The position numbers were made by a program, and so were the translations under genes. The notes below the pieces were generated by a model. It had not been told where the DNA came from, did no database searches, and was given only the letters and a program-made list of their open reading frames with translations. From positions 1 to 64,000 of the forward strand of contig JAFWBD010000012.1 of the NCBI GenBank assembly GCA_017507325.1: DNA of 64,000 bases, read 5' to 3'. Source of the stretch: Clostridia bacterium (GTDB taxonomy: Bacteria > Bacillota > Clostridia > Oscillospirales > SIG627). Shown here in pieces: positions 1-64,000 of this stretch. How positions within the stretch are numbered: position 1 is the first letter of the stretch; the number at the start of each line of letters is the position of its first letter.

Positions 1-203
1 CTCAACAGCAGATGTACGTGGTCGGGCATCATATGCCCTTCTAATATTTCTACCTCTTTGTACCTACATAGTGTTCTAATTATGTCTTGCAGATCTTTCC
101 GATACTCGTAGTATATTACTTTTCTTCGGTATTTCGGAACAATTACGATATGGTACTTGCATAACCATTTTGTATGTGCTAAACTATTCGTGCGATTTGC
201 CAT
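1..203 (-). CDS. tnpA: IS200/IS605-family transposase TnpA (HUH/Y1), 5' part only
   Basis: This is a single-strand DNA transposase of the Y1 HUH class, which cuts and rejoins element ends recognised as hairpins. Sixty-seven codons are visible. They begin MANRTNSLAHTKWLCKYHIV, a typical N-terminus for IS200 transposases, and end at MPDHVHLLL, which carries the HxH (HUH) metal-binding pair. The catalytic tyrosine lies beyond the window edge. The ATG at 203 is preceded by a good ribosome binding site (GAAAGGAG). The reading frame is open with no sign of decay in the visible part. Confidence 0.88.
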   Translation of the reverse strand, partial: MANRTNSLAHTKWLCKYHIVIVPKYRRKVIYYEYRKDLQDIIRTLCRYKEVEILEGHMMPDHVHLLL

Positions 204-287
204 AAAATTCTCCTTTCGTTGTACTCTAAGACTTGAACAACCTTATTGTACCACGGGGGAGAATTTTTTGGTATAACCTCCGACGCG

Positions 288-304
288 CACCCGCATAGCG
301 GGTG
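288..304. repeat. IS end hairpin
   Basis: A perfect inverted repeat CACCCGC-ATA-GCGGGTG lies between the tnpA start and the element's outer end. On the plus strand it is followed by GTTCTTTTGTTT, so it may also act as a terminator that shields tnpA from incoming plus-strand transcription. The transposase-binding role is inferred from the family. Confidence 0.6.
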
Positions 305-356
305 GTTCTTTTGTTTCGGACGTTCCGTCCTCAACTGGCTAAAGCCACTAAAAAAA

Positions 357-386
357 GGCGTAACGCCCCAAATGGGGCATTACGCC
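357..386 (-). terminator. Intrinsic terminator of oppA-like gene
   Basis: A 14-bp stem (GGCGTAACGCCCCA / TGGGGCATTACGCC, one G-T pair) with a 2-base loop is followed, on the minus strand, by TTTTTT (356-351). It lies 20 bases past the stop codon of the binding-protein gene. Confidence 0.9.
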
Positions 387-406
387 AAATTTTAACGGAA
401 TGAGAA

Positions 407-2152
407 TTACTGAGCTTCTCCCAAGAGAGCTTCTACCTTAGCAAGATAATCCTCGTTTCTTTCCTTGTAATCCTTCAGAACGGCATCAGCAAAGATGGTA
501 TAGCCGTAGGGGCTAACGTCAAGACCCTTGAGATCGGAAGAAGCAAGGTAGTTATGAGAATAGAATACCATTGCGGTGGCGGGGCACTCTTCGGCAAAGA
601 GCTTCTCAAGTTCAATAAGCTTTGCATGACGGCCGCTTCTGGTGGTTTCCTCCAGAATCTGGTCCAAAAGAGCGGTGTAAGCTTCAGAGTTATAAGCGGT
701 TACGTGGGGAGCGATACCGGAAGAGGTAGCATCCACGGAAACAACGCTTCCGCTGTAAGCGGGAGAGAAGGGAGCGAGGAAGGAATAGGGGTTGGTGGAG
801 AGACCCTGATAGTCCAGAGCGATCACGTCAAACTCACCTGCATAGAGAGCCTTTTCGTAGCTGTTAACACCGAGACCCTTGAGGGAAACGGTGAATCCCA
901 AAGCTTCCCATACGCCCTTGGCGTACTCGGCAACCAGAACGTCATACTCGCGATCCTCGCGATAAGTGATCTCAAAGGAACCGGAGGTAACGCCTGCCTG
1001 GCTTAAAAGAGACTGAGCGGCGGAATCGGCCTTGGTGCTGTAAACAGCGCCTGCCTCCTTGCGGAAGCTCTTCTTCATGGTGCTACCGGTGGCAATATCG
1101 GCAACGAAGCCGTTTGCGGCCTTGGAGCCGAGACCGATGATGGATGCGATCTGCTCACGGTCCAAAGCGATGCTGAGCGCCTTGCGGACGCGGGCATCGG
1201 CGAGAACCTCGTTCTCACAATCGAAGAAATAAGTATAAGAGGTCAGGGTATCGGAGGATTCGATATCCTTTTCCTTGGCGTTGTAGGTATCGGAAGTAAA
1301 GCTTCCAACGTAATAGATCTCTTTGTTATCAAACTGGGTAATGGCATCGGCGGCAGAGGGAACCCAGGAGAAGTTGGTAACGAGCTGATAGGGCTTCACG
1401 TATACGTTGTAGCCATCCTCAGGGGTCTTGGGGAGACGGAAATACTTGGAGAAATCCAATCTGTATTCACCCTCGGGATCCATCTTCTTGATGGCAAAGT
1501 GTCCGTTGGTGGCGATATCGTTTACGTTGGTGGACCAGATCTCTTCCTTGCCCTGAATAACGTCATCACGCAAGGGAACCAGCGCGGGGCTGGAAATGGC
1601 CTCCAGGAACAGTTCGGGATCGATGGGTCTCTCAAACTGAACCTCAACCGTATCGGCGTCCACGGCAGCAACACCGAGATCATCGATGGTCATAACACCG
1701 GCCTTTACGTCGCGGGCGTTCTTCAGATCGTAAAGAAGAGCGGCGGCGGGGCTGGCAGTCTCGGGAGAGAGAATTCTCTTCCAAGCATAAACAACGTGGT
1801 CTGCGGTAAAGGTTCTGCCGTCATTCCATCTGGTGGAAATCAGATCAATGTAGAGAAAATACTCTTCTCTGTCGGCATTGTACTTCTGCTCCCAATCGGA
1901 AGCGAGAACGTACTCAATCTTACCGGATTTGTTCACCTGGGTCAAGCCTGCGTACAAAAGACCGGATACCTTGAGAAAATCTTTGTCATAGATCATCTCG
2001 GTGGGGTCAAGGTCCATCTGGGGAGAGGCGATATACATGGGGATGATTGCGCCCATATCGTCCATATCCACCTTGCAGGAACACAAGGAAACGGAGAGCG
2101 TTACAAACAGAAGCAACAGTGCAACTACTCTTTTCATGGCTACTTTTTTCAT
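407..2152 (-). CDS. Peptide/solute-binding lipoprotein, family 5 (OppA/DppA-like)
   Basis: Extracytoplasmic solute-binding protein (SBP family 5) of an ABC importer, 581 aa, usual length. The N-terminus is a lipoprotein signal: lysines, a hydrophobic run, then L-C-S-C with the probable lipidated Cys at residue 26. Family features include the TFTADHVVYAWKRILSP stretch near residue 115-130 and the ALDREQIA segment near residue 330. The ATG at 2152 is chosen because AGGAGG lies 5 bases upstream; an internal ATG five codons later is less well placed. No permease or ATPase gene adjoins it: it has its own promoter and terminator, so it is an orphan binding protein that must share a transporter encoded elsewhere. 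The ligand is not predictable beyond peptide-like. Confidence 0.9.
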   Translation of the reverse strand: MKKVAMKRVVALLLLFVTLSVSLCSCKVDMDDMGAIIPMYIASPQMDLDPTEMIYDKDFLKVSGLLYAGLTQVNKSGKIEYVLASDWEQKYNADREEYFLYIDLISTRWNDGRTFTADHVVYAWKRILSPETASPAAALLYDLKNARDVKAGVMTIDDLGVAAVDADTVEVQFERPIDPELFLEAISSPALVPLRDDVIQGKEEIWSTNVNDIATNGHFAIKKMDPEGEYRLDFSKYFRLPKTPEDGYNVYVKPYQLVTNFSWVPSAADAITQFDNKEIYYVGSFTSDTYNAKEKDIESSDTLTSYTYFFDCENEVLADARVRKALSIALDREQIASIIGLGSKAANGFVADIATGSTMKKSFRKEAGAVYSTKADSAAQSLLSQAGVTSGSFEITYREDREYDVLVAEYAKGVWEALGFTVSLKGLGVNSYEKALYAGEFDVIALDYQGLSTNPYSFLAPFSPAYSGSVVSVDATSSGIAPHVTAYNSEAYTALLDQILEETTRSGRHAKLIELEKLFAEECPATAMVFYSHNYLASSDLKGLDVSPYGYTIFADAVLKDYKERNEDYLAKVEALLGEAQ

Positions 2153-2198
2153 GACAACCTCCTATTCGGCACACGAATATACCAAATTACTACATGAA

Positions 2199-2227
2199 AT
2201 TATATCACAAGTTTTTCAAATAATCAA
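2199..2227 (-). promoter_or_regulatory. Sigma-A promoter for the solute-binding protein gene
   Basis: Minus-strand TTGATT (2227-2222), 17-base spacer, TATAAT (2204-2199). Transcription would begin near 2192, about 40 bases upstream of the ATG at 2152. Confidence 0.75.
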
Positions 2228-2259
2228 GTCGTATTTGAAGAAATCCAAAAACATTTTAT

Positions 2260-2289
2260 TGCACAAGATTCAGAAGAATTTCTTGTGCA
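2260..2289 (-). terminator. Probable terminator after nif3-like gene
   Basis: A 9-bp stem TGCACAAGA / TCTTGTGCA lies 18 bases past the stop of the Nif3-like gene. It is followed on the minus strand by AATAAAATGTTTTTGG, so the U-tract is imperfect. It probably ends the long minus-strand run that begins at ruvC. Confidence 0.5.
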
Positions 2290-2306
2290 GCATGTACAAA
2301 AAAATG

Positions 2307-3089
2307 TTAACTTTCATCGATTATATCGCCCCCGAGGGGTTCATAGACGGAAAACACACGAAATTCGGGGTTCAGAGCCGAAAGAGCCTCGGAAAAGTAT
2401 CTTGCCGCGTCCCGCTCCGACGCATGGTGTCCGCAGTCGATCACGGTCATTCCCCGCTCCACAGCCTCCTGCGCCTGATGGTACGGAATATCGCCGCCCA
2501 CAAAGGCATCGGCTCCGCGCAAAAGGCAAGGCTCCACCAGATCCTTTCCGGATCCGCAGCAATAGCCCACGCGAAAAACGTCCATTTCGGCCGAATACAG
2601 CCGAACGGGTGCACGCAGAGCACGGGAAACAGCCGCGGCCAATTCCTCGGGGCTCTGCTTTGCGGGCAGGCTCCCCATTCCGCCGATGAACGGCTCCTCG
2701 GGAAGAAGAGGTGCACCGTTCTCGGGCAGGATCCCGAGCCGCTCGGCAAAGCGGTCGTTCAATCCACCCACCGCCCCGTCAAAGCGGGTGTGCAGAGAGA
2801 TCAGGGAAATTTCCTCCTGCAAAAGCATTAAAACCTTTTGCCCCACAATGGAATCCTCACAGATCCGACGGAGAGGGGAAAAGATCAAAGGGTGATGGCT
2901 GACAATCAGCTCGCAATGCTCGGAAACAGCCTTTTCAATGACGGAAAAGGTCACGTCCAAGCAGGTAACGATCCCCGTCACCGTGCGATCACGATCGGGA
3001 CATACCAAAAGCCCGTCGTTATCCCACGTGCAGGCTCTTTCCTTGGGATAAAGGGATTGGAAATACGCTTCGATTTCACGAATTTTCAT
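2307..3089 (-). CDS. Nif3-like dinuclear metal centre protein (DUF34, YqfO/YbgI type)
   Basis: A 260-aa member of the Nif3/DUF34 family, which forms toroidal oligomers with a two-metal site. A GTP cyclohydrolase I type 2-like label is common in databases, but the true function is unsettled. Metal ligands are recognisable: VSHHPLIF (His65-His66) early on, and DCGHHASERDAARYFSE near the C-terminus. The start MKIREIEAYF at 3089 is preferred because GGAG lies 7 bases upstream; longer in-frame starts would run deep into trmK. The start overlaps the end of trmK by 14 bases. The trmK-nif3 pairing is conserved in Bacillota (yqfN-yqfO). Confidence 0.88.
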   Translation of the reverse strand: MKIREIEAYFQSLYPKERACTWDNDGLLVCPDRDRTVTGIVTCLDVTFSVIEKAVSEHCELIVSHHPLIFSPLRRICEDSIVGQKVLMLLQEEISLISLHTRFDGAVGGLNDRFAERLGILPENGAPLLPEEPFIGGMGSLPAKQSPEELAAAVSRALRAPVRLYSAEMDVFRVGYCCGSGKDLVEPCLLRGADAFVGGDIPYHQAQEAVERGMTVIDCGHHASERDAARYFSEALSALNPEFRVFSVYEPLGGDIIDES

Positions 3090-3810
3090 CATACTTCTCC
3101 AAAATGCTACGGCATTTCTCTTCCAATTGTTCTTCCTCGGCGGCACTTTGCCCCGCACGGCGCTTCCCTTCCGCTCTCGCACGGTAGCGCGCCCTCAGCT
3201 TCTCAAAATACAGCCGACAGCTCTCGCTTTTGATATGGGGAAGAAATTCTCCGAAGGGATCCGTTTTTTCCGAGAGGTGACGGATCACACCGTCGAAAAC
3301 GGCAAACAGCAAAACAAAGGTTTTTCCGTTTTCCGCCACAACGCTCTCTTTTTCGACACGAAAGCCGTTATGATAAAGCCACCTTCTCAAAAAGGCGGTA
3401 CGAGTCATGGGTTGCAGGGCAAAAAAGCTATCGGCCGCAAGGAAACCCTTACTGCGGGACAGGATCCCCGCAATGGTTTCACCGCCCATACCGGCGATGA
3501 CAAAAGCATCGGGACGGTAAACGGCCAGCTCTTCGATCCCATCGGTCAAAAAGAACTCCGCCTGACGGGATTTTCCCGCGCGGGCAAAATTTTGCTTCGC
3601 TCTCTCCAGCGGAGCGGCGTTCAGATCCGAAACCAACACCCTTTCGCAGTACCCGTTCTGCACAAGATACAGCGGCAAAAGGCCGTGGTCGGATCCGACG
3701 TCACAGATCACACCGCCCCGAGGAAGACTTTCCGCAATGGCGAAAAGTCTCTCGGACAAGCGGACGGTGCCCCGAGGCGCGGCGTTTTTATTTGCCGGCA
3801 AGGTAGGCAT
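3076..3810 (-). CDS. trmK: tRNA (adenine(22)-N1)-methyltransferase TrmK
   Basis: SAM-dependent Rossmann methyltransferase that makes m1A22 in bacterial tRNAs (DUF633, formerly YqfN), 244 aa. The SAM-binding motif is CDVGSDHG (residues 36-43), and the family motif VIAGMGGETIAGIL follows about residue 105. The C-terminal helical half, rich in Arg, Glu and Lys, is typical. The ATG at 3810 lies inside the last 8 codons of the DUF1858 gene (23-base overlap), which suggests translational coupling. Its ribosome binding site is weak (AAAAG 4 bases upstream). Confidence 0.9.
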   Translation of the reverse strand: MPTLPANKNAAPRGTVRLSERLFAIAESLPRGGVICDVGSDHGLLPLYLVQNGYCERVLVSDLNAAPLERAKQNFARAGKSRQAEFFLTDGIEELAVYRPDAFVIAGMGGETIAGILSRSKGFLAADSFFALQPMTRTAFLRRWLYHNGFRVEKESVVAENGKTFVLLFAVFDGVIRHLSEKTDPFGEFLPHIKSESCRLYFEKLRARYRARAEGKRRAGQSAAEEEQLEEKCRSILEKYDENS

Positions 3811-3991
3811 TGATCTTTTCTACCAGCGCATCGGCGTCGGTTCCGTGAACGGCACAAGCCTGAGCGATGGACTCGCCTCTGGAGGCGGGGCAACCGAGGC
3901 AGTGCATTCCAATCTCAAAAAAGAACTGAGCCGTGCCCTGATCGGCATCCAGAATATCGCCGATGATGCTTTCTTTGGTAACAGAAGTCAT
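3788..3991 (-). CDS. DUF1858 domain protein with CxxC motif
   Basis: A 67-aa protein made of a single DUF1858 domain, the small helical module also called the hybrid-cluster-protein-associated redox disulfide domain. The key motif GMHCLGCPAS places Cys31 and Cys34 in a CxxC arrangement. The start is supported by AAAGGAG upstream of the ATG at 3991. It lies between the P-type-ATPase-like gene and trmK in the same run. Function is unproven; a redox or metal-sensing role is inferred only from the cysteine pair. Confidence 0.85.
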   Translation of the reverse strand: MTSVTKESIIGDILDADQGTAQFFFEIGMHCLGCPASRGESIAQACAVHGTDADALVEKINAYLAGK

Positions 3992-4005
3992 TTGGTTTCT
4001 CCTTT

Positions 4006-6660
4006 CTATGATTGCAATTTATGATCGATGCTTTGCGCAAGGTCATCTTTTTTGATGGATTTAATCCATTCCGAAACCGCCATCGGCAAAAGGGATAGCA
4101 GTACGGCAAAGAAAACGATCCACATACTGAGGCCGGAGCCCGGATTTTCCTGCTGCCACATACGTGCCAAAAAGGGCAGCGAAACCGCTACGGTGGTCAA
4201 CAGAGACATAAGGCCCGTAACCGCCCCCACTTTACCGATCCCCTTCAGATTTCGAATCAAGGGAGAATCGAATTTCAGAGAAAGCGAGAGAAGGTAGGCT
4301 TCAAGGGTGAAGGTGATCAAGGCGGCGGAATTGGCCGTTGCGATGCCTCCCGAGGCGTACAGCGCGATCTGACGGGAGAGCATGGCACAAATGGCCGCAA
4401 CGGCGCCCGCAAGCAAGGGATGAACCATTAAGGCGCGGAGAGAGACCACCTTATCCTCCCGCAAAACGCTCCTTGCATGCTCAAGGCGCGGCCCGGGATC
4501 GCGATACGGAATATTGATTCCGGAAGGAATCACCGCACCGAGACAGCAGATCAACAAAGGCAGAGTATCAAAGGGAACGTGACCGTCCGCCGCGAAGGAA
4601 AACAGCACCGAAAAGCCCAGTGCAAACTGGATCAGGAGCGTATACTGCATCAGGTGAACCACGTTGCGATACAGAATTCGTGACCAATTGATACACAGCG
4701 GGATCAATTCGTACTTTTTTTCCTTGACCAGAATATCCGCATTTAAGCGGACGGCATTTTGCTTTTCCCCGATCCCCACCACGGAAATATCCGATTCCAT
4801 CTGAGGCAGGGTGTCGTAAAGACCGCCGGTCAAGGAGAGGGTAATGTCTCCGTTATCCTTATGGAATTTCACAATGCTTTGCTTTTCTTCCGCGGGGAAA
4901 CCGCAATAAGCCTTATATTTTTCAATATCCGCTACGAAAATTCCCCGATCCATTCGCTCGTAGCTTTGATAGGAAAGAGCATATTGATAATCATCGGGTC
5001 CGATGATGGAAACGGTACGGGAAAGCGCCGCCACGGTTTCGGGGTAATCATCCGTCAAAAGATACGTCTGAATACCCGATTTCTGACAAATACTGACGCC
5101 GTTGGCCGCCGCCGCACTCACGGGAGTGGAAAGACCGAAGACCCCAAGATAGGTCATTCCTCGGCAAAGCTGTCTTTGATCCCCCGTGGAGGGAGAGGAC
5201 AGATTCAGCACCGCCACCGAAACGATCCGCTCGCAAATCTCGGAAAGATGCTTGGCATTGGCACGCATCACGGAGCGGGTCGATTCGTTCATAGCCCGTT
5301 TTTTTCCGTTTTCGTAATACTCGGTGCAAGATGCCAAAACGGAATTGGGATTGCCCCGAATCACCAGTCGATACCGTCCGTCACAGAGGGTTAAAGCACA
5401 GGAATATCCGTATTTCGGGTCAAAATCGTAGCGGTTGACGTACATATGATTACGCTCCAGCACCCGTTTTTGAAGGCCCGCCTGCGCCGCCGCCGAAAGG
5501 ATGGCTCTTTCCGCCGTCCATTCCTCCCGCTTTCCCGCAAAATATTGGCGGGAATTTTGGGCAAGGAGAAGATTCTCCAGCAAGGGACGGGCTTTTTCCG
5601 CATCGTCCTTAAAGGAGAGCATTTCCATCCCCACGTAAAAGGAGCCCGCAATGGGCTGGGAATAAAACAAATAGTCACCGGAATTGACAAACACGCAGTT
5701 GACGTCGCACAGTCTGTCCACCGCGCCGGGATTTCGGAACACGACCCCCTGCGCAAAAAGCCTTTCGGACATATACGCAATGGAAAGGTCGCAAAGCAGC
5801 TCCATAGAATCGGGAAAGCTGGCAACCACCACCGCGGCCACGTAATGGAGGGCGGAAAAGATCTCTTGCCCCCAAAATACGCTCCACGCAAAGAGGAAAA
5901 AGCAACTGACGACCCAAACCAAGGAAATTTGTTTTTTCAATTCCATAGCCGTTTGGTAGATCAGAGGCATTGAGGTATTCTGCCTGGAAACGGTAAAATT
6001 TTCGTTATCGAAGACGTTACGCCCCGTATTGCAGACAAACACCTTGGCACCGCCGTGAAGGATGACGCTGCCCGCAAACAGGATGCACTCAAAATAGGGG
6101 TAACCGCTTCCCTTTTCCCGAACCTCATCGTGACTTCTTTTAAACAGCGGCACACGGCGACCCGTTACACTGGCTTCCAGTATCTTCAAGGAATTGTGAC
6201 GGAGAATGATTCCGTCGCAGGGCATCACGTCTCCCTTTTCCAAAAGGAGAATATCCCCGGGAACGATCTCTCTTTTTTCCACGGACAAAACCCGCCCGTT
6301 ACGGCGGACGTGATAGCGCCCGCCGGAAAAGCGGCGTATCCGCTCCTGAGCGCGCTTCACATAGAGCTGTGTTCCGAGAGCAAAGGCCGTATACAACGCC
6401 ACCGTGATCAGAAGAGCGGCCAGCGAGGTGCCCCGCTCCGTGGCCAGATAGTCGATCAGACAGACCAAAAGGAATAAAACCATCATAATATCGCCGAAGA
6501 TCTTTTTTAAAAGATCCACCGAGGAGTTTTTCTTTTCAAACAGAATATTCTCCCCGAATTCCCGACGATTTCTCAAGACCTGCTCGGAGCTGAGGCCGTT
6601 TTCCGTATCGGTTCCCAAAACAGCCTTAAGCTTTTCAAGATCTACTTCCAGCAGGTTCAT
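4006..6660 (-). CDS. P-type ATPase-like membrane protein with all catalytic motifs replaced (pseudo-ATPase)
   Basis: An 884-aa protein with the layout of a P-type (SERCA/PMA-like) cation ATPase: N-terminal cation-ATPase domain, two membrane helices (about 55-100), actuator domain, M3/M4, P and N domains, then a C-terminal membrane bundle (about 670-865). Length and frame are intact. The family signatures align but have lost their chemistry: TGES is TGRR (166-169), PEGLP is PDSME (283-287), DKTGTLT is NSGDYLF (326-332, with Asn at the phosphorylated Asp), KGAPE is RGNPN (435-439), TGDxxxTA is TDDYPETV (536-543), and TGDGVND is VGIGEKQ (628-634). Phosphoenzyme formation should therefore be impossible. 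ATGA overlap with the upstream clpE-like gene implies coupled translation. A regulatory or scaffold role is inferred; the substrate is unknown. Confidence 0.85.
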   Translation of the reverse strand: MNLLEVDLEKLKAVLGTDTENGLSSEQVLRNRREFGENILFEKKNSSVDLLKKIFGDIMMVLFLLVCLIDYLATERGTSLAALLITVALYTAFALGTQLYVKRAQERIRRFSGGRYHVRRNGRVLSVEKREIVPGDILLLEKGDVMPCDGIILRHNSLKILEASVTGRRVPLFKRSHDEVREKGSGYPYFECILFAGSVILHGGAKVFVCNTGRNVFDNENFTVSRQNTSMPLIYQTAMELKKQISLVWVVSCFFLFAWSVFWGQEIFSALHYVAAVVVASFPDSMELLCDLSIAYMSERLFAQGVVFRNPGAVDRLCDVNCVFVNSGDYLFYSQPIAGSFYVGMEMLSFKDDAEKARPLLENLLLAQNSRQYFAGKREEWTAERAILSAAAQAGLQKRVLERNHMYVNRYDFDPKYGYSCALTLCDGRYRLVIRGNPNSVLASCTEYYENGKKRAMNESTRSVMRANAKHLSEICERIVSVAVLNLSSPSTGDQRQLCRGMTYLGVFGLSTPVSAAAANGVSICQKSGIQTYLLTDDYPETVAALSRTVSIIGPDDYQYALSYQSYERMDRGIFVADIEKYKAYCGFPAEEKQSIVKFHKDNGDITLSLTGGLYDTLPQMESDISVVGIGEKQNAVRLNADILVKEKKYELIPLCINWSRILYRNVVHLMQYTLLIQFALGFSVLFSFAADGHVPFDTLPLLICCLGAVIPSGINIPYRDPGPRLEHARSVLREDKVVSLRALMVHPLLAGAVAAICAMLSRQIALYASGGIATANSAALITFTLEAYLLSLSLKFDSPLIRNLKGIGKVGAVTGLMSLLTTVAVSLPFLARMWQQENPGSGLSMWIVFFAVLLSLLPMAVSEWIKSIKKDDLAQSIDHKLQS

Positions 6661-8936
6661 ACGTTCTCTCGGATCAAGGACGTAACAATTTCCCCGTTTT
6701 CCACGGAAAGACGGACTCCGATGATCTTGCGATCCCGATCGGATACAATGGCATCCGAGATCTTATCCTCGATCTCTCTTTGAATATAGCGAGCCATATT
6801 TCTGGCACCGTATTTTTCGCTGTAGCTCTTTTCGGCCACGAGCGCCACGGAATCACTGCCGTAGGAAAGGCTCAAAGCCTTATTCTCCAGCGCTTCCTTC
6901 AATTCTCGCAGGCGGAGCTCGGCAATGCGAACAAAATCCTCTCGGGAAAGCTTTCGGAAGGTGATGATCTCATCCACTCGGTTGATAAATTCCGGCTTCA
7001 AGAAGGATTCCAGGCCCTTTTGGGTACGGGAATCTTCGGCCTCGTCCAGACTGTGTCCGAAGCCGGAAACTCCCGAGCGGACTTGACTGCCCGCATTGGT
7101 GGTCATCACGATCACCGTGTTTTCAAAATTGATTTCCTTGCCATGGGCATCGGCGATCTTTCCGTCATCCAGCACCTGCAAAAGGATATTCAAAACGTCC
7201 GGATGGGCCTTTTCGATCTCATCGAACAAAACCACCGAATAGGGCTTGCGGCGTATCTTTTCCGTTAACTGACCCGCATCGTCATACCCCACGTAACCGG
7301 GAGGCGATCCGATGATCCGAGAGACGGAATGCTTTTCCATAAATTCCGACATATCCAAACGGATCAGAGAATCGTTGGTATCGAACAGATGAGAGGCCAA
7401 GACCTTTACAAGCTCGGTCTTGCCCACTCCCGTGGGCCCCGCAAAAATGAAGCTGGCGGGCTTTGCCTTCACGCCGATTCCCGCGCGGTGGCGCTTGATG
7501 GCGCGGCAAACGGCATCGGCGGCGTGATCCTGCCCGATGATCCTTGCGGTCAATTCATCCTTCAGGGAAACGATCTTTTCAAATTCTCCCGCGGAAATGC
7601 TGGCGGCGGGAATTCCCGTCCACGCCTCGATCACACGGGCAATATCCTCAAGCTCCACCTCGATCCCGTCGCGAAGGGCGGAAAGCCTTTGGAATTCCTC
7701 CTCCTTGCGAAGCTGAGACACCTTGATCTGCGCGATTCGGGCATAGGTGGAATCATCCGGATCGCTTTTGGCCTCCAGCTGCTCCTTTTCCGAGCGGATC
7801 TCCTCCAATTCCTTCGTCAAAGCATCGATGCGATTGATCACGTCACTGTCCACGACCTTGCGGGCGCAGGCCTCATCCAAAATATCGATGGCCTTATCGG
7901 GAAGAAAGCGGTCGGTAATATAGCGCTCGGAAAGCGTCACGGCGGTGCGGAGAATGGAATCCGGCACCTTCAGCCCGTGATACGCCTCGTAATACTTCTT
8001 GACACCCTTCAAGATCTCAACGGTTTTTTGCACGTTGGGCTCCTCTACCGTTACCGGCTGGAAGCGGCGCTCCAGCGCCTGATCCTTTTCGATGTATTTT
8101 CGGTATTCCGCAAGGGTGGTGGCACCGATGATCTGAATCTCTCCGCGGGAGAGGGCGGGCTTTAAAATATTGGCACAGCTCATTCCGCCCTCGGAATCCC
8201 CTGCACCGACGATGGTATGGATCTCATCGATCACCAATATGATATTTCCGAGCTTTTTCACCTCTTCCACAAGGCTCTTGACCCGACTTTCGAATTGTCC
8301 GCGAAAATGAGTTCCCGCCACCAGCGCAGTCAGATCCAGAAGGAAGACCTCCTTATCCATCAAGCGAACGGGCACCTTTTTTTCCGCAATGCGCTGAGCC
8401 AAAAGCTCGGCAATGGCGGTTTTGCCCACACCGGGCTCGCCGATCAGGCAGGGATTGTTTTTCTGACGGCGGCAAAGAATCTGGACCACCCGATCCATTT
8501 CCGCTTCTCTGCCGATCACGGCATCCAATTCACCGCGGGCGGCACGGGCAGTGAGATTGATGCAGTAGCCGTCCAGCATTTTTCCGTGCTTTTTTTGCTT
8601 TTTTCCTTCCTTTTCGGGGGGAGGGCTTTCCTTGGAATCGCCTTGCTCCACGGGAACGGGGGGCATGGCACCGCCCAGAAAGGACTGAATATCCAAGGCC
8701 GCGGCACCGCTTGCTCCGCCATCCTCCAGCCCTTCCATCATTTGTCCCATTTGCTGCTCGATCATATCCATATCTTCATCGCGCAGACCCATTTTTTCCA
8801 TATAATCGGAGAAAGGCTTGATATTCAATTCCTTGGCGCAACGGATGCAAAGCCCCTCGGAGGTCACCTTTTCCCCCTGAATCTTATTGATATAGATCAC
8901 AGCGGGGCGCTGCTTACAACGAGAACATAATTTCAT
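6657..8936 (-). CDS. clpE: ClpE-like AAA+ unfoldase with N-terminal zinc finger
   Basis: A 759-aa Hsp100 ATPase. The N-terminus is a four-cysteine zinc finger, CSRCKQRP...CIRC (Cys4, Cys7, Cys30, Cys33), as in ClpE and McsA, in place of Clp_N repeats. An acidic, Met-rich linker follows. AAA domain 1 has GEPGVGKT (166-173) and VIDEIH (235-240); there is a coiled/UVR-like middle region (365-430); AAA domain 2 has GPTGVGKT (500-507). A SGFGHS loop sits where ClpC/ClpE carry the ClpP-contact G-F. The start at MKLCSRCK is chosen because the zinc finger begins there; the in-frame extension upstream would overlap pgsA. No CtsR operator was seen upstream, since the gene follows pgsA after 20 bases. 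The unfoldase probably partners ClpP encoded elsewhere. Confidence 0.88.
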
Positions 8937-8956
8937 ACAGTACCTGACTTTCCTTT

Positions 8957-9571
8957 TTAACGTTTCTTTTGCTTGGGGATCATGGCTTCCTTGGTGGTTT
9001 GGATCTGCACGGCATAGTTGAATACGTAAATAACGAATGCCATCACCATCACCAAAATCAGCGTGATGCAGAGAGAATTGCAAAGAATCATATTTCTTCC
9101 CGCACCGTCGGGGGAAATATGTACCACACAGATCAAAAGATACCACACCACCGTGGCCAGCTTACCGCACCAGACGGCGGACACGTAAATGTTACTGCGA
9201 GACATCATCAGATAAGCGCCGACGATCATAATGAATTCCTTCACAACGATAATGGCGGACAGAATCACGAAGGGCCCGCCGAACTCAATGGCAAGGCAAA
9301 CGGTCACCACCACCTCAAGAAGCTTATCGGCAAAGGGATCCAAAAGCTTTCCGATATCGGTGATCCAGCCGTTGTGTCTGGCCAAAAAGCCGTCCAGCGC
9401 GTCGCTGAAGCCCGCTATCAGAAACACGATACCCGCGATCTGCAAGGGCCCCAAGGGAAGATTCTTCCCCAGAACACCGAAAAAGGTCAGCACGTACACG
9501 GGGATCAGAAGGATCCGAAAAACGGAAATATAATTGGGAATCTGATTTTTGGAAAAACGGTATTTTTTCAT
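8957..9571 (-). CDS. pgsA: CDP-diacylglycerol-glycerol-3-phosphate 3-phosphatidyltransferase
   Basis: Integral membrane enzyme that makes phosphatidylglycerophosphate from CDP-DAG and glycerol-3-phosphate. It has 204 aa, with the full CDP-alcohol phosphotransferase signature D57-x2-D60-G-x2-A-R ... G74-x3-D78-x3-D82. The opening NQIPNYISVFRILLIPVYV is typical of PgsA. Several hydrophobic helices follow. The ATG at 9571 has AAAGGA 6 bases upstream, and the gene begins 3 bases after the cvpA stop, so it is operonic. Confidence 0.92.
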   Translation of the reverse strand: MKKYRFSKNQIPNYISVFRILLIPVYVLTFFGVLGKNLPLGPLQIAGIVFLIAGFSDALDGFLARHNGWITDIGKLLDPFADKLLEVVVTVCLAIEFGGPFVILSAIIVVKEFIMIVGAYLMMSRSNIYVSAVWCGKLATVVWYLLICVVHISPDGAGRNMILCNSLCITLILVMVMAFVIYVFNYAVQIQTTKEAMIPKQKKR

Positions 9572-9574
9572 TCC

Positions 9575-10288
9575 TTATCCTTTCGTTGCCACAAACGTAT
9601 CCAAAAGATCCAAACGGCTGAGCCATTTGATCAAAACGGTCCCCTCGGGATCGAAATTCCGAAAGAAGGCCGTGCTGTTTTCCTGAATCAAAGGGGCCGC
9701 CAGATCCAAAACGGAGGACAGCAAAACCGCCAGAAACAAGCCCCACAAAAGCCCCATTCCGAGGCCGAGAAAATGATTGGAGAAATTGAGGATCGGAAGC
9801 TTTGAGATCAGATCCAAAACCCGAACCGCAATGCGGATGGCAATCAGAAACGCCACAAACAGCACAATGAAGGCAAGCGCAAAGCCCGCACCGCTTGCCA
9901 AGGGCTCCACAACCCAAGAGGAAACCTCTCCCACGGTATTGCCCGCACCCTCGCTTTTGGCCTCCAGAAAGGCGGCGATGCTCGCCGTATCGGTTCCGAA
10001 TTTTCTGAGGATCTCGTCACAGGCGGGGGGAAGCTGAGAAAAATCGATCTGCTCCGCGGCTGTTCCCACAGCCTCGGTCAAGACGTCGGAAAAATATTCC
10101 TTCAAAACGGGAGAGATCACCCGACTGCCCAAAAAGCTTCCGACGGGACGGGCGATGACGGAAGCCAAAACAAAGCTGATCAAGCTGCCGAACAGCCCGA
10201 AAAAAGCTTTGATAAAGCCCTGCTTTTTTCCCACAACGGCACAAAGCACCACAATGGCAACGATCAAAAGGTCACATAGAATGTTCAT
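9575..10288 (-). CDS. CvpA family membrane protein
   Basis: A 237-aa protein of the CvpA/colicin V production family. It has N-terminal helices with GKKQGFIKAFFGLFGSL (typical CvpA opening), a soluble middle part (about 70-125) and two or more further helices containing GLGMGLLWGLFLAVLLS. Known members affect envelope and stress phenotypes, but no biochemical activity is established. The ATG at 10288 follows GGAGGAG. The gene starts 3 bases after the DUF5711 stop, a pairing that suggests a shared envelope role. Confidence 0.85.
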   Translation of the reverse strand: MNILCDLLIVAIVVLCAVVGKKQGFIKAFFGLFGSLISFVLASVIARPVGSFLGSRVISPVLKEYFSDVLTEAVGTAAEQIDFSQLPPACDEILRKFGTDTASIAAFLEAKSEGAGNTVGEVSSWVVEPLASGAGFALAFIVLFVAFLIAIRIAVRVLDLISKLPILNFSNHFLGLGMGLLWGLFLAVLLSSVLDLAAPLIQENSTAFFRNFDPEGTVLIKWLSRLDLLDTFVATKG

Positions 10289-10291
10289 GGA

Positions 10292-11470
10292 TCACTCCTC
10301 CTCCGACGGATTTAAAATTCGAATTTGTGCGGAAGCATCGGAGCACAGCACCACCGTATTCTCGAACAGCACTCCCAAAGAAGAATACTCACCCTCCAAG
10401 GGATATTCCCGAACGGTACCGTCCGTACGGATGGTGACAAGCCCCGTATAGGTCAGAAAATATGCAGTATCCCCCGCCGTCTTGATATCCAAAATCTGAA
10501 CGGAAAAATCGCGGGAGACTCGCTCCGCCCCCTCTCGGTCGAAAATCCGAACCCGAAAATTGACACCCACCGAAAGCTGATTCTGCACCGCCACAAAAAG
10601 CTCTTCTCCGAAGAAAACCTTTTCCAAGCTGCCGCTTTCAAAGCGCTGCTCTCGGATCTGCACCCCTTCCCGGATCAATCTCAGAGAATTTTCCGAGAGA
10701 AGAAGGGTTCCCTCCTTCGAAGCGGAAAAATCAAGAGGCAATTCATCCGTATACGTAAACACAGAGAGGGGCTCCTCCCGACCGATCTTCAATTCGATCA
10801 GATCCGCTACCAAATCGCCTTCCAGCGCTCGCACCGCGGAAATACTCAGAACCCCCTCATCGGAAAGAGAGGCGTCCATGGCAAACTTATCGGTGGAAAG
10901 CCAGCGGTGGATCTCCTCAAAATCATCGTCATAGACGAAAACGGCGGAATGATAGGATTTCTCGGCCGTTACCACGCAAAAATTTCCGTCGGCGTTGACC
11001 GAAACCGAACGAATGGCGTAATCAAAGCTTTTTTCGTGGAGCAGAGCAAAGGAATTATAGAGTCTGACCTGATATCCTCCCAGATCATACACGATCAAAT
11101 ACCGATCTCCCGGAACGCAAACGGGATGACTCATGGTATAACGATCACTTAAGACCGCAGTCCCGCGGCGGTCATACAAGGTAACGCCGCTCTCGCCCGC
11201 CACCACCAAATCACCTCGGAACACGTCAAAGCGGTTGGATACGTCCGCATTATAGTGTATTTCGGTTTCCTCTTCAAATGAACCGGAAGAGGAAAAATCC
11301 AGATATTTGATCAGATATCGCAGATTTTCTACCGTGATATCCTTTTCAAAAAGGACAAGCCCCCCCAAAAGGAAAACAACCAGAACCGTCAGCGATATGT
11401 ATTTATAAAGTCTGAAGCGCTTGGAAATCTTTTCAGACGCAGTATCCTCTTGCCACTCAAGACGATTCAT
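10292..11470 (-). CDS. DUF5711 family membrane-anchored beta-propeller-like protein
   Basis: A 392-aa protein with a short cytoplasmic N-terminus, one membrane helix (about 25-43, ISLTVLVVFLLGGLVLF) and a long external part. The external part consists of repeated beta segments such as DLVVAGESGVTLYDRRG and YLIVYDLGGYQVRLYN, spaced like blades of a propeller. It matches the clostridial DUF5711 family as I recall it; no function is known. The ATG at 11470 follows GGAG by 6 bases. The position directly before cvpA supports a joint envelope function (inference). Confidence 0.75.
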   Translation of the reverse strand: MNRLEWQEDTASEKISKRFRLYKYISLTVLVVFLLGGLVLFEKDITVENLRYLIKYLDFSSSGSFEEETEIHYNADVSNRFDVFRGDLVVAGESGVTLYDRRGTAVLSDRYTMSHPVCVPGDRYLIVYDLGGYQVRLYNSFALLHEKSFDYAIRSVSVNADGNFCVVTAEKSYHSAVFVYDDDFEEIHRWLSTDKFAMDASLSDEGVLSISAVRALEGDLVADLIELKIGREEPLSVFTYTDELPLDFSASKEGTLLLSENSLRLIREGVQIREQRFESGSLEKVFFGEELFVAVQNQLSVGVNFRVRIFDREGAERVSRDFSVQILDIKTAGDTAYFLTYTGLVTIRTDGTVREYPLEGEYSSLGVLFENTVVLCSDASAQIRILNPSEEE

Positions 11471-11512
11471 GCGGTGCTCCTTTCTATTTTGTTCTCAGAA
11501 GGGTAAATTCAA

Positions 11513-12244
11513 TCAATAAAAGACCTTTTCCAAATAAAGCCCCTGCGGGGGAACGGTGATCCCCGCCAGCGTTCGATCACGCAGGGAGATGATCTCGGGG
11601 ATGGATCGGGAGAGCTTCCCCATTTGCTCCGAGATCAGGGTTCCCGCCATAATCCGCACCATATTATAGAGAAAGCCGTTTCCCGTAACGGAAAACTCCA
11701 CCACGCTGCCTCTTCTTTCCACCGAGGCGGCGTACACGGTGCGAACCGTATCCGTTACCTCGCTTCCCGAGGCCATAAAGGCGGCAAAATCGTGTTCCCC
11801 CACGAAGGCCTGCGCACTTTGGTGCATGGCCTCCGCCGAAAGGGGACGGGGGAAAAAATAGGCTCTTTTTTCCTCAAAGGGATCGCGGATCCTCTCGTTG
11901 TAGATCCGATAGCGATAGGTCTTCCCCTTGCAGGAAAAGCGGGCGTGGAAGCCCTCGGGAGCGGGGGATGCCCGAAGAACGGCAATGCTGTCGGGAAGGA
12001 GGGCGTTGACGGCAAGGGGGAATTTTTCCCAAGGGAAGGCTCGAGGCAGATCTGCGTGGCACACGAAATATTTTGCGTGAACCCCCGCATCGGTCCGACT
12101 GCACCCGGCAGTGGGCACCTCTTCTCCGAAAAGCTCTCTCAAAGCCTCCTTCACGGTTCCCTGAACGGAAACGGCATTGGACTGGATCTGCCAGCCGTGA
12201 AAATCTGATCCGTCATAGGAAAGCTCAATCTTAACCCGAATCAT
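11513..12244 (-). CDS. truA: tRNA pseudouridine(38-40) synthase TruA
   Basis: A 243-aa pseudouridine synthase that modifies U38-U40 of the tRNA anticodon arm. The opening ELSYDGSDFHGWQIQ and the catalytic motif CSRTDAGVHA (Asp52) are diagnostic. The C-terminal motifs NGFLYNMVRIMAG and YLEKVFY are also in place. The ATG at 12244 overlaps the ecfT stop (ATGA), and the ecfT-truA order is common in Bacillota. A much longer in-frame extension was discarded because it lies wholly inside ecfT. Confidence 0.95.
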   Translation of the reverse strand: MIRVKIELSYDGSDFHGWQIQSNAVSVQGTVKEALRELFGEEVPTAGCSRTDAGVHAKYFVCHADLPRAFPWEKFPLAVNALLPDSIAVLRASPAPEGFHARFSCKGKTYRYRIYNERIRDPFEEKRAYFFPRPLSAEAMHQSAQAFVGEHDFAAFMASGSEVTDTVRTVYAASVERRGSVVEFSVTGNGFLYNMVRIMAGTLISEQMGKLSRSIPEIISLRDRTLAGITVPPQGLYLEKVFY

Positions 12245-13068
12245 AAACTCACACTCAGCGGAAACGGGATCCGGGCGATCCCGATGATGGCAAGAAAGAG
12301 GGCAGAAAGAATCAAGAATACCGAAAGATCCCGAAGAGTCAATTTCATTTGCTTCATACGGGTTCTTCCCTCTCCGCCCGCATAACAGCGGCATTCCATA
12401 GCCACTGCCAATTCCGCCGCACGGGAAAAGGAGGAGATGAAAAGAGGGATCAAAATCGGTGTCAGCGCCTTGGCTCGGCGCAGAAGATTCCCGCTTTCAA
12501 AATCCGCGCCGCGGGCCTTTTGGGCATTGATGATCTTTTCCGTTTCCTCCACCAAGGTGGGAACGAAGCGAAGCGCCAGCGACATCATCATAGAAAATTC
12601 GTGAACGGGAATTTTGATCTTTTTTAAGGGAGAAAGAAGTCTCTCAAGTCCGTCGGTCATCTCCATAGGACTTGTGGTATAGGAGAGCAAAAGATTGGTT
12701 CCCGCTACCAGCGAAACGATGCGTGCGATCATAAAAAGAGCACGCCAGATCCCTTCGGGATAGATCTTCAAAAAGCCAAGAGAAAGAAGAGGCACCTCGC
12801 CTCCCGTCCAAAACAAATTGATCAAGGCGGTAAAAAGTGAGATCAAGAGGATGGGCTTGAGTCCCTTCAGCACCACCGTAAAGGAAATGCGGGACAAAAA
12901 GATCAGCCCGATCACCAAAAGGAGAAGATACAAAAAAGAGAGCAGATTGTTGGCAAAAAACACCAGAACCACGAAAATCAGCATCAAAAGAATCTTCATA
13001 CGGGGATCCAGGCGATGCAACACGCTGTTTCCGGGAAAATACTGACCGAGGGTGATATCCTTCAGCAT
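12241..13068 (-). CDS. ecfT: Energy-coupling factor transporter membrane protein EcfT
   Basis: Transmembrane coupling subunit of group II ECF importers, 275 aa. It has about five hydrophobic helices and the coupling helices that dock on the ATPases; the Ala-Arg-Gly motif is present in QKARGADFES. It overlaps the end of ecfA2 by 7 bases. With EcfA1/A2 it forms the shared module for several vitamin S components, including the FolT-like protein at 38 kb. Confidence 0.93.
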   Translation of the reverse strand: MLKDITLGQYFPGNSVLHRLDPRMKILLMLIFVVLVFFANNLLSFLYLLLLVIGLIFLSRISFTVVLKGLKPILLISLFTALINLFWTGGEVPLLSLGFLKIYPEGIWRALFMIARIVSLVAGTNLLLSYTTSPMEMTDGLERLLSPLKKIKIPVHEFSMMMSLALRFVPTLVEETEKIINAQKARGADFESGNLLRRAKALTPILIPLFISSFSRAAELAVAMECRCYAGGEGRTRMKQMKLTLRDLSVFLILSALFLAIIGIARIPFPLSVSL

Positions 13069-13955
13069 ACGCCGTTTTCTCCTTTCAACAAATCCTTCAG
13101 AGCAAACAGCGCATCGGAAACCGTATATACGGAATCCGGAAGCCCGATTCCCTCTTGCCTTAAGCGAAGCATCAGGCGGGTGATCTGCGGGAGGGAAAGA
13201 TGCGCCTCCTCCAATTTTTCGGCATCGGAGAAGATCTCCGAAACGGAGCCGTGCAGGAAGACTCTCGAATCCTTCAAAACCAAAAGCTCATCCGCATAGC
13301 GGGCAACGTCCTCCATACTGTGAGAAATCAGGATGACGGTCTTCTTTTTTTCTCTTTGATAGGTTTTCAGTCTTCCGAGAATTTCTTCTCTTCCCCCCGG
13401 ATCCAGCCCTGCGGCAGGCTCATCCAAAACCAAGACCTCGGGATCCATTGCCAGAACGCCTGCAATGGCGACTCTTCTCTTCTGACCGCCCGAGAGCTCG
13501 AAGGGAGATTTTTCCATCCATTCCCGCTCCACGCCCGTAAAATAGGCCGCCTCCTCCACGAGACGACGGATCTCTTCCTCGGATTTTCCCATATTCTTGG
13601 GTCCGTAGGCCAGATCCCGATAAACGCTTTCCTCAAACAGCTGATATTCGGGATATTGAAACACAAGGCCCACGCGGAAACGGTTTTTTATTTGCATTTG
13701 CTTTTGTTTTTTGTTTTTTTTGCCCTTGGAATCAGAGAAAAACTCCTCTCCGTCCAAAAGCACTCTGCCCGAGCTCGGGCGCAGGATGCCGTTCAGCATC
13801 TGAGCAAGCGTACTCTTTCCCGAGCCGGTATGACCGATCACGCCGGTAATGACCCCGGGGGTAAAGGTGACCGAAACGTCCTCCAACGCCATTTTGGCAA
13901 AGGGGGTGCCGGCTCCGTACTCATACGAGACGTGCTCCAATTTGATTTCTGCCAT
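13062..13955 (-). CDS. ecfA2: Energy-coupling factor ATPase EcfA2
   Basis: ABC-type ATPase of the ECF module, 297 aa. It shows Walker A GHTGSGKST, a Q-loop region in FQYPEYQLFEESVYRDLAYGP (typical of EcfA), signature LSGGQKRR, and Walker B LVLDEPAAGLDP. The C-terminal dimerisation part is present. The ATG at 13955 (MAEIKLEHVSYEYG) is chosen; it has GGAAAAGAG upstream and lies inside the last codons of ecfA1 (35-base overlap). The overlap with both neighbours indicates a coupled ecfA1-ecfA2-ecfT operon. Confidence 0.93.
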   Translation of the reverse strand: MAEIKLEHVSYEYGAGTPFAKMALEDVSVTFTPGVITGVIGHTGSGKSTLAQMLNGILRPSSGRVLLDGEEFFSDSKGKKNKKQKQMQIKNRFRVGLVFQYPEYQLFEESVYRDLAYGPKNMGKSEEEIRRLVEEAAYFTGVEREWMEKSPFELSGGQKRRVAIAGVLAMDPEVLVLDEPAAGLDPGGREEILGRLKTYQREKKKTVILISHSMEDVARYADELLVLKDSRVFLHGSVSEIFSDAEKLEEAHLSLPQITRLMLRLRQEGIGLPDSVYTVSDALFALKDLLKGENGVC

Positions 13956-14829
13956 ATAACTCTTTTCCAAACAGTTTTAAAATAAAGCGAGCCGCTTCTT
14001 CTTCATCCAAAATTCCCTTGGGGAAGGAAAAACGCTCCGACAAAACGGGATCCTCCGATAAAAGATGGATCAATTCCGTGACCTGCGGTGCATCCAGCCC
14101 TGCCTCGTGGAGAAACGGAACGTCGGAAAATATCGTTTTGGGATCCCCGTCCCGCACAATGCTGCCGTCCTCCATCACGATCACCCGAGAAGCCATCACA
14201 GCCTCCTCCATATGATGGGTGATCAAAACCACCGTGATATTTTCGTTGCGGTTCAATCGGAGGATGGTATCCATAATTTCCCGCCTTCCGCGGGGGTCCA
14301 GCATTGCGGTGGATTCATCAAAAATGATGCATTCGGGCTTCATGGCCAAAATTCCCGCAATGGCAACGCGCTGCTTCTGACCGCCCGAAAGCTTATGGGG
14401 CGAATGGGAAGCAAACGCTTTCATTCCGACTGTCTCCAATGCCCGATCCACCCGTTTGCGGATCTCCGAAGGCTCGATTCCCAAATTCTCGGGGCCGAAG
14501 GCCACGTCCTCCTCCACCACGTTGGAAACCAATTGGTTATCGGGATTCTGAAAAACCATTCCCACGTGGCGGCGGATGGGAAACAGATTTTCCTCCTCAT
14601 CGGTTCGGTAGCCCGCCACGGTGACAAAACCGGATTGCGGGATCAAAACCCCGTTCATTAATTTCGCCAGAGTGCTCTTGCCGCTTCCGTTCCTTCCCAG
14701 GATCACAACAAAGCTGCCCCGCTGAATGTCCACGGTAACGTTTTTAACCGCTTTTTGTTCCTCCTCGCCCGAATCCGTATCGTAGCGAAAGGAAACGTCT
14801 CTGCAAGAAATAATCGTATCGCGATCCAA
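13921..14829 (-). CDS. ecfA1: Energy-coupling factor ATPase EcfA1
   Basis: Partner ATPase of EcfA2, 302 aa. It has Walker A GRNGSGKST, FQNPDNQLVSNVVEEDVAFG after the Q-loop, signature LSGGQKQR, and Walker B IIFDESTAMLDP, with the Ser-Thr variant after the Glu that is usual in EcfA1. The start is a TTG at 14829, supported by GGGAG 6 bases upstream; there is no ATG or GTG near the expected N-terminus. It begins 3 bases after the methyltransferase gene. Confidence 0.93.
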   Translation of the reverse strand: MDRDTIISCRDVSFRYDTDSGEEEQKAVKNVTVDIQRGSFVVILGRNGSGKSTLAKLMNGVLIPQSGFVTVAGYRTDEEENLFPIRRHVGMVFQNPDNQLVSNVVEEDVAFGPENLGIEPSEIRKRVDRALETVGMKAFASHSPHKLSGGQKQRVAIAGILAMKPECIIFDESTAMLDPRGRREIMDTILRLNRNENITVVLITHHMEEAVMASRVIVMEDGSIVRDGDPKTIFSDVPFLHEAGLDAPQVTELIHLLSEDPVLSERFSFPKGILDEEEAARFILKLFGKELYGRNQIGARLV

Positions 14830-14832
14830 GTT

Positions 14833-15705
14833 TTACTCCCTTTCCCATCGGGTGGCAAAGCCGCAGGGCAAGCATTTACCCGTGCTTTGCACCATGATTC
14901 CAAGCTCATCGGAGCTGATTTTTCCTCCGTGAACACGGCCCACCTCCTCGTGGACCATATATGAAATTGCACTGCCGGAAAGACCGGTGGTATATGAATT
15001 GACCAAATAAAACAGAGGATCATCGCTGAGAATGGCGGCCGTCTCTCGGATCAGATCGTGAATGCTGTCCTCCAGATGCCACATTTCTCCCTTGGGTCCT
15101 CTTCCGTAGGAGGGGGGATCCATTACGATTCCCTCGTAGCGGTTCCCTCTCCGCAATTCCCGCCGAACGAATTTCAGGGCATCATCCACCAAAAAGCGGC
15201 AGGGGCGATCCTCCAATCCCGAAAGTTTCAGATTCTCCTTGGCCATCGCCACCATATTCTTGGCGGCATCCACGTGGCAAACCGATGCGCCTCCCTTGGC
15301 GGCAGCAAGACTTGCGCCGCCCGTATAAGCAAACAGATTCAGCACCCGCACCTCGCGGCCGCTCTCCCTGCGACGGCGGCAGAGCCCCTCGATCCAGCGC
15401 CAATTGGCCGCCTGCTCGGGAAACACACCCGTATGCTTAAAGCCCATGGGCTTTACGTTGAAATTCAAGGAAGCAATGCGGCAATTCCAAGCCTCGGGAA
15501 GACGGTGACTTCCCCAGCCTCCGCCTCCCTTGGAGGAGCGGGTATAGGCCGCGTCCGCCCGATCCCAAGCGGGATGGCGTCTCATTCCCTTCCAGATCAC
15601 CTGAGGATCGGGACGGATCAGAATATAATCACCCCAGCGCTCCAGACGGTTTCCGTCGGAGCAATCCAAAAGCTCGTAATCTCCGAGATCCGATTCATAC
15701 CACAT
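14833..15705 (-). CDS. Class I SAM-dependent (RlmI/COG1092-like) methyltransferase
   Basis: A 290-aa methyltransferase. SAM binding is shown by VLNLFAYTGGASLAAA (motif I) and CHVDAAKNMVAMAKEN (motif II); the catalytic motif is IVMDPPSYGRGP. This resembles the rRNA cytosine/guanine methyltransferases of COG1092, but without their N-terminal PUA domain. The target is not known. The ATG at 15705 has GGAGG 7 bases upstream and overlaps the ruvB stop (TAATG). Confidence 0.82.
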   Translation of the reverse strand: MWYESDLGDYELLDCSDGNRLERWGDYILIRPDPQVIWKGMRRHPAWDRADAAYTRSSKGGGGWGSHRLPEAWNCRIASLNFNVKPMGFKHTGVFPEQAANWRWIEGLCRRRRESGREVRVLNLFAYTGGASLAAAKGGASVCHVDAAKNMVAMAKENLKLSGLEDRPCRFLVDDALKFVRRELRRGNRYEGIVMDPPSYGRGPKGEMWHLEDSIHDLIRETAAILSDDPLFYLVNSYTTGLSGSAISYMVHEEVGRVHGGKISSDELGIMVQSTGKCLPCGFATRWERE

Positions 15706-16787
15706 TACGCTTCCTCCTTTGAAAGCCCTTCCATCGACAGTTGCTGAGCGGTATTTCCGGGCACGGCGATACCCAAATGACGGTAGGCGTGAGGCGTTAC
15801 GCACCTTCCGCGGGGGGTGCGCGAGAGAAATCCGATCTGCATCAGATACGGCTCGTACACGTCTTCAATGGTGACGGTTTCCTCTCCCACGGTGGCTGAA
15901 AGCGTTTCCAAGCCCACAGGGCCGCCCGAAAAGTTCCGAATGATGGCCTCCAAAATACGGCGGTCGATCTGATCCAGACCGAGAGAATCCACCTCCAGCC
16001 GCTCCAGCGCAAGAGAAGCAATTCCATCGGTGATGACACCGTCCCCCTTGACCATGGCAAAATCCCGAACCCGCTTGAGAAGGCGGTTGGCGATTCGCGG
16101 GGTTCCGCGGCTTCTGCCCGCAATCTCCAAAGCGCCCTTGGGCTGAATGGGAATGCCGAGAATATCCGCCGAGCGGGAAACGATGCGAGCCAATTCCTCC
16201 TTGGTGTACATTTCAAGCCGCATCAGCATTCCGAAGCGATCCCGCAGAGGCGAAGAAAGAGAGCCTGCACGGGTGGTGGCACCGATCAGGGTGAATTTTT
16301 CCAAGGGGATGCGAATGCTCCTCGCCGCAGGACCCTGCCCCATCATAATATCCAGAGCAAAATCCTCCATGGCGGGATACAAAATCTCTTCAATGGAGCG
16401 GGAAAGGCGGTGGATCTCGTCGATAAACAGCACGTCTCCCGCAGACAGGGACGAAAGGATCGCCGCCAGATCTCCCGGCTTTTCAATGGCAGGGCCAGAG
16501 GTGATCTTGATGCCCACGCCCATTTCGTTGGCGATGATGTGTGAAAGAGTGGTTTTTCCGAGACCGGGAGGGCCGTAGAGCAAAATATGATCCAGCGCCT
16601 CGCCGCGCAACTTTGCCGCCTCGATGAACACCCTCAGATTATCCTTGATTTTTTCCTGACCCACATAGTCGGAAAGCCTTTGAGGGCGCAGAGATACCTC
16701 CTCCGTGGCCTCCTCTTCGGCATCGGACGGGGTAAACCTTGCCGACACGATACGGTTTTCAAAATCCGTTTCAAATTCTTCTCTCAT
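15705..16787 (-). CDS. ruvB: Holliday junction branch migration ATPase RuvB
   Basis: AAA+ motor of the RuvABC resolvasome, 360 aa. Walker A is [10 protein letters not shown] (about 71-80), Walker [12 protein letters not shown], sensor 1 GATTRAG, and a C-terminal winged helix ends in [18 protein letters not shown]. It follows ruvA after 6 bases. The ruvC-ruvA-ruvB order in one operon matches other Bacillota. Confidence 0.97.
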
Positions 16788-16793
16788 ACCGAT

Positions 16794-17399
16794 TTATTCT
16801 CCCATGGATTTTAAGGCCAGACGGATCAAATCCTGCAGATTCTTCGCCCGCTCCGCCACGGCATTCACCGCGCTCGCCGCCACCTGAGGAGAATACCCCA
16901 GAACGACCAGCGCATTGACCGCCTCCGTCAGATCGGAGATGCCTTCCTTCCGAACGGGAGCCGCCGGAGCGGAGGCAGAAAGAGCGGTGCTTTTGGAAAC
17001 CTTATCCTTCAGTTCCAAAATGATCTTCTGAGCCCCCTTCATTCCGATGCCCTGTGCGGCGGTCAAGGCCTTGGCATCCCCCGAAAGGACGCACATAGCC
17101 AATTCCTCGGGAGAGAGGGCTGACAACACGGATATGGCCACCTTGGGACCGATTCCCGAAACCTCAATGAGATTCCGGAACGTTTCCCGCTCCGCTACGG
17201 AAGAAAAGCCGTACAGAAAGAGGGCGGGACGATCGCTTGAGCCGAGGCTGAGATGAGTAAAAAGCTTTGCCTCCTCCGAGCCGGAGAGCCTTGCGGCGGT
17301 TTTGGAGGAAATAACAAAATTCCAGCCGATCCCGCCCGTTTCCACCACGCATTGATTGGCCGAAAGGCTGACGAGCTTGCCAGCAATATAATCGAACAT
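16794..17399 (-). CDS. ruvA: Holliday junction DNA-binding subunit RuvA
   Basis: A 201-aa protein that binds four-way junctions as a tetramer and loads RuvB. It has an N-terminal OB-fold (MFDYIAGKLVSL), helix-hairpin-helix motifs LIEVSGIGPKVAI and LTAAQGIGMKGAQKI, and a C-terminal RuvB-binding helix domain after an Ala/Pro-rich linker. The ATG abuts the ruvC stop codon and has GGAGG upstream. Confidence 0.96.
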   Translation of the reverse strand: MFDYIAGKLVSLSANQCVVETGGIGWNFVISSKTAARLSGSEEAKLFTHLSLGSSDRPALFLYGFSSVAERETFRNLIEVSGIGPKVAISVLSALSPEELAMCVLSGDAKALTAAQGIGMKGAQKIILELKDKVSKSTALSASAPAAPVRKEGISDLTEAVNALVVLGYSPQVAASAVNAVAERAKNLQDLIRLALKSMGE

Positions 17400-17924
17400 T
17401 TATCTTCCTCCCGTTTTTTTGGAATCCGCCAAGGTTTGAAGCCTTGCGATTTTATTGGAACAGCGGTAGCCGTGGGTCAGCGCAATGGCGAGCGCATCCG
17501 CCGCATCGTCGGGGCGGGGTACTCCCGGAAGCCGAAACAGAATCCTTACCATTTCCATCACCTGTCGCTTTTCCGCACGGCCGAAGCCCACCACGGACTG
17601 CTTCACCTGCAGGGGGGTATATTCAAAGATCGGAACACCCATTTCCTCCGCCGCCAGCAAGATGACGCCGCGGGATTGGGCCACGTTGATCACGGTCTTC
17701 TGATTGTTATGAAAAAACAATTCCTCGATGGCCATCGCCTCGGGGCGGTACGTTTCGATCAAACGAATCACGCAATCGTGAACGTGACGGATCCTCGCCT
17801 CCACACGCTGCCCCTTGGCTGTTTCGATCACCCCGCAATTGACGTATTCAAAGCGATCCTTTACCTTGCGGCAAACGCCGAAGCCCGTGGTGGCGATTCC
17901 GGGATCGATTCCCAAAATTACCAT
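17400..17924 (-). CDS. ruvC: Crossover junction endodeoxyribonuclease RuvC
   Basis: Holliday junction resolvase with an RNase H-like fold, 174 aa. The catalytic acids are visible: Asp7 in LGIDPGIATTG, Glu67/68 in MAIEELFF, and the C-terminal DDAADALAIALTHG. It is the first gene of the long minus-strand run and has its own promoter upstream. Confidence 0.96.
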   Translation of the reverse strand: MVILGIDPGIATTGFGVCRKVKDRFEYVNCGVIETAKGQRVEARIRHVHDCVIRLIETYRPEAMAIEELFFHNNQKTVINVAQSRGVILLAAEEMGVPIFEYTPLQVKQSVVGFGRAEKRQVMEMVRILFRLPGVPRPDDAADALAIALTHGYRCSNKIARLQTLADSKKTGGR

Positions 17925-17987
17925 TCTGTTTCCTATCCTTTTCCCTTAACGATTTTGATAGCTACACTTATCATTATACATCATAAC

Positions 17988-18016
17988 ACTATATCACAAA
18001 AAGACTGCAAAGTCAA
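17988..18016 (-). promoter_or_regulatory. Sigma-A promoter for ruvCAB run
   Basis: Minus-strand TTGACT (18016-18011), 17-base spacer, TATAGT (17993-17988). A second possible -10 (TATAAT, 17978-17973) lies nearer the gene but has only a weak -35. No other clear promoter was seen before 2307, so most of this run may be read from here. Confidence 0.75.
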
Positions 18017-18102
18017 TTCCGTACAAAAAAATGTCACAAAGCAGAAGAGAAAACGAAAAAAGCATTTTCTTTCGGAAATTTTCGATCTTTGCTATTTTTT
18101 TC

Positions 18103-18131
18103 TTGCAAAAACACGTTTTCCGTGTTACACT
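18103..18131 (+). promoter_or_regulatory. Sigma-A promoter for cysK
   Basis: TTGCAA (18103-18108), 17-base spacer, TACACT (18126-18131). The start would be near 18138, giving a leader of about 28 bases. It is divergent from the ruvC promoter. Confidence 0.7.
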
Positions 18132-18165
18132 GTTATTCGATTATGAATTCGAAAGGTTTCTTGAT

Positions 18166-19095
18166 ATGATTTGCAATTCGATTCTGGATGCCATCGGCAA
18201 TACCCCCATCATTCGGCTCCGCCATTTGCCCGATCCCGAGGGGGCGGAAATTCTGGTGAAGTTTGAGGGGCTCGGTGTGGGTGGCTCCATTAAAACGAGA
18301 ACTGCATTCAATATGATTCTGGATGCGGAAAAGAAGGGTCTTGTGGGACCCGACACCGTGATCGTAGAGCCCACCAGCGGCAATCAAGGCATCGGGCTGG
18401 CTCTTGTGGGCGCGGTTCGCGGATATGCCGTCAAGATCATTATGCCGGATTCGGTGAGCATCGAGCGGAGAAAATTGGTGGAGCATTACGGTGCCGAGGT
18501 GATCCTGGTACACGATGCGGGCAACATCGGACTTTGCATTGAAGAATGCTTGGCGCTGGCTTTGAAAATGCGCCGCGAGGATCCCCGTGTTTTCGTGCCT
18601 CAGCAATTTGAAAATCCCGCCAATCCCGAGATCCAGCGCAATCAGACCGCCGCAGAGATTATCGAGCAGGTTTCCCGCCCCATTCACGGCTTTTGCTCCG
18701 GAATCGGAACGGGCGGAACCATCACGGGAATCGGTGAGGTGCTCAAGGGGCATAATCCCGATATGACCATTTGGGCGGTAGAGCCCGAAAACGCCGCCAT
18801 TTTGTCCGGCGGCTCCATCGGCACCCACGTTCAAATGGGCATCGGAGACGGGGTGATACCCGACATTCTCAATCAAAGCATCATTGACGACGTGTGCATC
18901 ATCGGCGATGAGGAGGCTTTGAAGACCTCCAAGGAATTGGCCTGCCGTGAGGGCATTATGTGCGGCATCTCCAGCGGAACCAACGTGGCCGCCGCCATTC
19001 GTTTGGCCAAAAAGCTCGGCAAGGGAAAGACCGTGGTGACGGTGCTTCCCGATACCGCAGAGCGTTATTTTTCCACTCCTCTTTTCGAGGATTGA
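18166..19095 (+). CDS. cysK: Cysteine synthase family PLP enzyme (O-acetylserine sulfhydrylase-like)
   Basis: A 309-aa fold-type II PLP enzyme that would form cysteine from O-acetylserine and sulfide. The PLP lysine is in GGSIKTRTAFNMILDAEKKG, the phosphate-cradle loop is FCSGIGTGGTITG, and the substrate loop reads PTSGNQGIGLA, where CysK usually has PTSGNTG, so one position differs. The C-terminus ends with VTVLPDTAERYFSTPLF, as in CysK. The ATG at 18166 is chosen because AAAGG lies 9 bases upstream and the promoter is at 18103-18131; a longer in-frame start would lie upstream of that promoter. It is monocistronic. Confidence 0.9.
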   Translation: MICNSILDAIGNTPIIRLRHLPDPEGAEILVKFEGLGVGGSIKTRTAFNMILDAEKKGLVGPDTVIVEPTSGNQGIGLALVGAVRGYAVKIIMPDSVSIERRKLVEHYGAEVILVHDAGNIGLCIEECLALALKMRREDPRVFVPQQFENPANPEIQRNQTAAEIIEQVSRPIHGFCSGIGTGGTITGIGEVLKGHNPDMTIWAVEPENAAILSGGSIGTHVQMGIGDGVIPDILNQSIIDDVCIIGDEEALKTSKELACREGIMCGISSGTNVAAAIRLAKKLGKGKTVVTVLPDTAERYFSTPLFED

Positions 19096-19107
19096 ATCGG
19101 CAAAAAG

Positions 19108-19144
19108 AAAAGCGCATTCCCGTTTTTTTCGGGAATGCGCTTTT
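19108..19144. terminator. Bidirectional terminator between cysK and the AraC-type gene
   Basis: A perfect 15-bp stem, AAAAGCGCATTCCCG / CGGGAATGCGCTTTT, with a T7 loop. Both outer ends give U-runs, so it can serve cysK (plus) and the convergent regulator gene (minus). Confidence 0.88.
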
Positions 19145-19157
19145 GAATTGATTCCGT

Positions 19158-20078
19158 TTATTTTTCATCTCCGGAGGAGAGAATGGACTTGACACTGGCG
19201 GCATATTCGGAGGGGGTCATCCCCGTGAGAGCCTTAAAGCGACGGGAGAAATAGTGAATGGAGGAAAAGGAAAGCTTGCGGGAGATTTCGGAGAAATTCA
19301 ATTTTTTCTCCCGAATCAGCTCCTTGGCCCGCTCGATCTTCATTCGCTGAAAATGCTGCATGGCTCCGCACCCCACCTTATGCTGGAACAGCTTCTGCAG
19401 GGAGGATTCGCTGATATAGAATTTTTTTTGAATATCCGCCGAACGCAGATCCTTCTCCAAATTTTCACGCAGATATTCGCAGATCCTGCGAAGGCGCTCC
19501 TCATCCTTGCGATTTTTAGAGCTCTCAGCCTCTTCGCCGTCTGATGAGTATCCGTCGGAATAGCGGCGGATCAGGGAGATCATCATTTCCTCCAGACGAA
19601 GACCCACCAGCTGCTCACTGCCGAAAACAGGGTTCTTTTTTCTTACGAGCTGAGCGGTGTACGGATCGCCAAAGGGTCCCTCGAAGGCCTCGGAGGCCGC
19701 CTCAATGATCCCCGCCATCAAGCTTTTTTCCAAGGAATTGCAGGGCAAGGCTCTTCCCGCAAGATCAAACAGTTCCTTTGAATCCGACGAAAAGGAAACG
19801 ATCACGGAATTGGGGGCACAGCTCCCGTTTCCTCGGACGTTGTGAAACTCCATAGGCTTATGTAAAAACAAAGAGCCCTGCGGCAGAACGAATTCCTTGG
19901 TATTGGCGGTGATCACCAATTCGTTTTTATCGGCATAGACAAATTCCCAAAAATCGTGCAATTCCCCCGGGAACGCAAAATCGATCACGTATTCGAAATA
20001 ATGTACCGAGATCACGTCGCTAACAGAAAAATCACGTTTTAAAATAGTTTTCTTATAATCCATTTCGTCAGTTCGCAT
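19158..20078 (-). CDS. AraC family transcriptional regulator
   Basis: A 306-aa regulator with an N-terminal cupin-like sensor domain (HDFWEFVYADKNELVI, then LHKPMEFHNVRG, a typical metal/sugar-binding pocket pattern). A C-terminal pair of helix-turn-helix motifs includes SESSLQKLFQHKVGCGAMQH and FSSIHYFSRRFKALTGMTPSEY. The start MRTDEMDYK is preferred (GAGG 6 bases upstream); a longer frame would start inside the promoter -35. It is divergent from nagA, so control of the nagA-ROK operon by an amino-sugar signal is likely (inference). Confidence 0.9.
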   Translation of the reverse strand: MRTDEMDYKKTILKRDFSVSDVISVHYFEYVIDFAFPGELHDFWEFVYADKNELVITANTKEFVLPQGSLFLHKPMEFHNVRGNGSCAPNSVIVSFSSDSKELFDLAGRALPCNSLEKSLMAGIIEAASEAFEGPFGDPYTAQLVRKKNPVFGSEQLVGLRLEEMMISLIRRYSDGYSSDGEEAESSKNRKDEERLRRICEYLRENLEKDLRSADIQKKFYISESSLQKLFQHKVGCGAMQHFQRMKIERAKELIREKKLNFSEISRKLSFSSIHYFSRRFKALTGMTPSEYAASVKSILSSGDEK

Positions 20079-20094
20079 CTCCTTCCTCATTATA

Positions 20095-20123
20095 ATCATA
20101 ATACACTTCGAAACAAATTTCAA
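20095..20123 (-). promoter_or_regulatory. Promoter of the AraC-type regulator
   Basis: Minus-strand TTGAAA (20123-20118), 17-base spacer, TATGAT (20100-20095). It lies just upstream of the chosen start at 20078. Confidence 0.6.
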
Positions 20124-20196
20124 GATGTTTCTTCATCATTTTTTAAAGAAAATACGCAAAAGCAACAATTATTTCTGTTTTTTGACGATAAAGCTG

Positions 20197-20205
20197 TGGT
20201 ACAAT
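20197..20205 (+). promoter_or_regulatory. Extended -10 promoter for nagA
   Basis: TG-G-TACAAT forms an extended -10. A TTGACG upstream (20182-20187) is only 12 bases away and is not a usable -35. Absence of a proper -35 fits a promoter that needs an activator, such as the divergent AraC-type protein. Confidence 0.5.
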
Positions 20206-20227
20206 GGTAGCGAAACGGAGGTTTGTT

Positions 20228-21310
20228 ATGAAACGTACTGTCATTCGAAACACCCTTTTTGGGGGAAAATACGTCAATCTTGTGATCGAGGACGGCGTAA
20301 TCGTTTCCATTGATCGGGAAAAGGGGCTTTCGGGCTTTGATGCCGACGGAAGAAGCGTAATTCCCGGTCTGATCGATACCCACGCCCACGGCTTTGTGGG
20401 GAAAGATACGCTGGACGGAGATTTTGAGGAGATCTGCCGCTTTCTTGCTTTGCGCGGCACCACCTCCTGGCTTCCCACCGCCATGTGCACCGATGCCGAC
20501 ACCTTAGAGGCGGTAACGGGACGGAAAACCGATTTTCCCGGCACGCAAATCCTCGGCTTTCATCTGGAGGGGCCTTATATTTCCGAAAAATTCAAGGGTG
20601 CACAAAACGAAAAATACATCAAGGATCCCGACTATGAGGAATTTTGCCGTTTTCACAAGGTGAAAAAGATCACGTTGGCTCCCGAACGCAGGGGATCTGC
20701 GGAATTCATCCGACGCATCAGCTCGGAGGGCGTGGCGGTATCCATCGGGCACAGCGATTGCGATTACGACACCGCCCTTCTCGCCTTTGACTGCGGTGCC
20801 TCCTGTCTGACGCACACCTTCAACACCATGCAGCCGCTTCACCACCGAAGACCCGGTCCCATCGGAGCGGCGATACAAAAGGGCGCTTACGCAGAGATCA
20901 TTGCCGATGGGATCCACGTCCATCCCGCCTCGTTCTTCGCGGCGCTCAAGCTCTTCGGACCCGAAAAGCTGATGCTGGTCAGCGATGCCATCCGCCCCGC
21001 CGGTCTCCCCGAGGGAACGGTATCCGATTCGGGAGGACTATCCGTCACCGTGGGAAAAGGCGCGGTCTATTTGACGGGAAGTGATACGCTTGCGGGGAGC
21101 TCCAGCACCCTTTGGGACTGCGTTCGCTCGGCAAGCCGTATGGGAGCCGGCTTTGAGGAGGCGATCAAAATGGCCAGCACCACTCCCGCCGAGCATCTGG
21201 GTCTGAAAAAGGGCCGTATTGCCGAGGGCTTTGACGGGGATCTTATTCTTTTGGACGACAAAAAGGAAATCAGCGAAGTATTCATCAAAGGAGAGAGAAT
21301 CGAAAAATGA
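20228..21310 (+). CDS. nagA: N-acetylglucosamine-6-phosphate deacetylase
   Basis: A 360-aa amidohydrolase that removes acetate from GlcNAc-6-P to give glucosamine-6-P. The metal and active-site residues are visible: IDTHAHG (His52, His54), FHLEGPY (Glu114), SIGHSD (His175), LTHTFNTM (His196), and catalytic Asp253 in LVSDAIRPAG. The ATG at 20228 has GGAGG 6 bases upstream. The stop overlaps the next gene as ATGA, so the ROK protein is translated in step with it. Confidence 0.94.
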   Translation: MKRTVIRNTLFGGKYVNLVIEDGVIVSIDREKGLSGFDADGRSVIPGLIDTHAHGFVGKDTLDGDFEEICRFLALRGTTSWLPTAMCTDADTLEAVTGRKTDFPGTQILGFHLEGPYISEKFKGAQNEKYIKDPDYEEFCRFHKVKKITLAPERRGSAEFIRRISSEGVAVSIGHSDCDYDTALLAFDCGASCLTHTFNTMQPLHHRRPGPIGAAIQKGAYAEIIADGIHVHPASFFAALKLFGPEKLMLVSDAIRPAGLPEGTVSDSGGLSVTVGKGAVYLTGSDTLAGSSSTLWDCVRSASRMGAGFEEAIKMASTTPAEHLGLKKGRIAEGFDGDLILLDDKKEISEVFIKGERIEK

Positions 21311-22680
21311 AGCTGTACGGAATCAATACCGATATCAAAATCAAGCCTGTTCTGGATCCCGAATTCATTCCCTTTTACCGTTGGGAGAAGGAATATCTGA
21401 AAACGGCAACCATCCCCTTTGCCTTCTCCATACTGCGGGAGAGAGGAAAGCGGGCGGTATTCAAGACTAAAATCCGTGAAGGCGAGGAATTTGCAGAGGC
21501 AAACCGCTATTACATTGAGCGAAAGATCAAGTTTTTCCTATGGGCCAAGGGCGGTTATGAAATCACCGTTTACGGCAATCGGGATATTTACGAATATGTG
21601 CGTTCCTGCTATGAGGTGGGCGGCAAACGGGAATTTGACCGTGATTTTATGAGCGGTGTCTACGACGCTCCCGTGACGGTCAAATTTCTTCCCGAATCCG
21701 CTCTTCCCGAGGAAAGGGATGAGGCCGTTCCCATCAGTCAAAATACCGCGGGATGCCGAATCGGCTTTGATGCGGGGGGAAGCGACCGAAAGGTCAGCGC
21801 CGTGATCGACGGAGAAACGGTTTATTCCGAGGAGGTGGTTTGGTTCCCCAAGACCGAATCCGACCCCGATTATCATTACAACGGGATCTTGGAGGCCTTC
21901 CGAGCAGCCGCCTCCAAAATGCCTCGGGTGGATGCCATCGGTGTCAGCTCCGCGGGAATTTACATTGACAACAAGACGCGAAACGCCTCGCTTTTCATTC
22001 GGGTCCCCAAGGAAAAGCGCTATAAGGTGGAGGATATCTACATCCGTGCCGCCCAAGAGATCGGTCCCGTTCCCTTGGTGGTGGCCAACGACGGTGACGT
22101 GACCGCCTTTGCGGGAGCCGTAGATCTGGAGGACAACGCCGTTTTGGGAATTGCCATGGGCACCAGCGAAGCGGGCGGATACGTGGACGAAAACGGCTGT
22201 CTGACCGGATGGCTGAATGAATTGGCCTTTTGTCCCGTGGATGCCAATCCCTCGGCGGCAAGGGACGAATGGAGCGGCGATATCGGTTGCGGCGCCTGCT
22301 ATTTTTCTCAGGATGCCGTCATCAAGCTCTCCCCTGCGGCGGGAATCACCCTTGACCCCGCCCTCTCCCCTGCCGAAAAGCTGAAGGCGGTTCAAGCCTT
22401 GGCCGAAGAGGGGCACCGCGGGGCGCTGGACATTTTCCGCAGCATCGGCATCTATCTCGGGCACAGCATTCCGCTGTACGCCTCGGTCTATACCCTGCGG
22501 CACGTATTGCTTTTGGGGCGAGTGGTCAGCGGCAAGGGCGGTGAGGAGATGCTCGCCTGCTGCAAAAAGGTGCTGGAGGAGGAATACCCCGATCTGAAGG
22601 TGAACGTAACCCTTCCGGGAGAAAAATTCCGCCGCTTGGGGCAAAGCGTTGCCGCCGCCTATTTACCCAAAATCGGATAA
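21307..22680 (+). CDS. ROK-family kinase-like protein with N-terminal extension
   Basis: A 457-aa protein. The ROK sugar-kinase domain starts about residue 150 with RIGFDAGGSDRKVSAVIDGE (phosphate 1 motif) and carries VVANDGDVTAFAGA (Asn261, catalytic Asp262) and AMGTSEAGGYV. The usual ROK zinc site is not intact: the ligand His of the GEIGH-type motif is Phe308 (NELAFCP), and only Cys328 and Cys331 remain of the Cys cluster. Residues 1-148 form an extra domain I do not recognise. Overlap with nagA suggests a GlcNAc, glucosamine or related sugar kinase. ROK membership is confident; the substrate is inferred from context. Confidence 0.8.
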   Translation: MKLYGINTDIKIKPVLDPEFIPFYRWEKEYLKTATIPFAFSILRERGKRAVFKTKIREGEEFAEANRYYIERKIKFFLWAKGGYEITVYGNRDIYEYVRSCYEVGGKREFDRDFMSGVYDAPVTVKFLPESALPEERDEAVPISQNTAGCRIGFDAGGSDRKVSAVIDGETVYSEEVVWFPKTESDPDYHYNGILEAFRAAASKMPRVDAIGVSSAGIYIDNKTRNASLFIRVPKEKRYKVEDIYIRAAQEIGPVPLVVANDGDVTAFAGAVDLEDNAVLGIAMGTSEAGGYVDENGCLTGWLNELAFCPVDANPSAARDEWSGDIGCGACYFSQDAVIKLSPAAGITLDPALSPAEKLKAVQALAEEGHRGALDIFRSIGIYLGHSIPLYASVYTLRHVLLLGRVVSGKGGEEMLACCKKVLEEEYPDLKVNVTLPGEKFRRLGQSVAAAYLPKIG

Positions 22681-22705
22681 AGCGCCGAATTCACATCAAA
22701 CTCTC

Positions 22706-22740
22706 GGGGAAGCGCAAAAAAGCGCTTCCCCTCTTTTTTC
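22706..22740 (+). terminator. Terminator of the nagA-ROK operon
   Basis: A 10-bp perfect stem GGGGAAGCGC / GCGCTTCCCC with an A6 loop, followed by TCTTTTTTC. It lies 25 bases past the stop. Confidence 0.9.
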
Positions 22741-22770
22741 GGAGAATTCCCGAGGAAAGAGAAAAAAGCA

Positions 22771-22800
22771 TTGACTTTACCGCTTCGGATATGATAGGAT
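22771..22800 (+). promoter_or_regulatory. Promoter of the GDPD-like gene
   Basis: TTGACT (22771-22776), 18-base spacer, TAGGAT (22795-22800). It places transcription start about 30 bases before the ATG at 22840. Confidence 0.6.
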
Positions 22801-22839
22801 AAGTTCGTCCATAAACATTGAATGAACGGAGGTTTTCCC

Positions 22840-24072
22840 ATGTTCGATCCCTATCGCCCTTATATGACCAAAACGCTTGAAACGCCTTTTTCGGATCACC
22901 CCATTGACAGCGTTTCCGCCGAAGCGCTTCTCCCCTTTTCTTCCGCAGGAGTTTTCACAAAAAGCTTTGACGTGACCGTGAAGGGAAAAGAGGAATTCCG
23001 CGAAATTTTCATCCTTTCCTCCACGGCAAAATATGAGTGTGCAAACGGCGGGATGCCTCTGATCCAGTTCCGCTTGATCGACAACGCGGGAGAGATCCTC
23101 TATTATTCTCCCGCCTATGAGATTGGCCATACCCGTGAATTTTACCGGAGAGAATGGCGAATTCCCCCCATCATTGATCGCTACGACACCCTTCGCATTT
23201 CCTTTTTCCTTCCCGAGGACTGCCGCCTTTACATCCGCGAGTTTAAGGTAAAACGTAACCACCGCATTCGCGAAGGAAACCTGGGCGTGCTTTACCACGC
23301 CCACGCCGGTGTACCGGGATACGCCCCCTCCAATACCGTCTTCGGCTTCCAGATGGCGGCGGAAATGGGCTTCACCAGCTGTATCACCATTCCGAAATTC
23401 ACCAAGGACGGTGTGGGCATTTGCTTCCACGACGATGACTCTGTCCGAAAGCTCGTTCGCTATGAGGACGGCTCCATGGTGCAGGAAGGCAGCCCCGATG
23501 ATAAGCCGATCTGTGACTTTACCTACGAGGAATTGATGAAATTTGACGTAGGCAGAAAAAAAAGCAGCATCTATACGGGTATGAAGATGCCCACACTGGA
23601 CGAATTTTTCCGTATCTGCTCCATGACGGGAATGGATCCCATCTTTTCCGTACACCCCGCGCTGACCCACGACGAATGGGAATACGTGCGTCATCTTCTG
23701 ATCAAGTACCGCTTATTGGAGCGCTTCCGGATCAAGGCAGGCAGTCCCTCCACCCAAAGGGTTGCCCGCGAGGTCTTTGACGACGATATCGGCGGATACA
23801 TTCTCATTCAGGGCGCAAAGAGCAATTGGGATCCTGCCGAGCAGGCAAAGGCTTGCCTTTTGGATCCCGCCCGTCACCGCGTCATTACCGAATACTTCGG
23901 AACCGCGCCCGAGGTTGAGGATAAGATCCGCCTGGCCAGAAGCGAGGGATTTTTCACCTCGGTTGCCGCCATGAAGGGCGGCGTCAGCGGCCCCGGAATG
24001 CGGATCCTGATGGATCTGGGCGTTTCGGAATTCACCCTGGATCACCATTGCTCTATGGGCTTGGATTGGTAA
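22840..24072 (+). CDS. Degenerate glycerophosphodiester phosphodiesterase-like protein
   Basis: A 410-aa cytoplasmic protein without a signal peptide. Residues 1-145 are a beta-rich region I do not recognise. From about 150 the order of GDPD motifs can be followed: HRG becomes HAG (155-157), PENT becomes PSNT (163-166), the ExD metal pair before TKDG becomes Ile182/Ile184, and HD is kept (His197-Asp198). The later PTLDEFFRI (251-259) is typical of GDPD, but the following metal Glu is lost in DPIFSVHP. Hydrolysis through the usual Ca/Mg site is therefore doubtful. The start at 22840 follows GGAGG by 7 bases. It is monocistronic, next to amino-sugar genes. Fold assignment is moderate; function unknown. 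Confidence 0.7.
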   Translation: MFDPYRPYMTKTLETPFSDHPIDSVSAEALLPFSSAGVFTKSFDVTVKGKEEFREIFILSSTAKYECANGGMPLIQFRLIDNAGEILYYSPAYEIGHTREFYRREWRIPPIIDRYDTLRISFFLPEDCRLYIREFKVKRNHRIREGNLGVLYHAHAGVPGYAPSNTVFGFQMAAEMGFTSCITIPKFTKDGVGICFHDDDSVRKLVRYEDGSMVQEGSPDDKPICDFTYEELMKFDVGRKKSSIYTGMKMPTLDEFFRICSMTGMDPIFSVHPALTHDEWEYVRHLLIKYRLLERFRIKAGSPSTQRVAREVFDDDIGGYILIQGAKSNWDPAEQAKACLLDPARHRVITEYFGTAPEVEDKIRLARSEGFFTSVAAMKGGVSGPGMRILMDLGVSEFTLDHHCSMGLDW

Positions 24073-24120
24073 AAAAAGCATTCTTCCTCCCGCCGACGGC
24101 ACAATAAAAGGCACAAAAAA

Positions 24121-24157
24121 GCGGCAGAGAACGGAGATTTTTCTCCGACTCTGCCGC
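24121..24157. terminator. Bidirectional terminator
   Basis: Stem GCGGCAGAG / CTCTGCCGC continued by an inner CGGAGA / TCTCCG stem, with AAAAAA before and TTTTT after. It serves the GDPD-like gene (plus) and the hemolysin III-like gene (minus). Confidence 0.88.
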
Positions 24158-24171
24158 TTTTTCCTTTCGTC

Positions 24172-24837
24172 TCACAAGACGTAGAAGAAGATCGCAAAAA
24201 AGTGCAAAATACAAGCAAACAAAACAAACAAATGAAACACGGAATGGACGTATTTGACGTGCTTTTTTTTGCCGAGCCCGTAAATGACCGCACCCACGGT
24301 ATACAAAACGCCGCCCAGAAAGATCATAAGCATTCCCGGGACCCCCACAGCCTCAATTGCCTTGGGTAAGCAGAACAAGATGCACCAGCCCATAGCAAGA
24401 TAAGAGATCATGGAAAAGACCTTGAATTTATGCATATTCACTGCGGTTAAGGTGATGGAAAGGATCGCACACGCCCACACAATGCCGAAGACGACCCACG
24501 CCAAAGCAAGAGACTCCTCCCGAAGCGCAACCAGCACAATGGGGGTATAGGTTCCCGCAATGAGCAGATAAATGGTGCAATGATCCATCACGCGGAACAC
24601 CTTTTTGGCTTTGACGGGAACCAGCCCGTGATAGAGACTTGACATCGTAAACAGCAAAATGATGGTGAAACCGTAAATGGCGGAGCTGACGATCCCCCAG
24701 GGATCCCCCTTCAAGGAGGCTCGGATCACACAAAGGGTCAGCGCCGCGATTCCGAGGGCGCCCCCCACAATATGGGTCACCATATTAAATATTTCTTCTC
24801 CGCGGGTATAGGCGGGCAACGGATGCTTTTCTTTCAA
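24172..24837 (-). CDS. Hemolysin III (YqfA/PAQR-like) family membrane protein
   Basis: A 221-aa protein with seven predicted membrane helices, of the HlyIII/PAQR family. Family residues are present: MSSLYHG near residue 67, DHC near 87, and the C-terminal HSVFHLFVLFACILHF histidines that form the metal site in this superfamily. The physiological role is not settled despite the hemolysin name. The start is TTG at 24837, supported by GGAGG 6 bases upstream and by a promoter just above; there is no better ATG. Confidence 0.88.
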   Translation of the reverse strand: MKEKHPLPAYTRGEEIFNMVTHIVGGALGIAALTLCVIRASLKGDPWGIVSSAIYGFTIILLFTMSSLYHGLVPVKAKKVFRVMDHCTIYLLIAGTYTPIVLVALREESLALAWVVFGIVWACAILSITLTAVNMHKFKVFSMISYLAMGWCILFCLPKAIEAVGVPGMLMIFLGGVLYTVGAVIYGLGKKKHVKYVHSVFHLFVLFACILHFFAIFFYVL

Positions 24838-24870
24838 GGTGTTCCTCCCGTATTTAGTTTCTAAAACTAT

Positions 24871-24898
24871 ATTATACGTTTTTTAAAGCTTTTGTCAA
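24871..24898 (-). promoter_or_regulatory. Promoter of the hemolysin III-like gene
   Basis: Minus-strand TTGACA (24898-24893), 16-base spacer, TATAAT (24876-24871). Confidence 0.8.
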
Positions 24899-24939
24899 GA
24901 GAAAAGATCCTCGAAAAAAAGAAAAAAATTCACTTCCTC

Positions 24940-24968
24940 TTGACGGAAAAAGACGGAAGGAGTATAAT
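24940..24968 (+). promoter_or_regulatory. Promoter of the phosphoribosyltransferase gene
   Basis: TTGACG (24940-24945), 17-base spacer, TATAAT (24963-24968). It is divergent from the hemolysin III promoter 40 bases away. Confidence 0.85.
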
Positions 24969-25006
24969 ATTCGGTGGAAAAAATCTCCCAAAGGAGGACT
25001 GTCCCC

Positions 25007-25570
25007 ATGCAGCTATATCACAGAATGAAAATTGCCGGTATTCAGCGCGATCTTCCCATTTGCAAGGTAAACGATTCTCTTTACATCGCCGGATTCGTTA
25101 TTTTCGGTGACGTTGAATTAACCGTTGCCACCGCAAAGGAACTGTTGAGCCGCATTCCCTTTGAGTACGACTATATGATGACCGCCGAGGCCAAGGGCAT
25201 CCCGCTGATCCACGAAATGGCCCGTCAAAGCGGCGTCAACAAATATTTTCTGGCACGCAAGGCACCCAAGCTTTATATGACGGGCGTTATGAGTGCCAGT
25301 GTTCGTTCCATTACCACCGCAAAGGAGCAGACTCTGTATCTGGATACTGCCGACGCCGAATTGATCCGCGGCAAGAAAATTCTTTTGGTGGACGACGTGA
25401 TCTCCACGGGAGAATCTCTCCACGCCTTGGAGGTTCTGGTGGAAAAGGCAGGCGGCAACATTGTGGGACGCTGTGCCATTTTGGCAGAGGGAGAGGCTCA
25501 AAGCCGCAAGGATCTGATCTATCTGGAGAAGCTCCCTTTATTCAACGAAAAAGGCGAAATTATCGGTTAA
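25007..25570 (+). CDS. Purine phosphoribosyltransferase (adenine PRT-like)
   Basis: A 187-aa type I PRTase. The PRPP-binding motif is KKILLVDDVISTGESLHALE (about 124-143), preceded by an Apt-like core with FEYDYMMTAEAKGIPLIHEMA. It probably converts a purine base plus PRPP to the nucleotide; adenine is most likely from overall similarity, xanthine possible. The ATG at 25007 follows AAGGAGG by 9 bases. It has its own promoter and terminator. Confidence 0.85.
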   Translation: MQLYHRMKIAGIQRDLPICKVNDSLYIAGFVIFGDVELTVATAKELLSRIPFEYDYMMTAEAKGIPLIHEMARQSGVNKYFLARKAPKLYMTGVMSASVRSITTAKEQTLYLDTADAELIRGKKILLVDDVISTGESLHALEVLVEKAGGNIVGRCAILAEGEAQSRKDLIYLEKLPLFNEKGEIIG

Positions 25571-25576
25571 ACGTTA

Positions 25577-25613
25577 CGGATCCCCTCGGCCCGCCTTGGG
25601 GATCCGTTTTTTC
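25577..25613 (+). terminator. Terminator after the phosphoribosyltransferase gene
   Basis: A 9-bp perfect stem CGGATCCCC / GGGGATCCG followed by TTTTTTCTTTTTTT. The downstream ABC gene starts 28 bases past the stem, so it relies on read-through or an unseen promoter. Confidence 0.9.
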
Positions 25614-25633
25614 TTTTTTTGAAAGGATCTGTT

Positions 25634-27373
25634 ATGCTCAAACGCTTTTTACAGTATTACAAGCCCCATCGAACGCTGTTTTGGCTCGATATGACCGCTT
25701 CCCTTTTGGTGGCGGTTTTGGGAATCGTTTATCCCGTCATCACCCGCGCCATGCTCAACGATCTGATCCCCAACCAAAAATGGCAGGGAATCTTATTTGC
25801 GGGCTTGGCCCTTCTTTTGATCTATTTGCTCCGAGGCCTTTTGAATTTTTTCATTCAGTACCAGGGACACGTGATGGGTGTCAAAATGCAGGCCACGATG
25901 CGAAGCGATCTGTTTTCTCATTTGGAAAAGCTCCCGTTTTCCTTTTTTGACGCCAACGAGACGGGAAAGATCATGTCCCGCTTGACCAATGATCTGAAGG
26001 ACGTGACGGAGCTTGCCCACCACGGCCCCGAGAATCTGATCATTTGCTCCATTTCCATTCTCATTTCCTTCACCTATCTTTCCACCATTGAATTTCGTCT
26101 GTCCCTGATCGTATTTGCCTGCGTCCCTCTTTTGATTCTGGTGTCCCTTCTGACACGAAAGAAAATGCGCTCCGCCTTCAGCCGCAACCGCGAGGCTATG
26201 GCCGTCATCAACGGCTCCTTGCAAAGCAGCATTGCGGGGATCCGCGTAACCAAGGCCTTTACCAATTCCGAAATCGAAAAGGATAAATTCGAAACGGGCA
26301 ACAAGGCCTTCATTGAATCCAGCCGCGATGCCTACCGCTCTATGGCAACCTTCCATTCCTCCACCGCCTTCATCACCGACGTTTTCAACGTGGTGATCCT
26401 GATCGCGGGCGGCATTTTCCTGTATGCGGGCGAGATCAACTTTGCCGATTATTCCGCCTTTATCGTTTCCATCGGTCTGTTTTTGAATCCCGTGAATACT
26501 CTGATCCGCTTTATGGAGCAGTTTCAGGACGGAATTGCGGGATTTGAGCGCTTTTTGGCCATTATGGATACTCCCCCCGAAAAAGATCACCCCGAGGCCG
26601 TTGATGCGGGGATCTTAGAGGGAACCGTAGAATTCCGAGGGGTTCAAAGCGGCTATGACGACGGCCCCGATATTCTCCGTGGGATTGATCTTGCCATCCG
26701 CAAGGGAATGACCTATGCATTGGTGGGTCCCAGCGGCGGTGGAAAAACCACCATCTGCCACCTGATCCCCCACTTCTATCCCCTGCGCGGCGGCGAGATC
26801 TATTTGGACGGAAAGCCCCTTTCCCGTTTAACGCGGGAATCGGTTCGAAGAAACATCGGTATGGTCCAGCAGGACGTGTATCTGTTCAACGCCTCCATTC
26901 GGGATAATATTCTCTACGGAAAGCCCGATGCCACGGAGGACGAGGTGATCGAGGCGGCAAAGCGCGCCAACATTCACGAATTCATCCAAAGCCTGGAAAA
27001 CGGATACGATACGGTGATCGGAGAACGGGGCGTTCGACTTTCGGGCGGACAGAAGCAACGGCTTTGCATTGCGAGAGTCTTTTTAAAGAATCCCCCCATT
27101 TTGATTTTGGATGAAGCCACCAGCGCTTTGGATAACACCACGGAAATTCTGATCCAGCGCTCTCTGGACGAGCTCTGCCGAGGCCGCACCACGTTGGTGG
27201 TGGCACATCGCCTTTCCACCATCAAGAATGCCGATGAAATTGCCGTGATCGCCAAGGGAAGCATTTTGGAGCGGGGTACCCACGAAGAGCTTTTGGCGCA
27301 AGGGGGAACGTATCGGACCCTGTACGAGCAGCAATTCCGTGATGACGTTGCTCCGGTAACCGAGGATCTGTAA
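25634..27373 (+). CDS. ABC exporter half-transporter (fused membrane and ATPase domains)
   Basis: A 579-aa type IV (MsbA/LmrA-like) exporter. Six membrane helices lie in residues 15-305, followed by a nucleotide-binding domain with Walker A GPSGGGKT (365-372), an ABC signature LSGGQKQR near 475 and Walker B LILDEATSALD. It should act as a homodimer, since no partner half is adjacent. The substrate is unknown (drug, lipid or peptide possible). The ATG at 25634 follows AAAGGAT. No promoter was seen between the upstream terminator and the start. Confidence 0.9.
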   Translation: MLKRFLQYYKPHRTLFWLDMTASLLVAVLGIVYPVITRAMLNDLIPNQKWQGILFAGLALLLIYLLRGLLNFFIQYQGHVMGVKMQATMRSDLFSHLEKLPFSFFDANETGKIMSRLTNDLKDVTELAHHGPENLIICSISILISFTYLSTIEFRLSLIVFACVPLLILVSLLTRKKMRSAFSRNREAMAVINGSLQSSIAGIRVTKAFTNSEIEKDKFETGNKAFIESSRDAYRSMATFHSSTAFITDVFNVVILIAGGIFLYAGEINFADYSAFIVSIGLFLNPVNTLIRFMEQFQDGIAGFERFLAIMDTPPEKDHPEAVDAGILEGTVEFRGVQSGYDDGPDILRGIDLAIRKGMTYALVGPSGGGKTTICHLIPHFYPLRGGEIYLDGKPLSRLTRESVRRNIGMVQQDVYLFNASIRDNILYGKPDATEDEVIEAAKRANIHEFIQSLENGYDTVIGERGVRLSGGQKQRLCIARVFLKNPPILILDEATSALDNTTEILIQRSLDELCRGRTTLVVAHRLSTIKNADEIAVIAKGSILERGTHEELLAQGGTYRTLYEQQFRDDVAPVTEDL

Positions 27374-27383
27374 AACAAAAAAA

Positions 27384-27435
27384 GCAACTCCTTCCGACTC
27401 AATCCGAAAACAATCGGTAAAAACGGAAGGGTTGC
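27384..27435. terminator. Bidirectional terminator
   Basis: Long stem GCAAC-t-CCTTCCG / CGGAAGGGTTGC with one bulged T and an inner CCGA/TCGG stem, flanked by A-run and T-run. It serves the ABC exporter (plus) and the transaminase gene (minus). Confidence 0.85.
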
Positions 27436-27453
27436 TTTTTCTTTTTTGAATGC

Positions 27454-28302
27454 TTACATTTCAGTTGCTTCCAGGATCATTTCCCGATAGGCCGCTGCAA
27501 TTTTTTTCAGGGTTTCGGGATCTTTTCCTCCTACGGGCTTTCCGTCGATCTCCACACAGCGGCACATTACGGCCGTGGTAGACATTATGATAATCTCATC
27601 CGCCGAGAGAAGCTCTTCTCTGGTAAAGGGTGCAATCCTTGTAGGAATTCCTATTTTTTCGCAAAGCATCAAATAATGCTTACGGGTGATGCTGGGAAGG
27701 ATCAATTCATCGGCGGGCGGGGTACAAAACACACCGTTCTTCAGCATTCCAATGCTGCTGTGACAGCCCTCCGTCACCCTCTCCCCGCGATGATAAACCA
27801 CTTCATAGCAACCCGCTTCCTTGGCTTTTTGCTGAGCTAAAACATTGGGAAGCAAATTCAAGGTTTTAATATCACACATCAAGAAACGAATATCCTCTTC
27901 AAAAAGCGCGGAAACCTCTGTACCCATCTTTTTGAAACAGGTTGGCTTCAGGGTAAAGTACAAATTGGCTGTCACCCCCTCGGGAAATGCGTGAGAGCGT
28001 GGTGCTGTTCCTCGGGATGCCTGAAAATAGAGAACAGCTTCTTCGATATCCCGATCAAGTTTTGAGAGCAGCTCCTCGATGATCTTACGAACCTGCTCCT
28101 TTGTTTGAGCAAGATTCAATTTCAGCCGCTGGGCGTTTCTGAAAAAGCGATCCAAATGATCCTCCAGCGCAAAACAAACTCCTTTTCGAACCGTCGCCAC
28201 ATCATAGATGCCGTCGCCGAAATAAAAGGCCCTGTCCTCCGGAGATATTCTCGCCTCGGATAAAGCGGTCATAGTACCGTTATACCATGCAATTTCTCTC
28301 AT
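27454..28302 (-). CDS. dat: D-amino acid transaminase (class IV PLP)
   Basis: A 282-aa fold-type IV aminotransferase. It matches bacillar D-alanine transaminase closely in layout: FGDGIYDV (29-35), PLP lysine Lys146 in CDIKTLNLLPNVLA, and Glu178 in ERVTEGCHSS. It would interconvert D-alanine and D-glutamate with their keto acids, supplying D-Glu for peptidoglycan. It overlaps the upstream methyltransferase gene by ATGA and ends the thioesterase-tgt-rlmL-dat operon. A branched-chain transaminase is possible but less likely. Confidence 0.9.
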   Translation of the reverse strand: MREIAWYNGTMTALSEARISPEDRAFYFGDGIYDVATVRKGVCFALEDHLDRFFRNAQRLKLNLAQTKEQVRKIIEELLSKLDRDIEEAVLYFQASRGTAPRSHAFPEGVTANLYFTLKPTCFKKMGTEVSALFEEDIRFLMCDIKTLNLLPNVLAQQKAKEAGCYEVVYHRGERVTEGCHSSIGMLKNGVFCTPPADELILPSITRKHYLMLCEKIGIPTRIAPFTREELLSADEIIIMSTTAVMCRCVEIDGKPVGGKDPETLKKIAAAYREMILEATEM

Positions 28303-29492
28303 TTTATCGTCCTCTCTTTCTTCTTGAAACCGTGATTTTTCGAATCGTGAAATGTCTTTTCAAATTCATTTTGGGGTTTATAGAACTGATAGTAGAAGCA
28401 TTTGAGCATTCCGTTATACAGCTTTCGGATCTGATCGGCACGACGTCCGTAATGACGCTGGAACTCCTCATCGGATGTGATCACGTAAATCTGCCAGCGA
28501 TCCAGATTCTTCCAATGAGCGCCCATCGCGGAATACAAACGGTGTGCCTCCTCGCGGGAATCCATTCGCTCTCCGTAAGGCGGGTTGCACACCACGGTGC
28601 CGCGTCGGCCTTGGGTCTCCAGCCCCAGAGCGTTTTTCGGGAAGAAGCGGATCTGATCCAAAACCCCTGCGGAAGCGGCGTTTTCCTTTGCCAATTCCAC
28701 CATAGCGGGATCAATATCGCTTCCGTAAGCCTCAAAGCCGCTTCGGATCCTCAGATCCTGCGCCTCCTGCCGAGCCTGGCGCCAAATGGATTCGGGCAGA
28801 TCCAAAAATTCTTCTCCGAGAAAGCTTCGAAAGGAGCCGGGGGCAATCCGATTCATCATCAGCGTCGCTTCGATGGGAATGGTACCCGAGCCGCAAAAGG
28901 GATCCCAAAACAAAACGTCCTCCCTCGGACGGGCAATGCGACACATAGCGGCGGCAAGCGTTTCCCGAATGGGGGCCTCTCCCGCTTTTTTTCGATAACC
29001 CCTTTTATACAGCGGTGCTCCCGAGGTATCAATGAGAAGATCCGCCGTATCGTTGAGAATAAAAAATTCGATCTGCATACGGGTTCCTTCCTCGGAAAAC
29101 CAGTTGATGCCGTATTCCCTTCCCAGGCGCTCCACCACGGCCTTTTTCACAATGCTCTGACAATCGGGGATGCTTTTGAGGGCAGAGCGGACGGCGTGCC
29201 CCTTGACGGGGAAGGCATCGTCGGGCCCGATCCACCGCTCCCAAGGCAAGGCTCGAACTCCTTGGAACAGCTCTTCAAAGCTTGCGGCCGGAAAGGATCC
29301 CATCCGAATCAGAACCCGCTCCGCGAAGCGAAGCCACAGATTGCAGCGGGCAATGGCGGAAACAGGACCCGAAAAGATCACCCTTCCGTCCATGGTCAAA
29401 ATCCTTTCGTATCCCAGGGAATCGATCTCCTCCCCCAAGAATTTTTCCAATCCGAAAAGACAGGTTGCAACCAATTCGATACGTTCTTCCAT
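28299..29492 (-). CDS. THUMP-domain 23S rRNA methyltransferase (RlmL/YpsC-like)
   Basis: A 397-aa enzyme, probably making m2G in 23S rRNA. It has an N-terminal ferredoxin-like/THUMP region (1-160, with LFGLEKFLGEEI), then GAPLYKRGYRKKAGEAPIRE, the SAM site WDPFCGSGTIPIEA, and the catalytic VVCNPPYGERM. It ends four bases into the transaminase gene. The exact target base is inferred from homologues. Confidence 0.88.
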   Translation of the reverse strand: MEERIELVATCLFGLEKFLGEEIDSLGYERILTMDGRVIFSGPVSAIARCNLWLRFAERVLIRMGSFPAASFEELFQGVRALPWERWIGPDDAFPVKGHAVRSALKSIPDCQSIVKKAVVERLGREYGINWFSEEGTRMQIEFFILNDTADLLIDTSGAPLYKRGYRKKAGEAPIRETLAAAMCRIARPREDVLFWDPFCGSGTIPIEATLMMNRIAPGSFRSFLGEEFLDLPESIWRQARQEAQDLRIRSGFEAYGSDIDPAMVELAKENAASAGVLDQIRFFPKNALGLETQGRRGTVVCNPPYGERMDSREEAHRLYSAMGAHWKNLDRWQIYVITSDEEFQRHYGRRADQIRKLYNGMLKCFYYQFYKPQNEFEKTFHDSKNHGFKKKERTIK

Positions 29493-29500
29493 ACGACCTC

Positions 29501-31352
<1,852 letters not shown>

Positions 31353-31369
31353 TTTCCGCTCCCGAACGG

Positions 31370-31398
31370 TTGTAATTTCAACGGCTTTATGCTATAAT
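31370..31398 (+). promoter_or_regulatory. Promoter for dnaE operon
   Basis: TTGTAA (31370-31375), 17-base spacer, TATAAT (31393-31398). Transcription would start near 31405, about 70 bases before dnaE. A weaker alternative is TGATAC-17-TATTAT (31412-31440). Confidence 0.65.
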
Positions 31399-31435
31399 GA
31401 AAAAAATCTTATGATACTTTCGCCGAACTTAGGGT

Positions 31436-31464
31436 ATTATAATACGAAAAGTAAATTCTGTCAA
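31436..31464 (-). promoter_or_regulatory. Consensus promoter for the thioesterase-tgt-rlmL-dat operon
   Basis: Minus-strand TTGACA (31464-31459), 17-base spacer, TATAAT (31441-31436): a full consensus match. Transcription would start near 31430 and run through the opposing dnaE promoter. Confidence 0.88.
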
Positions 31465-31474
31465 AGGATTTTCT

Positions 31475-34400
31475 ATGAAAAACAAGGATTTTGTACATCT
31501 CCATTTGCACACGGAATATTCTCTTTTGGACGGTGCCTGCCGCATCGACCGTGTTTTTCAGCGGGCAAAGGAATTGGGACAAGAGGCGGTTGCCATCACC
31601 GATCACGGTGTGATGTACGGTGTGATTCAATTTTATAAGGCTGCCAAGAAAGCGGGCGTTCACCCGATCATCGGCTGTGAGGTATACGTTTCTCCCCGCG
31701 GGATGAGCCAAAAGGATGCGGTATTGGATCGGGATTACTCCCATTTGGTTTTGCTTTGTGAGAATATGACGGGCTACCGCAATCTGATTCAGATCACCAC
31801 CGCCGCCTTTACCGAGGGCTTTTATCAGAAGCCCCGCGTGGACTTGGAGTTTTTGAAAAAGCATTCCGAGGGGCTGATCGCTCTTTCCGCCTGCCTTGCG
31901 GGGCGGATCCCTCAACTCATTCTGGCGGGAGATGCCGCGGGAGCGGAGAAGCACGCACTGGAGCTGCGGGATATTTTCGGAGATCATTCTTTTTTTCTGG
32001 AATTGCAGGATCACGGGATCCCCGATCAGCTTCGGGTGAATTCCGCGCTGATCGCCCTATCCAAAAAAACGGGCATTCCCACGGTTGCCACCAACGACGT
32101 ACACTATCTGACCCGCAAGGATGCCAAATCCCACGATGCGCTTCTTTGCATTCAAACGGGAAAGCAAATGCAGGATCAGGATCGGATGCGATTTGAGACG
32201 GACGAATTTTATTTAAAATCCGCCGAGGAAATGGCCGCCCTCTTCCCGAAAAATCCCGAAGCTCTGAAGAACACGCTTCGAATTGCCGAGCGCTGTCGGG
32301 TAGATTTTGACTTTACCGAGGCCCACCTTCCGCATTTTCAAAATCCGCTGGGACTTTCCTCCGGAGAATACCTGGCGGAGCTTTCCCGGAAAGGATTGGA
32401 AAAGCGCCTCCGGGAAAACGGAATTCAAGAAAACTCCGCCTATGAAAAGAGACTTCGTTACGAATTGAAAACCGTCGAAAAGATGGGCTTTTCCGATTAT
32501 TTTCTCATTGTGGCGGATTTTGTGGGCTTTGCCAAAAAAAGCGGTATTTACGTAGGTCCCGGCAGAGGAAGCGGTGCGGGATCCTTGGCGGCCTGGTGCC
32601 TGGGGATCACGGAATTGGATCCAATAAAAAACGGGTTGATCTTTGAGCGCTTTTTGAATCCCGAGCGCGTTTCTATGCCTGATTTTGATATTGATTTCTG
32701 CAAGGAACGCCGCTTTGAGGTGGTGGAATACATCACTCAAAAATACGGAAGGGATCACGTTTCTCAGATCGTTACCTTCAGTACCATGGCCGCCAGAGCC
32801 GTTGTGCGGGATGTGGGGCGGGTAATGGGGATGCCCTACCAAGAGGTCGATAAGATCGTAAAAAAGATCCCGCACTTTTTGGATATGACCTTGGAAAAGG
32901 CTCTTGCGGGAGATGCTGAGCTTCGAGCACAATGCGAGAGCGGCCAAGCCAAGGAGCTGATGGAGATTGCCAAGGCACTGGAGGGCATGCCCCGCAACGC
33001 TTCCATTCACGCCGCAGGCATCGTGCTGACCGACAGGCCCGTTTCCGAATACGTGCCCTTGGCGGTGAACAGCGGAAGCACCGTGACGCAGTTTACCATG
33101 AACGAGCTTTCGGACTTGGGTCTTTTGAAGATCGATCTTTTGGGTCTGCGGTATCTGACCATTCTGCGGGATGCCGAGGAGCAGATCCGTCAAAGCATTC
33201 CCGATTTTTCTTATCAAAGCATTCCGCTCGATGACCGCGAAACCTTCCGTATGATCTCAGAGGGGAAAACGGCGGGAATGTTTCAGATCGAATCCTCGGG
33301 AATGAAGGCCTTGATGCTTCAGATGAAGCCGCAAAGCGTGGAGGACATTACCGCTGCCATTGCGCTGTATCGCCCCGGACCCAAGGACTCGATCCCCCGA
33401 TTTCTGGAGAATCGCGCCAAGGGTGTTTACGGCCATGAGATCTCGGAGATCTCCGATATTCTTGCGGGAACCCACGGATGCATCGTGTATCAGGAGCAGG
33501 TGATGGAGATCTTCCGCCGTTTGGCGGGCTACTCCTTCGGCCGAGCCGATATCGTCCGCCGTGCCATGTCCAAAAAGAAGCAGGAGGCGATGCTTCGGGA
33601 ACGGGAAATCTTTTTAAACGGACTGACGGACGAATCGGGGAACGTTCTCATTCCCGGTGCCCTTCGGAACGGGATCGAGGAAGAAAAGGCCGACAAGATC
33701 TTTCGGGATATGGAAAAGTTTGCGGAATACGCCTTCAACAAATCCCACGCCGCCGCTTACGCTCTTTTAAGCTACCGAACCGCCTATTTGAAATGCCGAT
33801 TTCCCAAGGAATATATGGCGGCCATTCTGACCAATCAATTGGGCAGTGAAAAATACAGCTATTATTTTTCCGAGTGCCAGCAAATGGGCATTTCCATTCT
33901 GCCGCCCGATATCAATCACAGCCGCTTTTCCTTTTCCGTGGACAAAGATGCTTTGCGCTTCGGACTTGTGGGGATCAAAAACGTCGGAGACAATCTGATT
34001 CAGACGATTTTTGAGGAGAGAAGCCGCTCCCCCTTTGCCTCTTTCCGCGATTTCACCCGCCGCTTGCGGGGAAAGGGACTGAACCGCAAGGCGCTGGAAA
34101 GCCTCGTTCTTTCCGGGGCTATGGATTCCTTCGGACAAAAACGATCCGTGCTCTTTGCCGCCATCGAATCGGAATTGGATCTGGCGCGGGACACCGAGCG
34201 TATGGCCATTCCCGGTCAAATCAGCCTTTTTGATCTGACCCCCGCCGTTCCCGCCGCCGCAGCCGAAGAGGAATATCCCGATATTCCCGAGTTTTCCCAA
34301 AAGGAATTGCTGCAGGGAGAAAAAAACGTTTGCGGCGTTTATTTGTCAGGCCATCCCCTCCAGGGCTATACCGAGCTTGCCAAGAAAATCGGTGCCACCG

Positions 34401-35005
34401 AGATCCTCTCCTTCCGTACCGAAGGGGAGCGCTTTGCCGACGGAGATCGGATTTGCCTTTTGTGTCTGGTGGGCGCAGTCGTCCTCAAGCCCGTCAAATC
34501 GGGCGGAAAAATGGCCTTTTTGCAGGGCGAGGATCAAAGCGGGATTTGCGAGATCATCGTATTCCCAAAGGTTCTGGAAAAAACCTCTCCCATGCCCGAG
34601 GCGGGAAGCATCGTCACCGTTTACGGCAGGATCAACACCAAGGATGAAGAGATCAAGATCCTTGCCGATCAGATCCTCCCTCCCGAAAAAAGCATACCTC
34701 TTTCGGCAAAGACGGCCCCCGCTTCCGAGAAAAAGAGCGGCAAACCCGAAATTGTTGGAAATTCTCCCATAAATTTTCAATCTGTTTCCAAAATATTCTT
34801 GCGTTTCCCCGAAAAAAGGAGTAAAATAGAAAAACGGGTTTTGGCGTTGCTTCACATTTTCCCGGGAAGCATCCCTTGCTATTTTTATTACGCCGATTCC
34901 GGGAAGCTGTTTCATATTGCCGGGCTTTCCTGCTCCCTCTCTCCGAAAATCTATCGGGAGCTGACGGAGCTGGTGGGAAGCGAAAACATCAATTTGAAGT
35001 TTTGA
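31475..35005 (+). CDS. dnaE: DNA polymerase III alpha subunit (DnaE type)
   Basis: Replicative polymerase of 1176 aa. It has an N-terminal PHP domain (HLHLHTEYSLLDG; ITDHGVMYG), a C-family palm with the catalytic acids in MPDFDIDFC (near residue 400), finger motifs GPGRGSGAGSLAAW and IALYRPGPKDSIPRFLENR, a helix-hairpin-helix region, and an OB-fold near 1000. The last 80 residues resemble the OB-following tail of DnaE1. No DnaQ-type exonuclease insertion is present, so it is DnaE and not PolC. The ATG at 31475 follows AAAGGA by 6 bases. Confidence 0.96.
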   Translation: MKNKDFVHLHLHTEYSLLDGACRIDRVFQRAKELGQEAVAITDHGVMYGVIQFYKAAKKAGVHPIIGCEVYVSPRGMSQKDAVLDRDYSHLVLLCENMTGYRNLIQITTAAFTEGFYQKPRVDLEFLKKHSEGLIALSACLAGRIPQLILAGDAAGAEKHALELRDIFGDHSFFLELQDHGIPDQLRVNSALIALSKKTGIPTVATNDVHYLTRKDAKSHDALLCIQTGKQMQDQDRMRFETDEFYLKSAEEMAALFPKNPEALKNTLRIAERCRVDFDFTEAHLPHFQNPLGLSSGEYLAELSRKGLEKRLRENGIQENSAYEKRLRYELKTVEKMGFSDYFLIVADFVGFAKKSGIYVGPGRGSGAGSLAAWCLGITELDPIKNGLIFERFLNPERVSMPDFDIDFCKERRFEVVEYITQKYGRDHVSQIVTFSTMAARAVVRDVGRVMGMPYQEVDKIVKKIPHFLDMTLEKALAGDAELRAQCESGQAKELMEIAKALEGMPRNASIHAAGIVLTDRPVSEYVPLAVNSGSTVTQFTMNELSDLGLLKIDLLGLRYLTILRDAEEQIRQSIPDFSYQSIPLDDRETFRMISEGKTAGMFQIESSGMKALMLQMKPQSVEDITAAIALYRPGPKDSIPRFLENRAKGVYGHEISEISDILAGTHGCIVYQEQVMEIFRRLAGYSFGRADIVRRAMSKKKQEAMLREREIFLNGLTDESGNVLIPGALRNGIEEEKADKIFRDMEKFAEYAFNKSHAAAYALLSYRTAYLKCRFPKEYMAAILTNQLGSEKYSYYFSECQQMGISILPPDINHSRFSFSVDKDALRFGLVGIKNVGDNLIQTIFEERSRSPFASFRDFTRRLRGKGLNRKALESLVLSGAMDSFGQKRSVLFAAIESELDLARDTERMAIPGQISLFDLTPAVPAAAAEEEYPDIPEFSQKELLQGEKNVCGVYLSGHPLQGYTELAKKIGATEILSFRTEGERFADGDRICLLCLVGAVVLKPVKSGGKMAFLQGEDQSGICEIIVFPKVLEKTSPMPEAGSIVTVYGRINTKDEEIKILADQILPPEKSIPLSAKTAPASEKKSGKPEIVGNSPINFQSVSKIFLRFPEKRSKIEKRVLALLHIFPGSIPCYFYYADSGKLFHIAGLSCSLSPKIYRELTELVGSENINLKF

Positions 35006-35044
35006 TTTGATCTCCCATAATCTCAGATTTCCATAGGAGAAAAT

Positions 35045-37636
35045 ATGAAAAAACAAAAACAACCTCAAAGAAGAGAGAACAATCCCTTCTCCTCCTCTCC
35101 CATCGGCCGAAGGAGCGGTAAGGACGGCATCTTTCTTCGGATCCTAAAAAAGATCCTGAGCAAAAAGGTCTTTCTTTTTCTGGCAAAGGCCATTGGGCGG
35201 ATCATTTCCACCCTATCGAAATACGCGGGAAAGATCGTTACCTACACCCTGAACGTGGTTCTGACCGTGATGCTCATCGGCATCATTACCGGATCGGCCG
35301 TCGCCTGCGCTCTGGTGATCTATATCAAAAACTACGTGGATCCCGTTTACGACATTCACGATCTGAGAACCGATTCCAGCCTCAGCACCTTCCTCTATTA
35401 TCAGGATAAGAAAGAGGACGGAAGCGTGGAATGGGTAGAGTGGGAGGAGGAACGCATCTACGGCACCGAAAACCGTATGTGGGTCTCTTACGATGAAATG
35501 CCCGAGGATCTCATCAATGCCTTCGTTTCCATTGAAGATAAGCGATTTTTCACCCATCCGGGCATTGACATCCGCCGAACCACCGGTGCGATGCTGGGCT
35601 TTCTGACGGGAAACGATTCCTACGGCGGCTCCACCATCACCCAACAGCTGATCAAAAACGTTACCGGTGAGGATGACGTTACCATTCAAAGAAAGATTCA
35701 GGAAATTCTGCGCGCGCTGAACCTGGAGGGAAAGCGCTCCAAGCAGGAAATTCTGGAAATGTATCTGAACACCATTTATCTTTACAACAACTGCTACGGT
35801 GTTTCCGCCGCCGCCTATGAGTATTTCGGAAAAGAGGTTTCCGAATTGACTTTGGTGGAATGTGCGGCTCTGGCCTCCATTCCCCAGAACCCGTCCCGTT
35901 GGAATCCCGCCTCCAATCCCGAGGGGAACGCGGAGCGCAGATGGGTGGTTCTGGAGGAAATGCTGAAAAATTCCGATATTGACAAAACCTATTCCGAAGC
36001 GGAGATCCGAGCGGCTCAAGAGGAGGAATTGGTTCTTTATCAGGGAGACGGCGAAAACGAAAAATCCACCAAGGTCCACAGCTGGTTTGTGGATACGGTG
36101 ATCTTTGATATCGTGGAAGATCTCAAAGAAACCTACGGCTATGACGAGCAGACCGCAAAGAATCTTCTGTACAGCGGCGGCTTGAGCATTTACACCACCA
36201 TTGACCGTGACATTCAAGCAAAGCTTGACGAGATCTATTGCAATGACGAGCTCTTCCCCTCTCACGGCGTAGGCGTTCAGGTGGAATCCGCTATGACCAT
36301 TATGGATCAGAAAACGGGACACATCGTTGCCATTATCGGCGGCCGCGGGGAAAAAACGACTCCTCTGGGCTTCAACCGTGCCACCATGGCAGACCGTCAG
36401 CCCGGATCCTCCATCAAGCCTCTGGCCTCATACAGCATTGCCCTGGAAAAGGGGCTGATCAACTATTCCACCGTTTTGGACGATACGCCCTTTATGATTG
36501 ATAAGGAAGAGGGCAGCACCTGGCCGAACAACTGGAACTACCGTTACGACGGACTTTGCACCGTGGCTCAGGCGGTTCGTGATTCCAAAAACACCATTGC
36601 GGTGAAGGTTGTGGATCTGATCGGAGTCAAAAACTCTTATAATTTTTTGGTGAACAAATACCGTCTTTCCTCTCTGGTGGCTGACGATATGAACTACGCC
36701 CCCTTGGGCCTCGGCGGCTTTACCAACGGCGTGAAGAACCGTGAAATGACCAACGCCTACGCCGCCATTGCCAACAACGGCGTTTTTGTGGAATCCACCA
36801 CTTACACCAAGGTGCTTGATTCTACGGGCAACGTGATCCTGGATAAGACCGTTCCCGATTCCGAGATCATTTTAAGCGAGGATACCTGCGCGGTTATGAC
36901 AAAGCTTCTGCAGGAGGTCGTCACCTCCGGTACGGGTACTGCGGTTTCCCTTCGCCGCCAAGTGGACGTGGCGGGAAAAACCGGTACCACACAAAATGAC
37001 CGTGACCTGTATTTCTGCGGCTACACCCCCTACTACACCGCTTCCTGCTGGGTAGGCTACGACAACCCCCGTTCTCTGACCAACTTCACCTCGGGGCAAA
37101 CCAGAGTTGCCGCCGCTACCTTTATCTGGAACGAGGTGATGACAGCCATTCATCAGGATATCATTGCCTCGGGATCCGTTAAGAAATTTTCGGATTCTCT
37201 GACCAAGAATCTGATCCCCCGAGTCTTTTGCATCGATTCCGGCCTGATTCCCTCGGAAATCTGTGCCTTGGACGTTCGTTCCTCCAACCGCTTTGCCACG
37301 GGCTACTATACCCTTTCCAATATGCCCACCGAAACTTGCAACCGGCACGTTGCGGTCTCCTATTGCACCGATACGGGCAAGGTTGCCGGGCCCGGGTGCA
37401 CCAACATTCGCCCTGCGGCCCTGGTGGAATACAGCCGGAAGTTTGAATTGGATCTGATCATTCCCGATGCGCAGTACACCTATATGCGCTTGCCCTTGGG
37501 GGTCAAATATTCCAAAGATCCCTCTCAATCGCCCTATATCTGGGCCTACGAGCCCGAGACCTATCCCGGTCGATCCAACACCCGAACGCAAGCCAACGCC
37601 TTCTGCGCCTATCACAATCCGGAGCTTTGTGAATGA
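35045..37636 (+). CDS. Class A penicillin-binding protein (PBP1A-like)
   Basis: An 863-aa bifunctional peptidoglycan synthase. It has a basic cytoplasmic tail, one membrane helix (about 70-100), and a GT51 glycosyltransferase with VSIEDKRFFTHPGID (catalytic Glu near 164) and GGSTITQQLIKN. The transpeptidase has SSIK (Ser near 454), SKN, and KTGTTQND (near 643). It lies outside the membrane, polymerising and cross-linking glycan strands. The ATG at 35045 follows AGGAG by 5 bases. It overlaps tadA by ATGA. Confidence 0.94.
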   Translation: MKKQKQPQRRENNPFSSSPIGRRSGKDGIFLRILKKILSKKVFLFLAKAIGRIISTLSKYAGKIVTYTLNVVLTVMLIGIITGSAVACALVIYIKNYVDPVYDIHDLRTDSSLSTFLYYQDKKEDGSVEWVEWEEERIYGTENRMWVSYDEMPEDLINAFVSIEDKRFFTHPGIDIRRTTGAMLGFLTGNDSYGGSTITQQLIKNVTGEDDVTIQRKIQEILRALNLEGKRSKQEILEMYLNTIYLYNNCYGVSAAAYEYFGKEVSELTLVECAALASIPQNPSRWNPASNPEGNAERRWVVLEEMLKNSDIDKTYSEAEIRAAQEEELVLYQGDGENEKSTKVHSWFVDTVIFDIVEDLKETYGYDEQTAKNLLYSGGLSIYTTIDRDIQAKLDEIYCNDELFPSHGVGVQVESAMTIMDQKTGHIVAIIGGRGEKTTPLGFNRATMADRQPGSSIKPLASYSIALEKGLINYSTVLDDTPFMIDKEEGSTWPNNWNYRYDGLCTVAQAVRDSKNTIAVKVVDLIGVKNSYNFLVNKYRLSSLVADDMNYAPLGLGGFTNGVKNREMTNAYAAIANNGVFVESTTYTKVLDSTGNVILDKTVPDSEIILSEDTCAVMTKLLQEVVTSGTGTAVSLRRQVDVAGKTGTTQNDRDLYFCGYTPYYTASCWVGYDNPRSLTNFTSGQTRVAAATFIWNEVMTAIHQDIIASGSVKKFSDSLTKNLIPRVFCIDSGLIPSEICALDVRSSNRFATGYYTLSNMPTETCNRHVAVSYCTDTGKVAGPGCTNIRPAALVEYSRKFELDLIIPDAQYTYMRLPLGVKYSKDPSQSPYIWAYEPETYPGRSNTRTQANAFCAYHNPELCE

Positions 37637-38103
37637 CGCGGGAAGAAAAATTCATGCGGGCGGCTCTGCGGGAGGCCGAAAAGGCCGCCTCGGAGGGCGA
37701 GGTTCCCATCGGATGTGTGATCGTAAAGGATGACCGCATCATTGCAAGAGGGAGAAACGCAAGGGAAACGAAAAAAAACGCCCTTTGCCATGCGGAGATC
37801 GCCGCCATTCACAAGGCCTGCCGAAAGCTCGGAGGCTGGCGGCTCTGGCAATGCGAGATGTACGTCACCTTAGAGCCCTGCCCCATGTGTGCGGGGGCCA
37901 TTATCAACGCACGCCTGAAAAAAGTCTTCATCGGCGCTCTTGACCCCAAGGGCGGTGCTATGGGCAGTGTAACCGATTTGAGCGAGCTGCCCTTCAATCA
38001 CAAGCCGATTACCGAATACGGATTGCTGCAGGAGCAATCAAAACAGCTTTTGCAGGATTTCTTCATTCGGCTTCGAAGAAAAAAAGAAAATAAAACAGAG
38101 TAG
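37633..38103 (+). CDS. tadA: tRNA adenosine(34) deaminase TadA
   Basis: A 156-aa zinc deaminase that makes inosine-34 in tRNA-Arg(ACG). The signature HAEIAAI (His near 53, catalytic Glu) and PCPMCAGAI (Cys near 83 and 86) are complete. It starts inside the PBP stop (ATGA). Its last codons overlap the 5' edge of the THF aptamer. Confidence 0.95.
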   Translation: MTREEKFMRAALREAEKAASEGEVPIGCVIVKDDRIIARGRNARETKKNALCHAEIAAIHKACRKLGGWRLWQCEMYVTLEPCPMCAGAIINARLKKVFIGALDPKGGAMGSVTDLSELPFNHKPITEYGLLQEQSKQLLQDFFIRLRRKKENKTE

Positions 38104-38190
38104 ATGCCCAAGCGTTAAGTGCCCGAGAAACGGGGAGTTGTTCTCGGGACGAAAAGATTGATCTTGCGGTTTGAGCATCGCATCCCGCTG
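38096..38190 (+). promoter_or_regulatory. Tetrahydrofolate (THF) riboswitch aptamer
   Basis: The conserved pieces of the folT-type THF riboswitch are present in order: GAGTAGATG, GCGTTAAGTG, and GCATCGCATCCCGCT at the 3' side. Stems can be drawn: CAG/CTG (38096-38098 with 38188-38190), GATGC/GCATC (38103-38107 with 38175-38179), CCCGAGAA/TTCTCGGG (38122-38129 with 38141-38148). It sits directly before a folate S-component gene, which agrees with the ligand. The 5' edge overlaps the tadA stop codon. Confidence 0.9.
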
Positions 38191-38204
38191 CCGAAGAAGG
38201 ATTG

Positions 38205-38256
38205 CCTCCTTTTCCGGTTTTCCCTTGGGAAAAAAGCGGAAAAGGAGGTATTTTTT
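38205..38256 (+). terminator. Riboswitch expression platform: terminator that also buries the folT ribosome binding site
   Basis: A 12-bp perfect stem CCTCCTTTTCCG (38205-38216) / CGGAAAAGGAGG (38237-38248) is followed by TATTTTTT and then the ATG at 38257. The right arm contains the AGGAGG of folT. The hairpin can therefore both stop transcription and hide the ribosome binding site when THF is bound (mechanism inferred). Confidence 0.85.
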
Positions 38257-38790
38257 ATGAAAAAAAAGGCAAAAGCATTTTCCAGCGTCAAGGTTCTAAC
38301 CACGGGTGCCATGCTGACGGCCCTAAGCATCGTCATCGGAATTTTCTGCAAAAACTATTTGAATTTCGGGAACGGGCTGTTCCGCGTGACCTTTGAAAAT
38401 TTCCCCATCATCCTCTCGGGTATTTTGTTCGGACCCGTTGTGGGAGCCCTGGTGGGGGTGTGCTCTGACGTTCTCAGCTACGTTCTTTCCACACAAAGTC
38501 TTGCGATCTCCCCTCTTGTAACCTTGGGCGCTGCGGCGGTGGGCGCGGTTTCCGGTCTGATCTCTCACTACGTTGTGAAAAAGGGCGGCTATCTGCGTCT
38601 TCTGATCTCTGCGGTAGCGGCACATTTGACCGGCTCGATCCTGATCAAATCCATCGGTCTGTTTGCTTATTACGGCATTGCCGTGCTCTGGAGAATCCCC
38701 GTTTATGCGGGAATCGTAATTTTAGAATCTCTTCTGATCCATCTGATGTATCAGAATTCCGCCTTCCGTCAATTTTTTCAGTGGAAATGA
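38257..38790 (+). CDS. folT: Folate-specific ECF transporter S component (FolT-like)
   Basis: A 177-aa six-helix membrane protein that captures folates and pairs with EcfT/EcfA1/EcfA2. The stretch RVTFENFPIILSGILFGP with a following GALVGVCSDVLSY is characteristic of FolT-type S components. The start at 38257 is set by AGGAGG 8 bases upstream and by the riboswitch, which would lie inside any longer form. The partner ecfA1-ecfA2-ecfT genes are at 12-15 kb in this window. Confidence 0.9.
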   Translation: MKKKAKAFSSVKVLTTGAMLTALSIVIGIFCKNYLNFGNGLFRVTFENFPIILSGILFGPVVGALVGVCSDVLSYVLSTQSLAISPLVTLGAAAVGAVSGLISHYVVKKGGYLRLLISAVAAHLTGSILIKSIGLFAYYGIAVLWRIPVYAGIVILESLLIHLMYQNSAFRQFFQWK

Positions 38791-38798
38791 GGCTTAAG

Positions 38799-40076
38799 AT
38801 GACCTATCAAGAAGCATTATCGTACATTCATTCCAATTTCTGGCAGGGCTCCCGCCCCGGGCTTTCCCGCACCGAGGAGCTTTTACGCCGCATCGGAAAT
38901 CCCCAAGACAAGCTTCGCTTCGTTCACGTGGCAGGAACCAACGGAAAGGGCTCCTTCTGCGCTATGCTTTCCTCCGTATTGCTGGAGGCGGGATACCGCG
39001 TCGGCACGTACACCTCTCCTTACATTCTGCGTTTTAACGAGAGAATGAAAATGAACGGGGTCGATATTCCCGACGAAACCTTGGCGGAGCTGACGGATTT
39101 TATTCGTCCTCATGCTGAGGCCATGGAGGATAAGCCAACGGAATTTGAATTGATCACCGCCATTGCCATGGAATATTTCGTTCGCGAAAAGAGCGATATC
39201 GTGGTTTTGGAATGCGGCATGGGAGGGCGGCTGGACTCCACCAACGTCATTCAAACCCCTCTGCTTTCGGTGATTACGGGCATATCCTTGGATCATACCG
39301 CTTTTTTGGGAGATACGGTGGAAAAAATTGCCTTTGAGAAGGCAGGGATCATCAAAAAGGATATTCCGATTTTGTATTGCGGCAAGGATCCTATTGCCAA
39401 AGAGGTGATCTCATCTCGCGCCGCTTCCCTTTCTGCCCCCTTTTATCAGGTGGATCGCTCCTCTTTTCGACTTCTTTCGGCCGATCAAGAGGGCAGTGAT
39501 TTCTCTTACGGCTCTTATGAAAAGCTCCACATTCCCCTTTTGGGTACGTATCAGCCCGAAAACGCACAGAACGTCCTGACCGCCCTTCAGCTTTTACAAA
39601 AAGGCGGAATTGTCATCGGGGAGGACGCTGTTCGCCGTGGGCTGGAATCGGTCCGCTGGCCTGCCAGATTTGAAAGGATCCGCAAGGATCCCGTCATCAT
39701 TTGCGACGGCGGTCACAATCCCGAGGGCATTGATTGTGCGGTAGACAGCGCAAAGCTCTATTTTCCGACTCAAAAGCTCCTTCTGGTTTGCGGTGTGATG
39801 GCGGACAAGGATTACCCCTACATGGTCAAAAAACTCTCCGAAATCGCAAAAGAAGCCCATTGCTTAAAGCCTCAGAACCCCCGTGCCCTTGCCGCAGAGG
39901 ATATGGCCGCCGAATTTCGGAAGCACGGTACGCACGCGATCCCCTACACCGCCTGCGAGGATGCCCTGCAGGATGCCGTCTGCAAGGCAAAAAAAGAGAA
40001 TCTTCCCATTTTATGCGTAGGCTCGCTGTACTTTTACGGTGAGGTGGTAGCGGCCTTGGAAAAGCTGGGGCTGTAA
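38799..40076 (+). CDS. folC: Folylpolyglutamate synthase / dihydrofolate synthase
   Basis: A 425-aa Mur-ligase-like enzyme that adds glutamates to folates, trapping imported folate. The P-loop GTNGKGS (46-52) is clear, followed by SPYILRFNERM, ECGMGGRLDSTN and TGISLDHTAFLG, all typical of FolC. The ATG at 38799 follows GAGG by 6 bases, 8 bases after the folT stop. No other folate-synthesis gene is nearby, so use in salvage is the simplest reading. Confidence 0.94.
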   Translation: MTYQEALSYIHSNFWQGSRPGLSRTEELLRRIGNPQDKLRFVHVAGTNGKGSFCAMLSSVLLEAGYRVGTYTSPYILRFNERMKMNGVDIPDETLAELTDFIRPHAEAMEDKPTEFELITAIAMEYFVREKSDIVVLECGMGGRLDSTNVIQTPLLSVITGISLDHTAFLGDTVEKIAFEKAGIIKKDIPILYCGKDPIAKEVISSRAASLSAPFYQVDRSSFRLLSADQEGSDFSYGSYEKLHIPLLGTYQPENAQNVLTALQLLQKGGIVIGEDAVRRGLESVRWPARFERIRKDPVIICDGGHNPEGIDCAVDSAKLYFPTQKLLLVCGVMADKDYPYMVKKLSEIAKEAHCLKPQNPRALAAEDMAAEFRKHGTHAIPYTACEDALQDAVCKAKKENLPILCVGSLYFYGEVVAALEKLGL

Positions 40077-40128
40077 AGCCACCCGAGCCCGAGGGGCTTG
40101 TTTTCAAACAAAAAGCTTTTTAGAATCC

Positions 40129-40162
40129 ATGCACCGCAGATCCGAACGGATCTGCGGTGCAT
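40129..40162. terminator. Bidirectional terminator between folC and the GH20 gene
   Basis: A perfect 16-bp stem, ATGCACCGCAGATCCG / CGGATCTGCGGTGCAT, with a 2-base spacer, followed by TTTACC on the plus strand. A weaker GC stem with TTGTTTTC lies just upstream, after folC (40077-40105). Confidence 0.85.
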
Positions 40163-40181
40163 TTTACCGTTTATTTTGTTT

Positions 40182-42539
40182 TTACTTCTGCAGCTGAATG
40201 CCGGAAACCGAATGGACGGTGATGCCGATTCGCTCGTCCTTGATGGGAGCAAAATCGATGCTCTCAATGGCCACGTCGGGCTTGGGGTTGATCCATTCAT
40301 AGCGATAGACCGTTCCCTTTTTGCCCTCGGCCGTTTCCAGACGCTTGCCGTCGGTGTACCAAGTGCCGCAGTATCCGTTATGACGGTAGTACTCGGCCTT
40401 GAAGGGCTCGTTCTGTTTTCTGTCCCAATGGCAAATGTTTCCGCCGTAGGTAATGGGGATGATCTCCTCGCTTCCGTCGGCATAGCAAATGCGATAGTGA
40501 CCGATGACTTCAAACTTTGCCCAAGCGATTCTGCGCATAAACTTCGCAGAGGAATGCTCGAAGATCAGGGAAGCAAAGCAGTCCCCGGGCTCCAGATGCA
40601 GCTCGGCATCCTCCACCGTGGGCTCAAAGGCCTTCTTGGCAAAGAAGAGTGTCTCCTTACTGTTTTCCACACGGGAGGGATAGCGGACGTTTTGGATCTT
40701 TTCCCGAAGCTCGGGGATCCACGCCGAGATCACGCGATCGTAGGCTGCACGGCAATGGGCGGTATAAGAATCCGACCACAGCATTTGAGCGGTATACATC
40801 ATATCATAGAACTTACCCTCCCTGGCGATGCCGGCCTCTTCGGTACGGGCCCACATGGAGATCTGACCGCCGCGGATGCGATTGCCGCGGATTCGGCTCT
40901 CATAGCGGGGGAAGTGGCTGGAATAGAGGTTTCCGAAGATCACGTCGAAATCCTTGTTCACCAAATTGGTTTCGATGTCCTCGCCCAGGTGGAAATACCA
41001 GATAAAGTCCAAAAGGAGGATGTCCTTGGGGATCTTGTCGATGGCAAGATAGGTCTGATACTTGGTGCAAGGCTGAAGCATATCGGCCCAGATCATCATT
41101 TTCAATCCGCGTTTTGCCAGATATCCGTGGAGACGGTTCAGATCCTCTGCCAAAATATCGGAGGGATGGCGATTCTTACAAATCGGGCAAATACCGATTT
41201 GATAGACCTCATCGTGACCCATATGCACGTATTCCCGAGGACGGAACACCTCAATGATCTCATCCATCAAATCGAAAAGAATCTCGTAGGATTTGGGATT
41301 GGAGGGGCAGAAGGAATGATTGTAGAAGCTGCTGGGCGGAATGTCGGCCAGGCGCTCATCCACAGCCTTTTCTGCTGTTTCCTCAGCCGCTTTTTCCGCA
41401 ATATCGGGATGAGCCAAGGTCATAAACTGCACGTGGCCAAGGCTTTGCACCTCGGGAACCACGTCCATCCCATAGGAACGAATAAAATCGACCAGCTCGC
41501 GGATGGCATTCTTGGGAACCACGGTTCCCTCGGCCACGGAGCCGTGGGGGAAGGGCGGCCAAATGCCTGCATCCCCATTCTTTTTGGCCAAGAGCCAAGC
41601 GTCGTTGATCTCGGGGTGAGATTCATACTGCATCGCGCCCGCCAATTCCATAATAATGAAATTGTAGCCCAGGGGAACCAGATAATCCCGAATCAAACGC
41701 TTGGTGAAATCCATCTGCTTCAAGGAGGGCAGGTACAAATGAACCCCGCGCATTTCGCAGAAGGGATCGTCCGCAATTTCCGCAAAGGGAAGCGTATCCT
41801 TTTGCGCCAATTTGAACACGGTTTCCACGCCTTGAATCAATCCGCGGCGATCGGAGGCGATCAGATCGATCCCCTCTTCGGAGACGGTAAGACGGTAAGC
41901 GTTTTTCAAAACAGAGGGATCCAGAGTCAAGCGAAGCGTCAATTCCTTATCGGAGCGGGGCGCCATGGCTCTTTCCTCCAAGTGAGAACGGAAGAGATCG
42001 GCGGCAAAAGCGGCATCCTCCCCTTCTCCCACCATGCGCCAAGGCGAGTCAAGCTTTAAGGAGCCTTCCTTGAGATGAACGTGGGAAGGAGTCGGAAACA
42101 CGGCTCTCTCATCATTCTGAAGGGTTCCGAACAGCTCCATATTGCGGATCACGACACCTGAAAAATCCGTATCGAATTCCAGCACGAATTCGGAAAGAGT
42201 TTCCTCCACGGCAAGGCTGATCTCACGGTCGAGGATGGATTTTCCCGTTTCCGCAAGGTGGCTATCCAATTTTTTGGCTTTTCCCGCGGTGTAAACGGAA
42301 ATACCGTTGGGAAAACACTTCTCTCCCAAACGGATCACCAAGCGATCTACCGTGACTTTTTCCGGCAAGGAAACGAAAAGATCGATTCCGTTGGAATCCA
42401 TTTCCTTCCATTTGATCCAGAATTTTTCACCGTAAAAGGGATTGCCGTTTTCCGTAATGGTCGGAGCGGCGCTCCGATCCTTTTTCTTACAGGAAAAGGT
42501 AATGTTTCCGATTTTTTCATTTAAGCTTCCAATGTACAT
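40182..42539 (-). CDS. Glycoside hydrolase family 20 beta-N-acetylhexosaminidase
   Basis: A 785-aa enzyme. The GH20b-like N-terminal domain (about 145-255) precedes the TIM barrel (about 260-600). The catalytic Asp443-Glu444 pair is in VHMGHDEVYQ; PEVQSLGHVQ and the tryptophan-bearing WADML are other GH20 marks. No signal peptide or anchor is visible, so it acts on amino-sugar oligosaccharides inside the cell. A C-terminal region (about 600-785) is of unknown role. The ATG at 42539 follows GGGAGG. It follows the MBL gene by 29 bases on the same strand. It may feed GlcNAc into the nagA route at 20 kb (inference). Confidence 0.88.
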   Translation of the reverse strand: MYIGSLNEKIGNITFSCKKKDRSAAPTITENGNPFYGEKFWIKWKEMDSNGIDLFVSLPEKVTVDRLVIRLGEKCFPNGISVYTAGKAKKLDSHLAETGKSILDREISLAVEETLSEFVLEFDTDFSGVVIRNMELFGTLQNDERAVFPTPSHVHLKEGSLKLDSPWRMVGEGEDAAFAADLFRSHLEERAMAPRSDKELTLRLTLDPSVLKNAYRLTVSEEGIDLIASDRRGLIQGVETVFKLAQKDTLPFAEIADDPFCEMRGVHLYLPSLKQMDFTKRLIRDYLVPLGYNFIIMELAGAMQYESHPEINDAWLLAKKNGDAGIWPPFPHGSVAEGTVVPKNAIRELVDFIRSYGMDVVPEVQSLGHVQFMTLAHPDIAEKAAEETAEKAVDERLADIPPSSFYNHSFCPSNPKSYEILFDLMDEIIEVFRPREYVHMGHDEVYQIGICPICKNRHPSDILAEDLNRLHGYLAKRGLKMMIWADMLQPCTKYQTYLAIDKIPKDILLLDFIWYFHLGEDIETNLVNKDFDVIFGNLYSSHFPRYESRIRGNRIRGGQISMWARTEEAGIAREGKFYDMMYTAQMLWSDSYTAHCRAAYDRVISAWIPELREKIQNVRYPSRVENSKETLFFAKKAFEPTVEDAELHLEPGDCFASLIFEHSSAKFMRRIAWAKFEVIGHYRICYADGSEEIIPITYGGNICHWDRKQNEPFKAEYYRHNGYCGTWYTDGKRLETAEGKKGTVYRYEWINPKPDVAIESIDFAPIKDERIGITVHSVSGIQLQK

Positions 42540-42568
42540 AGGTTTCCTCCCATTTTATAGTCAAAACA

Positions 42569-43213
42569 CTATTGATTTTGTAATTCCGCCAGATATTGCG
42601 GAAGAAGGGGGCGGATCCGCGAAAATGACGCGGTATTGCCGTGTCCGGGGCAAATTTTCAGTTCCTTAGAAATCTCGGAAAGACGGCGGATGGAATCGGC
42701 AAGCCTTTCGCGGTCACCACCCCACAGATCATATCGGCCGTAGCCGTAGGAAAACAGCGTATCACCGCAAAAAAGCATCTCCTCCGACCGAAAGCAAACC
42801 GATCCCGGGGTATGCCCCGGCGTATGCAGAACCGAAAAATTCATACTCCCAACGGAAAGGAGACTTCCTTCCGATAAAAGAATATCCGCTCGGGTTCGGG
42901 GATAAAAGGAAAAATCACCGCGGTAATAGAAATTGGCGGAATTGAAGGCGGGATTTTCCAGCATCACCGCATCCTCGGCGTGAATACAGACCTTGGCGCC
43001 CGTTTTCTCCGCCAAAAGCTTCACCCCCTGAGAATGATCGAAGTGCCCGTGGGTCAAGAAAATATACTGCGGGGCAAGATTCTTTTGCTTCAATTTTTCA
43101 TAAATGCCTTCCCCGTCCATACCGGGATCGATCACAACGCAATGGCCGCTGTCATCAAAGCAAAAATAGGTATTGGTGCGCAAAGCCCCCAAAGAAAAAC
43201 TCAGTACTCTCAT
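42569..43213 (-). CDS. MBL-fold metallo-hydrolase (glyoxalase II-like)
   Basis: A 214-aa zinc hydrolase. Metal motif THGHFDH (His55, His57, Asp59, His60), then HTPGHTPGS, CGDTLF and the C-terminal CPGHG. This set matches the glyoxalase II/YqgX subgroup; hydroxyacylglutathione hydrolase activity is uncertain in an organism that probably lacks glutathione. The start is 2 bases after the dgt-like stop; its ribosome binding site is weak, so coupling is likely. Confidence 0.88.
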   Translation of the reverse strand: MRVLSFSLGALRTNTYFCFDDSGHCVVIDPGMDGEGIYEKLKQKNLAPQYIFLTHGHFDHSQGVKLLAEKTGAKVCIHAEDAVMLENPAFNSANFYYRGDFSFYPRTRADILLSEGSLLSVGSMNFSVLHTPGHTPGSVCFRSEEMLFCGDTLFSYGYGRYDLWGGDRERLADSIRRLSEISKELKICPGHGNTASFSRIRPLLPQYLAELQNQ

Positions 43214-43215
43214 TG

Positions 43216-44418
43216 TTAAAAGCTGATAATCTCGTTAAAGCATTCCATGGCGTAGCGATCACTCATCCCCGCAAGATACGTGATCACAGCGCGGGCATAG
43301 TCCTTTTGATTGGTAATATCGAAAATAGCGGGGTTCTTTTGGCGTGGATCCCGAATCAAGGTCCAATAGGAATTCAGCCAAGAGAAAAAGGAGGCGGTAA
43401 CGCGGGGATAGATCTTCATCAATTCATCCAAGCGCAAATGAGTATCCGAGGAATCGTAACAATCATACAAAAGCTGAAACACCTCACGAATCACGATTTC
43501 AAAGAATTTTTCCGCTCTGGCCACGCGAGGCGCACGATAAATATTGCGGTAATTGAAATCTCCCAGAAGCTGAATGAATTCGTTGGTACGGTCCGAAAAG
43601 CAAATGCCGTTATCCGCATCCGAATGAAGGCAAAGGTCGTTGATCAAATAATTGATGATAATGGTATTGTTGATCTTATCGCCCGTGTATTCATACACGA
43701 TCTCCTCAAGCTCACGCAGGTGATCGGAGGACAAAACGCCCAAGGCCACCGCATCCTCGATATCGCGGCCGATATATGAAATGCGGTCTGCCATTTTTAC
43801 CACGCATCCCTCGAAGGTGTAGGCATTGACCTTGCCCGATTCCGTGAGGGTCTCCAGATCCAGACACGCCTCTCGTGGGAAGAGATGATTCTCTTTGGCC
43901 TCTCCGCAATGGCAGATGATTCCGTCCCGCACGGCATAGGTCAGATTCAAGGGACGAAAATCCCTTCGGTCATCCTCCAAAAGGGTGATATAATCCACAA
44001 AATACAGGCTGTTTTTTTCGTGCCAAAAAGATTCTCCCAGCACTCTTTGGGAAATATCGTTCAGCACCCTCTCCCCCTTGTGTCCGAAGGGAGAATGTCC
44101 CAGATCGTGCCCCACGGCAACGGAGCGGACCAGCTCCGCATTCAGGCCCAGATAGTCCGCAATGGTGGTGGCAATGGACTCCACGTGGAGCACGTGCTCG
44201 ATGCGGGTGCAAATGTGATCGCTCTGGGGGGAGAAGAATACCTGCGTTTTATGCTTGAGACGGCGAAAAGAGGAGGAATGGATGATGCGGGTATAGTCCC
44301 GCAAAAAGGGACTTCTGGCATCGTTATCCCGAACGTACAGCGGGGTAAGGCGGCGTGTTGCCTCCTCCCAGCGCTCGTTCTCAGCCGTCATCGCCAAGTG
44401 GGAAAGCTTCTTTTTCAT
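43216..44418 (-). CDS. dgt: dGTP triphosphohydrolase-like HD-domain protein
   Basis: A 400-aa HD-superfamily nucleotide hydrolase of the Dgt type. Motifs: FRRLKHKTQVF, His75 in RIEHVLHV, HD pair 104-105 in VGHDLGHSPFGHKGE, and the later YIGRDIEDAV with the last Asp ligand. It would cleave dNTPs to deoxynucleoside and triphosphate. The ATG at 44418 is preferred over a TTG two codons earlier because AAAGGA is 6 bases upstream. Confidence 0.9.
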   Translation of the reverse strand: MKKKLSHLAMTAENERWEEATRRLTPLYVRDNDARSPFLRDYTRIIHSSSFRRLKHKTQVFFSPQSDHICTRIEHVLHVESIATTIADYLGLNAELVRSVAVGHDLGHSPFGHKGERVLNDISQRVLGESFWHEKNSLYFVDYITLLEDDRRDFRPLNLTYAVRDGIICHCGEAKENHLFPREACLDLETLTESGKVNAYTFEGCVVKMADRISYIGRDIEDAVALGVLSSDHLRELEEIVYEYTGDKINNTIIINYLINDLCLHSDADNGICFSDRTNEFIQLLGDFNYRNIYRAPRVARAEKFFEIVIREVFQLLYDCYDSSDTHLRLDELMKIYPRVTASFFSWLNSYWTLIRDPRQKNPAIFDITNQKDYARAVITYLAGMSDRYAMECFNEIISF

Positions 44419-44436
44419 ATTCAATCCTTTCTCCGG

Positions 44437-44937
44437 TTAAAGGCGGAGCCTTTTTCGCAATTTCAACAGATACCAGATCAAAAAACGGTCCAAAAGAAGA
44501 TCGTACAAAACAAAGCACAAATTCCCCAAAACGGCCAAGGCCGCATAGATCCACCACAGCTCACGGGTCTGAGTCACCAAGGCGGAAAGGAAAAGCAGCA
44601 ATGCAAACACAGCGTTGAACAAAAGGAATTTTATGATGCGGCACAGGATGGGCGGCAGCTTGCGGATCTTTTTTTGAGCCACGGGATACCAGCCGAAAAA
44701 GCAAAGGAAAAAGACGGCAGGGGTCTTCAGCGGAAGGAGCAAAGAAAGGATGCCCGCCACTCCAAATACACCCATCGCCATTCGGTCACCGTATTCCACG
44801 GAAAGCACGTACACCAGAAGACCCGAAATCACGGCAAGAGAAAAATCAAGGCTTTCCATCAAACTGCCCATGGCGTGGATCGCCACGCACATTGCCGCCA
44901 GCAGAGCAGAGATACTGATTTTTTTGCTTTTTTTCAT
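44437..44937 (-). CDS. Hypothetical membrane protein
   Basis: A 166-aa protein with about five hydrophobic helices, a Lys/Ser N-terminus (MKKSKKISISALLAAMCVAIHAMG) and a basic tail (LLKLRKRLRL). The first helix and ALLAAMCVAI resemble S-component-like or related small membrane proteins, but I cannot name a family. It begins 1 base after the stop of the J-domain gene and has no ribosome binding site of its own, so it is probably made by coupled translation. Confidence 0.7.
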   Translation of the reverse strand: MKKSKKISISALLAAMCVAIHAMGSLMESLDFSLAVISGLLVYVLSVEYGDRMAMGVFGVAGILSLLLPLKTPAVFFLCFFGWYPVAQKKIRKLPPILCRIIKFLLFNAVFALLLFLSALVTQTRELWWIYAALAVLGNLCFVLYDLLLDRFLIWYLLKLRKRLRL

Positions 44938-44938
44938 A

Positions 44939-45523
44939 TCAACAGCAGCTGATCAGATCGCCGCCGCACATTTCGCACAGGCAATCCGCACAGATCAGAT
45001 TGGTACAGATATCGCAGGTATTGCATTCCCGATACTCGCCCCCTCGGGAGAAGTTCCCGTAATTCTGCTGAGCGCCGCCAAAGCGCTGATACATCACGGC
45101 GTATTCGGAATTTTCCGGATCCAAACGGCACGCCTCTCGGAAGAATCCCGCCGCATCATTATAGCGGCGGCGATACATCGCACAGAGACCCGAAAGATAA
45201 AACCACTCTGCCCCGCGATCGGATCGGGAATTCAAAATAACCTCCGCCTCTGCCAGGCGGCCTGCGGCGATCAATTCCCGCACACGGGAAAACGAGGAAG
45301 ACTGTGAAGAGGAGGAATTGCCCGATTTTGCTCCGGCACGCTCCTGCAGGATACGGTCGTAAGCCTCATTGATCTCCTTCATTTTTTCTCCCGCGATATC
45401 CACAAATTCGGTGTTGGCGTAGTTATCGGGATGATATTTTTTGGCCAATTCACGATAGGCCTTTTTGACTTCGTCATCGCTCGCCTGAGGGGAAACCCCC
45501 AAGACCTGATACGGATCTCTCAT
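44939..45523 (-). CDS. J-domain protein with cysteine-rich C-terminus
   Basis: A 194-aa protein. Residues 1-65 are a J domain with [20 protein letters not shown] and the HPD motif (31-33), which stimulates Hsp70 (DnaK). The middle part looks like a short tetratricopeptide-like helical segment ([20 protein letters not shown]). The tail carries nine cysteines within about 28 residues, several as CxxC ([17 protein letters not shown]), and probably binds metal. It overlaps the DUF5685 gene by ATGA. It lacks the DnaJ G/F and canonical zinc-finger domains, so it is a specialised co-chaperone. Confidence 0.85.
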
Positions 45524-46392
45524 TGAACCTCTCCATTTTTCGGTTGAAATATTTTTCGGGCAGCCCCCGGCAGCCCGAGACCTATGATATTCTCACACAG
45601 CGCTGACAGGGCGGGGTCCCCCTCGAAAAGAATCAAGATCTGCTTCATTTGTTCGATATAGAAGGAAAACACCAGATCCAAGCGGCAGAGATTTTCCTTT
45701 GACAAAGGATCCTCGTTTTTCAAAAGCGGATTGAAGGCACCGCTTTTCTGATCCTTCGGTACGTCCTCCAAGGCATCCAAGGTGTAGATGGCTCTCCCCA
45801 ACAGATCGCCGACGCCGTGTAAAAGGGTCTTCTCCCTTCCTTCGGCTCCGAAGGAGGCAATTTCGGCCATGCAGGATGCAAAATTTTCACACATATCGTC
45901 CAGCTCGGCGCCATTCTTTTCCAGTGCTCTCCCCTCCTCCAGAATCCGAGCAATCCTTTGCGGAAGCGGCGCATAGGAAGGGGTACGGCGGCACATCTTT
46001 TTCACGGCTCTCCCAAAGAAACGGGCTTCCCATCGGCACAAAAGGCGGCGGAAAAAGGAAACGTCTCCATCGGTAAGGTCATCCTTGAGCTTTTCCCATA
46101 TCAAAACACAGGCGGCAAAGACCGTATACCGAAGAGAGGCATTGTCAGCCAAACGAAGAGATTTTTTGCGAAAGGGATGCAAAAGGCAAAAGTTTTTTTC
46201 AAAACGGATTTCATCCGAAAAAGCGAGCATCCTCATCAGAGCGAGAAACACAAAATCATATCGAAACAGCGGCAAAAGGCAGCGTGCACGGTGCACCCTT
46301 GCCGAATGACAAAGACCGCAATAGACGGCACGGTACAGCCTTTGATGCTTCACCTTCAGTTCGCCTTCCTCACAGCGGACGTAACCCAGCAC
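45520..46392 (-). CDS. DUF5685 family protein
   Basis: A 290-aa mainly helical protein with several cysteines near its N-terminus (Cys7; YCGLC at 25-28; Cys38) and Asp-rich motifs [13 protein letters not shown] and [20 protein letters not shown]. The latter loosely resembles isoprenoid-synthase-like helical folds. It matches the clostridial DUF5685 family as I recall it; function unknown. The start is GTG at 46392 with AAGGAGG 8 bases upstream. It leads the operon DUF5685, J-protein, membrane protein, dgt, MBL and GH20. Confidence 0.75.
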
Positions 46393-46423
46393 GGAAAATG
46401 CCTCCTTCCCCTTTTCTTACTCC

Positions 46424-46452
46424 ATTATACACGAAAGGATCGATCTTTTCCA
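46424..46452 (-). promoter_or_regulatory. Promoter of the DUF5685 operon
   Basis: Minus-strand TGGAAA (46452-46447), 17-base spacer, TATAAT (46429-46424). It is divergent from the CBM9-like promoter 20 bases away. Confidence 0.6.
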
Positions 46453-46471
46453 TAGTTTTTATTATTTTTTC

Positions 46472-46500
46472 TTGCAAAAAATGAAAATAGACGGTATAAT
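46472..46500 (+). promoter_or_regulatory. Promoter of the CBM9-like gene
   Basis: TTGCAA (46472-46477), 17-base spacer, TATAAT (46495-46500). The leader would be about 26 bases. Confidence 0.8.
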
Positions 46501-46532
46501 GTTCACATCCGTTTGAAAAAGGAGGATCCGAT

Positions 46533-47126
46533 ATGAACTATCAAATCATTCGCGGCAGTGCCGCCGATCTGGAAAATGCCAAGGAGGCCTTGATCCAAGA
46601 CGTTCCTTGGGGGAGCACCTACACTCCCGATTGCCGTTTCCGCGGTGTCTTTCTCGAGGGAAAGGGCTTTCTCTTCCGTCTTTGCTGTTATGAAAAGAAT
46701 CCCCGCATCACCTTTACCGAGCCCGGTGGCGAGGTTTGCGAGGACAGCTGTCTGGAGATCTTTTTAAATTTTGCCCCCGAAAAGAGCAGATCTTATATCA
46801 ATTTTGAAATGAACGCGGCAGGGGCTTACCTGTTCGGGATCGGTCCCGATCGCTACGACCGTGTGGAGCTGAAAACCCCCGTTATGCCCGAGGTGACGGC
46901 AAAAATCGGGGAGGATCGTTGGGAAGTCACCCTCTTCATTCCCTTGGAAACGATCTATGCCGTTTACGGAAAGGTTCCCTTTGCCAAGGACTATACCTTT
47001 ACCGGAAACGCCTTCAAATGCGGCGACCTCACCGAGAGCCCCCATTACCTTTCCTGGGCCCCGCTCCAGAGAGATGCCATCGATTTCCATCGTTCCGACC
47101 GTTTCGGCACCTTCACGATCCTTTGA
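46533..47126 (+). CDS. Carbohydrate-binding family 9-like protein
   Basis: A 197-aa single-domain protein of the CBM9-like beta-sandwich type. Recognisable marks are FLFRLCCYEKNPRITF, VCEDSCLEIFLNF, SYINFEMNAAGAYL and a C-terminal GNAFKCGDLTESPHYLSWAP. No signal peptide is visible, so it is cytoplasmic, unlike xylanase-attached CBM9 modules. It may bind a sugar ligand. The ATG at 46533 follows AAGGAGG. It overlaps the GNAT gene as TGATG. Confidence 0.8.
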   Translation: MNYQIIRGSAADLENAKEALIQDVPWGSTYTPDCRFRGVFLEGKGFLFRLCCYEKNPRITFTEPGGEVCEDSCLEIFLNFAPEKSRSYINFEMNAAGAYLFGIGPDRYDRVELKTPVMPEVTAKIGEDRWEVTLFIPLETIYAVYGKVPFAKDYTFTGNAFKCGDLTESPHYLSWAPLQRDAIDFHRSDRFGTFTIL

Positions 47127-47716
47127 TGTGGAATGTCCTTTTCGGCACGATTCGCAAGCAGTTCCGTGCCATTCCCAACTTAGAGACCGAGCGGCTTTAT
47201 TTGCGCAAAATTCTTCCTCGGGATGCCGAGGATATGTATGAATATTCCCGCGATCCCGATACCAGCCGCTTTCTTCTTTGGGAGCCCCACAGCTCTCTTT
47301 CCTTTACCAAAAGCCACATTTCCTACTTGCAAAGGGAATATCAGCGAGCCCGCTTCTTTGATTGGGCTTTGGTGGAAAAGGCAAGCGATAAAATGATCGG
47401 AACCTGCGGCTTTACCGAAATCTATGAAAAAACAAAAACCGCAGAGGTGGGATACGTCCTTTCACCGAAGTTTCACCGTCGGGGATTGGCTCCCGAGGCG
47501 TTGAAACGGGTTATGGATTTCGGCTTTACCGTTTTGGGTCTGGAGGCTCTGTTTGCCCGCTTTATGGAGGAAAATCTTGCCAGCCAAAAGGTTTTGATTC
47601 GTGCAGGCTTTCGAGAAATGCCCACCGAAGCCGAAACCTTCTATAAACGCGGAAAAAAGCAACAGATCCTGACCTATACCATCAGCCGCGAAGAATACTT
47701 TCTCGGCAAGAAATGA
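47126..47716 (+). CDS. GNAT family N-acetyltransferase (RimJ/RimL-like)
   Basis: A 196-aa acetyltransferase. LETERLYLRKILPRDAEDMY is the typical opening. The acetyl-CoA site lies around VGYVLSPKFHRRGLAPEALKRVM, and FARFMEENLASQKVLIRAGF is the usual closing motif. Substrate unknown; the RimJ/RimL subgroup acts on protein N-termini or small molecules. The ATG at 47126 overlaps the stop of the CBM9-like gene. Confidence 0.88.
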   Translation: MWNVLFGTIRKQFRAIPNLETERLYLRKILPRDAEDMYEYSRDPDTSRFLLWEPHSSLSFTKSHISYLQREYQRARFFDWALVEKASDKMIGTCGFTEIYEKTKTAEVGYVLSPKFHRRGLAPEALKRVMDFGFTVLGLEALFARFMEENLASQKVLIRAGFREMPTEAETFYKRGKKQQILTYTISREEYFLGKK

Positions 47717-47740
47717 GAGACATCGGCCACGTAAGCAAAG

Positions 47741-47787
47741 CCCGAGCGAGAATCCGTCGGATTCCCGCTCGGGACTTTTATTTTTTT
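47741..47787 (+). terminator. Terminator after the GNAT gene
   Basis: Stem CCCGAGCG...CGCTCGGG (47741-47773) with an inner AATCCG/CGGATT stem, followed by ACTTTTATTTTTTT. Its tail overlaps the end of the convergent GT14 gene. Confidence 0.88.
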
Positions 47788-48689
47788 GCGTAAAGAGGCT
47801 CTGATTTTCGTTCGGACAAATAAGAAAACAGCTGATCCACCACCTCGGGATGGCGCTCATAATCAAATTTTCGGGCAAAAAGATACGGAGAGGAAAGCAG
47901 CTCCTCCAGATCCTCCCCGCGGAAAACATAAGGTTGCCCCCGTTCCCAATCGATGCGACGCATAATGGCCTCCTGCCGATCGGCAAAGCTCTTATCAAAG
48001 AGATTCTCCCGAAAGGGCGTGCGCAAAAGATGGCTTTGGAGAAAAACCTCATCACAGCAACGGGAAAAAGCAAATTCCTTCAAGAGTTCCTTTTCGCAGG
48101 AAGCCAGATCCGAAAGGAATTCGTGGGTACAACTGAACCAATTGGCCCCTTTCCCGTAAATGCGGCTCTTGACCGAGATGCGGGAATAGCCTGCTTTTTC
48201 CTGAAGGCGCACCAAGCGGTACTGCAGCTTTTCAAGAAGGCCGCCGGCCTTCATCCATTCCTGGAAGGGGTGCACGTGGATGAAGCGGGAATAATAGCTC
48301 TGATCCAAAGGGGAGACTGAAAACTGAACGAATTCCTTTCCTTGGTTTTCATCAAAAAAGGACAAAATCTCCTCCATCCCCTTCAAAGGAAGATCCACTC
48401 CGCTGAGCAAATGGTAATAAGCGTATTTTCCCGGTAAGGCGGCACGCACAAGATCGAATTCACATCGGATCTGACTTCTCCCTCCCCAATGCACCGCGCG
48501 GCGGGGAATGAGCGTGAAACGGGAGAAACGGACAAGGGACAAATAGCGAGAGGGCTCAAAGCCCTTGGCTTTTTTATCCACGTGAAGAAAAATATCGACT
48601 TCGGGATGATCCAAAAGGAGGATCAGCTTTTCCAGAAGTGCCCACTGATTGTGAGCCATAATCAAAAAAGCGTGTTTTTTCATACTCAT
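47778..48689 (-). CDS. Glycosyltransferase family 14 (core-2/I-branching-like)
   Basis: A 303-aa bacterial GT14 member. Motifs: HAFLIMAHNQWALLEKLI, DIFLHVDKK, VHWGGRSQI, YYHLLSGVDLPLKG and ANWFSCTHEFLSDL, all typical of the Branch domain (beta-1,6-GlcNAc or xylosyl transfer in known members). Acceptor unknown; a surface glycan is likely. The ATG at 48689 (or 48683) lies only 3 bases past the ftsZ terminator and has no clear ribosome binding site. Confidence 0.85.
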   Translation of the reverse strand: MSMKKHAFLIMAHNQWALLEKLILLLDHPEVDIFLHVDKKAKGFEPSRYLSLVRFSRFTLIPRRAVHWGGRSQIRCEFDLVRAALPGKYAYYHLLSGVDLPLKGMEEILSFFDENQGKEFVQFSVSPLDQSYYSRFIHVHPFQEWMKAGGLLEKLQYRLVRLQEKAGYSRISVKSRIYGKGANWFSCTHEFLSDLASCEKELLKEFAFSRCCDEVFLQSHLLRTPFRENLFDKSFADRQEAIMRRIDWERGQPYVFRGEDLEELLSSPYLFARKFDYERHPEVVDQLFSYLSERKSEPLYAKK

Positions 48690-48691
48690 AA

Positions 48692-48719
48692 GAAAAATGA
48701 GGGGGTATAAGCCCCCTCA
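48692..48719 (-). terminator. Terminator of ftsZ
   Basis: An 8-bp perfect stem TGAGGGGG / CCCCCTCA with a 6-base loop, followed on the minus strand by TTTTTCT. It lies between ftsZ and the GT14 gene. Confidence 0.85.
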
Positions 48720-48735
48720 AAATCCTTTCGGAATC

Positions 48736-49887
48736 TTAGTCTTCGAAATAGGTTTTCTTGCGATTGTTCTGGAGAATTCCGATGAGAGCATCCAGATTAT
48801 CCTCATCCTTCACAAGTTCGGCCAATTCCTTCTGCTTTTCAGCGGAGATGGTAACGTTCTTCTGCTCGGTGATGATGCTCAGATCCTCTTCCACGCTGCG
48901 CTTGGCGGAATCAAACTTGGATACGTCGCTCTTGGCACCGAAATCGGTTGCCACCACGGTAACCTTGATTTCATCCTCCAGATTCTCATCAAAGGCGGCA
49001 CCCCAGATGATATTGGCATCGGGATGAGCCTGCTCGCGGATCATAGTGGAAGCAATCTCAACCTCTTCAAATCCGATATCGGAGGAACCGGTGATATTGA
49101 TGATAATACCGCGGGCACCTGCGATGCTGGTTTCCAGAAGCGGGCTCTGGATGGCCATCTTGGCTGCGGTTTCGGCCTTGCCCTGACCCTTGGCGCTGCC
49201 CACACCCATGTGAGCCATACCGGCATCACTCATAATGGTGGTAACGTCGGCAAAGTCAAGGTTAACGATACCGGGAATGTTGATCAACTCGGAAATAGAC
49301 TGAACACCGTTGGCCAATACGGAGTCGGCGATTTCAAAGGCATTCATCAAGGTGATCTTCTTCTCGGAGACCATCTTCAATCGTTCGTTGGGAATCACAA
49401 CCAAGGAATCCACAAACTCGGAAAGGGTCTTAATACCCTCCTCGGCCTGATTCATTCTTCTGGCACCCTCAAAGGCAAAGGGCTTGGTTACGATACCGAT
49501 GGTGAGAATTCCCATCTCTTTTGCAATCTTAGCCACAACGGGAGCCGCACCGGTACCGGTACCGCCGCCCATACCTGCGGTAATAAAGACCATATCGGCT
49601 CCCTCCAGAGCCTTTTTGATCTCTTCAATGCTTTCCTCTGCGGCCTGCTTGCCGATGGCGGGGTTTGCGCCGGCACCCTTTCCCTTGGTGGTTCTTTCAC
49701 CGATGGTGATCTTGGTGGGAGCCTGGGTGGCGTTCAGAGTCATAATATCGGTGTTCAAAGCGATGTATTCCACACCGCGGACATTGGAAGCGATCATACG
49801 CTTCACGGTATTGTTACCGCCGCCGCCGACACCGACAACCTTAATATTCACTACGCTCTCGTAGCTTGCATCCATCTCGTAAGACAT
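48736..49887 (-). CDS. ftsZ: Cell division GTPase FtsZ
   Basis: A 383-aa tubulin homologue that forms the Z-ring. The GTP-binding signature GGGTGTG (107-113) is present, as are [10 protein letters not shown] at the N-terminus and the T7 loop NLDFADV that drives hydrolysis. A linker follows about residue 315. The usual C-terminal docking peptide (acidic-hydrophobic, ending ...PxFLR) is not recognisable; the protein ends in [20 protein letters not shown] plus Asp. The ATG at 49887 follows AGGAGG by 8 bases; longer in-frame versions run into the promoter. Confidence 0.95.
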
Positions 49888-49963
49888 TTTGGATTCCTCC
49901 TGTTTCTCTTCACTTCTATTATCATTCCGCACTTCTTGGCAGGGTAATCTACTATTAAGTACT

Positions 49964-49992
49964 ATTGTAATATTATTTTGCAATAATTGCAA
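49964..49992 (-). promoter_or_regulatory. Dedicated ftsZ promoter
   Basis: Minus-strand TTGCAA (49992-49987), 17-base spacer, TACAAT (49969-49964). It allows ftsZ to be made above the level of the upstream dcw genes. Confidence 0.75.
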
Positions 49993-50052
49993 GTCTTTTT
50001 TTCAAAAAAAATCCGCTTTTTTGCATTCTTTTGAAAAAAAATCTCAAAATGA

Positions 50053-50805
50053 CTATTCTACCAGCTTCACGTAAGCGGTATTGGCATCACTGATATCGAT
50101 TTTTCCCTTTTTTTCGGGTCCCAGATCCTCCATCACCTCACGGATCATAGCAAGCTTTAAAGACATTTCACTGCTATCCCCCAAAAGGATCTCGAAGCGA
50201 TCCTCGAAATTGGCGGTAATCTGAAACTTGTCCCGAACGTCAAGGCTTATGACCGAATTCAGCATATCGGCTTCAAAGAGATTTTTCAAAACCGTTTCCA
50301 GGGATTCTTCGCGATTCTCATCAAAAAAGCTAAGCTTCTTTCCCACCACGCTTTCGGAGATATCCGACGCCACCAAAAGGATGCGATCGGAAACCGCCGG
50401 CTTTTTTTCCTTGATGAGAACGTTCAATTCACGATCCACCACAAAGTAATCGTCGCCCAATTTCAGGTACACCTCGCCGAAGCTTTCCTCGTATTCTACC
50501 GAAACCCTGCCCGAAAGATGGCGCTTGATTTCAATGTGGATCAAATACGGAAAGCTCTTTGAAATTCGCTCGGAAATCTCTCCCACCGGCAAGGAAACCA
50601 AGGGGGTTCCTTCTTCGATGGCACAAACGGAAAGGATCTCCTCTGCGGTATAAAGCGTGGCGTTTTCCGTGATCACTTCCCGAACCACAAGCCATTTGGT
50701 GGCACCGAAAAAGGCCAAAACCAATGCCGCAAGGATCCCCGAAACGGTCAAGCATATTTTCAAAATGCTTTTTTTCGGTGCTTCCTCCAGCCATTCTTCC
50801 TCCAA
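50053..50805 (-). CDS. ftsQ: Cell division protein FtsQ/DivIB
   Basis: A 250-aa single-pass membrane protein of the divisome. Short acidic cytoplasmic tail, one helix (about 15-38), then a POTRA-like domain (VREVITENATLYTAEEILSV) and the beta domain with VEYEESFGEVYLKLGDDYFVVD. The start is TTG at 50805 with GGAGG 7 bases upstream. Low sequence conservation is normal for this family; the position between murG and ftsZ supports the call. Confidence 0.88.
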   Translation of the reverse strand: MEEEWLEEAPKKSILKICLTVSGILAALVLAFFGATKWLVVREVITENATLYTAEEILSVCAIEEGTPLVSLPVGEISERISKSFPYLIHIEIKRHLSGRVSVEYEESFGEVYLKLGDDYFVVDRELNVLIKEKKPAVSDRILLVASDISESVVGKKLSFFDENREESLETVLKNLFEADMLNSVISLDVRDKFQITANFEDRFEILLGDSSEMSLKLAMIREVMEDLGPEKKGKIDISDANTAYVKLVE

Positions 50806-50840
50806 GATTCCCCCTCCTTTCTTTTCGGCTCGTTTCTGTT

Positions 50841-51950
50841 TCAGACCTTCTTTTTCGTAATACGCACAATCTCATCCCAAATCACGTCGCAAGCATCGGC
50901 CAAAGCCATTTTTCTCATATTTTCGCCCATGATGCGCAAACGCTCGGGCGAAGTCAGGATCTCTCGAACCCGATCGGTAAGCAGCTTCGGAGTCAGATCC
51001 TTTTCCTCGATCAGAACGGCAGCGCCCGCCTCCTCGTATACCTTGGCATTTTTGTACTGGTGGTTATCCGTAACGTTTGGAGAAGGGATCAGAATGGCGG
51101 GCTTTCCCATCACCGCAAGCTCAGCCAAGGTAATGGCACCCGCACGGCACACCACCAGATCCGAGGCCGCCAGCTGACGGGGCATATCGTAAATGTATTC
51201 CACGAATTTCACGTTGCCGAAGCGGCAGATCTTCTCTTCTCTCTCCCGCTCCATCCATTTTTCGTATTCCCTTGCACCGAAGGCGTGCGTATGAAAAACA
51301 GGACTTTTGGCGCTGTAGGTCTTGGCCAATTCAAACACGGTTTGATTGATCATTCCCGCCCCCAGAGAGCCGCCGTAGGACAAAAGATAGGGAGCGGAGA
51401 TTCCGAGCTCGCTGCGGCATTTTTCCCGAGAAAGGCGTTTCAATTCCGGGTTTACGGGATTTCCCGTCAGAACGATCTTATCCTCCCTGCAGGTAAAATG
51501 GCTGCGTGAGCTCTCAAAGGAGAGGCAAACGCGATCCACGAAGCGGGAAAGACGGCGGGTGGTTAAGCCCGGAAGGGCGTTTTGCTCGTGGATCAGGGTA
51601 GGGATCTTCATTTGACTTGCACCGCGCAACACGGGCCACGAAACGTAGCCTCCCGTTCCCACCACAAGATCGGGACGAAATTCACGAAGGATCTTTTTGG
51701 CCTGCCCGACGCTTGTAACGGCAAGATACGCCGTTTTCAGATTATCGAGGCAGAGCTTTCGCTTAAAGCCCTGCACCTTAACGTGGCGAATGGGAAAGCC
51801 CTCCTTGGCAACCAAGCGGTTTTCCATTCCCCAAGGAGTGCCCACAAACAAGATCTCACTGTTCGGTTCCTTTTCCAATATTTTTTTGGCAATGGACAAG
51901 GCCGGATTGATATGACCTGCCGTGCCGCCGCCGCTGACAACAACTCTCAA
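50841..51950 (-). CDS. murG: Lipid II synthase MurG
   Basis: GT28 transferase, 369 aa, that adds GlcNAc to lipid I on the inner membrane face. Motifs: VSGGGTAGHINPAL near the N-terminus, GTGGYVSWP, HEQNALPGLTTR, and the C-terminal donor site RAGAITLAELAVMGKPAILIP. The start is TTG at 51950, with AGGAGG 7 bases upstream; the N-terminal beta strand would be lost with any later start. Confidence 0.95.
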   Translation of the reverse strand: MRVVVSGGGTAGHINPALSIAKKILEKEPNSEILFVGTPWGMENRLVAKEGFPIRHVKVQGFKRKLCLDNLKTAYLAVTSVGQAKKILREFRPDLVVGTGGYVSWPVLRGASQMKIPTLIHEQNALPGLTTRRLSRFVDRVCLSFESSRSHFTCREDKIVLTGNPVNPELKRLSREKCRSELGISAPYLLSYGGSLGAGMINQTVFELAKTYSAKSPVFHTHAFGAREYEKWMEREREEKICRFGNVKFVEYIYDMPRQLAASDLVVCRAGAITLAELAVMGKPAILIPSPNVTDNHQYKNAKVYEEAGAAVLIEEKDLTPKLLTDRVREILTSPERLRIMGENMRKMALADACDVIWDEIVRITKKKV

Positions 51951-51971
51951 TTGAATACCTCCTGTCGGAAC

Positions 51972-53177
51972 TTATGTTTTTTCCGAATATGAATAACGTG
52001 ATACGTTTAAAACGACTCCCATTTCCGCCATCAGAATCAAAAGGGATGATCCTCCGTAGCTGAAGAAGGGCAAGGCCACTCCCGTTGCGGGAAGGGCTCC
52101 CGTTACAACGCCGATGTTCAAGAAGACCTGAACGCCCACCTGCACCATAATTCCCATTACCAGAAGCGAAGAGAATTTGGAAGGGGCATTCCGTGCAATC
52201 AGAAAGCCCCGCCAGATCAGAAGCACAAAAAGCGCAATGATCAGAACGGCAAAGACAAAGCCCATTTCCTCGCAGATGATGGCAAAGATATAATCGTTTT
52301 GAGGCTCGGGAAGATACAGATGCTTTTGCTTGGATTGACCGAGTCCTACGCCCCAAAGTCCGCCGGAACCGATGGCATTGAGGCTTTGCAGAGGCTGCCA
52401 GCTATCCCCCGTAGGGTCAAGCTCGGGATGCAGCCACGCTTGAATGCGCTTTTGACCGTGGGAGGTAAAAAGCATCAGCGCCACCATTGCGGCACCGCCG
52501 ATTCCGATTCCGCTTCCCAGAATGGCGCTTTTGACGCCGCCAAGGTACATCAGAATGTAAATCAAAGCGAAAATAATGATCATCGCCGACAGGTGGGGCT
52601 GCTTATACAGCGGAAAACCGATCAGAAGAACCAAGGCAACAAAGGGCAAAATCCCGTATCGAACGGTACGGATCAGATCCCTCCCCTTGGTTTCCAGCCA
52701 GACCAAATAGGAGGAGATCAACAGGATCACGGAGAATTTTACGATTTCCGAGGGCTGAACGCTGATGGGCCCCACAAAAATCCAACGCTTGGCGCCGTTG
52801 GCATCCTCTCCGAAGAAGAACACACACCAAAGAAGCAGATAGGAAACCAAAAAGATGGGCACGGAAAAACGCTTCAGGATCAGATAGTCACCGAACCTTG
52901 CCACAAGATAAATGATGACAATGGCGCAAAGAACCCAACCGATCTGCTTGCGGATGAAAAAGTAGCTGTCCCCGTAGTTGTGCTTGGCATAGGCATAGCT
53001 GGAGGAAAACACGAAGGTGGTTCCGATGCAAACCAGCACCATCACCAAAATGGCAAAGGGCCAATCAATTCCCGAGCGCAATCGGCGAATGGCGCGGGAA
53101 CGGTGGCGAAGAAGCAGATTTTTCACGGGATTTTCCCTGCGGGAAGAGTCCGATGCCGTATTTTCGCGATTCTTCAT
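51972..53177 (-). CDS. ftsW: Septal peptidoglycan polymerase FtsW (SEDS family)
   Basis: A 401-aa SEDS glycosyltransferase with about ten helices. Family marks: NGAKRWIFVGPISVQPSEI, GDSWQPLQSLNAIGSGGLWG, and PATGVALPFFSYGGSSLL near the end. It works with the class B PBP at 57-59 kb. SpoVE (sporulation paralogue) is an alternative name; the cluster position fits FtsW. It follows mraY by 25 bases with no murD between. Confidence 0.92.
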   Translation of the reverse strand: MKNRENTASDSSRRENPVKNLLLRHRSRAIRRLRSGIDWPFAILVMVLVCIGTTFVFSSSYAYAKHNYGDSYFFIRKQIGWVLCAIVIIYLVARFGDYLILKRFSVPIFLVSYLLLWCVFFFGEDANGAKRWIFVGPISVQPSEIVKFSVILLISSYLVWLETKGRDLIRTVRYGILPFVALVLLIGFPLYKQPHLSAMIIIFALIYILMYLGGVKSAILGSGIGIGGAAMVALMLFTSHGQKRIQAWLHPELDPTGDSWQPLQSLNAIGSGGLWGVGLGQSKQKHLYLPEPQNDYIFAIICEEMGFVFAVLIIALFVLLIWRGFLIARNAPSKFSSLLVMGIMVQVGVQVFLNIGVVTGALPATGVALPFFSYGGSSLLILMAEMGVVLNVSRYSYSEKT

Positions 53178-53202
53178 TAATCATCTGCTCCTTTTTGTTT
53201 TT

Positions 53203-54183
53203 TTAGAAAAAGTACCCGAAGTACGCCGCAATGCAAAGAAGTGCCGTTACCACAACCGAGGTAATCACAATTTGTGTCTCCCGCATTCCGCACATTTCCA
53301 AATGATGGTGAAACGGCGCCATACGGAAGATCCGCTTTTTGAATACGCGGAAGGAGAACACCTGCAGCACCACGCTGATCGCCTCCCACAGATACACAAG
53401 ACCCACAAGGCAGATCAAAAGGGGAAGATCCAGCCAAAAGGCCGCACCGCGCAAGGCACCGCCCAAAAAGAGAGAGCCGGTATCCCCCATAAAAATGCGT
53501 GCGGGGTAAAAATTATAGATTAAAAATCCGATCATACCGCCGCAAAGTGCGGAAAAGAGCAGGGTCTGCTCCTGATGCGCGGAAAAATAAGACACCAACG
53601 CAAAAAAGGCAAATGCCACGAAGGTGGTGGAGGCGGCAAGGCCGTCGATGCCATCGGTCAAATTCACAGCGTTTACCGTAAATACGATAAAGATCAATGC
53701 GAAGGCCCAATAAAAGGCCCCCAGATCCAAGGTAAAATCCGTGAAGGGAAGAGAAAGAACGGTGCTGAGAGAATCCTTCATACAAAACAGATACAGCGCC
53801 GCAATGGCAAACTGAAAGATCAGCTTTTGAATGGCAGTCAGTCCCTTATTCTGCTTCTTGACGAATTTCACAAAATCATCCACAAAGCCCACGGCGCCGA
53901 ACAGAAGCATCATTCCCCAGGTGATCGCAAGCTTAAAGGAGCCGCTTCGGAGCATACAGGGAATTCCGAAGACCAAAACCGAAAGGGTAATGGCGGCAAT
54001 GAAGAAGATGCCGCCCATGGTAGGCGTTCCCTCCTTGGACTTGTGCCAACGGGGACCGATCTCCAAAATGGTTTGTCCCATTTTGATTCGCATCAAAAAG
54101 GGAATGAATTTTTTTTCAAGTAGTACCGTTATCATCAGGGTCAAAAGAAACGACCCCAGCATAATCCAAAATTCAATTTTCAT
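53203..54183 (-). CDS. mraY: Phospho-N-acetylmuramoyl-pentapeptide transferase MraY
   Basis: A 326-aa membrane enzyme that makes lipid I from UDP-MurNAc-pentapeptide and undecaprenyl phosphate. Motifs: KEGTPTMGGIFFI, FVDDFVKF (Asp-Asp), NAVNLTDGIDGLAAS, MGDTGSLFLG and APFHHHLE. Ten helices are expected. The ATG overlaps the murF end by 11 bases. Confidence 0.96.
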   Translation of the reverse strand: MKIEFWIMLGSFLLTLMITVLLEKKFIPFLMRIKMGQTILEIGPRWHKSKEGTPTMGGIFFIAAITLSVLVFGIPCMLRSGSFKLAITWGMMLLFGAVGFVDDFVKFVKKQNKGLTAIQKLIFQFAIAALYLFCMKDSLSTVLSLPFTDFTLDLGAFYWAFALIFIVFTVNAVNLTDGIDGLAASTTFVAFAFFALVSYFSAHQEQTLLFSALCGGMIGFLIYNFYPARIFMGDTGSLFLGGALRGAAFWLDLPLLICLVGLVYLWEAISVVLQVFSFRVFKKRIFRMAPFHHHLEMCGMRETQIVITSVVVTALLCIAAYFGYFF

Positions 54184-55549
54184 ATTCCGTCAAATCGCAA
54201 AGTGCGATCAATTCCTCAAACCTCATACTGTTGCTTGCCTTGAAGAGAACGTGATCCTCTGCCCGCAAGCTTTTTTTGATTGATTCCGCCAGATCCTTTT
54301 GATTCTCCGAAAAAACGATCCTTTCCTCGGGCATACCGGCAAGAAGAGCGCCCTCGGCGATCCATTTGGCATTTTTCCCGCCGCAAAACAGAAGATCGAT
54401 TCCGTTTTCATACACCCATTTCCCCACCTCGGTATGGGCTTTTTGGCTGATGCTTCCCAATTCCAGCATATCTCCCAAAACGGCAAGCTTTCTCCCCTTA
54501 AAATCCGCGAGCACCTTCAGGGATGCCTTCATGGATTCGGGAGAGGCGTTGTAGCAATCGGCAATGACACAGAATTCATCCTTTCGGTAAATTCTCTGGC
54601 GCAGACCTGCGGGAGAATACGACATAAGCCCTGCGGCAATGCCCTCGGGGGAGACCCCCAGAAGCAATCCTACCGCCACAGCGAACAGCGCGTCTTTCAC
54701 AAAGTGATCGCCCACAGCGGGAACCGTGACACGAAATTCCGCTTCGTCCGCCACCACGTCAAAGGAAATATCCCCTTTTCCCTTGTAGATATCCATTGGG
54801 TAGATGTGATTTTCCGTATGGAAGCCCACGTACAAAACTCGGTAATCCTTTGTCAGCTCACGAACCGTTTCGGAACGCAAAAGGGGCTCGTCTCCATCCA
54901 AAATGATGGTACTTCCCTTCTCCATTCCCTCCAGGATCTCAAGCTTTGCCCTCAGAATCTCCTCCCGCGAGCCCAAAAGCTCCATATGGCTGGTTCCGAT
55001 GTTGGTGATGACGGCAAGATTCGGGCGGACAAGACCCGTCAGATAGGCGATCTCGCCTCTGCCGCTCATCCCCATTTCACAAACCACCGCCTCACATCCG
55101 CTTTCAATGCGGATCAGGGTAATGGGAACCCCGATGTGGTTGTTCAAATTCCCCGAGGTAAAATGAGTTTTATATTTTTCCTTCAGGACCGAGGCGATCA
55201 GCTCCTTGGTGGTGGTTTTGCCAACCGAGCCCGTTACGCCCACCGTTACCTGCGGGGCTACCCTCCGCTTCCAGTAGGCCGCCAAAAGACCCAGCGCCTT
55301 TAGGGTATCCCGAACCAAAATGCAGGGCTGATCGGAAACGGGCTTTTCGGAAAGCACGGCACAGCACTTTCCCTTTAAGGCAGGAATAAAATCGTGTCCG
55401 TCAAATTTTGCCCCGCGCAAAGCCACAAACACCTCGTTTTCCTTTACGGTACGGGAATCCGTGGAGATCCCGCAGGCAACGCTGTCTCCGTTTCGGTTCA
55501 GCGTTCCGCCCACGGCCTTGGCAATTTCACAAAGAGTAAGTGTCATCAT
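54173..55549 (-). CDS. murF: UDP-MurNAc-tripeptide D-Ala-D-Ala ligase MurF
   Basis: A 458-aa Mur ligase. The P-loop GVTGSVGKTTTKE is clear, with NLNNHIGVP, CEMGMSGRGEIAYL, TNIGTSHMELLGSREE and DCYNASPESMKASL all typical of MurF. It adds D-Ala-D-Ala to the tripeptide precursor. The ATG at 55549 (MM) overlaps the murE stop. Confidence 0.96.
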   Translation of the reverse strand: MMTLTLCEIAKAVGGTLNRNGDSVACGISTDSRTVKENEVFVALRGAKFDGHDFIPALKGKCCAVLSEKPVSDQPCILVRDTLKALGLLAAYWKRRVAPQVTVGVTGSVGKTTTKELIASVLKEKYKTHFTSGNLNNHIGVPITLIRIESGCEAVVCEMGMSGRGEIAYLTGLVRPNLAVITNIGTSHMELLGSREEILRAKLEILEGMEKGSTIILDGDEPLLRSETVRELTKDYRVLYVGFHTENHIYPMDIYKGKGDISFDVVADEAEFRVTVPAVGDHFVKDALFAVAVGLLLGVSPEGIAAGLMSYSPAGLRQRIYRKDEFCVIADCYNASPESMKASLKVLADFKGRKLAVLGDMLELGSISQKAHTEVGKWVYENGIDLLFCGGKNAKWIAEGALLAGMPEERIVFSENQKDLAESIKKSLRAEDHVLFKASNSMRFEELIALCDLTEYEN

Positions 55550-57018
55550 GATTCTTTGACTCCGATGGTTTCCATTACGATATTTCGTTCGGAAAAGCTG
55601 TGCTTTCCGTTTTCATCAATCTCATATTCCTCGTGACCCTTTCCCGCAAGGAGGATCACGTCGCCTTCCCTCGCCTCGCGGAGGGCAAAACGGATCGCCT
55701 CCGCGCGGTCGGTGACGGTAACGTAGTTTTGATATCCCTCCTCAGTAACCCCGACCAAAATATCACGGATGATATCCTCCCGCTTTTCACTGCGGCAGTT
55801 ATCGGAGGTGATAATGGCAAGGTCGCCCAAGCGGCAGGCAATTTTTCCCATCAAGGGACGCTTGGTGCGGTCGCGGTCACCGCCGCAACCGAAGAGAACC
55901 AAAAGCCTTCCGCGGGTAAAGCCCCGAAGGGTGGTAAGAATGTTCTCCATAGCATCGGGGGTATGGGCAAAATCAATGAAGACCGAATACGGGGTATCCG
56001 TGGGAATGCGCTCGATGCGCCCGGCAACACCCGCAAGGGATCGGAGTCCCCGATCGATGACGGCAAAGGGAATTCCGCATTCGGTGGCGGCCGCGACGGC
56101 TGCCAAGGAATTGTATACGGTGAAATTTCCCGGAATGGAAAGGGTAACCTCCTCCCGATATTCGGGCGCCTTCAAAAGATAGCAAATGCCCTTATCGTCG
56201 GAGGAAAGGGTCTCCTCCCGATAATAATCCGCCTTTTCGGAGCGTGCCGAATAGCTGACCACGCGGGCGGGGATCTCGGAGGACATACGGGCAAACCAAG
56301 GATCATCCATATTCAGAATGCCCACCTTAGCGGCGTAAAAGAGCTTTTTCTTGGCCTTGGCGTATTCCTCCGGAGTTTGATGAAAATCCAAATGATCCTG
56401 CGTTAAATTGGTGAAAATAGCGATGTCAAAGGTGATTCCGTTGAGCTTTTGGAGAGCCAGCGCGTGGCTGGAGGCCTCCATAATCACGGTATCCACTCCT
56501 GCGGCGCGCATCACCGTAAAGAGAGAATACAGCAATTCGGGATCCGGCGTTGTCAAAAAGGCGGCGGAGGGATCTACGGGATATTCCTCGTTTCCCACCA
56601 AATATTTTGTGGTACCGATCAGACCCGTTTTATGACCCGCGGCATCGAAAATGGCCTTGAGCATCATAGAGGTCGAGGTCTTTCCGTTGGTACCGGTAAT
56701 ACCGATCATTCGCTGAAAGCTTTTTTCGGGATGAGAATAAAAATTCGAAAGCATCAACGGAAGAGCGGCTCGGGGATCCTCCACGACTACGTAAGGAACC
56801 TCAAAGGCAGGCTTTTGAGAGCAAATGGCCACCACAGCCCCCTTTTCCACAGCGGAAGGGATCCAAACGCTGCCATCCACCTTCAGCCCCTTTAAGCATA
56901 CGAAGGCAGAACCCTTTTCCATTTTTCGGCTGTCCGAGGAAATCGACGTAATTTCCAGATCGGGATCAGCCCCGTTCTCCAAAACCGCAATTCCAGAAAG
57001 AATTTCCTCAAGTCTCAT
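55546..57018 (-). CDS. murE: UDP-MurNAc-tripeptide synthetase MurE
   Basis: A 490-aa Mur ligase that adds the third stem amino acid. P-loop GITGTNGKTSTS; catalytic region NLTQDHLDFHQTPEEYAKAK. The specificity motif reads TSDNCRSEK, where meso-diaminopimelate enzymes have DNPR. The Arg is kept, so meso-DAP is the likely substrate, but Pro is replaced by Cys. The ATG at 57018 follows AAGGAG by 9 bases. Confidence 0.94.
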   Translation of the reverse strand: MRLEEILSGIAVLENGADPDLEITSISSDSRKMEKGSAFVCLKGLKVDGSVWIPSAVEKGAVVAICSQKPAFEVPYVVVEDPRAALPLMLSNFYSHPEKSFQRMIGITGTNGKTSTSMMLKAIFDAAGHKTGLIGTTKYLVGNEEYPVDPSAAFLTTPDPELLYSLFTVMRAAGVDTVIMEASSHALALQKLNGITFDIAIFTNLTQDHLDFHQTPEEYAKAKKKLFYAAKVGILNMDDPWFARMSSEIPARVVSYSARSEKADYYREETLSSDDKGICYLLKAPEYREEVTLSIPGNFTVYNSLAAVAAATECGIPFAVIDRGLRSLAGVAGRIERIPTDTPYSVFIDFAHTPDAMENILTTLRGFTRGRLLVLFGCGGDRDRTKRPLMGKIACRLGDLAIITSDNCRSEKREDIIRDILVGVTEEGYQNYVTVTDRAEAIRFALREAREGDVILLAGKGHEEYEIDENGKHSFSERNIVMETIGVKES

Positions 57019-57043
57019 TTTGCTGTGCTCCTTTACAGAATGA

Positions 57044-59386
57044 CTACTCGGTGACTCCGTCCAAATGTCGAAAATCGACCTTGATTACCGTTCCCGGCAA
57101 TACCTTTTCTCCTTTTGCAATGCTTTGCTTGATGGCGGTTGCCCCTTGCATATCCGCAAGAGTTCCCGCGACGATTTCAATATTCAGACCCGCATTGATG
57201 ATGACTCGATTGGCCTCGGCGGCAGAAAGCCCCACCACATTGGGGACGGTCACCGTCGGTTGAGCCAGGCCCTCCTCGGTATAGATCACGACCTTGCCGC
57301 CTACGGTCACCTTGGTGCCTGCCGCCGGAGATTGGGCCACCGCAACGGTGCCGTTTCCGACGATTTCCGCCACAAGTCCCTTGTTTTGTAGGTTGCTGGA
57401 AATGTAGGTCAGGCTCTTACCGGTGTAATCGGGAACCACAACGCCCATGGAAGCGATATCCTCCTCGGTGTATTCGGGCTCGATTCCCAAATACGGAAGG
57501 ATCTCGGTCAGAATCTTGGATACGTACGGAGCAGCCACGGTAGAACCGTAATAAGCCCCCACCGGCTCATCCACCAACACGATCACCGCAACCTCGGGAT
57601 CATCGGCGGGTGCAAAGGCCACGCAGGAGGCAACGTAGAATTTTTCATCGTCGGTACTGATTTCGGTTTTGGTGGAGGTACCCGTTTTGGCCGCCACCTT
57701 ATAGCCTTGAACCTTGGCGTTTTTGTTACCGCCGTTTTCTTCCACGCTTCGGTAAAGATACTCCCAAAGGATCTTGCAATTTTCCGTGGAGATCACCTGC
57801 CTTTTGGATTCGGTGGCATATTCCTCCACTACGTTTCCCTCTTCATCCAAGGTCGCCTTCAAAACGTGAGGCGTAACCAGATATCCGCCGTTGGCAACGG
57901 CGCAAATGGCACGCAAATGGGAGATGGGAGTGATTTTAAAGTTCTGACCGAAGGCGGCGCAGGCGGCGTCCACGCTGGAATAGGTATGCAGATCGAAGAA
58001 AAGATTGGAGGCTTCGCCGTAAATGTCCACTTCGGTTTTTTCGGTATAGCCGAAGGCCTTGTAGTACTTATAAAACAGATCGGTGCCCAGGCGCTGGCTC
58101 ATCACAACGAAAAAGGGGTTGCAGGAAAAGCCCAGGGCTCCTTCGAAATCCAGACTGCCGTGGCCGGATCTCTTGTGGCAATGGATGGGAGTGGAAAGGC
58201 CGGGGATGGAAATATGTCCCACACAGTTGTACCGCTCGGTGGAGGTGACGAGATTCTCCTCCAAAACCATAGCGGAGGTGATGATCTTAAAGGTGGAGCC
58301 CGGCTCGTAAAGCTCGGTCACCGCCTTGTTTTTCCACAGTTCATTGAGAAGTCTTACCTTCTCTGCCTTTTTCTCCTCCTCGCTTCCCACGAAGGCATCC
58401 CACAGCGCTTCGGAGATCTGATCGAGGGTATAAGGATCGTTCAAGTCAAAATCGGGCTTGGTGCACATCCCCAGAATCTCACCCGTTTTGACGTCCATCG
58501 CGATGGCCGCCACTCGGTTTTGCGCCTGAGATTCCGCGAGGGCCTCCTCCATATATTTTTCCAGAATGCTCTGGCAGGTCCAGTCAATGGTCAGCATAAT
58601 ATCGGTGCCGTCCACCGCATCGATATAGCTTTCGTACTTGGTGTTCATATCGTTGCCTACGGCGTCCTGCGCGGCAATGATCTTACCGTTTTCACCCGTT
58701 AAAAGGGTGTTGTAATAAGCCTCTACCCCCGAAAGGCCGTAGCCGTCCGTTCCGGTAAAGCCGATCACGTGGCTGGCAAGAGAGCCCCACTGATAATAGC
58801 GCTTGGACTGCTCGGCAAAATGGATCATATTGGTATACTTTTTGGCCGATACCATTTTTTTGATCTCAGCGGTCAAGGTCAATTCCACCTTATTCTTGAT
58901 GGTCTCATCGGCTCGGTGGGTTTTGGCGATCTTTTCCAGAACAAAGCTTTTTTCCACCTCGAGATAAGCGGAAAGCTCGTTGGCAATATCCTGCGCTACG
59001 GTGATGGAGCTGTCCGAAAACAAGGATAGAAGTCTTGCCCTCTCCGCCTTTTTTCCATCGGCGTTCTTGATCTTCTCCACAAGGCTCTCCACGTAATCCG
59101 CAACGGTCGCATTGGGAATGGTATTGGGAGAAACAAATACCCTCTCCACCGTCGTGCTGACGGCGAGCTGCTTCATATTTCTGTCAAAAATGGTTCCGCG
59201 CTTGGCCTGGATCACCGTTTCCTTCATATATTGGTTCACGGTGTTGGATTGATACTGATCGAATTGAATGATTTGAAGGTAAAAAAGACGCACCGCCATT
59301 AAAAGAGCGCAAAGCACGAACAGCGCCAAAACAAAGGAGCAACGTTTGTTCAGTTTTAATCGGCCGGGATGGAAATTTTCCAGCAT
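57044..59386 (-). CDS. Class B penicillin-binding protein with two PASTA domains (SpoVD/FtsI-like)
   Basis: A 780-aa single-pass transpeptidase. One N-terminal helix, a PBP dimer domain with KRGTIFDRNMKQLA, then transpeptidase motifs EPGSTFKI (SxxK), SCN (SxN) and AAKTGTS (KTG). Two PASTA repeats close the protein (VVVPDYTGKSL... and VTVPNVVGLSAAEA...). It should cross-link septal glycan with FtsW. The start MLENFHPGRL at 59386 follows AGGAG by 7 bases. SpoVD and FtsI cannot be separated by sequence alone here. Confidence 0.93.
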   Translation of the reverse strand: MLENFHPGRLKLNKRCSFVLALFVLCALLMAVRLFYLQIIQFDQYQSNTVNQYMKETVIQAKRGTIFDRNMKQLAVSTTVERVFVSPNTIPNATVADYVESLVEKIKNADGKKAERARLLSLFSDSSITVAQDIANELSAYLEVEKSFVLEKIAKTHRADETIKNKVELTLTAEIKKMVSAKKYTNMIHFAEQSKRYYQWGSLASHVIGFTGTDGYGLSGVEAYYNTLLTGENGKIIAAQDAVGNDMNTKYESYIDAVDGTDIMLTIDWTCQSILEKYMEEALAESQAQNRVAAIAMDVKTGEILGMCTKPDFDLNDPYTLDQISEALWDAFVGSEEEKKAEKVRLLNELWKNKAVTELYEPGSTFKIITSAMVLEENLVTSTERYNCVGHISIPGLSTPIHCHKRSGHGSLDFEGALGFSCNPFFVVMSQRLGTDLFYKYYKAFGYTEKTEVDIYGEASNLFFDLHTYSSVDAACAAFGQNFKITPISHLRAICAVANGGYLVTPHVLKATLDEEGNVVEEYATESKRQVISTENCKILWEYLYRSVEENGGNKNAKVQGYKVAAKTGTSTKTEISTDDEKFYVASCVAFAPADDPEVAVIVLVDEPVGAYYGSTVAAPYVSKILTEILPYLGIEPEYTEEDIASMGVVVPDYTGKSLTYISSNLQNKGLVAEIVGNGTVAVAQSPAAGTKVTVGGKVVIYTEEGLAQPTVTVPNVVGLSAAEANRVIINAGLNIEIVAGTLADMQGATAIKQSIAKGEKVLPGTVIKVDFRHLDGVTE

Positions 59387-59436
59387 TCCAATTCTCCTAT
59401 GATTCTTCTTTTGCCGTAAATGAGATATCCAAATTG

Positions 59437-59472
59437 TCAAAAAGAGTAAAGGGCAAACAAGCCTTTACTCAT
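59437..59472 (-). CDS. Possible 11-codon leader peptide (MSKGLFALYSF)
   Basis: A tiny ORF with GAGGAG 9 bases upstream of its ATG and a stop at 59437. Its codons coincide exactly with a terminator hairpin (59444-59470), and the stop codon lies in the U-run. This geometry is what a translation-coupled attenuator would need. It could equally be chance; no homologue is known to me. Confidence 0.3.
   Translation of the reverse strand: MSKGLFALYSF
59438..59470 (-). terminator. Intrinsic terminator inside the dcw cluster
   Basis: A 9-bp perfect stem GAGTAAAGG / CCTTTACTC (59444-59452 with 59462-59470), 9-base loop, followed on the minus strand by TTTTTG. It lies between ftsL and the class B PBP gene and would limit read-through into murE and beyond. 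Confidence 0.7.
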
Positions 59473-59516
59473 GACGTTGATCTCCTCTTTTTATTCATAT
59501 TCGCAGGGGCTTTTCT

Positions 59517-60182
59517 TTATTCCCCATCCTTTCGAAACAGGGCGAAAAAGGCTTCGAAAAACGATTCCTTCTTCTCGGGCTCATTTTTCGTTTCCTCCCA
59601 CACGTCCTCACCGTCGGTGATGGAAACGTATTTTTTGGGGAGGATGGATTCCTGAACCATTCCGTATTCCTGCGTGGCGACCCGTTCGATCTCCGCAAGG
59701 TCATATTTGTTTTCCAAACGGATCTCCAGCTGAGTGGCTTCGTCTCTGAGCTTTGCGATTCTGGATTCCATTTGATCAATGGAATAGGAATACTCCTCGA
59801 TCTGAACGTATAAGGAAAGCATATACATAAAGACGGCGGCCACCAACACGCAGGAGAAAATGATGGCAAGAGGTACCTGCGCCTTGACACGCACCTTGGT
59901 GGTGACGATACGGGCGCCCCGATCCTCGGTGGCATCCCCCACCTCTTCTCGGTGATCCTTACCGAGAATCCGCTCGCCTGCAGGGGTTTTCACCAAGCGG
60001 CGGTTCAATTGATTCAGGTTTTTTGAGATTCTTTGCTCGGAATTGACCGCATCGGGATTGGTTTCACGGGGTCTGAATTTGGGGCTGTACCGATCGGATA
60101 TATGCTTTTTTTCTTCCTGCTTGGACGGCGCCGACACGCTGTTTTCGGCTTCCTTGCTCTTTTTACGATACATGGTATCCAT
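59517..60182 (-). CDS. ftsL: FtsL-like septum formation protein
   Basis: A 221-aa bitopic membrane protein. Long charged cytoplasmic part (1-100), one helix (about 103-125, PLAIIFSCVLVAAVFMYML), then a coiled coil (YSYSIDQMESRIAKLRDEAT) and a short DivIC/FtsL-like ERVATQEYGMVQ motif. It is longer at both ends than classical FtsL. The call rests on topology and its position between rsmH and the class B PBP. The ATG at 60182 follows GGAGG by 8 bases. Confidence 0.75.
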   Translation of the reverse strand: MDTMYRKKSKEAENSVSAPSKQEEKKHISDRYSPKFRPRETNPDAVNSEQRISKNLNQLNRRLVKTPAGERILGKDHREEVGDATEDRGARIVTTKVRVKAQVPLAIIFSCVLVAAVFMYMLSLYVQIEEYSYSIDQMESRIAKLRDEATQLEIRLENKYDLAEIERVATQEYGMVQESILPKKYVSITDGEDVWEETKNEPEKKESFFEAFFALFRKDGE

Positions 60183-60203
60183 ATTGAACCCCTCCGATCT
60201 CGT

Positions 60204-61139
60204 TTATACTTTTTCCGCTATCCTCAATTTGGCACTGCGGCTGCGAGGATTTTCCTCTTGCTCCTTCGCGCCGGGCACGATGGGCTTACGGGTGATATTT
60301 TTCAAGCTTGCCTGAAATCCGCAGACGCATACCGGAAAATCTCTGGGGCAGGTACAGCCCTCGGTATAGCCTCGGATGCATTCCTTGACGGTGCGATCCT
60401 CCAAGGAATGAAAGGTGATGATCGAAAGCCTTCCGCCGGGCTTTAAATGCTCCACCAAGGCTCGAATGGTGGGCGGAATAACCGCCAGCTCCCGATTCAC
60501 CTCGATGCGAATGGCCTGAAAGCTTCTGCGGGCGGGATGCTTCCCCTCGAATCGCTCCTTGGGCGGAAAGGCCGATTTGATGATCTCTGCCAATTCCAAG
60601 GTGGTTTCGATTCGCTTTTCCTCACGCGCTTTTACAATGGCCCGAGCGATCTGAGCCGCTCGCTTTTCTTCGCCGTAATCCTTCAAAATACGACAAAGAT
60701 CACTTTGAGAATAGGTGTTCACCACAATTTCAGCATCTAAGGGGCTTTTCCGATCCATTCGCATATCCAATTTGGCATCGTAATGGTAAGAAAAACCTCT
60801 CTCCGGGGTATCCAGCTGATATGAGGAGACACCCAAATCGATCATAGCTCCGTCGATTCCCTCGGGAGCCAATTGGGAAAGAACCCTTCCCACTTCTTCA
60901 AAATTCGTATGTACCAGTTCAAATTTTCCCGCATAGGGAGCCAATTTCTTCTTGGCGTTTTCAATGGCATCCCAATCCTGATCCAAGGCGATGAGCCTTC
61001 CCGTGGTCAAGCGGGATAGCAGGAGAGAGGAATGCCCCGCGCCGCCCAGGGTGCAATCCACGTAGACCCCCTCGGGCTTCACGTTCAATCCGTCCACCGT
61101 TTCCTCATACAGAACCGGCCTATGAACAAATTCTCCCAT
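60204..61139 (-). CDS. rsmH: 16S rRNA (cytosine(1402)-N4)-methyltransferase RsmH
   Basis: A 311-aa methyltransferase (MraW). HRPVLYEETVDGL opens the protein; YVDCTLGGAGHSSLLL is the SAM site; IDLGVSSYQLDTPERGFSY and ARRSFQAIRIEVNREL are diagnostic. The ATG at 61139 overlaps the mraZ stop (TGATG), so the pair is coupled. Confidence 0.97.
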   Translation of the reverse strand: MGEFVHRPVLYEETVDGLNVKPEGVYVDCTLGGAGHSSLLLSRLTTGRLIALDQDWDAIENAKKKLAPYAGKFELVHTNFEEVGRVLSQLAPEGIDGAMIDLGVSSYQLDTPERGFSYHYDAKLDMRMDRKSPLDAEIVVNTYSQSDLCRILKDYGEEKRAAQIARAIVKAREEKRIETTLELAEIIKSAFPPKERFEGKHPARRSFQAIRIEVNRELAVIPPTIRALVEHLKPGGRLSIITFHSLEDRTVKECIRGYTEGCTCPRDFPVCVCGFQASLKNITRKPIVPGAKEQEENPRSRSAKLRIAEKV

Positions 61140-61573
61140 CAAAGACCGTTCCTTTTCAAGATTTCTTCAATGGAGGCCGTTCGGTTTTCGCCCGTATAAT
61201 CGCGGTAGCTTTCCTCGTCCCAAATTTCGGCATGATCGCCGCAACCAAGCACCACCACGGATTTTTGGATTCCCGCAAAGGCTCGAAGCTGAACGGGAAG
61301 CAGGATCCGCCCTTGAGAATCAGGCTCCACGTCCTGCATGGAGGCGTAGAAGAAACGGCGCACGTCACGGGATTCGGTTTCGGGCAGAAGGGCGATCTTC
61401 TCTTCGAAGAAACGCCATTTTTCCTCGGTATAGAGGTTGATGCAGCGGTCTAAGGAGCGAACCAAAATGATGCTTTCCCCTTGCGGAAACAATTCCCGCA
61501 TTTTGGACGGAATCATCAGTCTGCCCTTGGTATCGGCCGCACACTGATATTCACCGCAAAAGGAACGGATCAT
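61139..61573 (-). CDS. mraZ: Transcriptional regulator MraZ
   Basis: A 144-aa AbrB-like DNA-binding protein with two MraZ repeats, GEYQCAADTKGRLMIPSKMR and DVEPDSQGRILLPVQLR (the second Asp/Gly/Arg loop). It typically represses its own dcw operon. The start MIRSFCGEYQ at 61573 gives the normal family length; GGGGGTG lies 5 bases upstream. It is the first gene of the cluster. Confidence 0.95.
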   Translation of the reverse strand: MIRSFCGEYQCAADTKGRLMIPSKMRELFPQGESIILVRSLDRCINLYTEEKWRFFEEKIALLPETESRDVRRFFYASMQDVEPDSQGRILLPVQLRAFAGIQKSVVVLGCGDHAEIWDEESYRDYTGENRTASIEEILKRNGL

Positions 61574-61651
61574 CGGAACACCCCCTTCAAACAAAAATAC
61601 CTCCCTATCATGGGAGGGGACAGGAAAACGATGGAGAAAGTGGTCGTTTTT

Positions 61652-61677
61652 ACCACTTTTCCCCACTTCTTCCCCTC
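61652..61677 (-). promoter_or_regulatory. Probable MraZ operator repeats
   Basis: Minus-strand repeats AGAGGG, AAGTGG, AAGTGG occur with a 10-base period directly after the predicted transcription start of mraZ. MraZ is known to bind TGGG-like direct repeats spaced by 10 bases. An overlapping inverted repeat AAAGTGGT / ACCACTTT (61637-61644, 61652-61659) is also present. Confidence 0.6.
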
Positions 61678-61685
61678 TGAGACCC

Positions 61686-61714
61686 ATTATAGCGAAGTTT
61701 TTCACGCTTTTCAA
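61686..61714 (-). promoter_or_regulatory. Promoter of the dcw cluster
   Basis: Minus-strand TTGAAA (61714-61709), 17-base spacer, TATAAT (61691-61686). The leader to mraZ would be about 105 bases and contains the putative MraZ operator. Confidence 0.8.
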
Positions 61715-61752
61715 TAGTTTTTTTGAATTTTGAGCGGTCGTTCACAAATTAT

Positions 61753-62229
61753 TTACAATTTGTTTTGCAAATATTTTACGGCTTTTTCCGACAAATAGGG
61801 ACAGTTTTCCCTCTCCTCCCGATTCATCTGCCGAATCAGCGTGGAGGAAACCGTGCAAAGCCCTTCTCGGGCATCCAGATAAACGGTTTCCACCCCGCTT
61901 TTTTCGAAATTGAAGCGAGCCATATTTTGCTCATAAGCCAGATCCTTTTCATTTCGGATCCCCTTGACCAAAACCGTTTTTTCCTTCAGAGACAGCAAAT
62001 ACTCGTACAGCATTCCCTCGGAGGAGGCCACACGGATATTCTCCTCTCCCTCAAAAACAAGCCTTGCCAATTCAAAGCGCTCCGAAAGACTGAGTGCATA
62101 GTTTTTTTCACGGTTGTTCATCACCAAAACCAGACAAGAGCCAAACAAAGACGCCGCTCTGCGGATCAGATCCTCGTGGCCGACGGTCATGGGATCAAAG
62201 CTCCCCGGAACCACAGCCAAGCGCTTCAT
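61753..62229 (-). CDS. coaD: Phosphopantetheine adenylyltransferase CoaD
   Basis: A 158-aa nucleotidyltransferase of coenzyme A synthesis (4'-phosphopantetheine plus ATP to dephospho-CoA). PGSFDPMTVGHEDLI carries the TxGH motif, and VSSTLIRQM matches the usual ISSTxVR motif. The ATG at 62229 overlaps the rsmD stop (ATGA) and has AAGGAGG 10 bases upstream. The rsmD-coaD pair is widespread. Confidence 0.96.
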   Translation of the reverse strand: MKRLAVVPGSFDPMTVGHEDLIRRAASLFGSCLVLVMNNREKNYALSLSERFELARLVFEGEENIRVASSEGMLYEYLLSLKEKTVLVKGIRNEKDLAYEQNMARFNFEKSGVETVYLDAREGLCTVSSTLIRQMNREERENCPYLSEKAVKYLQNKL

Positions 62230-62810
62230 AGCGAGTTTTCCTCCTTGGTGCGGACGAAATAAACGTAGCACTTGGAAAATTTGTATTTTTTGATGCTCTC
62301 GATCGTTTCCATCACACTCTCCGGAATCTTGGAGGTATCGAGCTCCTCATTGGCACCCTCGACCATCAAAAGGCCGCCCGCCTTCAAGAGACCGCCGCGG
62401 AGAATACGCTTGATCAATTCCGAGCTCAGATCCTTTTCATAGGGCGGATCGGCAAAAATATAGTCGAAATTTTGACCTCGCTTGGAGGCGGACTTGATAT
62501 ATTCCCCATATTCACTGCGGATCACGCGGCTTTGGGTAGAAAAACCCGTTTTTTCAATGTTTTTCCGTACGATCTTCAAGGAATCCTCACTGCAATCCAC
62601 AAAGGTGCAATGTGCGGCGCCGCGGCTGATGGCCTCTAAGCCCATTTGTCCGGAGCCCGCAAACAGATCCAAAAAGCTCTTTCCGTTCAAATCAAACTGA
62701 ATGGCGCTGAAAACACCTTCCTTTGCCATTTCGGTGGTGGGGCGAACCGCATCCCCGGGGAGGCTTGCCAAACGGACGCCCTTGGCCTTGCCGGTAATAA
62801 TTCTCATCAT
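62226..62810 (-). CDS. rsmD: 16S rRNA (guanine(966)-N2)-methyltransferase RsmD
   Basis: A 194-aa methyltransferase. MRIITGKAKGVRL and RPTTEMAKEGVFSAI open the protein; SAM motif LDLFAGSGQMGLEA; catalytic FADPPYEK. It overlaps the uvrC stop, and the MM start leaves two equal choices one codon apart. Confidence 0.95.
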   Translation of the reverse strand: MMRIITGKAKGVRLASLPGDAVRPTTEMAKEGVFSAIQFDLNGKSFLDLFAGSGQMGLEAISRGAAHCTFVDCSEDSLKIVRKNIEKTGFSTQSRVIRSEYGEYIKSASKRGQNFDYIFADPPYEKDLSSELIKRILRGGLLKAGGLLMVEGANEELDTSKIPESVMETIESIKKYKFSKCYVYFVRTKEENSL

Positions 62811-64000
62811 TTTTCCGAATCCCTCTTTTCAAGATTTTGATAGTGTTGATAGATCCGCCGCGCATCGGCTGCGGAGATTCCTTTTGTTTGAGCCAATTCT
62901 TCCTCGGTAGCCTTTCGAATGGCCTGAATGCTTTTCCATTCCCGAAGCAAAATACCCGCTTTTTTTTCACCGATTCCCTCAATGGCCGTCAGAGATGATT
63001 TTTTCACCCCGCGCCTTCTTTGCGAATCCATACGGGAGAGGCTGAAACGGTGCACCTCCTCCTGAATGCCGTAAACAAATCGGAAGAGAGCGGTGTCAAA
63101 GGCAATGGAAATTTCTCTCTCACCGTCAGTCAGACAGCGGGTCTTATGGAAGGCATCCTTCACCATTCCGAAAACGGGAAGCGATATTCCTTGATCCTGC
63201 AAGGCTTTTTTGACCGCCGCCACCTGGCCTTCGGCACCGTCCACCAAAATCAGATCGGGCAGAGGAGAAAAGGCCGCGTCGCCGTTGCGGTAGCGCCGAA
63301 TGCGGCGGGAGACGGCCTCATACATACAGGCAAGATCATCCGGATGCTCGAGAGAAAGGGTAAAGCTTTTGTAGGCTCTTTTCAGAAAACGGGCGTTTTC
63401 CACTGTGATGATGCCCGCCGAAACCGCAGAGGAGCCGGAATTGGAAATATCAATGCTCTCGATCCGCTCCGGCACCACCTCCAAGGAAAGAAGCTTTGCC
63501 AGAGAGATCAGAACCGATTGATCCTTTTCCATTTGTGCACGGCGGTGAAGGGTGGCGGCCTTGGCGTTTTCCTCCGCCATTTTCAAAAGCGCCCTTCCCT
63601 CTCCCCGCCGAGGAAAAACAAATCGAACGGGAGAGTGCCCTTCAGCGGAAAGAAGGGCGGCGGTGGCGTCATATTCCTCATTCTCCACGGAGGCGGGCAG
63701 CAGGATACGGGAGGGCATATCCTCCCGTCCCCGATAAAGCGAGATCAGCATAGAGCAAAAGCTTTCCGCCGACAGGATCTCATCGGCTCCGAAATGGAAG
63801 CTGATGCTGTCTGCCAAGCGACCCTCCCGCACCGAAAGACGGTGGATACAGCCTCCCGCTTCATCGGAAAAAATACCGAATACATCGGCATGGAAATGCA
63901 GATCCCGCACCACCTGCTTGGTTTCGGAGAGAGTCTTCAAAGCGGCGATGCGATCCCGCAGTGCCGCCGCTCTCTCAAACTGCAATTCCTGCGCCGCCTC
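62807..64000 (-). CDS. uvrC: Excinuclease ABC subunit C, C-terminal part
   Basis: The frame is open to the window edge (398 codons incl. stop), so the N-terminal GIY-YIG nuclease lies outside. Visible from the edge: the UVR motif (QELQFERAAALRDRI), the RNase H-like 3'... 5'-side nuclease domain with ESIDISNSGSSAVSAGIITV, DLILVDGAEGQV and HKTRCL, and the C-terminal helix-hairpin-helix (LTAIEGIGEKKAGILL). It makes the dual incisions in nucleotide excision repair with UvrA/UvrB. It overlaps rsmD by 4 bases. Confidence 0.95.
   Translation of the reverse strand, partial: EAAQELQFERAAALRDRIAALKTLSETKQVVRDLHFHADVFGIFSDEAGGCIHRLSVREGRLADSISFHFGADEILSAESFCSMLISLYRGREDMPSRILLPASVENEEYDATAALLSAEGHSPVRFVFPRRGEGRALLKMAEENAKAATLHRRAQMEKDQSVLISLAKLLSLEVVPERIESIDISNSGSSAVSAGIITVENARFLKRAYKSFTLSLEHPDDLACMYEAVSRRIRRYRNGDAAFSPLPDLILVDGAEGQVAAVKKALQDQGISLPVFGMVKDAFHKTRCLTDGEREISIAFDTALFRFVYGIQEEVHRFSLSRMDSQRRRGVKKSSLTAIEGIGEKKAGILLREWKSIQAIRKATEEELAQTKGISAADARRIYQHYQNLEKRDSEK

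Follow-up and report, generated by a model that had tools for sequence, protein, structure and literature searches.

Riboswitches that respond to tetrahydrofolate (THF) have folT, folC, and folE among their described targets (PMC9881143). In the aptamer, loop L3 forms a pseudoknot with the junction adjoining helix P1 (PMC9881143; PMC11477058), and THF bound at the pseudoknot site stabilizes P1; the pterin ring is part of a tetrad that includes U7, while A8 takes part in a ligand-dependent triple (PMC11477058). C. difficile is described as having no THF riboswitches (PMC11477304). An arrangement in which the downstream strand of a terminator hairpin carries the ribosome-binding site, at most 10 nt before the start codon, has been termed a "dual expression platform," in which transcription is attenuated and, failing that, translation (Barrick and Breaker 2007; PMC2258182); the passages of that paper devoted to platforms do not include the THF class. 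A structured RNA located among the genes of an operon, where it sets readthrough into the distal genes, is also known: the EAR element of the B. subtilis eps operon, which is described as a processive antiterminator and not a metabolite riboswitch (PMC7858274). The locus reported here shares with EAR its position among operon genes, but is predicted to attenuate.

The stretch of DNA analyzed (the window; 64,000 nt) carries a row of five genes on the + strand. These are dnaE, encoding the alpha subunit of DNA polymerase III (31475–35005; NF005298, 1482 bits); a gene for a class A penicillin-binding protein (PBP) of the PBP1A family (35045–37636; TIGR02074, 520 bits); a tadA-like tRNA adenosine deaminase gene (37633–38103; PF14437 and PF00383, with a score to NF008113 of 133.7 bits, below the cut-off of 150); folT, encoding a folate-family ECF transporter S component (38257–38790; TIGR04518, 83.8 bits, cut-off 60); and folC (38781–40076; TIGR01499, 383 bits). 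The PBP and tadA genes overlap in the sequence ATGA, and 153 nt separate tadA from folT. The start of folC is uncertain, with candidates at GTG 38781, at ATG 38787 (where the folT stop and the folC start would share ATGA), and at ATG 38799 (with GAGG upstream).

A covariance-model search confirmed the original prediction that a THF riboswitch precedes folT. The Rfam THF model (RF01831) matches 38094–38192 on the + strand over its full length (model positions 1–99), with 89.6 bits against a gathering cut-off of 36 (E = 1.4e-19); this is the sole Rfam match within the 64 kb at gathering thresholds and the single THF match in the source genome assembly (1.64 Mb, 63% complete). Judged by its sequence, the element is a genuine THF-I riboswitch, which would be expected to bind THF. 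Helices P2, P3, and P4 are supported by covariation among the six members of the genus, in which 16 of 43 consensus pairs, chiefly in these helices, show changes on both sides (RNAalifold). The L3 motif, ACGGGGAGTTG, occupies 38130–38140; GGGA at 38133–38136 is complementary to UCCC at 38183–38186, and the two could pair in what would be the pseudoknot between L3 and the junction, both being invariant in the genus and hence giving no covariation. In its full-length aptamer, covarying helices, L3 and junction motifs, and downstream folate genes (folT by TIGR04518 and folC by TIGR01499), the locus resembles other THF-I riboswitches (RF01831). It is unlike them in lying behind tadA, in lacking a −10-like hexamer of its own, in having P1 within the tadA reading frame, and in the shortness of P1.

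According to the Rfam alignment, P1 comprises three canonical pairs in the window (38096–38098 with 38188–38190), its two outer pairs being non-standard, whereas 97 of 141 loci from other genera have four to five pairs. The 5′ strand, CAG (38096–38098, + strand), lies inside the tadA codons ACA-GAG, so that the first stem of the aptamer does begin within the last codons of tadA, as had been proposed. The 3′ strand is CTG (38188–38190, + strand), and its G38190 is common to the antiterminator described below. P1 is invariant in the genus alignment; it is absent from the plain minimum free energy (MFE) folds of the window and from the RNAalifold consensus of the genus, and its basis is the Rfam model.

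THF matches were found in 206 of 295 genomes of the order; among the order matches listed, G113, G119, and G178 carry two THF riboswitches each. For comparison, 147 loci were used, consisting of 19 from the family, 28 more from the search of the order, and 100 that were retrieved; because they were taken from the matches listed, the set is biased to good scorers. Of the listed matches, G289:C176, G119:C2, G066:C63, G087:C215, G178:C125, G219, and G224 were left out. Six of the 147 belong to the genus, including the window, and 141 to other genera.

Downstream of the aptamer, a 12-bp stem is formed by a 5′ arm, CCTCCTTTTCCG (38205–38216, + strand; nascent-RNA folds and genus consensus fold), and a 3′ arm, CGGAAAAGGAGG (38237–38248, + strand; nascent-RNA folds), which contains the Shine-Dalgarno sequence (SD) AGGAGG at 38243–38248. 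The stem is closed by 20 nt holding an inner hairpin and is followed by a U-rich tail, TATTTTTT (38249–38256, + strand), which is also the spacer between the SD and the folT ATG at 38257; the original prediction had described the same stem, with AGGAGG in it and a U-run ending at the ATG. The stem is nearly invariant in the genus, with one pair changed on both sides (RNAalifold). Here the downstream strand of the hairpin carries the ribosome site, 8 nt from the start codon, and the layout has no essential difference from the dual platform as set out in the relevant passages of PMC2258182. Among the 147 loci, 89 combine a sequestered SD and an SD–ATG spacer whose T-run is four or longer, 25 have a sequestered SD only, seven a T-run with a free SD, and 15 neither, while 11 had no SD or start by the rule used and were scored as misses; starts were chosen automatically, and those of L101, L109, and L122 (TTG far downstream) are probably wrong. 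At the family level, both features are present in 16 of 19 loci and a sequestered SD in 18 of 19.

A control with matching SD types (AGGAGG or GGAGG, ATG, and an open reading frame [ORF] of at least 120 aa; overlapping loci may double-count some genes) found the SD sequestered and a T-run present for 69 of the 111 genes preceded by a THF riboswitch versus nine of 159 other genes. Taken by itself, sequestration of the SD in the MFE fold is frequent with or without a preceding riboswitch (91 of 111 and 93 of 159, respectively), and it is the T-run that separates the two groups (81 of 111 spacers versus 12 of 159). The counts show that most THF riboswitches in the 147 loci use a predicted dual terminator/SD platform. 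The suggestion that one hairpin can block both transcription and translation is supported by this anatomy and by its recurrence in relatives, and the hairpin would be expected to terminate transcription in vivo. An SD built into the terminator is present as originally predicted, but it is frequent in the order, already described, and not a peculiarity of this locus.

The original prediction named no antiterminator, without which control by the ligand would go unexplained; we correct it by adding one. In MFE folds of the nascent RNA with 3′ ends from 38220 to 38240, a predicted 5′ strand, GCCG-A-AGAAGGA (38190–38201, + strand), pairs with a 3′ strand, TCCTTTT-C-CGGT (38207–38218, + strand), that overlaps the upstream arm of the terminator; once the RNA extends to 38245, the terminator replaces this pairing. 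In calculations without pseudoknot or ligand, the antiterminator fold is better than the fold with P1 intact by 2.1 kcal/mol at 38225 (−41.0 versus −38.9), 1.4 kcal/mol at 38236 (−44.4 versus −43.0), and 7.0 kcal/mol at 38242 (−51.1 versus −44.1), and at 38256 the terminator is better than the antiterminator by 9.3 kcal/mol (−60.4 versus −51.1). Even in the absence of ligand, the MFE structure of the full-length RNA hides the SD, so that expression would require an antiterminator that is kept kinetically.

The antiterminator was compared with 100 shuffles of the linker at each of 91 loci, namely the 89 that combine both platform features (SD sequestration and T-run) together with L002 and L007. 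It fell within the best 5% of shuffles in 49 of the 91, with a median z of −1.97. In counts made without a shuffled control, the MFE fold pairs at least one base of the P1 3′ strand downstream in 79 of 91 loci and at least two in 73. The recurrence of the predicted element supports the usual OFF logic, according to which ligand binding would hold P1, and P1 in turn would break the antiterminator. Within the genus, three of six antiterminators reach the 5% level or better, and L002 (22%), L003 (44%), and L004 (60%) are clear misses. That of the window, taken alone, is not significant, since 8% of its linker shuffles are as good; it shares one canonical pair with P1 (G38190), and a fold with P1 forced leaves most of it intact. 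On these models the window is a weak example of an antiterminator linked to P1.

The gene order dnaE-PBP-tadA-THF riboswitch, followed by an ECF S-component gene at the position of folT and by folC, is present in the window and in all five congeners compared (G005, G001, G004, G002, and G003; the dnaE of G003, lying at the end of its contig, is partial). No tadA was found near the 13 THF loci of other genera of the family (flank at most 1.5 kb) or near 128 further THF loci of the order (flanks mostly 0.7 or 1.5 kb). Conversely, only one (L020, apparently the same as the G004 record) of 80 tadA loci from named genomes has folT or folC homologs at E 1e-6 or carries an exact copy of the THF core motif, several of these loci ending soon after tadA. 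As far as sampled, capture of a THF riboswitch behind tadA appears to belong to this genus. By title and start of abstract, no paper on a THF riboswitch overlapping an upstream gene was found among the matches listed from the open-licence literature; in PMC13273304 the word tetrahydrofolate is confined to the reference list.

The S-component gene itself varies among these relatives. FolT of the window is 69% identical (over 150 aa) to that of L007, 31%–36% identical to those of three other congeners, and 54%–57% identical to those of five out of six members of a second genus, while the ECF S component encoded between riboswitch and folC in L002 is a different one of 247 aa; the gene in this position seems, from these comparisons, to have been swapped repeatedly. 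By eye, a short inverted repeat is visible at the end of tadA before the aptamer in L006 and L014 (GTAAGCG..CGCTTAC and GTAAGG..CCTTAC) and not in the other four.

The THF-I riboswitch probably has a dual OFF platform and acts inside a longer operon as an internal attenuator of folT-folC. RNA polymerase from an upstream promoter would read dnaE, the PBP gene, and tadA, with the aptamer transcribed as the 3′ end of tadA. At low THF, the antiterminator (38190–38201 with 38207–38218) would capture the upstream terminator arm while the downstream arm is still being transcribed or has yet to be made, resulting in readthrough into folT-folC with the SD free. With THF bound, the pseudoknot and P1 would be held, the antiterminator would lose its P1 end, and the 12-bp hairpin would form; the hairpin would halt transcription at the U-run before the ATG or, if polymerase is already past, hide AGGAGG. 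Folate import and polyglutamylation would then be shut down while dnaE, the PBP gene, and tadA stay on. The original proposal of an internal attenuator in a dnaE-to-folC operon is strengthened by the conserved gene order, by the absence of a −10-like hexamer, and by a scan of the window that found no + strand terminator-like site at the dnaE/PBP and PBP/tadA junctions. A candidate operon promoter (TTGTAA-17-TATAAT with a TG extension; 31370–31398, + strand) was identified in the consensus scan 76 nt before the dnaE ATG, and is suggestive only, the 30–42-kb region having nine promoter-like sites against 8.3 expected by chance. Beside it, on the − strand, lies a perfect TTGACA-17-TATAAT (31436–31464) facing a divergent acyl-ACP thioesterase-like gene.

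If folT-folC instead had a promoter within tadA that is unlike the sigma-70 consensus, the two genes would form a separate unit and the overlap with tadA would be incidental. Such an arrangement would be in keeping with the other THF riboswitches of the order, of which 100 of 141 have a −10-like hexamer (identical to TATAAT at five or six positions) whose end lies no more than 20 nt before the aptamer, versus 97 of 564 shifted control windows. Within 40 nt the number rises to 112 of 141, and in 75 of these 112 the hexamer lies 6–13 nt before the aptamer, so that the stand-alone THF riboswitches of the order seem to start transcription at about the start of the aptamer. None of the six loci of the genus has a −10-like hexamer within 20 nt upstream, their best hexamers differing in sequence and position; the contrast with other genera gives a Fisher p of 0.0008, although the six congeners share ancestry and amount to one evolutionary event. 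In the window, the scan of 37.4–38.11 kb, which includes the 37.6–38.1-kb interval where a strong promoter would contradict the original prediction, found no promoter-like pair above the 99.5th percentile of the window. A weak GAAAAT/TTCATT pair directly before the aptamer scores 6.1, the best of the region; this equals that percentile and is unremarkable over some 700 positions. The scan covered sigma-70-type consensus sequences, which leaves some room for a separate promoter of another type; the conserved gene order and near-zero spacing from tadA argue against one. We consider a separate unit unlikely, and the riboswitch, placed behind tadA, apparently lacks its own promoter, as originally predicted.

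A nearby upstream gene alone does not go with loss of the −10-like hexamer, since 22 of 28 other-genus loci in which an ORF of at least 100 aa (some of them spurious) ends within 40 nt upstream keep it. THF riboswitches also lie 5–15 nt behind genes for an ECF S component (L146), a formate/nitrite transporter (L190), and phosphofructokinase (PFK; L188). Behind these confirmed upstream genes the −10 matches are 3/6, 3/6, and 5/6, respectively; they are 4/6 in L219 and L223, where the upstream PFK was called by eye.

The switch might also act on translation only, with the hairpin hiding the SD without terminating and the T-rich spacer not being a working terminator. In two members of the genus, L002 (ATTATTT) and L007 (TATTTCT), other bases break up the T-run but the whole SD remains paired; 25 of the 147 loci have the sequestered SD and no T-run, and the long closure of the 12-bp stem, 20 nt with its inner hairpin, would also suit such a design. 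A design of this kind needs no U-run, however, and T-runs of at least 4 accompany the sequestered SD in 89 of the 147 loci and mark the THF-preceded spacers in the control; we therefore regard control of translation alone as improbable, about as much so as a separate promoter. A further alternative begins from the tadA stop codon UAG (38101–38103, + strand), which consists of the conserved UA of J1/2 and the first base of P2. By order and numbering, its U and A would correspond to U7 and A8, the putative THF contacts. A ribosome terminating on tadA could cover P1, J1/2, and the start of P2 and prevent THF binding until its release, so that translation of tadA would favor folT-folC. Provided that the first ribosomes stay close behind the polymerase, translation of tadA would slow the folding of the aptamer. 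In E. coli, according to the results given in PMC4824070, the ribosome protects about 10 nt past the A site and represses terminators near stop codons; in the same source, termination was about 90% efficient with the terminator located 28 bp beyond the stop codon, and the distance from stop to terminator here is about 100 nt. In B. subtilis, transcription is stated to outrun translation and terminators to lie a few nucleotides beyond stop codons (reviewed in PMC7858274). The aptamer hexamer is GAGTAG in 120 of the 147 loci, GAGTAA in 24, AAGTAG in two, and GAGTAT in one, so that in 146 of the 147 it would supply a stop codon to one reading frame. In the genus, L005 (G001) resembles the window in how its tadA ends, and in the other four congeners the stop codon finishes at 0, −5, −10, and −15 from the start of the aptamer; the end of tadA thus ranges from −15 to +9, and only two of six members have the stop within the conserved motif. 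In other genera, L174 and L185 have upstream ORFs that extend to +9 of the aptamer; these were considered as stop-in-aptamer cases and rejected as chance frames with no Pfam match, and the upstream ORFs of L013 and L213 were likewise taken as chance frames. A ribosome blocking the THF pocket at the end of tadA is possible and not conserved, and we think it very unlikely. If it occurs, folate repression of folT-folC would be limited to transcripts with a ribosome-free tadA end, and one RNA would read both the folate level and the translation of an upstream housekeeping gene.

The preferred interpretation, an internal attenuator with a dual OFF platform, is built from parts of known kinds; its mechanism is not new, and the placement alone is unusual. 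Across the 147 loci of the order, a predicted antiterminator reaching P1 often accompanies the dual platform. These results should be useful for the annotation of folate uptake in uncultured Clostridia. They also suggest a route from a stand-alone riboswitch with its own start site to an internal operon attenuator, along which the neighborhood would have changed and the −10-like hexamer been lost, while aptamer and platform were retained.
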